A program made the position numbers and the translations under genes. 25,371 nt of DNA from a virus, in IMG/VR virus record IMGVR_UViG_3300024261_000144, positions 1-25,371 of that record. One strand, written 5' to 3'. Below the pieces are notes generated by a model. That model saw only the letters and a list, made by a program, of their open reading frames with translations, did not search any database and had not been told where the DNA came from. Positions 1-25,371 of the stretch are shown here, in pieces (the stretch's first letter is position 1; every line of letters starts with the position of its first letter).

Positions 1-279
1 ACCCGCATCCAAAGCTCCGACTGTAGTTAGGTTACTTAATGTATCAATAGCGGATTCTATAGTTGCTTCCGTTGTTGCGTCAATTGCATCTATATTATTC
101 AAGGAAGTGGTATTACCACCAGAAAATATACTCGTTGTTCCGAGTACAATATCTCCACCAGCGACTGTTAAATCACCGATTGTTTTTACGTTCCCTGTAG
201 CATATATATCAGATGATGCACTCACCACCGAAAATTCTGGTGATGAACCTGATACTACTACTTTTCTCCATTGTGCCAT
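1..279 (-). CDS. Tail-fibre-like structural protein, N-terminal part
   Basis: The reading frame starts with ATG at 279 behind AGGAG (TTAGGAGAACAACATG) and runs open off the left edge, giving 93 residues. The N-terminus MAQWRKVVVSGSSPEF is of a type I recall from fibre or baseplate-associated proteins of marine T4-like phages. The rest is rich in Ser, Thr, Gly, Ala and Asp with almost no Lys after residue 10, typical of beta-structured fibre proteins. It is last in a run of fibre-like genes after gp15 and probably forms part of the tail fibre or adhesin assembly. The role is inferred from composition and context; no catalytic motif is visible. Confidence 0.7.
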   Translation of the reverse strand, partial: MAQWRKVVVSGSSPEFSVVSASSDIYATGNVKTIGDLTVAGGDIVLGTTSIFSGGNTTSLNNIDAIDATTEATIESAIDTLSNLTTVGALDAG

Positions 280-313
280 GTTGTTCTCCTAATTGGACTT
301 TTAATTATCAATT

Positions 314-321
314 ATAAATAT
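314..321. promoter_or_regulatory. ATAAATAT octamer, gap before the leftmost fibre gene
   Basis: The plus strand reads TATAAATAT here (313-321), overlapping the stop codon of the 173-aa fibre gene and 35 nt upstream of the next start. It is one of seven copies confined to gaps. TATAAATA is the T4 late-promoter core, but here it points away from the genes. Confidence 0.4.
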
Positions 322-842
322 TAGATTGGTGAGTTTTCGTACCCTAAATACCATACTGAACTACTATAATACATTCCACCCTTTTGTGGTGTCGGTATTG
401 AAGTAGATTCCCCTAATATTATTACTTTATTATCTATCTGTATAGATATTTCATCACTACTATTTTTTAGTGTGAATAAATTGTCTGGGTTGTTAGCCCT
501 AAACTCGAAGTTAGAACCAGTAACTTGTAAACCTGTTGCTGCTCCACTACCACTCGTATTAAAGGTTACTCCATTATAGGTGAAACCATCTGTCAAACTT
601 AGTGAATCTATGTTTGCAGTTCCATCTATATGTAAATCTTTCCATTGGAAGGTTGAACTTCCCAAATCCATAATATCATCTGCGGTAGGTGTAAGTGAAC
701 CACTAATACTAACACTACCTGTAAATTGGTGTGTATCATCTAAACTATCACCGAACCTTGTTGAACCACCACTTAGTGAACCACTAAGATAAAATGAACC
801 AGTCAATCGTGGATTCAGTTGTTTACTATCTATTAATGCCAT
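321..842 (-). CDS. Tail-fibre-like protein, 173 aa
   Basis: Starts at ATG 842, overlapping the end of the NUMOD3-like gene by 17 nt. Residues about 15-50 contain alternating TGS/SGS turns and the module GGSTRFGDSLDD-H--TGS, which also occurs in the 281-aa and 563-aa proteins upstream. The middle (DIMDLGSSTFQWKDLHIDG) resembles the segments that often precede C-terminal trimerisation regions of phage fibres. The C-terminus is rich in Tyr and Trp. There is no signal peptide or membrane segment. It is probably a short tail fibre or adhesin subunit. The function is inferred from repeat style and from lying downstream of gp15; I cannot assign a specific T4 fibre homologue. Confidence 0.7.
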   Translation of the reverse strand: MALIDSKQLNPRLTGSFYLSGSLSGGSTRFGDSLDDTHQFTGSVSISGSLTPTADDIMDLGSSTFQWKDLHIDGTANIDSLSLTDGFTYNGVTFNTSGSGAATGLQVTGSNFEFRANNPDNLFTLKNSSDEISIQIDNKVIILGESTSIPTPQKGGMYYSSSVWYLGYENSPI

Positions 843-1101
843 GTCTTATCTCTTCTTGTTTACGTTCTTCCCACCAATTCTGTATTGAATTAGAAATCTT
901 TTTCTTATGTTGGATAGTCTTTGGTTGTTTCATCTTTTCAATCGTATCCAACGTTAACTTTCTATCAGATTGTGCACACGATTTACACACACTATTATTA
1001 CCAACTGCTCTATCAAAAGCATCTTTTCTTGAATATGTTAACATCTTAGTACAAGATGGACATTTTCTATTTTTTCTATCCTTAACACTTCTTTTTCTCA
1101 T
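826..1101 (-). CDS. Small zinc-finger / NUMOD3-like DNA-binding protein
   Basis: The best start is ATG at 1101 (MRKRSVKDRK), giving 91 aa; a TTG five codons earlier is possible. Neither has a clear Shine-Dalgarno sequence. Near the N-terminus are two CxxC pairs (CPSC and CKSC) about 23 residues apart, likely one zinc site. The C-terminal half (TIEKMKQ, then HKKKISNSIQNWW) matches the style of NUMOD3, the helical DNA-binding module of GIY-YIG and HNH homing endonucleases. No nuclease motif is present, so this is an orphan DNA-binding protein or a remnant of a homing endonuclease. It sits between two fibre genes and overlaps the next one by 17 nt. The family assignment is by eye. Confidence 0.6.
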   Translation of the reverse strand: MRKRSVKDRKNRKCPSCTKMLTYSRKDAFDRAVGNNSVCKSCAQSDRKLTLDTIEKMKQPKTIQHKKKISNSIQNWWEERKQEEIRHGINR

Positions 1102-1105
1102 ACTA

Positions 1106-1113
1106 ATAAATAT
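1106..1113. promoter_or_regulatory. ATAAATAT octamer next to the NUMOD3-like gene start
   Basis: The plus-strand octamer lies only 4 nt upstream of ATG 1101 (minus-strand context TGATATTTATTAGTATG). The same gap contains its reverse complement at 1146-1153, where the minus strand reads CATAAATAT in the correct orientation to act as a T4-type late promoter for this gene. Confidence 0.4.
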
Positions 1114-1145
1114 CAAACAATGGTAAAACCAATGTGGGAATCTCT

Positions 1146-1153
1146 ATATTTAT
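1146..1153 (-). promoter_or_regulatory. Possible T4-type late promoter (CATAAATA on minus strand)
   Basis: The minus strand reads CATAAATATAGAG across the stop codon of the 281-aa fibre gene, 45 nt upstream of ATG 1101. It fits the T4/cyanophage late-promoter core NATAAATA in the direction of transcription. It is the only copy of the octamer that points the right way in this window. Confidence 0.4.
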
Positions 1154-1995
1154 GAATTAAATTTTCCCCAAGCAACCACTTCATCACCACTTACCAGATT
1201 AAATCCTAACGATGTAGTATTTATATGGGTTAAAAATTTAGAACCACTTTGTTCTATTGTTAATGCATCTGGTTCCATTAACATACCATTTAAAAAGAAT
1301 TGAAAATCATTTTTTGTTGTAGTTGTTAATGTACTTACTGATGCGGTAACTGCAGTAAATGAGGCAGTTGAATTTGTCATCGTTCCCGATTTTGCAAAAT
1401 TCTTTCTAAGGAAAACACTATTAGGCCCTGAAGCACCTAACACCCCTGTGTATGCTGCTGCTTCTGTTACGAGTGCAGTACTACTCCCATCACTAAAATC
1501 TGAATTATTACTTATGGTATCTATCTCAACACCATTAACACTCATTGAACCACTAATAGAATAACTACCAGTTATATTATGTACATCATCGAGTGTATTA
1601 CCGAATGTTGTACTACCACTTTGGTGTATTGTGGTTACTGATGAACCACTAAAATTTGATGCTCCATATGATACCGAACCAAGTATTGTTACATCATCTT
1701 CATGTGTATAATTCTCACTAACAACAAGGTCATTTGTAAATGCTATTGTTGAACCTGATATAAACCCATATCCCAATACCATATTTTGAGTACCGGCATT
1801 ATTAGGAATAATAAATGTTTGAGTTTCATCAAGATTGGTTTCGTTAAAAGTTACATTGGAACTTGTGGCAACAGTCTGCCCTATACTTAATTCGTTTATT
1901 GCCGGCAATAACCCATCCATCTCACCATCAAAGGATGATGTGAAACCTGTTCCATCTGATATTGTTAATGGGTTTTTAAATGTAAATAATGGCAT
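1150..1995 (-). CDS. Tail-fibre-like protein, 281 aa, paralogous to the gp15 extension
   Basis: Starts at ATG 1995 (AAGGTAATAGATG). It is rich in Ser, Thr, Gly and Asn throughout. Residues about 37-53 carry SIGQ-V-T-SNVTFN, which is also present in the upstream 563-aa protein. The middle carries the shared module GSTTFGNTLDDVHNITGS. The last 120 residues align end to end with the C-terminus of the 563-aa protein: LVTEAA, FTAVTAS, NDF-FF-NG, M--DA-TI-QSGS and the terminal GKFNS are identical or nearly so. This indicates duplication of a fibre domain. It is likely a tail-fibre or baseplate-associated subunit; the receptor and exact place in the particle cannot be read from the sequence. Confidence 0.72.
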   Translation of the reverse strand: MPLFTFKNPLTISDGTGFTSSFDGEMDGLLPAINELSIGQTVATSSNVTFNETNLDETQTFIIPNNAGTQNMVLGYGFISGSTIAFTNDLVVSENYTHEDDVTILGSVSYGASNFSGSSVTTIHQSGSTTFGNTLDDVHNITGSYSISGSMSVNGVEIDTISNNSDFSDGSSTALVTEAAAYTGVLGASGPNSVFLRKNFAKSGTMTNSTASFTAVTASVSTLTTTTKNDFQFFLNGMLMEPDALTIEQSGSKFLTHINTTSLGFNLVSGDEVVAWGKFNS

Positions 1996-2003
1996 CTATT
2001 ACC

Positions 2004-3695
2004 TTATGAGTTAAATTTACCTACCGATATAATCTCATCATCACTTTCTAATTCATATCCGATTCCATCTGTATCTACTTGTAGTAAAAAAGATGAACCA
2101 CTTTGTTGAATTGTTATTGCATCGTGTTCCATATATTGCCCGTTGATAAAGAATAGGAAATCATTTTCATCTGTTGCAGTTACACCAGCTGGTGCAGATG
2201 CAGTTACAGCAGTAAACGATGCAGTTGCAGTATTAAGAATAGATGTGGTAGATTTATAAAATTGTTTTCTTAAATAATCTTGGGTATCTTCTACATTACT
2301 TGTTGTAAATGCTTTTAATGCTGCTTCAGTTACTAATGTAGTTGTACTTTGGTCTCCTAATGTACTATCATTAGATATTTCATTTACACTATATCCATTT
2401 AAACTAAACGAACCAGTTATGTTTACACTACCAGTTCTGTGATGATTATCATCGATGGTATCTCCCAACTTAGTAGAACCACTTTCAAATAATATACTCG
2501 AAGAAACATAGGTTGTTTTAAATTCTTTTGCAGTTAGTGTACCTAATATTGTGGTATCACCTTGTACAGTCATGTCTCCACTTGTAGTTAATGAACCTGT
2601 TATATTTACACTACCACTAATACCAGTGTAGGAATAGACTGTCGGATTACCAAATATTAATGAACCAGCAGTTATCTGATTAAAGGTTACATTTGATGTA
2701 GTACTAACATCTTGACCTATTGAAATTGTTTGTGCTACTGCTTGTGAACCATCAAATGTTGCACCATTATTACTTAATGTAACACCTGTTCCTGCTTGAA
2801 ATGTTAATCCATTTGATACCGCTATGGAAAATATATCTTGTACTGGTGTTGAAATGGATACCCCACCACCTGGTCCAACTGCAGAGATTTCTGCTGAACT
2901 CTTCTCAACATCCATATTGAATATAATCTTTTTAGGTGTGAGTTGTTTTCTTGTAGTTATTAAACTATTAAATTCTTTGGGTATAATATACCCCATTAAT
3001 TGAACACTAAAATTAGTCTTTACTATTCGTTCACCAGCATCCAATTCACTTGCATCTGTAAAGGTTTCTATTCTACTTTTGAATTTCATCTTACCAGGTT
3101 CACCCCAATAAGCACCATCCGTATAATTTATCTTTTCTACAATTGCATTCATCTGTTCAATATATGAAGTCCAAATAGTAAACTCGTAACTCAATATCAT
3201 ATAATCTGGTATAACTACATTGTAATATTCTTTATTTGGTGTTTCACCGACAGTTTTTGAAAATTGGTCGTAACGATTATTTTGTGAATATTTCTGTTGG
3301 AATGTTTGAAAATTGTGTGGTTTGTTTGCATCCATCTTATCAATAGGTATATTTTCATTTCTCTCCATACCTGTTCTACGGAATACAATTGCTGGTGTAA
3401 TTAATTGTTGTCGTTTATCTCTCATAAACCCCTGTTTTTGTATAGAAAACCATCTCTCTGGTGATGCATACATAACTGGAACTTTGATTGTTTCTTTATT
3501 TTCTACGACATTAGGTTTAATTACTTCATTGAAATAGTACATGATTGCACCATCAATATCCATAATGGTATTTGATATGTTTTGTACCTTATCATTATCT
3601 CTTCGTATCTCATTACCTCTATTGTAATCATCGCGGATTGCAACCGAGTTCAAATCTCTACGAACTTTTCTTGGTATAGGTTTACTTCTTGCCAT
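2004..3695 (-). CDS. 15: gp15-like tail terminator/sheath stabiliser fused to a fibre-like domain
   Basis: The start is ATG 3695 in a TAATG overlap with gp14. Residues 1-265 resemble T4 gp15, the protein that caps the tail tube and sheath and joins tail to head. Matching features are the VPVMYAS segment (about 72-78; T4 has VPITYAS), the helix LSYEFTIWTSYIEQMNAIVE (168-187) and the closing FSVQLMGYIIP (229-239; T4 has a similar EVNGWMYP end). T4 gp15 is 272 aa, so a normal-length homologue ends near residue 265. Residues 270-563 are a different, Ser/Thr/Gly-rich fibre-like region with SIGQ-V-T-SNVTFN, GSTKLGDTIDD-H and a C-terminus shared with the next gene. No frameshift or stop lies between the halves. 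The gp15 call is fairly secure; the role of the extension is unknown. Confidence 0.8.
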   Translation of the reverse strand: MARSKPIPRKVRRDLNSVAIRDDYNRGNEIRRDNDKVQNISNTIMDIDGAIMYYFNEVIKPNVVENKETIKVPVMYASPERWFSIQKQGFMRDKRQQLITPAIVFRRTGMERNENIPIDKMDANKPHNFQTFQQKYSQNNRYDQFSKTVGETPNKEYYNVVIPDYMILSYEFTIWTSYIEQMNAIVEKINYTDGAYWGEPGKMKFKSRIETFTDASELDAGERIVKTNFSVQLMGYIIPKEFNSLITTRKQLTPKKIIFNMDVEKSSAEISAVGPGGGVSISTPVQDIFSIAVSNGLTFQAGTGVTLSNNGATFDGSQAVAQTISIGQDVSTTSNVTFNQITAGSLIFGNPTVYSYTGISGSVNITGSLTTSGDMTVQGDTTILGTLTAKEFKTTYVSSSILFESGSTKLGDTIDDNHHRTGSVNITGSFSLNGYSVNEISNDSTLGDQSTTTLVTEAALKAFTTSNVEDTQDYLRKQFYKSTTSILNTATASFTAVTASAPAGVTATDENDFLFFINGQYMEHDAITIQQSGSSFLLQVDTDGIGYELESDDEIISVGKFNS

Positions 3696-4180
3696 TAAAA
3701 CGCCCTTGTTTGTTCAATATTTAGTGAACTTATTCTTGTTAAGTTTGCTGTACATGAGATTGTCCAATTTTTATTAAAATCTCCTGCAACTAATTGGTTC
3801 TCATTCGTACCATTTATTTCAAAATAACCTAAGTTCCAACTGATAACATCACCAATATCAGGCCTGAAACTAACATCAATTAACATATCTCGTTGAAAAT
3901 GTATTGTTATATTTTGTCCCGCATCGGGTCCAAACTCATTTGATTCCCAATTGAAATCTTCTGCCTCTATGATACACGATAACTTAATTCCTGATTCATA
4001 AGTTTTACCCTCACCTGCTTCACCATACATATTTGTTGTTGTATCATATAATGAAACTCTGTAAAGTATCACATCTTGACCAATGATTCCCTCTGTTCCA
4101 TCTTTGAGATTTCCCACGAGTTCATCGTTGAATCGTTTAGCTAAGTTTGTGTCTCTTGTTGGCCAATATCTACTTGCCAT
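3695..4180 (-). CDS. 14: Neck protein gp14-like
   Basis: 161 aa, starting at ATG 4180, 4 nt after gp13 ends, with its stop overlapping the gp15 start as TAATG. In T4, gp13 and gp14 form the neck collar that seals the portal after DNA packaging. The assignment rests on gene order (13-14-15) and on the segment DIGDVISWNLGYFEI (108-122), which matches the P-xGD-I-F-----FEI block of T4 gp14. ITIHFQRDMLID (91-102) also corresponds to the T4 strand before it. The protein is shorter than T4 gp14 (256 aa), as I recall for marine T4-like phages. No enzymatic motif is seen. Confidence 0.75.
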   Translation of the reverse strand: MASRYWPTRDTNLAKRFNDELVGNLKDGTEGIIGQDVILYRVSLYDTTTNMYGEAGEGKTYESGIKLSCIIEAEDFNWESNEFGPDAGQNITIHFQRDMLIDVSFRPDIGDVISWNLGYFEINGTNENQLVAGDFNKNWTISCTANLTRISSLNIEQTRAF

Positions 4181-4184
4181 TTGA

Positions 4185-5342
4185 TTATCCTATATAAATT
4201 GGGTAAGGAACTTTCTTTAACTTCTCTTGTAAGTTGTCGGAAACTTCTCTATCAGCTTCTAATAATGCCTTATTACTTGTTTGGTCTAACATTTCTCTCA
4301 ATTGTTCTATCAATTGTTCTTTTTCTGCAGCTGCTTCTGCTCTCAAAGTATCTCCATCTAATGAGACTTCTGAACCTGGTATGGGAATACTCCCATATTT
4401 TCCCCTAATCATACCCAATAACTCTTTTGATAATGACATCCCATACTTTCTAATCCATTGTTTACCAACATCGTTGATATTAACATATTTCATATTATCA
4501 TATGGTGCATTACTAATATCTGATATAGTATCGTTAGAACCACTATATCGTGTTCGTAATGCGTTATCTCTATCCGTTACCTTACTCCACTCTAACCATA
4601 GTGAACCTGTTGCGGTACTTGTCCATCGTGGGAATATTCGTAATTTGTTATTAACTATTTCAAATGAATGTCCAGATTTTCTAATTTGGTCATTAAATTC
4701 TATTGCCTGTACTCTAAGTAAATCAGCAAATACTGGTTGTAATACAAACGATATTGCTGGTGATTTACCACCAAAGCCAAACCCATCTAACATATTATTT
4801 GTTTGATTTCCAGTTCCAGCGTAAGGGTCAAAGTACCTTGTGATTGCTGGATTAGCTTCGTGAAATACTCTCTTAACTTCGATTGGACCACTACCACTGG
4901 TGTCTGCTATTAATTCATTTAAATCATAATCTTGTGAACCACTCGTGAGTGTAATCTTATTTTTATAAACTTCTACCTGTCCACCTACACCTGCTTCACT
5001 TCCATAGGTTTCTGATAAGAATATCTGCTCACCCATAGTATTAGATAATCGTTTATGTGTATAATTAGAACTTGTTGATTGTCCCTTTAAACTTAATAAA
5101 TTATCTTTAATATTAAATTGGTTTACTTGGGCAGAATATTCTGTAATACTTTCTTCAAAACATGCATAAAATTGTAAATCTTGTATTTCAACTGCGGTTA
5201 TTGGATAACCCAATCGTTTCGCACACCATGATGCAAATTTTGGTGCATCTGATTGGAATGTAGTATCAGTATCATAAAACCCAAATGGTGTTGATTCACT
5301 TACTGCCGAACCACTCCCTGGCCATATTGGTTCTTGTGCCAT
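4185..5342 (-). CDS. 13: Neck protein gp13-like
   Basis: 385 aa, ATG at 5342 behind AGGAG (TATAGGAGAATTTATATG). It is the likely counterpart of T4 gp13, which joins the portal vertex to the tail with gp14. The N-terminal part has FASWCAKRLGYPITAVEI, matching the T4 opening (LRRLGAPIINVEL). The C-terminal part has YGMSLSKELLGMIRGKYGSI, PIPGSEVSLDG and a Glu-rich helix AEKEQLIEQLRE, matching the T4 AKELNGQILARHQG, PGGVTIDG and EKEALREEL blocks. It is about 75 residues longer than T4 gp13. It is the first gene after the terminator that follows gp23, so it probably heads a separate neck-and-fibre transcript with gp14, gp15 and the fibre genes. Confidence 0.87.
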   Translation of the reverse strand: MAQEPIWPGSGSAVSESTPFGFYDTDTTFQSDAPKFASWCAKRLGYPITAVEIQDLQFYACFEESITEYSAQVNQFNIKDNLLSLKGQSTSSNYTHKRLSNTMGEQIFLSETYGSEAGVGGQVEVYKNKITLTSGSQDYDLNELIADTSGSGPIEVKRVFHEANPAITRYFDPYAGTGNQTNNMLDGFGFGGKSPAISFVLQPVFADLLRVQAIEFNDQIRKSGHSFEIVNNKLRIFPRWTSTATGSLWLEWSKVTDRDNALRTRYSGSNDTISDISNAPYDNMKYVNINDVGKQWIRKYGMSLSKELLGMIRGKYGSIPIPGSEVSLDGDTLRAEAAAEKEQLIEQLREMLDQTSNKALLEADREVSDNLQEKLKKVPYPIYIG

Positions 5343-5379
5343 ATAAATTCTCCTATAGATTGTTTAGAACTCTGCAATA

Positions 5380-5387
5380 ATAAATAT
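5380..5387. promoter_or_regulatory. ATAAATAT octamer between the gp23 terminator and gp13
   Basis: The minus-strand context is GTTGATATTTATTATTGCAG, just past the intrinsic terminator and about 40 nt before gp13. A promoter is expected here because the terminator separates gp13 from gp23. This makes the site the best candidate for a functional element among the seven copies, although the octamer reads TATAAATA-like only on the plus strand. Confidence 0.45.
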
Positions 5388-5397
5388 CAACGCATAG

Positions 5398-5426
5398 AAA
5401 AAGGGATGAAAATATCATCCCTTTTT
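5398..5426 (-). terminator. Intrinsic terminator after gp23
   Basis: A perfect 12-bp inverted repeat (5398-5409 with 5415-5426) has a 5-nt loop. The minus-strand RNA reads AAAAAGGGAUGA, loop, UCAUCCCUUUUU. The U-run follows the GC part directly, and the A-run on the other side means it could work in both directions. It lies 58 nt after the gp23 stop and separates the head genes from the neck and fibre genes. The rest of the 141-nt gap (5343-5483) holds only the octamer site and the gp13 ribosome site. Confidence 0.92.
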
Positions 5427-5483
5427 CAGGTTGTGTGGTATTAATAAACACCACTTACGACTTTAATCTAATTAATAAATTAA

Positions 5484-7139
5484 TTAAACTAAGTTTATGT
5501 CTGCGACCGTGACTGTTCCGTAATATTCTGGACGAACCATTTTCTTAGCGTAACGTGTCATTACCCCTTTACGTGGTGTAAAGTTTTTAGGGTCATAGAC
5601 AAGTGGTGTCATAATTAATGGAACATACGGAGCATAAACCGCACCGGTTTCAAGGAAATTACTTCCTCGGAAACCACATAGGATTTTGTTCTCTAGCATG
5701 TAAGGGTTCTTATAGACAGTATATCTGTTATTAAGAGCTCCTACTTTTTGTACGCCCATTGCGAAAGATGAATTAGTAGCATCACCATTCGTATCAGCAG
5801 CATATCCAGGAATAGACTCTATAATTGTAGCAGTTTCAGGTGATACCACGATGAAATTTGCTCCGCCTCTTAGAGTTTTTTGATGAATTGCGTTAGATAC
5901 TGATTGGATTTTGTTACCCAATGTCTGGAACCAAGTTCCTTTTGTGTAAGCAGATGCGTTAGCAGCTGTTTCTTCGAAAAGACCTGTTGCAGAATTGTAT
6001 TCATTACCAACTTTTGCTGACCATTTTTCTGCTTTAGCAGAAGCGTTAGCAAACAACATATCAAGAATTTCCAAATCAATTTCCATTGAAATGTATTCAC
6101 TTAATAGTGCTGTTAATTCAGCTTCAGCATCAACTGAATGATAAGCATTTAAGTCTTGAGCAAGTTCTGGAGTCCAGACTGCTTTTAACTTACGAGTTTT
6201 CGCGATAATCGGAATACTCTTTAATGCAATATCTAATTCAGGAATATCAATGTCACCCTCTGGGTTAGCATCTATATTTGCTGCTGTTGCTTCAAAGTCA
6301 GTTCTATCATAATTCTGACCTTTAACTTTATGGTAAGAAACGACAACATTTGCTATTGCAGTTGCTACGTCTTTTCTTACGATAAAAGTTATTCCGGATG
6401 TAGATGAATCATAAGTAGTGTAAGCTGGGAATATTTCATCGAAGCCTGAACCACTAATTGTGAATGCACGAACACCATCTGAGTCGAAATCACTTAATCC
6501 ACCAGTGTGGATTGTTACTTTTGCCAAACCATCATCAGCTAAATAGCCAGTTGATATGGATGCGGATAAGTCTGGTTCAAAATCAACATCACCCCAGGCA
6601 GCAGAACCAGTAGTAAAATTACCACTTGATAATGCTGCAGCTGCAGCTTGAACACCAGAATCGGTGTCGTTGATTGAATATCCAAATTTACCAGCGCCGT
6701 ATAAACCGCCAGTTGCGTCTACGTTTGAACCTGATGTGTTACCATGTACATCAGCATTATTTGTATGGTTATCTGTTTGTGCAGTACCATATTTAAAGTC
6801 AAGATAGAAAATCAGACCTGAAGGTAAATTCATTGGCTGAACACTAACAAATTCTTGAGCAGCAAGCTCCCCAAAAATTCTTCGAACTAAAGGAAGTGCA
6901 ACACCTGACCACTCTTCTGAGTTTGCAGATGTACCAGTTCTTGAGGCTTCATCAATTAATTGACGAGCTTGATTCTCAAGCAGTACTGCCATTCCATTTA
7001 CTTCATGTTCTTTGCCCATGCCTTCTAAAAGACCTGTTGGCTCCCATTTCTTGACCAATTTGCGAGTTTGTTCCAATAGTTGTCTTTGTGGATTATAACC
7101 ATCCATCAAGTTTTCTATTGTACTTAGTTTTTTACTCAT
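5484..7139 (-). CDS. 23: Major capsid protein gp23
   Basis: The HK97-fold major capsid protein of T4-type phages. I start it at ATG 7139 (MSKKLSTIEN, 551 aa) because GGGAG lies 8 nt upstream; an in-frame TTG at 7154 lies upstream of that site. Diagnostic blocks are LPLVRRIFGELAAQEFVSVQP (T4: MVRRAIPNLIAFDICGVQP), KTRKLKAVWTPELAQDL (T4: KSRQLKAAYSIELAQDL), VDAEAELTALLSEYISMEI, and near the C-terminus GAVYAPYVPL and YDPKNF-P-KGVMTRYAKK. T4 gp23 is cut by gp21 after Glu65. The same place here reads LIDE-ASRTG with Glu64, so a similar maturation cut is expected. The gene follows gp22 and is followed by a strong terminator, consistent with very high expression. Confidence 0.97.
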   Translation of the reverse strand: MSKKLSTIENLMDGYNPQRQLLEQTRKLVKKWEPTGLLEGMGKEHEVNGMAVLLENQARQLIDEASRTGTSANSEEWSGVALPLVRRIFGELAAQEFVSVQPMNLPSGLIFYLDFKYGTAQTDNHTNNADVHGNTSGSNVDATGGLYGAGKFGYSINDTDSGVQAAAAALSSGNFTTGSAAWGDVDFEPDLSASISTGYLADDGLAKVTIHTGGLSDFDSDGVRAFTISGSGFDEIFPAYTTYDSSTSGITFIVRKDVATAIANVVVSYHKVKGQNYDRTDFEATAANIDANPEGDIDIPELDIALKSIPIIAKTRKLKAVWTPELAQDLNAYHSVDAEAELTALLSEYISMEIDLEILDMLFANASAKAEKWSAKVGNEYNSATGLFEETAANASAYTKGTWFQTLGNKIQSVSNAIHQKTLRGGANFIVVSPETATIIESIPGYAADTNGDATNSSFAMGVQKVGALNNRYTVYKNPYMLENKILCGFRGSNFLETGAVYAPYVPLIMTPLVYDPKNFTPRKGVMTRYAKKMVRPEYYGTVTVADINLV

Positions 7140-7147
7140 TATTGTGT

Positions 7148-7152
7148 CTCCC
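7148..7152 (-). promoter_or_regulatory. Ribosome site that decides the gp23 start
   Basis: The minus strand reads GGGAG 8 nt before ATG 7139. The longer frame would start at a TTG (7154) upstream of this site, so the ATG start is preferred. Confidence 0.8.
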
Positions 7153-7159
7153 AATAGTA

Positions 7160-8287
7160 TTAAAGTATGTTAGCTAACTTTTGAAAACGATTCTTCAAAT
7201 CACTACCTTCAGATATTACATCTTTAGATGGTTTTGTTGAAGCGACTGTTTTCGAACTTGAACCTTTTGATTCCTTAATAGGTTGAGCTTTACGACCTTG
7301 GAATGATTCTGCAAGTGTAGAATACACAAGTTTAATCTCTCTAAGATTTGCTGCTCTATCAAAAGTTTCAACAACTTTCATTTTCTGTTCGTTGGTTAGA
7401 CCAAACGCACGGAAAAGTTTGTTGGAAAACAATAGTTTCGCATTTAATAGGTTAACTTCATTTAGTTTTGAACGAAGATATTTTACAACATCTCTATGTT
7501 CCTTAATTTCTTTCGAAAGCTTCTTCACTTCCTCAACCGAATCTTCTTCATCTTCCTCTTCAGATAATGCTTTAAGAACTTCTTCTAAATCAATATCTTC
7601 ATCGACGTCAGCATCTTCGTCAGCATGTTGTTCAGCTTCAGGTGCGGTTTCTTCCTCACCCTCGTCTCCAGCTTCTTCATCTGCCCCCTCACCTTCTGGT
7701 GCTTGCGCGCCAGTTTCGGAAGAGTCATTTGAATCGTCATCAACAGCATTATCATCTTCTCCGATATCAGATGAATCTTCCAAGTCCTCATCGACTGGTT
7801 CTTCATCTTCTTCTTCTTTGATGTCTGCTTCTAATTCTGCAAGAATAGATTCTAAATCAAGGTCGTCCTCATCTTCAGCTTCTTCAGATTCTTCTACTGA
7901 ATCATCTTCATCTGCTTCTTCTTCGGATTCTTCCACTGCATCTTCAGATTCTTCTGCATCGTCTACTTCTTCACCTTCAGTTGAAACTGGCTCTTCAGCC
8001 GCTTCTTCATCATCAGGAACTTCAGCTTCTTCTACAGCAGCATCTTCATCAGCATGTTGGTCATCAGCAGGGGCTTCTTCAGCTCCGTCTGGTGCGTCAT
8101 CTTCTTCGTAAGTTTCTTCAACTCCATCTTCAGATTCATCATCTTCGATTTCGTGTTGAATTTTCTTCGACAACATTGATTTAAGTTGTGGTGTGAATGC
8201 TTCTTCAAGTGCCATTTTAGCGTTTGCTAATGCAGTTTCTCTAACTGCTTTTGCGTCGGCAATGGCTTCTTTTAGTAAATCATCCAT
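7160..8287 (-). CDS. 22: Prohead core scaffolding protein gp22-like
   Basis: 375 aa, ATG 8287 behind TATGGAG. In T4, gp22 is the main scaffold around which gp23 assembles; gp21 then degrades it to small acidic peptides. The N-terminus (LLKEAIADAKAVRETALANA) is a predicted helix. Residues about 46-255 are extremely rich in Glu and Asp, interrupted by two similar hydrophobic islands, DLDLESILAELEADI and DIDLEEVLKALSE. The C-terminal 110 residues are a basic, coiled-coil-like region (VEEVKKLSKEIKEHRDVVKY) followed by LTNEQKMKVVETFDRA. The position directly before gp23 is as in T4. It is longer than T4 gp22 (269 aa), the excess being in the acidic part. The skewed composition produces a long serine-rich open frame on the other strand, which I treat as an artefact. 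Confidence 0.9.
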   Translation of the reverse strand: MDDLLKEAIADAKAVRETALANAKMALEEAFTPQLKSMLSKKIQHEIEDDESEDGVEETYEEDDAPDGAEEAPADDQHADEDAAVEEAEVPDDEEAAEEPVSTEGEEVDDAEESEDAVEESEEEADEDDSVEESEEAEDEDDLDLESILAELEADIKEEEDEEPVDEDLEDSSDIGEDDNAVDDDSNDSSETGAQAPEGEGADEEAGDEGEEETAPEAEQHADEDADVDEDIDLEEVLKALSEEEDEEDSVEEVKKLSKEIKEHRDVVKYLRSKLNEVNLLNAKLLFSNKLFRAFGLTNEQKMKVVETFDRAANLREIKLVYSTLAESFQGRKAQPIKESKGSSSKTVASTKPSKDVISEGSDLKNRFQKLANIL

Positions 8288-8356
8288 TTTGTTTCTCCAT
8301 AATTGGATTTCAGTATTGTTATTAGGAACAATAATATGATTAGTTTTAATCAGGGT

Positions 8357-8451
8357 ACACTTTATGTTGTATTGAATAATACGAAAGTGTATTTAGTTTT
8401 ATATAAATATACAGAAACTAAAAAATATGCACATAAAGTGTGTATTATTCA
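8357..8451 (-). promoter_or_regulatory. Structured element with competing inverted repeats between bS21 and gp22
   Basis: The 157-nt gap 8288-8444 contains paired blocks. TGAATAATAC (8373-8382) is the exact inverted copy of 8442-8451, and ACACTTTATGT (8357-8367) is the exact inverted copy of 8431-8441. Both pairs are perfect but not nested (order Y, X, Y', X'), so the two helices cross and are either alternatives or a pseudoknot. A third 8-bp stem (8392-8399 with 8415-8422) lies inside. The downstream half can instead fold alone (8357-8363 with 8384-8390, plus 8368-8372 with 8378-8382). The element begins over the bS21 stop codon. An attenuator, processing site or protein-binding RNA is possible; the function is not known. 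Confidence 0.6.
8403..8410. promoter_or_regulatory. ATAAATAT octamer in the bS21-gp22 gap
   Basis: Plus-strand TATATAAATATACAG. It falls in the loop between the 8-bp arms 8392-8399 and 8415-8422. One of the seven gap-restricted copies. Confidence 0.4.
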
Positions 8452-8648
8452 GTTTCTTTTTCTTTTAATACTTTATACTTGTTTCTTAAAATAGCTTTTT
8501 TCTTTCTCTCTCTAAGAATATCGGATTTCTTACTATAGAATGAACGGTCTCTCAATTCTATCATCAACCCACTTTGCTTTACTTTTTTCTTAAAGATAGC
8601 AATTGCTTTTTCTATCGGTTGTCCTTTTCGGACTTCTACTTTTATCAA
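8445..8648 (-). CDS. rpsU: Ribosomal protein bS21 homologue, TTG start
   Basis: 67 aa, highly basic. It matches bacterial bS21 along its length: VEVRKGQPIEKAIAIFKKKV corresponds to the conserved V-V-EN-P-D-ALRRFKR segment, followed by SGLMIELRDRSFYSKKSD (family: G---E-R-R-FYEKP) and a Lys/Arg-rich helix. bS21 binds the small ribosomal subunit near the anti-Shine-Dalgarno end of 16S rRNA and affects initiation. Phage-encoded bS21 has been reported in environmental and cultivated phages, so this may bias host ribosomes to phage mRNA. The start is TTG at 8648 with GAGG a few bases upstream; no ATG occurs before residue 29. It lies 15 nt after the preceding gene and just before the structured element. 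Confidence 0.9.
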   Translation of the reverse strand: MIKVEVRKGQPIEKAIAIFKKKVKQSGLMIELRDRSFYSKKSDILRERKKKAILRNKYKVLKEKETE

Positions 8649-8663
8649 TATAACCTCTACTTG

Positions 8664-9356
8664 TTAATCTGTTTCATTATCTGCTTTGTAATTTTTGTCC
8701 ACATAATTAAAAAACGCTTTTTTCTTATCATCATCTAATTCATCTGGTGAACTAATTCCAAATTTTTTCATTGCTGCTTGAAAGAACACATCATAATCGC
8801 CCTCTTTTATATCAGCACCTTTTATATTTTTTAAACCTCTTTTAATCATAGCATCTTCTTGGTCTGCTTGTGGTTCTTCTTCATGTCCTGCTTCGTGGTC
8901 TTCGTCTCCACCATCTAATTCAAAGTATCTACCAAGAACGTGTCCCATATCTTCATACAATCCACCCATTCGTTGTTGTAGGGAATTGGATTCTTTTGCA
9001 ATCTTACCAAATGATTTTGATAAATTAGTTAACTCTTTCATATTACGATTGACCGTAACTTTATCAAACCAATCATCCGTTTCACTTAGTGTATATGATT
9101 TTGCATTAGTTGCAATTTCGGAAAGCTTTTCAGCAATCTCTTTTAAATTATTTGGATTACTAAATACTTTACCATATTCTGTGAATTGTGTCATAGATTC
9201 TTGTACTTGTTTAGCGGAAACCTTTTCAGAACTCCCATAGATATCTTCTACAATATCACTTAACCCTGTATGTGTTCCACCACCTATTGCGGGTATGGAA
9301 ACTACTCCACCCACGAGTGAGAAACTTTCATTTAATATATCTTTTAATTTGGCCAT
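8664..9356 (-). CDS. Predicted internal head protein, 230 aa, unknown function
   Basis: ATG 9356 behind AAAGGAG. The first residues MAKLKDILNES resemble a T4 capsid-targeting sequence, with a possible gp21 cut after LNE. A Gly-rich stretch (GGVVSIPAIGGGTHTG) follows, then long helical segments (LKEIAEKLSEIATNAK, MKELTNLSKSFGKIAKES), an acidic linker (about 150-168, with several His) and a C-terminal domain with PDELDDDKKKAFFNYVDKNY. The last segment recurs in my memory of marine phage structural proteins, but I cannot name a family. Its position just before bS21 and gp22 supports a head or core role. No enzymatic motif is seen. Confidence 0.65.
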   Translation of the reverse strand: MAKLKDILNESFSLVGGVVSIPAIGGGTHTGLSDIVEDIYGSSEKVSAKQVQESMTQFTEYGKVFSNPNNLKEIAEKLSEIATNAKSYTLSETDDWFDKVTVNRNMKELTNLSKSFGKIAKESNSLQQRMGGLYEDMGHVLGRYFELDGGDEDHEAGHEEEPQADQEDAMIKRGLKNIKGADIKEGDYDVFFQAAMKKFGISSPDELDDDKKKAFFNYVDKNYKADNETD

Positions 9357-9376
9357 TACATTCTCCTTTGTCGGTA

Positions 9377-9384
9377 ATAAATAT
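9377..9384. promoter_or_regulatory. ATAAATAT octamer in the 30-nt gap before the 230-aa gene
   Basis: The minus-strand context is GTGATATTTATTACCG, between the stop of the 143-aa gene (9387) and AAAGGAG of the 230-aa gene. It is nearly identical over 11 nt to the copies before gp13 and before the NUMOD3-like gene. Confidence 0.4.
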
Positions 9385-9386
9385 CA

Positions 9387-9818
9387 CTATCTTCGCTTTT
9401 TACCACCTAAATATTTACGAAATCTTTTTTCTACTTTACTCCACAAAACATTCAACATTTCAGGTACTCCTGCACTTACATCACCAGCTTTCTTACCGCC
9501 GGATTTAATTGCACGAATCATATCCATTGCATCATACTTACCATCCTTAACACTACCTAACATTATACTGATTGATTTCTGTGAAGCTTTATTTAATTCT
9601 GTTCCCATCTTCTTTACATCATCTTCTGCAAAGCTTTTAGCTTCTGTATTAGAATACTTCATCATTGCTGGATTAAACTTTCCCTTTGGTTTAGGGTCTG
9701 TATATCCATCTAACTCTACTAATACTTGTACTAATTCATCGAGAGTATCTACATCATCTTCGCGTAATCTCCAATCTTTCCACTTTGTATTTATATTACG
9801 GATTGTATCGTGTTTCAT
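9387..9818 (-). CDS. Unknown protein, 143 aa
   Basis: Starts at ATG 9818, sharing bases with the stop of the preceding gene, so it is probably translated by coupling. It has an N-terminal charged region (WKDWRLREDDVDTLDELVQV), the segment YTDPKPKGKFNPAMMKYSN and a basic C-terminus (RFRKYLGGKKRR). It lacks the capsid-targeting-like leader of its neighbours. I recognise no family. The genomic setting, in a run of small genes between gp21 and gp22, suggests a structural or assembly role. Confidence 0.6.
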   Translation of the reverse strand: MKHDTIRNINTKWKDWRLREDDVDTLDELVQVLVELDGYTDPKPKGKFNPAMMKYSNTEAKSFAEDDVKKMGTELNKASQKSISIMLGSVKDGKYDAMDMIRAIKSGGKKAGDVSAGVPEMLNVLWSKVEKRFRKYLGGKKRR

Positions 9819-10255
9819 TATCGTTTCCTCTTGTACATAGTAATTTTTCTTTTCATCGTTGATGATGATAATTCTTTGTTTGCATTAACTAATGCATCAA
9901 CAAATCCCATAAGAACCCCATTTCGTTTCAGTATGTATTCGATATTTTCAACATCACCCTTTTTAGCTTTTTTAGCTAAATCTATAAACTTTCGTGATAA
10001 ACTATCTTGTAGTGTCTTTAAATTTGTTACACCATATCCTTGAATAACTACTTGTGGATTCTTTGGGTCAAACTTTCCATCTTTCATATCTTGAGATACA
10101 TTGTAAAGACTTTCATTTTTAAATTCTTCTTTTTTAAATGCAAAACCACCACCAGTAAATACTTTACCCATTTCCATATTTTCATTCAACTTTGCTGAAC
10201 AACAATCTTCATCACAAGAACACTCTTCCTTTATTAATTCCGTTAATTTTATCAT
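9818..10255 (-). CDS. Predicted internal head protein, 145 aa, Cys cluster
   Basis: Starts at ATG 10255 in a TAATG overlap. The leader MIKLTELIKEE is followed at once by a cysteine cluster, CSCDEDCC (residues 12-19), which could bind metal or form disulfides. Then come KLNENMEMG (another LNE tripeptide) and a soluble part with FDPKNPQVVIQGYGVTNLK and a helical ISLARK-type region, ending in a basic tail (MKRKITMYKRKR). The leader ends in I-K-E, which fits the T4 gp21 cleavage rule (L/I)-x-E. I do not recognise a family. The chain of overlapping genes from 10999 to 9818 implies co-translation. Confidence 0.6.
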   Translation of the reverse strand: MIKLTELIKEECSCDEDCCSAKLNENMEMGKVFTGGGFAFKKEEFKNESLYNVSQDMKDGKFDPKNPQVVIQGYGVTNLKTLQDSLSRKFIDLAKKAKKGDVENIEYILKRNGVLMGFVDALVNANKELSSSTMKRKITMYKRKR

Positions 10256-10542
10256 TAAAATGCTCCATTGATTGCATCATAATCACTAAATTTCTTTTTA
10301 GCAAATGCGAATAGTTTTTTGTCTAATGCATCTCGGGCAATATTTGTTTCATTTGCTCGTCTTAAATAATCTTGAACTATATTAAGTCCTTCATACGCTT
10401 TCAATAAATTTTTATCTACTTCTTTTGCTAAAGTCATTCTAGCTTCTGTATGGGCATTTCTATCAGTAAGTTGCTCTATTTTATTAATAAGAGCTCCACC
10501 AAGTTCTTTCTTTTCTGTTAGAATCTCTTTTAATTTTAACAT
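10255..10542 (-). CDS. Predicted internal head protein, 95 aa
   Basis: Starts at ATG 10542 in a TAATG overlap and ends in another one. The leader MLKLKEILTEKKELGG ends in L-T-E, like a T4 capsid-targeting sequence. The remainder is predicted to be almost all helical (LINKIEQLTDRNAHTEARMT, LKAYEGLNIVQDYLRRANET), suggesting a small helical bundle. Basic and acidic residues are balanced. No known domain is recognised. An origin as a packaged head protein is an inference from the leader and from neighbours with the same leader type. Confidence 0.6.
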   Translation of the reverse strand: MLKLKEILTEKKELGGALINKIEQLTDRNAHTEARMTLAKEVDKNLLKAYEGLNIVQDYLRRANETNIARDALDKKLFAFAKKKFSDYDAINGAF

Positions 10543-10796
10543 TATAGCTTATGCATCAATCGTTTAATTTGTTTTAAAATCTTAGCAGTACCTTGGGCAT
10601 TTTGAAATACACCATAATCTGCACCAATCTTTACCAATTCATCAAGCTGGTCTCTTAAATCATATTTCATTTCTTTCCACAACTTATCACTAATATCATA
10701 GACTTTGTATTTTTTCCAACCCGTACTGATTTCGTTTAACGGAGTGTTTATTTTACCACCACCGATTCGTTTAAAAGTTTCTTTCATGTTACTCAT
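10542..10796 (-). CDS. Unknown protein, 84 aa, with KETFKRIGGG start motif
   Basis: Starts at ATG 10796 inside the end of the previous gene (ATGA overlap). The N-terminus MSNMKETFKRIGGGKINTPL differs from the capsid-targeting type seen on the flanking genes, but resembles the 15-residue frame at 11043-10996 (KKEFNRIGGSS). LNEIS follows at about residue 20. The rest is helical and basic (LWKEMKYDLRDQLDELVKIG, ILKQIKRLMHKL). I recognise no family. Confidence 0.6.
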   Translation of the reverse strand: MSNMKETFKRIGGGKINTPLNEISTGWKKYKVYDISDKLWKEMKYDLRDQLDELVKIGADYGVFQNAQGTAKILKQIKRLMHKL

Positions 10797-10999
10797 TTCA
10801 TTCTCCCAAAAATTTTAGTTAATCTTTCTACCATCTCAATTACTCCTGGTAGACTCCGATGATATTTTTCTGCCCACTTTTCTGGGTTTCTAATTTTTTT
10901 CAATGAACCCTCAAGTTCTTCAAGTGCATAATTTATAGCTTTACCAGCATCTTCCTGGTCAATATATTTTAATTCTAATAATTGTTTTAATTTAATCAT
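10793..10999 (-). CDS. Predicted internal head protein, 68 aa
   Basis: Starts at ATG 10999, with GGCGGGAG upstream as ribosome site. The leader MIKLKQLLELK contains the L-L-E tripeptide. The body is helical (DAGKAINYALEELEGSLKKI, IEMVERLTKIFGRMK), with a short loop NPEKWAEKYHRSLPGV. No family is recognised. It is the first of five tightly overlapping small genes, which suggests a set made together. Confidence 0.6.
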   Translation of the reverse strand: MIKLKQLLELKYIDQEDAGKAINYALEELEGSLKKIRNPEKWAEKYHRSLPGVIEMVERLTKIFGRMK

Positions 11000-11043
11000 C
11001 TTGAACTCCCGCCAATTCTATTAAATTCTTTTTTAAAATCCAT
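10996..11043 (-). CDS. Possible 15-residue peptide MDFKKEFNRIGGSSR
   Basis: The ATG at 11043 overlaps the stop of the 520-aa gene (TAATG), and its TGA overlaps the next start (ATGA), so it fills the only gap here exactly. KKEFNRIGG resembles KETFKRIGG at the start of the 84-aa protein. It could be a coupling peptide, a decayed copy of that gene's beginning, or chance. Confidence 0.3.
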   Translation of the reverse strand: MDFKKEFNRIGGSSR

Positions 11044-12605
11044 TATACTTTTCTCCCTAATAATTTTACCCATTGGTCGTGTTTCATTGAAACTGAGTTA
11101 GACCTAATATTACCATAATTTACATTACTCTTATCCTTTATAGAAGTTGCACCAATAACTTTAGCAGCTTTCAATCTAAAATCATTTGGTATTACATCTT
11201 TTCCAAATCTTGCTACTCTTACTTCTATCCAGGGATTGTGATTAGCCTGTTTTATAACTCTAACCTTCAATGGTACTTTAAGAAGTTTTTGCATATATGG
11301 TTTTAATTTTCTTGCGTATTTAGGATATTCTGACCATTCATCTTTTGAAATTTTTTCATTTACGGATTCTTTTAACTTAACAATCTTATAATTTCCTCTG
11401 AATTGCCAATCCAATCCATTTAATTGATTTTTTGCGTCCTTTTCAGATTTAAATTGTAATGCGTCTTTTACTTTTTTAACATCTCTGGATTTATTACTTA
11501 AATATCTATTTTTATCCTTCTTATATTGAATTACATATTTTAAGTTTCCTTCATTTACGGATTCACTTTTCATATATTTAACAAATTGTTTAGCACCTTC
11601 AATATATCCTAATAATTCTTTTTTATCCACACCTTTAAACATTTTATCTTTTATCACAATACTAAGAATAACTTTTGAATTTTTAGATTTATTTTTCATT
11701 ACTATGCCATGTAATACATCTGTTTGGTCTTTATCTAAAATACCCATTCCACCTTCATTTACGGATTCTTTAACTACTCTCATTCCAACTTCGTGATATT
11801 TATCTGAATTAATTAATTTATTATAGAGAATAACTCCAGCTCTTTTAGATTTAGCTACTTTCATTATTTTTTCTTTACCTTTTTCATCAGCAACATATAC
11901 TTCCCATTCAGAGTTTTTGTAATCTTCTGTAAGTTTTACTTCATTTACGGATTCCATTGTTCCATGTTTATCAATATATTTTTTTAAGTCTTTCATATTT
12001 GCAAAAGTTTTTTGTAATGCAGGTACGATAAGTGGATGGCCATCTTTACGATTTTGTCTTTTCCAATCATATCCTTTATATTTTGCTTCATTTACGGATT
12101 CGGTTAGATTACTCTTGGATATCTTTGAAACAGAACTCATAATCTTAGCCGAGTGTTCTATGAATGCAGTTTCAAATTTATATAATTGTTTTTCTAACCT
12201 CAAATATTCATTATTTGGGGATTCTGTTTTTATAGTATTTAATTGTTTTTTGAGTTTACCCCATCTCTCTAAGAAACTACTACGAGATTTCTGAAAATTA
12301 TTAAAAGCTTTGGATGTTTTTACACCCTCTTTTATAGCCAGAACACGAACTGCTTCATTTATAGATTCACCCAATCCCTTTTTAGCCATTTGTTTTATTA
12401 ATTTTTTAAATTCTGCTGGTTTTTTCTTTCCCATTTTAATAACACCAGCTATACCTTGTGGATTCATCCAAATAAGTTTAGAAATTACTTTTAATTCGTT
12501 TTCATTAGCCCATTTGAAATCCTGTTCATAGTCCAATGAACTTTCATTCAACTTCTGAATTTCTTCTCTAATCATTTCTCGTAATTGTAATTTAGTTATT
12601 TTCAT
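11043..12605 (-). CDS. Beads-on-a-string modular protein with six ESVNE-type junctions
   Basis: 520 aa, ATG 12605 behind GGAGGAG. The leader MKITKLQLREMIREEIQKLN ends in LNES and is of a type common on marine phage head proteins. ESINE (80-84) and ESVNE (169-173, 218-222, 280-284, 348-352, 413-417) cut the rest into modules of about 45 to 105 residues. Examples are a module with WKRQNRKDGHPLIVPALQKT, one with EWEVYVADEKGKEK, one with LDKDQTDVLHGIVMKN, one with YVIQYKKDKNRYLSNKS and a last, basic one with NPWIEVRVARFGKDVIPNDF. The modules are not obviously related to each other. No catalytic motif is seen. I infer a packaged head polyprotein or fused set of small proteins; the tripeptides VNE and INE could be gp21 cut sites. 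Confidence 0.7.
   Translation of the reverse strand: MKITKLQLREMIREEIQKLNESSLDYEQDFKWANENELKVISKLIWMNPQGIAGVIKMGKKKPAEFKKLIKQMAKKGLGESINEAVRVLAIKEGVKTSKAFNNFQKSRSSFLERWGKLKKQLNTIKTESPNNEYLRLEKQLYKFETAFIEHSAKIMSSVSKISKSNLTESVNEAKYKGYDWKRQNRKDGHPLIVPALQKTFANMKDLKKYIDKHGTMESVNEVKLTEDYKNSEWEVYVADEKGKEKIMKVAKSKRAGVILYNKLINSDKYHEVGMRVVKESVNEGGMGILDKDQTDVLHGIVMKNKSKNSKVILSIVIKDKMFKGVDKKELLGYIEGAKQFVKYMKSESVNEGNLKYVIQYKKDKNRYLSNKSRDVKKVKDALQFKSEKDAKNQLNGLDWQFRGNYKIVKLKESVNEKISKDEWSEYPKYARKLKPYMQKLLKVPLKVRVIKQANHNPWIEVRVARFGKDVIPNDFRLKAAKVIGATSIKDKSNVNYGNIRSNSVSMKHDQWVKLLGRKV
11355..12368 (-). repeat. Five perfect copies plus one variant of a 15-nt junction repeat
   Basis: GAATCCGTAAATGAA (minus strand) occurs without a mismatch at 11355-11369, 11550-11564, 11754-11768, 11940-11954 and 12087-12101. 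A two-base variant coding for ESINE is at 12354-12368. All are in the same frame. The flanking sequences are unrelated, so identity at all five codons, including the same Ser, Val and Asn codons, exceeds what conservation of the peptide alone would need. Confidence 0.92.
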
Positions 12606-12738
12606 AATAATTACTCCTCCGTACTGTTTTAATAATTTTTTTTACTTGTTTACTAACCTCTGAACCTTTTAGTTCACCCTTATTAAACGCGTGAACTATC
12701 CCCATAAATTTTTGTTGGGCTTTTGATTTGGAAGGCAT
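12592..12738 (-). CDS. DUF3008-like small protein, 48 aa
   Basis: The ATG at 12738 shares bases with the stop of the preceding gene (TAATG), and the frame overlaps the 520-aa gene by 14 nt. The sequence MPSKSKAQQKFMGIVHAFNK, then GELKGSEVSKQVKKI, matches the N-terminal consensus of the DUF3008 family of T4-like phages (M-xKSxKQQ-FMGMV-A-KKG-L----). As I recall it, the family continues with a Ser/Lys-rich stretch and DFASTKHKGLP, which is absent here; this copy ends in RRSNYYENN. It may be a truncated member, its end replaced by the ribosome site and start of the next gene. Function unknown. Confidence 0.7.
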   Translation of the reverse strand: MPSKSKAQQKFMGIVHAFNKGELKGSEVSKQVKKIIKTVRRSNYYENN

Positions 12739-12944
12739 TAGCCGCCAATTGGATTTGGATTAGAACCTGCAGTTCCATCTCCAAATGTTGTATTAGCTTT
12801 ACCAGTATCTGGTATTGCAAATGTATCCAATCCCTTTTTACCAGTCTGTGGTGTTACCGCATCTGCACCATCTGCTAATTCCGTATGAGTTGGTGGTGTT
12901 ATTTTACCATTATTTGGTATTGGCATTTCTTCTAATCCAGGCAT
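12738..12944 (-). CDS. Small low-complexity protein, 68 aa
   Basis: ATG 12944 behind AGAGGAG, beginning 1 nt after the gp21 stop. The sequence is rich in Gly, Pro, Thr, Asn and Ala (MPIPNNGKITPPTHTELADG, ending GSNPNPIGG), has few hydrophobic residues and is probably disordered. No family is recognised. The good ribosome site and tight packing between gp21 and the DUF3008-like gene argue that it is expressed. The composition would suit a linker or minor head or core component, but this is a guess. Confidence 0.6.
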   Translation of the reverse strand: MPGLEEMPIPNNGKITPPTHTELADGADAVTPQTGKKGLDTFAIPDTGKANTTFGDGTAGSNPNPIGG

Positions 12945-12945
12945 C

Positions 12946-13569
12946 TTACTCTCCTCTTATAATCTTATTAATGATATCTTCTGCTTTACAATAAGTACCA
13001 CAAGTTCTACCTTGTGTTAGTGGTTGTGATACACCCTCATTGACTGGATGTAAAAACGCACCATGTGTTGATGGGTTTGATACGAAATCAAATGCAATCA
13101 ATTCAAAGTCTTGTCCAACTTTCATTACTGGTGATTTACCATCTGCTTCTTGTACCGTCTCAACTGACCCCATTCCACGAGAACTGATACCTAACTTAAT
13201 ACCATTCTTAAATAATTCTCTTAAAATATTTCCACTCGGTGTAGTTAAAATTTCTACTGTCCCCAATAAACTATCACCCTCAAAATGCATTTCAGTAATA
13301 TTGTGTGATACATTCTGTAAATTCACTACTGATGAATCTGGATGGTCTAACTCACCCAATGCTCTTTTCTGTTTAATAAATCCATCATTATAATTCTGTG
13401 CTTCTCTTGTTAGAATCTCCATTGGATATACTCTCCCATTTTGATTCTTTGCATCTGCTCTCTGTAAAACACCTTTAACTACCAACTTACCATCATTCTC
13501 CTTAATGGATTCATTAATTTGGGTTGTTGATATCTCAAATGGTATATAATCTACAATTAAACTTCTCAT
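12946..13569 (-). CDS. 21: Prohead core protease gp21
   Basis: 207 aa, ATG 13569. It is the serine protease of T4-type proheads (MEROPS family S77), which cleaves scaffold, capsid and internal proteins after (L/I)-x-E. Conserved blocks are NQNGRVYPMEIL (42-53), RALGELDHPDSS (69-80) with the probable catalytic His76, NVSHNITEM, EILTTPSGNI, and LGISSRGMGS (126-135) with the probable nucleophile Ser129 or Ser130, followed by FDFVSNPST. The length matches T4 gp21 (212 aa). The C-terminus has an extra Cys pair (CGTYC). It lies between gp20 and gp22, as in T4, but is separated from gp22 by about ten small genes. Many of their products carry candidate cleavage tripeptides for this enzyme. Confidence 0.95.
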   Translation of the reverse strand: MRSLIVDYIPFEISTTQINESIKENDGKLVVKGVLQRADAKNQNGRVYPMEILTREAQNYNDGFIKQKRALGELDHPDSSVVNLQNVSHNITEMHFEGDSLLGTVEILTTPSGNILRELFKNGIKLGISSRGMGSVETVQEADGKSPVMKVGQDFELIAFDFVSNPSTHGAFLHPVNEGVSQPLTQGRTCGTYCKAEDIINKIIRGE

Positions 13570-13570
13570 C

Positions 13571-14074
13571 TTATTTCATCCTTTTAATCATGTCTATCGA
13601 ATCTCTCATAAACTTGGTTACCCCACTTTTATATGACCTCTTTATTTCTTTAGCCAATTTTTTATTTTCATCACGTGGGTCTTGTAGAAATGCTTGTTCT
13701 AATTCATACATTTGCTTTCTAAATTTTGTTTCCGTTTTAGCAATCTTTGCTAATACATTTCTTGCAAACCTTACATCATCTGGGCCTTCTGTTATAGATT
13801 CGTTTTCCATATCTTTGAACGCCTGTTCTTTAGCTTTTCGTTCCATTTCTTTTTCATCTCTGTCCATTTTAGCGTTTGCATCATCAGCAGCTTTCATAGC
13901 TTTCTTTTCGATATCTTTTGCTGAACCATCTTTGGTTGGTCGTCCACTTCCTGGCCCACCTTCTTTTTTTAATTTGTGAGCTTTCATTGTATCTTCAAGA
14001 GTAACTAATGGTGAACCAAATTCTCTATTCAGTACATCTATTGATTCTTTTAAATATTTGTCGTTTTGTTTCAT
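13571..14074 (-). CDS. Head-region protein, 167 aa, unknown function
   Basis: Starts at ATG 14074 (ATGA overlap with the 225-aa gene) and ends 1 nt before gp21. It contains KKEGGPGSGRPTKDGSA (36-52), a Gly/Pro turn motif that I associate with phage head-assembly proteins. A long charged helix follows (residues 53-95; DANAKMDRDEKEMERKAKEQ), then ENESITEG (I-T-E, a possible gp21 site) and a second helical domain (LAKIAKTETKFRKQMYELEQ). Its position between gp20 and gp21 corresponds to the small core proteins gp67 and gp68 in T4, but I see no sequence match to them. A prohead core component is a reasonable inference. Confidence 0.65.
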   Translation of the reverse strand: MKQNDKYLKESIDVLNREFGSPLVTLEDTMKAHKLKKEGGPGSGRPTKDGSAKDIEKKAMKAADDANAKMDRDEKEMERKAKEQAFKDMENESITEGPDDVRFARNVLAKIAKTETKFRKQMYELEQAFLQDPRDENKKLAKEIKRSYKSGVTKFMRDSIDMIKRMK

Positions 14075-14748
14075 TGTAGTTTCCCTACTTTGTTAGCGAG
14101 TTTGACTAATCTCTCTGAAATTTTACTCATTGCTTTGTGTGTGTTCTTCCAATATGACTTTGAATCTACACTTAACTCATTTTTTAATTTAACATTCATA
14201 TCAATAAGTTTACTTAATTCAGTTAGTTTATCCCTAACCTCTCTCATTGATATACCAATTTTTTGTTTAGCCGTTAAAGTATTATCATTACGATATTGTG
14301 TATAATGACCTTCATTTAACCCTGGATTCTTTTGTTGTCCTTTATCCCAACTATTCATTAAACCAGCAAAGGGAATGACATATTTTTTAAAATTCTTTAT
14401 AATAAGTTTTTCATCTGTTTTATCGCCACTAAATTTAGAAATAGTTTTACCTAAGTCCATAGTTTCTCCTGCAAAAGCTTGATATGCTCTATAATACTTT
14501 ATGTATGCATTATGATAATCTCTTTTTTGACCTTCAGTTAGACCTTCAGTTACTTTTTTATATCCTGCTTCTTCTGGGTCTTTGTGGCCTGATTTAGTCT
14601 TTTTATCAAAGGCAGATGGTATATCATAGTGAATACCATTACCAGTTGAACCACCTGCAGTTACAGTCGTAGATGCTTCTTCCAACTCTTTCATAATTAA
14701 TGTACGAAGAAGTTCTCTTAATGTTTTTCTATTTAATTTTGTGGACAT
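14071..14748 (-). CDS. Head-region protein, 225 aa, unknown function
   Basis: ATG 14748 behind AAGGAG, overlapping the preceding gene by 20 nt. The N-terminus is a basic amphipathic leader (MSTKLNRKTLRELLRTLIMK) ending in ELEEA, which fits (L/I)-x-E. A Gly/Ser/Thr-rich piece follows (about 27-37), then EAGYKKVTEGLTEGQKRDYH and PGLNEGHYTQ, each with a possible gp21 tripeptide (LTE, LNE). The C-terminal 80 residues are predicted helical (MREVRDKLTELSKLIDMNVK). I recognise no named family. Lying between gp20 and gp21, it is probably a core or internal head protein. Confidence 0.62.
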   Translation of the reverse strand: MSTKLNRKTLRELLRTLIMKELEEASTTVTAGGSTGNGIHYDIPSAFDKKTKSGHKDPEEAGYKKVTEGLTEGQKRDYHNAYIKYYRAYQAFAGETMDLGKTISKFSGDKTDEKLIIKNFKKYVIPFAGLMNSWDKGQQKNPGLNEGHYTQYRNDNTLTAKQKIGISMREVRDKLTELSKLIDMNVKLKNELSVDSKSYWKNTHKAMSKISERLVKLANKVGKLQ

Positions 14749-15592
14749 TATCTAACTCCTTAATAAGTTCGTAATACCTCATCAATGAAACTACATGCGA
14801 ATCTTTTACAAACTTACCAGTAGTAGAAGTTTCTGTATGTGTTATTGCTTCATTTAGTTTTATTTTAGTTATCTTATCATTCACTTTATTTAAGTGAGCT
14901 TTTAAGATTCTCTTAACTTTTATAACTTCAGTATCAATGAACTCCCTTAATGAATTAGTATTGGAAAGGTTGTTTATGTATTCTCTCAATAGATTCTTTT
15001 GATGTTCATTTAGAGTGCTGTATTTTTTGTTAAATTTATCAACTAATAATTGATAAGTAAGTAAACGTAAATCTTCTTCTTGGGATTCCATAAGATGTTT
15101 CTTAATAGATTTTTTTGTTGGAGTAGTACATACTGTCTCAATGATAGTTACTTTACTATCAGTTTCCTCAACTGGTGTAATATCGAGTTTAGCCGATTCC
15201 GATTCAAATACATTATAAATGGATGCCAAGATTTTATAATTCGGTATTTTTGTGTTGAAAAAATCAACTACTGAATAATTTTCTTTAATCGTTTTAATTA
15301 GATTATACTTCTCATTTTTTAATCTACGATTAGATAATTTTCTTCGATTTTTAGTTACAGCTTCTATTAATATATTAGCTTGCTCACTTTTAGAATACTT
15401 CTTTTCTAAAAGTATCTTATAAAGTTCATATTCTTTACCCAATTCTGTTTTTGGGCTGAAAAACTCTTTAAGAATTTTTATTGCAGATGAATCATCTGAA
15501 CTATTTAATACGTCGACAGTTATCTGCCTCGTTAAAAGTTCGAATAAAAGACCTGTATTTTTTATTTTATTATGCTTTCTATTGCTTGACAT
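14729..15592 (-). CDS. Conserved T4-like head-region protein, 287 aa
   Basis: The chosen start is ATG 15592 with GGAG 7 nt upstream; one codon earlier is a TTG. The N-terminal block KNTGLLFELLTRQITVDVLN, followed by FFSPKTELGKEYELYKILL, is conserved, as I recall, in hypothetical proteins next to the portal gene of marine T4-like phages. Further on are Lys/Arg-rich helices, a Thr-rich linker (VTIIETVCTTPTKKS) and a helical C-terminal part with KLNEAITHTETS. It is very likely a real, conserved structural or assembly protein. Its biochemical role is unknown to me. It follows gp20 after a 61-nt gap holding an octamer site. Confidence 0.72.
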   Translation of the reverse strand: MSSNRKHNKIKNTGLLFELLTRQITVDVLNSSDDSSAIKILKEFFSPKTELGKEYELYKILLEKKYSKSEQANILIEAVTKNRRKLSNRRLKNEKYNLIKTIKENYSVVDFFNTKIPNYKILASIYNVFESESAKLDITPVEETDSKVTIIETVCTTPTKKSIKKHLMESQEEDLRLLTYQLLVDKFNKKYSTLNEHQKNLLREYINNLSNTNSLREFIDTEVIKVKRILKAHLNKVNDKITKIKLNEAITHTETSTTGKFVKDSHVVSLMRYYELIKELDNVHKIK

Positions 15593-15626
15593 CAATACAC
15601 TCCATTGTTAAATATTCGTACCATAT

Positions 15627-15634
15627 ATAAATAT
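15627..15634. promoter_or_regulatory. ATAAATAT octamer between gp20 and the 287-aa gene
   Basis: Plus-strand CATATATAAATATAAAAAC, 35 nt upstream of ATG 15592. The rest of the gap (15593-15653) holds only the GGAG ribosome site. Confidence 0.4.
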
Positions 15635-15653
15635 AAAAACTTCAAATAATTCG

Positions 15654-17465
15654 TTATTTCTTATCCGTAAATTCTTTATATTCTTTATTTAATTCTTCAC
15701 TTTCGGTGGTTTCCCTAAGTAATTCCTTATCTTTATCCCCAAATGATTTTTTTAGGGCATCATAATGAGCTAAAGCCATACGTTTACCATGTTTACCAAT
15801 TGGGTCTCTATCACGAGCACTCCCATCTTTTCCGTAACTTGGAACTTCTTTTGGTCTACCCACGCCATCAGCAACTTCTTCTTGGTCCCAGACTGAACCT
15901 GCAGGAGTTTCATTATCCCCACCCTCATCTGGTGCAGCAGTTGCCATATCACTTGGTGTACCAACTGATTCCCCACTTTCTTGTGGGTCATTACCTTCAT
16001 TTTCAATTTGTGAGTATCTGAACTTCTCTTTTTGGTCTTGAACCAATCCTTTTTCAAGGCCTTTTATTTGGTCATCTGAGAAATTAAATACATTTTTATA
16101 AACCCAATCACTTGGTAATAACGCGTTATCTTTCATATCACGAGCAAGATTAACTTTGTTACTCCATAGTTCTATCTTTTCTTGTTCATATATTGTAGAT
16201 GGGTTGGTTAAATTCAACTCAAAGTTTACCAATTGTGCATCTGTATATCCTTGTGAATATAAATGTACAACCGCAATCTTTGTTAATTCACTAACTACGA
16301 TTCTTTGTATTCTTTCAATCGTTCTTGCAAACCTTACATCTTCTGCAGCCAATGTTGCTTTACTTCCAAGTGATTCCTCATATCCAAGAAATGCTTTTGG
16401 TACGTGTAATGCTGCTAACATACGATTCTTTAGATATTCAATATCTTCGGTTGTTTCATATGTCATCCCAGGTGTGGATTCTATCTGTGTTCCACTATCT
16501 CCACCCCGCACGGGTAAGAAGAAATCCTCGGTTAAATTTTGTATATTAAATTTTAAATTATAATCACCAGTATTCTCATCAATAAATGGTGTTTTCTTCA
16601 TCTTATTGACTATCTTTTGCATATAGTTATCCACTTCATTTGGTGGAATGTTACCTATATCAATTTTGAAAACTCTCTTTTCAGGTGCTCTCATAATTCT
16701 ATGAATTAACATAGCATCTTCCATCAATGTAATCTGTTTCCAAGTCTTACGAGCTCCTTCTAACATTGATTTACCATATGGTAATAGATTACTATCATTA
16801 GCTAATCTAAAGTGAGCAACTTGAAAGTTTTCAAATTCTATTCTTGTTCCGTTTGATTTTTTTGCAAAATATGGATGTGCAGCTTCCATTGCTTCTAAAT
16901 AAAATTTAGTATAATATGGATTCTCTGGGTCTTCGCCTTCTGAACGTATCAATTCATATGGGGATAATGGAACAACATTTGTAATTCCGTACTTATCTTG
17001 TACATCTAAATATAAAAAGAAATCACCATACTTAGTTAGGTTTCTAACCCAAGGCCATAAGTTAAATTCAATATTCATTATATCATAGAATAGATTATGT
17101 AGAATTTCTTTAATGTTTTCATCATCACTCTGAACTTCCAACACTTCTCCATATGGATTTTTCATTGTTGATTCGTCTGAATAGATATCCAGTGCAGATG
17201 ATATGATTGAATCCGATTCCATAGATTCATACTCTGTAAATAATCCAGTCCTTGCAGCCTGTAATTGTGCATAATTAGAATATCCAGTATTATTTAGTTG
17301 TAATCCACTATGTACTTTAGAATATCTATCTACAAGATGTGATTTCATTTGTCGTTGTATTTGGTCTGTATCGGCAACTTTTAGTTTTTTACCGCCTACG
17401 TTTCTCACGATTACATTCGTACTAAATAATCGTCTTAATCTTCCAAATAATGTTTTATCAGCCAT
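15654..17465 (-). CDS. 20: Portal vertex protein gp20
   Basis: 603 aa, ATG 17465 behind GCGAGGTAAAAA. The dodecameric portal is the DNA entry channel, the initiator of head assembly and the docking site for gp17 and the neck. Diagnostic blocks are YESMESDSIISSALDIYSDE (79-98), VRNLTKYGDFFLYLDVQ (140-156), LPYGKSMLEGARKTWKQ (228-244) and MEDAMLIHRIMRAPEKRVF (248-266; T4: MEDAMLIYRVVRAPERRVF). Then come NLTEDFFLPVRGG and the tunnel-loop region. The C-terminal 100 residues are acidic and Gly/Pro-rich, with a basic stretch (ARDRDPIGKHGKRMALAHYD). The length is near that of T4 gp20 (524 aa) plus this tail. Confidence 0.97.
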   Translation of the reverse strand: MADKTLFGRLRRLFSTNVIVRNVGGKKLKVADTDQIQRQMKSHLVDRYSKVHSGLQLNNTGYSNYAQLQAARTGLFTEYESMESDSIISSALDIYSDESTMKNPYGEVLEVQSDDENIKEILHNLFYDIMNIEFNLWPWVRNLTKYGDFFLYLDVQDKYGITNVVPLSPYELIRSEGEDPENPYYTKFYLEAMEAAHPYFAKKSNGTRIEFENFQVAHFRLANDSNLLPYGKSMLEGARKTWKQITLMEDAMLIHRIMRAPEKRVFKIDIGNIPPNEVDNYMQKIVNKMKKTPFIDENTGDYNLKFNIQNLTEDFFLPVRGGDSGTQIESTPGMTYETTEDIEYLKNRMLAALHVPKAFLGYEESLGSKATLAAEDVRFARTIERIQRIVVSELTKIAVVHLYSQGYTDAQLVNFELNLTNPSTIYEQEKIELWSNKVNLARDMKDNALLPSDWVYKNVFNFSDDQIKGLEKGLVQDQKEKFRYSQIENEGNDPQESGESVGTPSDMATAAPDEGGDNETPAGSVWDQEEVADGVGRPKEVPSYGKDGSARDRDPIGKHGKRMALAHYDALKKSFGDKDKELLRETTESEELNKEYKEFTDKK

Positions 17466-17477
17466 TTTTTACCTCGC

Positions 17478-19049
17478 TTATAAGAGCCACTCTAATGACT
17501 CCTTCTCTTTGTTACCAATTTCCATTTCCCAACTATCATTTTTATTTTCGTTGGGTGTATAAAGCCCATCCGTATCTAACATACGATTAAGGGATTTCTT
17601 AGTTAATTCTACGCCTTCTTGTCGTAATCTTAATGCTGTATCACGAACCCATAAACCTATAGCAAAAGACATTACTAAGTCATCATTATATCCTGACATA
17701 GCTTCTGCTCGGTTATTGTGATAAATAAATGTAAACAATTCATCTATCAATCTGTTTGAACGAACTTGTACTTCTTCATTCCTAAAATATTCCTCTAACT
17801 TTGCAATAATCAAAGGTCGAGTTCTCATAGTGGTACTAAATCCAGCCACCATATTCTTTTCTTCACTCCTAAATCGATTTGTCATTTGATGTGCAATATC
17901 GATATATTTTAAATCTTTACTTGTATAGAATAGATTATCATAATCCCTATCTATTACTTGTTGGATTGTTGCCCAACCAATGTTATTGTTTTCTATAATT
18001 AGTAAAGCATCATTATATTCTGTTGAAATACTCACTAACATATTACCAAAATCTTTTGTACTTAACCTACCTTTATATTCAGCAACTTGTTCTACACTCT
18101 CCACATCAATGACATGGAACGCACTATAATCTTTTCCATCACCTCTACCAACATCAGCACATACGATATAATCTCTCGTATAGTTTGGTGGTTGCCATAT
18201 CCACAAGTTACCATCCATTCCTCTTTTTTCAACGGGGTCTTGACATACATTTTTTTTCATATTCTCCAACAATACACCATCAATTACTGAAGTACCTGAA
18301 GTAATAAAATCACAATCACACTCTTGTGCTGCACCTTGTATTCCTAATAAGGTATCTTGTTCATCTCTCCATTCTTGATGTCTATCTGGATGTACACTCC
18401 AATGAAGTTTGATATCACTAAACACTCCCCTACCTTCTTCTGCATCTACCCACGTTCTATGAAACCAATTACCAACACCATTTGGTGTAGAAAGAGCAAT
18501 ACAACTACCACCAGTTGTCAATGTTTGTTGTGATGCAGTCCATATATCATCTATCTTATCGATAAATGCTGCCTCGTCCAATATCAATAATGATAGAGCT
18601 TCGGAACGAGCTGCTTCTGGTCCACTTGCACTTGCCTTTATCTGTGAACCATTGGTGTATCTAAGGTTCAATTTGTTATCCTCAGTACATCTTTGTTTCA
18701 ACCATGTAGGTAAGTTTGCATGCATAACACGAACCTTCGTGACAAGGTTTTTAGCAGTATCTTGTTTAGTTGCAATCACTAATATATTCTTATCTTGAAA
18801 AAATGTCATCATCCACAAAGAGTATCCAGCAGTTAATGTACTGATACCTAACTGACGAGCTTTTAAAATTACGTTAAACCTATTATCCACAAACTGCTTG
18901 ACTGTTTTTTGTTGAAAATCATACAATGCAAATGGAATTTTCCCTTTGATTGGATGTTGTATCATACAATACTTCATCAAAAAATAGACAGGGTCTTGTG
19001 CACACTTAATGTACTCCTGTTTAATCACATCTTTTAATTGTTCGGCCAT
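17478..19049 (-). CDS. 17: Terminase large subunit gp17
   Basis: 523 aa, ATG 19049 in a TAATG overlap. It is the ATP-driven packaging motor and headful nuclease. The ATPase domain has the adenine-binding Q region (FALYDFQQKTVKQF), a variant Walker A (KARQLGIST, 63-71, where T4 has SRQLGKTT), Walker B LLILDEA (154-160, Asp158-Glu159) and the coupling motif STPNG. The nuclease domain has CADVGRGDGKDYSAFHVID (297-315, Asp299), LLIIENNN and the acidic GYNDDLVMSF near the C-terminus, which together give the three metal-binding acids. In Walker A the usual Lys is replaced by Ile, with a Lys at the front of the motif instead. It is followed directly by gp20; the T4 tail genes 18 and 19 are not between them. 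Confidence 0.97.
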   Translation of the reverse strand: MAEQLKDVIKQEYIKCAQDPVYFLMKYCMIQHPIKGKIPFALYDFQQKTVKQFVDNRFNVILKARQLGISTLTAGYSLWMMTFFQDKNILVIATKQDTAKNLVTKVRVMHANLPTWLKQRCTEDNKLNLRYTNGSQIKASASGPEAARSEALSLLILDEAAFIDKIDDIWTASQQTLTTGGSCIALSTPNGVGNWFHRTWVDAEEGRGVFSDIKLHWSVHPDRHQEWRDEQDTLLGIQGAAQECDCDFITSGTSVIDGVLLENMKKNVCQDPVEKRGMDGNLWIWQPPNYTRDYIVCADVGRGDGKDYSAFHVIDVESVEQVAEYKGRLSTKDFGNMLVSISTEYNDALLIIENNNIGWATIQQVIDRDYDNLFYTSKDLKYIDIAHQMTNRFRSEEKNMVAGFSTTMRTRPLIIAKLEEYFRNEEVQVRSNRLIDELFTFIYHNNRAEAMSGYNDDLVMSFAIGLWVRDTALRLRQEGVELTKKSLNRMLDTDGLYTPNENKNDSWEMEIGNKEKESLEWLL

Positions 19050-19429
19050 TATTTTGTTATCTGTCCTGCAAGGTTAACTGAAACTGCCGTAGCACTTACA
19101 CCATATACAAACCATAACCACTTATTCTCATGCCACTTAGGTTTCACAAGTTTCACTTTATCTTTATAAAGTTCGTTTGTTTCTTTAAGTAACAGCATCT
19201 GTAATTGTCGTTTTTCTATTATCAAAGAATCCATATATGCATTCTCTTCTAACTTCAATACTACACTTTCTAAATCAGATATAGCAATTTGGGATAAACT
19301 ATCGGCTTTTTCAAACCCTTGTAGTCTATTTGCCCATTCAATCACATCTGCCTTAGGCAATGTTATGGTTTCTTCAGTTTGACCAAGAAGAACACTAAAC
19401 AAAAATACTATGTATATAAAATATCTCAT
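19049..19429 (-). CDS. Spanin-like membrane protein, 126 aa
   Basis: The start is ATG 19429; no Shine-Dalgarno sequence is visible and the octamer site is 4 nt upstream. Residues 1-16 look like a signal peptide (MRYFIYIVFLFSVLLG, then QTEE). Residues about 38-95 are a charged helix, likely a coiled coil (LESVVLKLEENAYMDSLIIE). Residues about 104-122 are a C-terminal membrane helix (WLWFVYGVSATAVSVNLAG). An exported N-terminus, a periplasmic helix and a C-terminal membrane anchor is the layout of a one-protein (u-) spanin such as T1 gp11, which fuses inner and outer membranes at lysis. Unlike T1 gp11 it has no lipobox Cys, so the spanin call is tentative. It sits just before gp17. Confidence 0.6.
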   Translation of the reverse strand: MRYFIYIVFLFSVLLGQTEETITLPKADVIEWANRLQGFEKADSLSQIAISDLESVVLKLEENAYMDSLIIEKRQLQMLLLKETNELYKDKVKLVKPKWHENKWLWFVYGVSATAVSVNLAGQITK

Positions 19430-19433
19430 ATAT

Positions 19434-19441
19434 ATAAATAT
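19434..19441. promoter_or_regulatory. ATAAATAT octamer before the spanin-like gene
   Basis: Plus-strand TATATATAAATATACTAC. It fills almost the whole 13-nt gap and lies 4 nt from the ATG, like the copy at 1106-1113. Confidence 0.4.
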
Positions 19442-19442
19442 A

Positions 19443-19724
19443 CTACTTACTAAATTTCTTCAAATATTTTAAGGCTTCATCAACATCTTGTACATCTGAT
19501 GCTTCTTTAGCTTTTTTTATTTGTTTTTTAGTATTAGTTACTTTTCGTTTAAGGTTACCAACTTCTTTCTTGTTGACTTTTTTCTTCTTTTCAAGTTTCA
19601 CTACTTCTTCTTCAAGTTTAGTTACTTCTTCATTTTTTACTTCTATTGCCTTATCTAACTTTTTGATTTCTTCTTTTTTCTTTCCACCAAAAAATAAATT
19701 CATTATCGTTTCAATGATTCCCAT
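19443..19724 (-). CDS. Lys/Glu-rich coiled-coil protein, 93 aa
   Basis: The chosen start is ATG 19724 (MGIIETIMNLFFGG), because AAGGAG lies 6-7 nt upstream; a longer frame from 19799 runs through the previous gene. A short hydrophobic N-terminal helix (residues 1-12) is followed by a long coiled coil of Lys and Glu (KLDKAIEVKNEEVTKLEEEV, KLEKKKKVNKKEVGNLKRKV), then ASDVQDVDEALKYLKKFSK. The layout suggests a membrane- or particle-associated stalk. It overlaps the end of the previous gene by 14 nt and precedes the spanin-like gene, so a lysis role is possible but unproven. No family is recognised. Confidence 0.6.
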   Translation of the reverse strand: MGIIETIMNLFFGGKKKEEIKKLDKAIEVKNEEVTKLEEEVVKLEKKKKVNKKEVGNLKRKVTNTKKQIKKAKEASDVQDVDEALKYLKKFSK

Positions 19725-19926
19725 TGTTATCTCCTTCAGGTAATTTAACTCCACTATCGTAAAGCATTTGTTCAAATGATATTTGCTGAGATTCATCATA
19801 CTCAGTCAAATCCATAAGTCTTTCTATAATGCGTTGGTACACTTTTGTTACATTTTCTGTATCATCACTATTAATCTTTTTATGATAATCTGCAGCAACA
19901 TTACCCAACTGAGCAACCATACCCAT
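19711..19926 (-). CDS. Unknown protein, about 71 aa
   Basis: The best start is ATG 19926 (MGMVAQLGNVAADYHKKINS), 4 nt after the stop of the zinc-ribbon gene; a second ATG follows two codons later. A longer frame from 19977 would lie inside that gene and is less likely. No strong ribosome site is present. The protein is acidic and helical (VTKVYQRIIERLMDLTEYDE, ISFEQMLYDSGVKLPEGDNN). No family is recognised. Small size and position shortly before the terminase would fit a small terminase subunit, but no helix-turn-helix is visible, so I do not assign it. Confidence 0.55.
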   Translation of the reverse strand: MGMVAQLGNVAADYHKKINSDDTENVTKVYQRIIERLMDLTEYDESQQISFEQMLYDSGVKLPEGDNNGNH

Positions 19927-19930
19927 TATT

Positions 19931-20512
19931 TCAATTATTAGATTTTCTGGCAGCAGCAATCTCCTTTGATTCCTCATCTATAGCCTCCTCTAATTTATCT
20001 ATATAATCTTTTGCATCTTGAACTATGGCACCAAATTTCTCTTTACCCATGTCCCATTTTTCACTTTCGAGTTCAACATCTTGAACTCCAACTGAATTAA
20101 AAAACTCTGCTTTACCCTCAGTCTGTTCATATTCTACAAGTGATTGTTTCATATCTCTTACATATGATTTTCTATTCTCCAATTCAAGTGTTCGTGCATA
20201 ATGCTCAAACTTCCCCGATAATCGTAGTTTATTTTCAAACTCAATCTGACAATCAAAACAATGTCCTTTAGTTCTCCAAAACTTATCGTCAAGTTTTTTC
20301 TTCATTGCTTTCTTACACTCGGGACAAAACCAAGGCATTCTAATTTCTGCCATAATATCACTTAATTCTGATTTTCTGGTTTCTCCACCTTTATTTTTTT
20401 GAGCCTTACCATCATATCCTACTTGTACATAATCTTTTTCATATTCTTTACCAGACATCAAATCCTTTAAGGCTTTGTTTTGTCTATCCATATCTTTACT
20501 ATAATTTGCCAT
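19931..20512 (-). CDS. Zinc-ribbon protein, 193 aa, unknown function
   Basis: ATG 20512 behind ATAGGAG. Residues 63-88 hold two CxxC knuckles (CPEC at 63-66, CFDC at 85-88), a classic zinc ribbon with basic residues between the Cys pairs. The N-terminal 50 residues are charged and probably flexible. The C-terminal 100 residues are helical and acidic (FEHYARTLELENRKSYVRDM, DYIDKLEEAIDEESKEIAAA). Zinc-ribbon proteins in phage packaging regions often bind nucleic acid or the terminase, but no specific family can be named. It lies between the 959-aa protein and the genes leading to gp17. Confidence 0.65.
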   Translation of the reverse strand: MANYSKDMDRQNKALKDLMSGKEYEKDYVQVGYDGKAQKNKGGETRKSELSDIMAEIRMPWFCPECKKAMKKKLDDKFWRTKGHCFDCQIEFENKLRLSGKFEHYARTLELENRKSYVRDMKQSLVEYEQTEGKAEFFNSVGVQDVELESEKWDMGKEKFGAIVQDAKDYIDKLEEAIDEESKEIAAARKSNN

Positions 20513-20520
20513 TATAACTC

Positions 20521-23400
20521 CTATCCAAATTTTATACTACCAAGTATCTGATTGATTGGAGCAAATGCACCTGTGAACTTATATATGTTTCCTTTATACT
20601 TAAACACTATACCCTCACTTGGTACAACTGAATCCAACCCACCAATTGCTTGTAGTTTCTCAATTTGTATTTTTAACTTCTTTAACTTTTCTACGTTACC
20701 GCCACTCTGTAAATCCTTTAATGCACTTAACATTTCTTTACGAATCTTCTGTACTGATTTCTTAGGTGATACAGCAATATATCCTTGAATATTTTTTAAT
20801 ATCTCTGCACCAACTGAAAAGAATAATACTTCGAATGGTTTAATATTATCCTTAAAAATTTTCTTATGGTCTTGTTTATCTGTTGATAATATCCAATCCA
20901 TAAATTTAGGATTGTCTTTATAATCTTTTTTAATTTCTGCTATCTTATAACTCTTATCAAAAAATGCCCATCTTCTTACTAACTTAATAAACTGATTTGG
21001 TTTTAAATTAACCTTAAATTGTTTTGATGCGTTAAAAATATACTCTCTCCAATATGCCTCGTGGTATTCACCCAATGTATCTTTATCTTTTAACCCATAT
21101 TGAGATTGTAGTTTTTTTAATTGTCCTAAATACTTACTCTTCAATTTATTAAAGTCTTGATGTTTGGGTACAGTCAAAAAGTTTGGTTTCCCAATCTTAA
21201 ACATCTTTTGTATATGTTGATTCATTTGTTTAATCATACCTGCTAACATTCTAGCACTATCTTTTGGTTGTCCAATTGGTTTTCCACTTTCATCATATTC
21301 TAATGTTCCGTGAAATACAATTTCTGCAACATCGTAATCTATTACATTTGCAGTTGCGGGATACATAACCTCTAAATTCATCCATTTTTTACCATTACCG
21401 AATACTTTATCTTTTTGTTTATCACTCAAACTACCAATAGATTTTTCTAAATCTGTCATGGCACCTACAAAAGCTTTTTCAATCTCACCTCTACCACTAA
21501 ACATAGATTTTATTCCACTTGTGGTTGGTGCAGTTTTACCAAAGTTTTTTATATGTCCTTTATTACGAGCTGCCCTTAACTTCCCATCAATCCAACTTAC
21601 CATTAAATTCTGCCCATCAAGTTTTTCTGTAACCCCATCTTCTCTATCTAACTTTCCCCCTATACCATTAATAACTATCTGTTTCAAGTCTGAAAATGTA
21701 AGATTATTATCATCAAACGGATGTGCCATATGTCCATATGCTCCTCCCATAAGTAATAACTCCTTTGTGTATTCTGTTATATCAATTATTTCGTGAAAAT
21801 CTTTTAATTTTTTAGTAGGTGCTGGTTTAGGCGAATTACCCTTACCTGCCGTTGCAGTTCCCATATCATGTGTTGGTGAATCTGCCATCTTATTATGTTT
21901 ATTATCACCAAAGAACTTTACAATTTCCCACCCCATCTTATCAACAATTTTTTTCATATGTTTTTTATATTTAGGAAATGGATTAGCTACACTATCCGTA
22001 TTAGATGTATCTTGATTTATTGTTCTACCATATGTAGTGGTGGATACTCTATCTATAGTAGATGTACTAAAATCAAAACCAGGGTCTTTTGCATTCTTAC
22101 CAATGATATCATTAAGTACTTCCCACCCCATTATTTCTGCGTGTTTAGGGGATACTCGTTTATAATCCGAAAATGAATTAAAGAAATCATACAATCCCTC
22201 ATCATCAAAAATCTTTGCATCAAAATGATTTCCCAATGCACTTACTTCTTTTAATATATTTTTTACTGATGATTGATTATAAAACTCAAATAACTTTTTG
22301 AATTTGTTAGTCATCATATTATATAAACCCTTATCGTAGTATCCAAATAACTTTTTAAATACTTTAGGTCTATCCTCATCTTTAATCTTAGGTGAACCTA
22401 ATATATTTCTCATAGTAGTACCTGATACTTCGTTACTACCAACTTTCATACTTACATGCGGTGCAACTAAAAAGTATCCGTGTTCTTCGTGACCTTTTAT
22501 GTTTCGTATATTCTTTTTATAATCTTGGAAGTAACCTGGTGAACCATCTTTCTTCTTACCACCACTTAATCTACCAGCATCTTTTGCTCCAAAGATATAA
22601 ACAACTGCGGTAGTTTTTGGGTCAAACTTTTTAAGTAACTCTTTTGAAACTAAAGGTATTTTTTCTTTTCTAATTTTATTTTTTGGTACACCCATCTTTG
22701 CCATATGTCTTGCTTTCTCTTGAAAGTTCATTGGGTGTCTTGGTGGTTTCTTTATATCAGATGTAGTGATATATGCATCATCAACTTTAGATTGTAACCA
22801 TTTAAATGTTTTGTGATGATGTGGACCATATGGTTGAAATCTTCCACCATAAATACCTATTACTTTTTTAATCTTTGACGTTCCCTCAAATATATTATCA
22901 GATTTCCAAAACTTTGATGGGTCTTGTTCTAAATCTAAAACTTGTATTCTACCTTTTTTAACTCCGTGTTTTGATACTAAAATTTTTAATACCTTTTTAG
23001 CTTCAGAGTTAGATTTAGCTTTTGTATATAATATTTCTTCTGAACTCTTTTTTGGTGGGATGCCCCAAATTACAAATTCTTTTTTATTCTCGTTTACATT
23101 TTCTTTTTTATTAGCTCTAATACCTTTAAACTCTGCACCTCGCATGTCGGGGTCTGGGTTGGTAGAACCTTTATCGGTAGTTTTTATCGGTAATAATTTT
23201 TTACCATCTTGTTTTGCAAGTCTAAATTTTAACGCAGGTCTTTTATTGATAAGTAAATCACCCTTTTCATTATAGGTAATTGACTTAACAACTACCTTCT
23301 TGTTCTTAAATCTACCCATCAAGACAACATCACCAACTTTAACTGGTAGTTCTATTTCTTTGATAAGTGGTTTAGTTAACCATTCTGTAAGTTTATTCAT
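20521..23400 (-). CDS. Nucleotidyltransferase (NMNAT-like) fused to a KxDG ligase-like domain
   Basis: I start it at ATG 23400 (MNKLTEWLTKPLIKE, 959 aa), 4 nt after the previous stop; a GTG at 23460 would run through that gene. The leader ends in I-K-E. Residues about 180-335 form a cytidylyltransferase-fold domain: GIYGGRFQPYGPHHH (182-196), with an HxH-like signature after GRFQP as in NMN adenylyltransferases, RHPMNFQEKARHM, and SGTTMR (326-331) for the phosphate loop. Residues about 540-959 show covalent nucleotidyltransferase motifs: EKLDG (motif I, Lys593), RNKG (612-615), NLEVMYP (675-681), EGIVFKYKG (motif IV, from 929) and a Lys in the YKFTG that follows (motif V). Possible activities are NAD or RNA nucleotidyl transfer and RNA/DNA ligation. 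The motif reading is mine and the substrates are unknown. Confidence 0.75.
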   Translation of the reverse strand: MNKLTEWLTKPLIKEIELPVKVGDVVLMGRFKNKKVVVKSITYNEKGDLLINKRPALKFRLAKQDGKKLLPIKTTDKGSTNPDPDMRGAEFKGIRANKKENVNENKKEFVIWGIPPKKSSEEILYTKAKSNSEAKKVLKILVSKHGVKKGRIQVLDLEQDPSKFWKSDNIFEGTSKIKKVIGIYGGRFQPYGPHHHKTFKWLQSKVDDAYITTSDIKKPPRHPMNFQEKARHMAKMGVPKNKIRKEKIPLVSKELLKKFDPKTTAVVYIFGAKDAGRLSGGKKKDGSPGYFQDYKKNIRNIKGHEEHGYFLVAPHVSMKVGSNEVSGTTMRNILGSPKIKDEDRPKVFKKLFGYYDKGLYNMMTNKFKKLFEFYNQSSVKNILKEVSALGNHFDAKIFDDEGLYDFFNSFSDYKRVSPKHAEIMGWEVLNDIIGKNAKDPGFDFSTSTIDRVSTTTYGRTINQDTSNTDSVANPFPKYKKHMKKIVDKMGWEIVKFFGDNKHNKMADSPTHDMGTATAGKGNSPKPAPTKKLKDFHEIIDITEYTKELLLMGGAYGHMAHPFDDNNLTFSDLKQIVINGIGGKLDREDGVTEKLDGQNLMVSWIDGKLRAARNKGHIKNFGKTAPTTSGIKSMFSGRGEIEKAFVGAMTDLEKSIGSLSDKQKDKVFGNGKKWMNLEVMYPATANVIDYDVAEIVFHGTLEYDESGKPIGQPKDSARMLAGMIKQMNQHIQKMFKIGKPNFLTVPKHQDFNKLKSKYLGQLKKLQSQYGLKDKDTLGEYHEAYWREYIFNASKQFKVNLKPNQFIKLVRRWAFFDKSYKIAEIKKDYKDNPKFMDWILSTDKQDHKKIFKDNIKPFEVLFFSVGAEILKNIQGYIAVSPKKSVQKIRKEMLSALKDLQSGGNVEKLKKLKIQIEKLQAIGGLDSVVPSEGIVFKYKGNIYKFTGAFAPINQILGSIKFG

Positions 23401-23404
23401 TTTT

Positions 23405-24844
23405 TTACCACTTACGGCAAGACCAATATCTTGCTTTATGTTTTGGGCCTGGATTATCACAATTATGTCTTGCCCTAAAAGATTTACGAGCTGATGGATT
23501 AGATTTTCTAATTCTCATAGTTCCACCCTTTGCATCTCCACCTTGACCAAAGTTTACCTTAACCACATTACCCTTTGGGTTGTTAACATATACTTTAAAC
23601 TTTTTAACATCACCTTGCATAATCTTACCAAGTTTTACTTTTCTTCCTTGATATTCTGCTTCTTGTAACTTTTTATTATCAATAAATTCAAATGTGTATC
23701 CACCAGTTTCACCTGTATTGGATTCGTAATAGAGTTCGGTTTCACCTAACCAAACATTAGTCTGAACACCCTCTTTCTTTACACAATTGGGATATGTTTT
23801 ACCAAACATCTTTTTATTACCTTTCTTCTCATATCCTCTCCAACACTTTTCATCTAAACTCCAAACCTTAGTTTCTTTTATATTTTCTTTCTTAGATTCG
23901 GAAATTTGTATTCTTTTTTGAATAGTTGTCTCAAAAGTTTTGTATGTCTTATCAATATCCGATAATACTTTATCAAAAATAGATTTGTGCAATGACTTTA
24001 TTTTAGCAACATTTGATTTTACTTTTTTCAAACCTTTAATCATTTCTTTTTTATCTTTAACTTGATGGTATAAGTCTACATCCATTACATCCGTCATCAT
24101 TTTTTCTATTTTATTGTTATGTTTAATACTAAAATGCAAATCCGCCGATTGTCCGCTTAGTGCATCAAGTAAGTTATCTGTAAACTTTTCCATGGCCATA
24201 TTGATTTCGTGTAGTTTAACTTCATTTACGGATTCATTTTTAGATTTATTACCCCAATTCTTTGCACCAACTTTTCTACATTTAACTAAAGCACCACTTG
24301 CATATGCTGAAGGCCAGACATCATAACGAGATTTTACTTTATGGTAACACGCATCTTTTTCTCCTGCAGCCTCATCAAATTGAGCTTCTGTAAGTCTCTT
24401 TCCTACTAATTCTTCTAACCTCATTATGTTCTCCACTTTTGTTTTTACTCTAATTGGTTTTTTACCACCACCTCTTGTGGAATCAGTTCCACCGCGATTG
24501 GCTTTGTTTTGTGCACTTCGTTTTCTACGAGTAGCACTCTCCTTATCTTTCTTACTCATATTATTGGCTTTAGATTTAGGAACACATTTAGCGTATCCTC
24601 TCTTCTTACCACTTGTTCCACAAGGGGGATGTCCACCACCCTTTTTCTTTTTACCAATGTTTACCCATTTCTGTTTAAACCATTTTTTTAAATCTTCATT
24701 AATAACATTACCACAATTAACACAAGTATTCTCGTGTGCTAACATTTCTAACATATCGTTCTTAACCATCATCTTTTCTTTTGATGATAACCTATCTTTC
24801 TTTTTTCCGATTTCTCTCGGCTCATCTATGTGAAATGTTGCCAT
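23405..24844 (-). CDS. Modular Cys/Lys-rich virion-type protein, 479 aa, with DUF5872-like segments
   Basis: ATG 24844 behind CGGAG. Residues 1-140 hold CVNC (41-44), a Lys-rich region with PPCGTSGKKRGYAKC and MSKKDKESATRRKRSAQNKA. From 141 a second leader starts (MRLEELVGKRLTEAQ). Residues 160-201 carry ACYHKVKSRYDVWPSAYASG and KCRKVGAKNWG, and ESVNE is at 204-208. A helical part follows, then CWRGYEKKGNKKMFGKTYPN. The C-terminal 80 residues end in RKSFRARHNCDNPGPK and ARYWSCRKW, which I recall as typical of DUF5872. I have seen these segments combined in different ways in marine T4-like phages, so this looks like a mosaic. A basic, DNA-binding internal head protein is my inference. Confidence 0.68.
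   Translation of the reverse strand: MATFHIDEPREIGKKKDRLSSKEKMMVKNDMLEMLAHENTCVNCGNVINEDLKKWFKQKWVNIGKKKKGGGHPPCGTSGKKRGYAKCVPKSKANNMSKKDKESATRRKRSAQNKANRGGTDSTRGGGKKPIRVKTKVENIMRLEELVGKRLTEAQFDEAAGEKDACYHKVKSRYDVWPSAYASGALVKCRKVGAKNWGNKSKNESVNEVKLHEINMAMEKFTDNLLDALSGQSADLHFSIKHNNKIEKMMTDVMDVDLYHQVKDKKEMIKGLKKVKSNVAKIKSLHKSIFDKVLSDIDKTYKTFETTIQKRIQISESKKENIKETKVWSLDEKCWRGYEKKGNKKMFGKTYPNCVKKEGVQTNVWLGETELYYESNTGETGGYTFEFIDNKKLQEAEYQGRKVKLGKIMQGDVKKFKVYVNNPKGNVVKVNFGQGGDAKGGTMRIRKSNPSARKSFRARHNCDNPGPKHKARYWSCRKW
24221..24235 (-). repeat. Sixth perfect copy of the 15-nt ESVNE repeat
   Basis: GAATCCGTAAATGAA here is identical to the five copies 12 kb away in the 520-aa gene. The following codons (ESVNEVKL) also match the copy at 11940-11954 (ESVNEVKLTE), extending DNA similarity on the downstream side. 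Confidence 0.9.
24422..24434 (-). promoter_or_regulatory. Internal in-frame start with ribosome site inside the 479-aa gene
   Basis: The minus strand reads GGAG (24431-24434), six bases, then ATG (24422-24424), in frame with the 479-aa protein at Met141. The product would be 339 aa, beginning MRLEELVGKRLTEAQ, a leader like those of the neighbouring head genes. This suggests two products from one frame, or a recent in-frame fusion of two genes. Confidence 0.6.
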
Positions 24845-25200
24845 TATATTTCTCCGTACTCATACCCATCTATTGAATAATCTTTATCTCCATACTTATC
24901 CCAACTACCTACAGCATCTTGGAATCCCTCGTATTTCTCACCAGTATTTTTAATTTTTTTAATCACTTGTACTTGTAATGTTTTCTTATCCATCTTACCA
25001 CCATATGGGTCATCTGCGGTAGGAAAGTCTAATTGTGCATATCCACCCTTATCATACCAAGGCTCTGGTTTACTACTATCAATACCCAATACTCTTGATT
25101 GTCCTGCAGGTGAAAATCCTGTATCTGGTTCACCAGCATCAGCGGAGTGGTGATTACCATTAGCACTAATCTCTTTTACTATATCCATTAATTTAATCAT
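24844..25200 (-). CDS. Predicted internal head protein, 118 aa, unknown function
   Basis: Starts at ATG 25200 (ATGA overlap with the partial gene) and ends sharing bases with the next ATG. The leader MIKLMDIVKEI resembles the capsid-targeting type, but the tripeptide is V-K-E. It is followed by an acidic, Gly/Asp/His-rich, probably disordered part (NGNHHSADAGEPDTGFSPAG) and EPWYDKGGYAQLDFPTADDP, and ends GSWDKYGDKDYSIDGYEYGE. It is strongly acidic overall. I recognise no family. Overlaps at both ends show it belongs to the same operon as the modular proteins. Confidence 0.6.
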   Translation of the reverse strand: MIKLMDIVKEISANGNHHSADAGEPDTGFSPAGQSRVLGIDSSKPEPWYDKGGYAQLDFPTADDPYGGKMDKKTLQVQVIKKIKNTGEKYEGFQDAVGSWDKYGDKDYSIDGYEYGEI

Positions 25201-25371
25201 TTTATACCCATCAACTCTAATTCTTTTTCCCAGAATAATCCGTATATGGCTAATGCATTGACTTTAACTAACACATTCATTGTGTTTCCAACGTGAAATA
25301 CTTCTTGTTCATTTCTTTTTAATCCAACTTCTTTTCCAATCTTACCTAACCACTTATAATTACCAACAAAA
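25197..25371 (-). CDS. Partial gene, C-terminal 57 residues, unknown
   Basis: An open minus-strand frame enters from the right edge and stops at TGA 25197-25199, overlapping the next start as ATGA. The last residues include GLKRNEQEVFHVGNTMNVLV and end LFWEKELELMGIK, a normal soluble composition. Too little is present to identify it. Confidence 0.6.
   Translation of the reverse strand, partial: FVGNYKWLGKIGKEVGLKRNEQEVFHVGNTMNVLVKVNALAIYGLFWEKELELMGIK

What the first reader, a model, noticed from the sequence alone, without database searches (positions are those of the whole stretch)
2004..3695. Tail terminator gp15 carries a fibre-like C-terminal half
Seen: the first 265 residues match T4 gp15 in length and motifs, then 300 Ser/Thr/Gly-rich residues follow in the same frame, with modules shared with the next gene. 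Known: gp15 forms a ring at the head-tail junction and has no fibres in T4. Inference: this phage may display collar or whisker fibres from its tail terminator, adding a receptor-binding or environment-sensing surface at the neck.
Basis: partly seen in the sequence, partly recalled or inferred. Interest (0 to 1): 0.62.

Follow-up and report, generated by a model that had tools for sequence, protein, structure and literature searches.

The report
Tail terminator gp15 with fused fibre
In a large group of uncultured T4-like phages, the ring protein that caps the tail below the head carries an extra fibre-like arm ending in a strongly conserved knob, and that knob is gained, split off and lost together with a neighbouring set of fibre genes, which suggests it is a mounting point for fibres at the phage neck.

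Summary
ORF 2004-3695(-) is one 563-residue chain. Residues 1-255 are T4 gp15 by sequence profile (the only PDB matches, E 4e-4) and by fold (Z 13.1). Residues 256-563 are a variable linker, a Ser/Thr/Gly-rich shaft and a compact knob. The fusion is no assembly error: 79 of 80 IMG/VR relatives carry it whole and the 80th is cut off by its contig end. In longer records the knob occurs twice, on gp15 and on the next gene. In the Flavobacterium phage immuto lineage it sits directly on gp15, is a separate adjacent gene, or is absent. With the knob, the sheath gene is never within 1.3 kb of gp15 (0 of 146 loci); without it, it is in six of nine, with no fibre cassette between. One near-identical pair differs by loss of both. 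Fibre-docking domains lead the knob's fold matches, but only at Z 5 to 7.6. Best reading: a new variant of gp15 whose arm holds collar fibres encoded beside it. The neck location, the docking and the stoichiometry are inferred.

The parts
2004..3695 (-). gp15-fibre fusion, 563 aa (whole ORF)
2931..3695 (-). residues 1-255: T4 gp15 tail (sheath) terminator domain
   Evidence: profile hits only T4 gp15 in PDB, PHROG_227, fold Z 13.1 to 4huh
2796..2930 (-). residues 256-300: linker, 26% mean pairwise identity, 42-80 residues long in relatives; probable flexible tether
   Evidence: low pLDDT
2331..2795 (-). residues 301-455: Ser/Thr/Gly-rich beta shaft, shared with the next gene
2226..2330 (-). 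residues 456-490: hinge with a helix predicted from about residue 449 to 475 (possible trimeric coiled coil)
2007..2225 (-). residues 491-563: conserved beta knob (tip)
   Evidence: 75% mean pairwise identity; model pLDDT 92; weak fold matches to fibre-anchor and adaptor domains
1150..1995 (-). ORF2, 281 aa: stand-alone shaft + tip paralogue of the gp15 C half
   Evidence: 45% identity over residues 293-563; next to gp15 in nearly all relatives
826..1116 (-). 96-aa conserved ORF with CxxC pairs (zinc-ribbon-like) inside the cassette
   Evidence: 76% median identity in 48 loci; no Pfam match over cut-off
321..842 (-). cassette fibre ORF (173 aa) with the conserved N-terminal peptide MALIDSKQLNPRLTGSF
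3695..4180 (-). 161-aa conserved protein between gp13 and gp15 (gp14 position; not assigned by profile)
   Evidence: present in 78 loci; no PHROG hit
4185..5342 (-). gp13-like head-tail adaptor
   Evidence: PHROG_211 E 2.5e-11
5484..7154 (-). major capsid protein gp23
   Evidence: PF07068 E 9e-78

Best explanation
The protein is a T4-type tail terminator (gp15) whose C-terminus continues, through a flexible linker, into a fibre arm and a conserved knob. Six copies should form the usual ring that caps the sheath at the head-tail junction; the arms then project from the neck. The knob is most likely a docking module: it holds, or trimerises with, fibres encoded directly downstream (ORF2, which repeats the same shaft and knob, and the variable cassette ORFs, many of which begin with a common MA-x-[IL]-x-x-(K/E)-Q-(I/L) peptide). 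Host contact would then be made by the variable cassette proteins, with gp15 as their mount. Shown by sequence: the fusion, the gp15 fold, the conservation pattern, the linkage of knob and cassette, and natural splits and losses. Inferred: neck location, surface exposure, docking, stoichiometry.
For: gp15 fold and profile. Fusion conserved in 79 of 80 relatives. The tip is the best conserved part and about as conserved as gp23. The tip module occurs exactly twice in 14 of 15 records, on gp15 and ORF2, and once in L079, which lacks ORF2. In the immuto lineage the tip is fused to gp15 without the shaft, is a separate ORF directly after a naked gp15 (L285, L294, L306, L277), or is absent: a 'Rosetta stone' pattern of partner proteins. 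Tip and cassette go together: sheath gene within 1.3 kb of gp15 in 0 of 146 loci with the tip and 6 of 9 without (p 5e-9). The cassette peptide is found in 77 of 96 loci with the tip, 0 of 8 without, and 2 of 952 upstream ORFs, both of those in loci where tip and cassette lie upstream. L306 and L307, near-identical over the gp15 3' end and the first codons of the tip gene, then differ by loss of tip gene plus cassette. Tip fold: the first five matches are portal-tail or fibre-attachment proteins and the TSP4 docking domain of CBA120, which binds partner tailspikes (PMC8825819).
Against: Tip fold matches are weak (Z at most 7.6; Foldseek E 0.03). No experiment places the arm at the neck. gp15 is a hexamer and fibres are trimers, so the symmetry must be resolved somehow. 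The peptide motif was found by eye first; a profile trained on the window's lineage did not pass its threshold in the immuto lineage. Loci are related, so the Fisher p values overstate the evidence; by my reading of the tree there are about five separate tip losses. Three of the nine tipless genomes do not have the sheath within 1.3 kb of gp15; all three have fibre-like ORFs downstream of it, though without the peptide.
Confidence: 0.5

Rival explanations
1. One reading: the gp15 arm is itself a receptor-binding or environment-sensing collar fibre.
For: Fibre-like shaft and knob on a neck protein; surface-exposed fibres often bind host glycans.
Against: The knob is the least variable part of the chain across phages of diverse samples, under purifying selection; the variable proteins are in the cassette next door. 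It is repeatedly lost without loss of gp15.
Confidence: 0.18
2. A fibritin-like whisker fused to gp15: it binds the long tail fibres to help their attachment and retraction, as T4 fibritin does from the same place.
For: In T4 the fibritin loop contacts gp15 and its ends bind the long tail fibre (PMC3004832). A conserved tip with a conserved partner fits.
Against: No similarity to fibritin was found (PF07921 0 of 12 records, but the control did not ring, so inconclusive). The arm is linked to adjacent fibre genes, not shown to be linked to long-tail-fibre genes.
Confidence: 0.2
3. The knob is only a trimerisation and folding cap, and the arm is passive decoration.
For: High conservation and a helix followed by a compact domain, as in foldon-type ends.
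Against: Does not explain why tip and cassette are gained and lost together or why a stand-alone tip gene exists next to naked gp15.
Confidence: 0.1
4. Assembly artefact or chance read-through between two genes.
For: None beyond one contig (L121/L293) with a stop between ring and tip, and L250 with a frameshift.
Against: Same in-frame fusion in 79 of 80 relatives from many samples, dN/dS well below 1 over the whole chain.
Confidence: 0.01

Closest known systems
T4 gp15 tail terminator (PDB 4hud/4huh, 9mkb)
   Same: Ring domain fold (Z 13.1), sequence profile, place near gp13-like and capsid genes
   Different: T4 gp15 is 272 aa and ends after the ring domain; here about 300 further residues of linker, shaft and knob follow
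T4 fibritin (wac), neck whisker
   Same: Fibre at the neck that contacts gp15 (PMC3004832)
   Different: Separate gene, alpha-helical coiled coil; here the fibre is covalently part of gp15 and mostly beta
XD2/XD3 docking domains of T4 gp10 and CBA120 TSP4; portal-tail proteins of podophages (HRP29, LME-1, P-SCSP1u) and cyanophage A4
   Same: Small beta domain matched by the knob at Z 5-7.6; the XD modules join trimeric fibres to a tail (PMC8825819)
   Different: Those sit on baseplate or short-tail proteins; no sequence similarity detected, fold match weak
Phage 812 gp99 tail terminator
   Same: Terminator with an added beta-sandwich domain (PMC12886913)
   Different: That domain locks the sheath; it is not a fibre, and whiskers there attach elsewhere
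Flavobacterium phage immuto gp15 homologue (QQO92131.1, annotated as hypothetical protein)
   Same: gp15 domain 38.6% identical, ends in the same knob
   Different: No shaft; followed by other fibre genes

Membership tests
T4 gp15 tail terminator | Sequence profile match to gp15 | tested here: met
   A2 HMM hits only gp15 in PDB, E 4e-4; PHROG_227 in 22/38 members
T4 gp15 tail terminator | gp15 fold | tested here: met
   VIA Z 13.1, 146 residues, 3.3 A to 4huh; next entry 11.0
T4 gp15 tail terminator | Gene neighbourhood gp13 - small protein - gp15, with the tail sheath gene downstream | tested here: met
   gp13-like by PHROG_211, gp23, sheath gene downstream of the cassette in L001 and others
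T4 gp15 tail terminator | Hexameric ring on the last sheath and tube disc | not testable with these tools
   No multimer prediction or virion data
T4 fibritin (whisker) | Fibritin C-terminal (foldon) domain | tested here: inconclusive
   PF07921 0 of 12 records, but no control genome rang; no Pfam hit on the C half
T4 fibritin (whisker) | Segmented alpha-helical coiled coil | tested here: not met
   The C half is predicted mostly beta with one helix of about 27 residues; the shaft model is of low confidence
gp10/TSP4 XD2-XD3 docking module | Same fold | tested here: inconclusive
   Z 6.1 to TSP4 residues 187-250, 59 residues, 2.3 A; under the tool's trust level of 8
gp10/TSP4 XD2-XD3 docking module | Binds another trimeric fibre protein | not testable with these tools
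   Only indirect: genetic linkage of tip and cassette

The most novel reading that the evidence does not exclude
The tail terminator ring of a large lineage of aquatic T4-like phages is the base of a second, neck-mounted adhesion apparatus: gp15 carries a common docking knob, ORF2 completes trimers with it (solving six-fold to three-fold symmetry), and a swappable cassette of fibres plugs in through a short N-terminal peptide. The unit is gained and lost as a module, and naked gp15 paralogues that arose at least three times dilute the arms in the ring.
Probability: 0.3. Interest if true: 0.75.

Novelty: new variant of a known kind. Interest (0 to 1): 0.55.

Why it matters
Neck and collar fibres are poorly understood, and how they attach is known in few phages. 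A covalent fusion of gp15 to a fibre arm, with a conserved knob co-inherited with a variable fibre cassette, gives a direct genetic handle on what neck fibres do. Natural split, fused and deleted versions, including a near-identical pair (L306/L307), are ready-made comparisons. The cultured Flavobacterium phage immuto carries a form of it, so the idea can be tested in a laboratory phage. It would also give names to many 'hypothetical proteins' in T4-like phage genomes from environmental samples.

Tried and rejected
Assembly error: rejected. Pfam and PHROG searches of the C half and tip: nothing convincing. PDB sequence search with the tip profile: only noise, E 0.04 or worse; the weak phmmer match to a spore-appendage subunit (9n0b, E 0.041) reappears as a fold match at Z 4.3 and F-ENA at Z 5.0, too weak to claim. 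Foldseek of the tip in PDB: nothing under E 0.001; in BFVD the three matches under E 0.001 are uncharacterised phage proteins. A PSSM of the cassette peptide trained on the window lineage failed to carry over above its threshold, partly because the control set held true motif ORFs; the regular-expression counts are therefore only suggestive, and the regex was chosen after seeing examples. Mel-JY01 gp15 as query found no further relatives in IMG/VR. L195-L197 first looked tipless, but L196 and L197 carry tip and cassette upstream of a naked gp15. The whole-chain AlphaFold model is poor in the shaft (pLDDT under 50 in parts), as expected for one chain of a trimer. No paper that I found in the held library describes a gp15-fibre fusion; most subscription journals are not covered. 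No description of phage immuto's morphology was found there.

Full report
Observation. The ORF at 2004-3695 on the minus strand is a single frame of 563 codons. It lies in a T4-like virion gene block: terminase, portal gp20, protease, gp23, a gp13-like adaptor and a 161-residue protein precede it in transcription order. The window is a 25 kb virus record; it holds one gp15 domain.

The first half is gp15. A profile built from 38 relatives of residues 1-265 matches only T4 gp15 among all PDB sequences, at E 4e-4. PHROG_227, 'tail sheath stabilizer', matches 22 of 38 members. The AlphaFold model's ring domain matches T4 gp15 at Z 13.1 over 146 residues, ahead of the next entry at 11.0; most of the rows below are other tail terminators and neck or cap proteins.

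The second half. Ser, Thr and Gly make up 38.6% of residues 266-563 and 14.7% of the first half. Conservation over 59 non-redundant fused proteins divides the chain: ring domain 63% mean pairwise identity, linker 256-300 26% with length 42-80, shaft 51-61%, hinge 46%, tip 491-563 75%. Against the window, the tip is about as well conserved as the major capsid protein. The 80 loci were found with six peptide patterns, some of them from the tip, so the set leans towards conserved tips; loci found with ring-domain patterns alone (L178, L194, L243) still show 60-66% identity over tip and hinge. Purifying selection acts on all parts. The tip was modelled on its own with 72 sequences at pLDDT 92: a long helix and a small beta domain. 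The next gene, ORF2, repeats shaft and tip at 45% identity. In 15 longer records the tip module occurs exactly twice, on gp15 and on ORF2, except in one record that lacks ORF2.

The fusion is natural and old. Of 80 relatives, 79 have the complete fusion and one is cut off by its contig end. Eighteen of them also hold a naked gp15 of 257-278 residues directly upstream. On the tree the naked copies form separate groups nested among fused ones, and well-supported branches force at least three changes, so they look like repeated secondary duplications. In the lineage of Flavobacterium phage immuto, gp15 ends in the same knob without the shaft. There are further states: another C-terminal domain of about 192 residues, a 618-residue extension (L246), naked gp15 with a separate adjacent tip gene, and naked gp15 alone.

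Tip and fibre cassette travel together. Between gp15 and the sheath gene most of these phages have a cassette of fibre-like ORFs. In 146 loci with the tip (or the other long C-terminal part) and enough sequence, the sheath is never within 1.3 kb of gp15. In nine tipless loci it is in six. The remaining three tipless loci have fibre-like ORFs downstream of gp15. Many cassette ORFs start with a common peptide (window: MALIDSKQLNPRLTGSF; immuto: MAQIFWEQIRDLLPLDGKFLTGSL). A pattern for it is present in 77 of 96 loci with the tip, 0 of 8 without, and 2 of 952 upstream ORFs, both in loci with an upstream tip and cassette. L306 and L307 are sisters, near-identical through the end of gp15 and the first codons of the stand-alone tip gene; from there L307 is unrelated, reaches the sheath gene within 0.9 kb, and has neither the tip gene nor the cassette. 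The tree of this lineage requires several separate losses. These loci are related to each other, so the p values (5e-9 and 9e-6) overstate the evidence.

What the tip resembles. The five best VIA matches are proteins of phage tails: A4 portal-tail complex, LME-1, CBA120 TSP4 residues 187-250, P-SCSP1u and HRP29, Z 7.6 to 5.6. TSP4's domain there is XD2, which with XD3 binds partner tailspikes, as XD2 and XD3 of T4 gp10 bind partner trimers of the baseplate (PMC8825819). All are below the level at which a single match should be trusted; the consistency is suggestive only.

Mechanism. Established knowledge: gp15 is a hexamer that caps the sheath, and T4's separate whisker protein fibritin contacts gp15 (PMC3004832). 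Inference: here the arm leaves the ring through a flexible linker and ends in a knob that mounts fibres from the neighbouring cassette. The conserved knob would be the socket and the variable cassette proteins the plugs that meet the host. How six gp15 chains make trimeric arms is open: two trimers, or six heterotrimers with two ORF2 chains each; naked copies could also thin out the arms. None of this stoichiometry was tested.

Verdict. A new variant of a known protein, testable in a cultured phage.

Noticed in passing
window 321-842; L014 8854-12424: The window's 173-aa cassette ORF looks like a deletion join: its first 25 residues match an 810-aa ORF and its last 148 a following 375-aa ORF in L014, a phage with a 99% identical gp15 ring domain. 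The cassette is hypervariable between near-identical phages.
   Followed up: partly
window 826-1116 (-); L196 580-864: A 96-aa ORF with CxxC pairs (zinc-ribbon-like) lies between the tip gene and the cassette ORFs; it is found in 48 loci at 76% median identity and has no Pfam family over cut-off. A regulator or a homing-endonuclease remnant is possible.
   Followed up: partly
L025, L027-L029, L037, L040, L041, L044-L048, L050, L056, L061, L072, L075, L077: Tandem naked gp15 directly upstream of the fused copy in 18 of 80 loci, arisen at least three times by the tree.
   Followed up: partly
L246 3953-6592: An 879-aa gp15 whose C-terminal 618 residues form a much longer fibre-like extension.
   Followed up: no
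L138 3351-4061: A 236-aa ORF that looks like a GIY-YIG homing endonuclease lies between naked gp15 and the sheath gene (read by eye, not tested).
   Followed up: no
window 7160-8287 (-): 375-aa ORF upstream of gp23 with a very acidic Glu/Asp repeat region (scaffold gp22 position).
   Followed up: no
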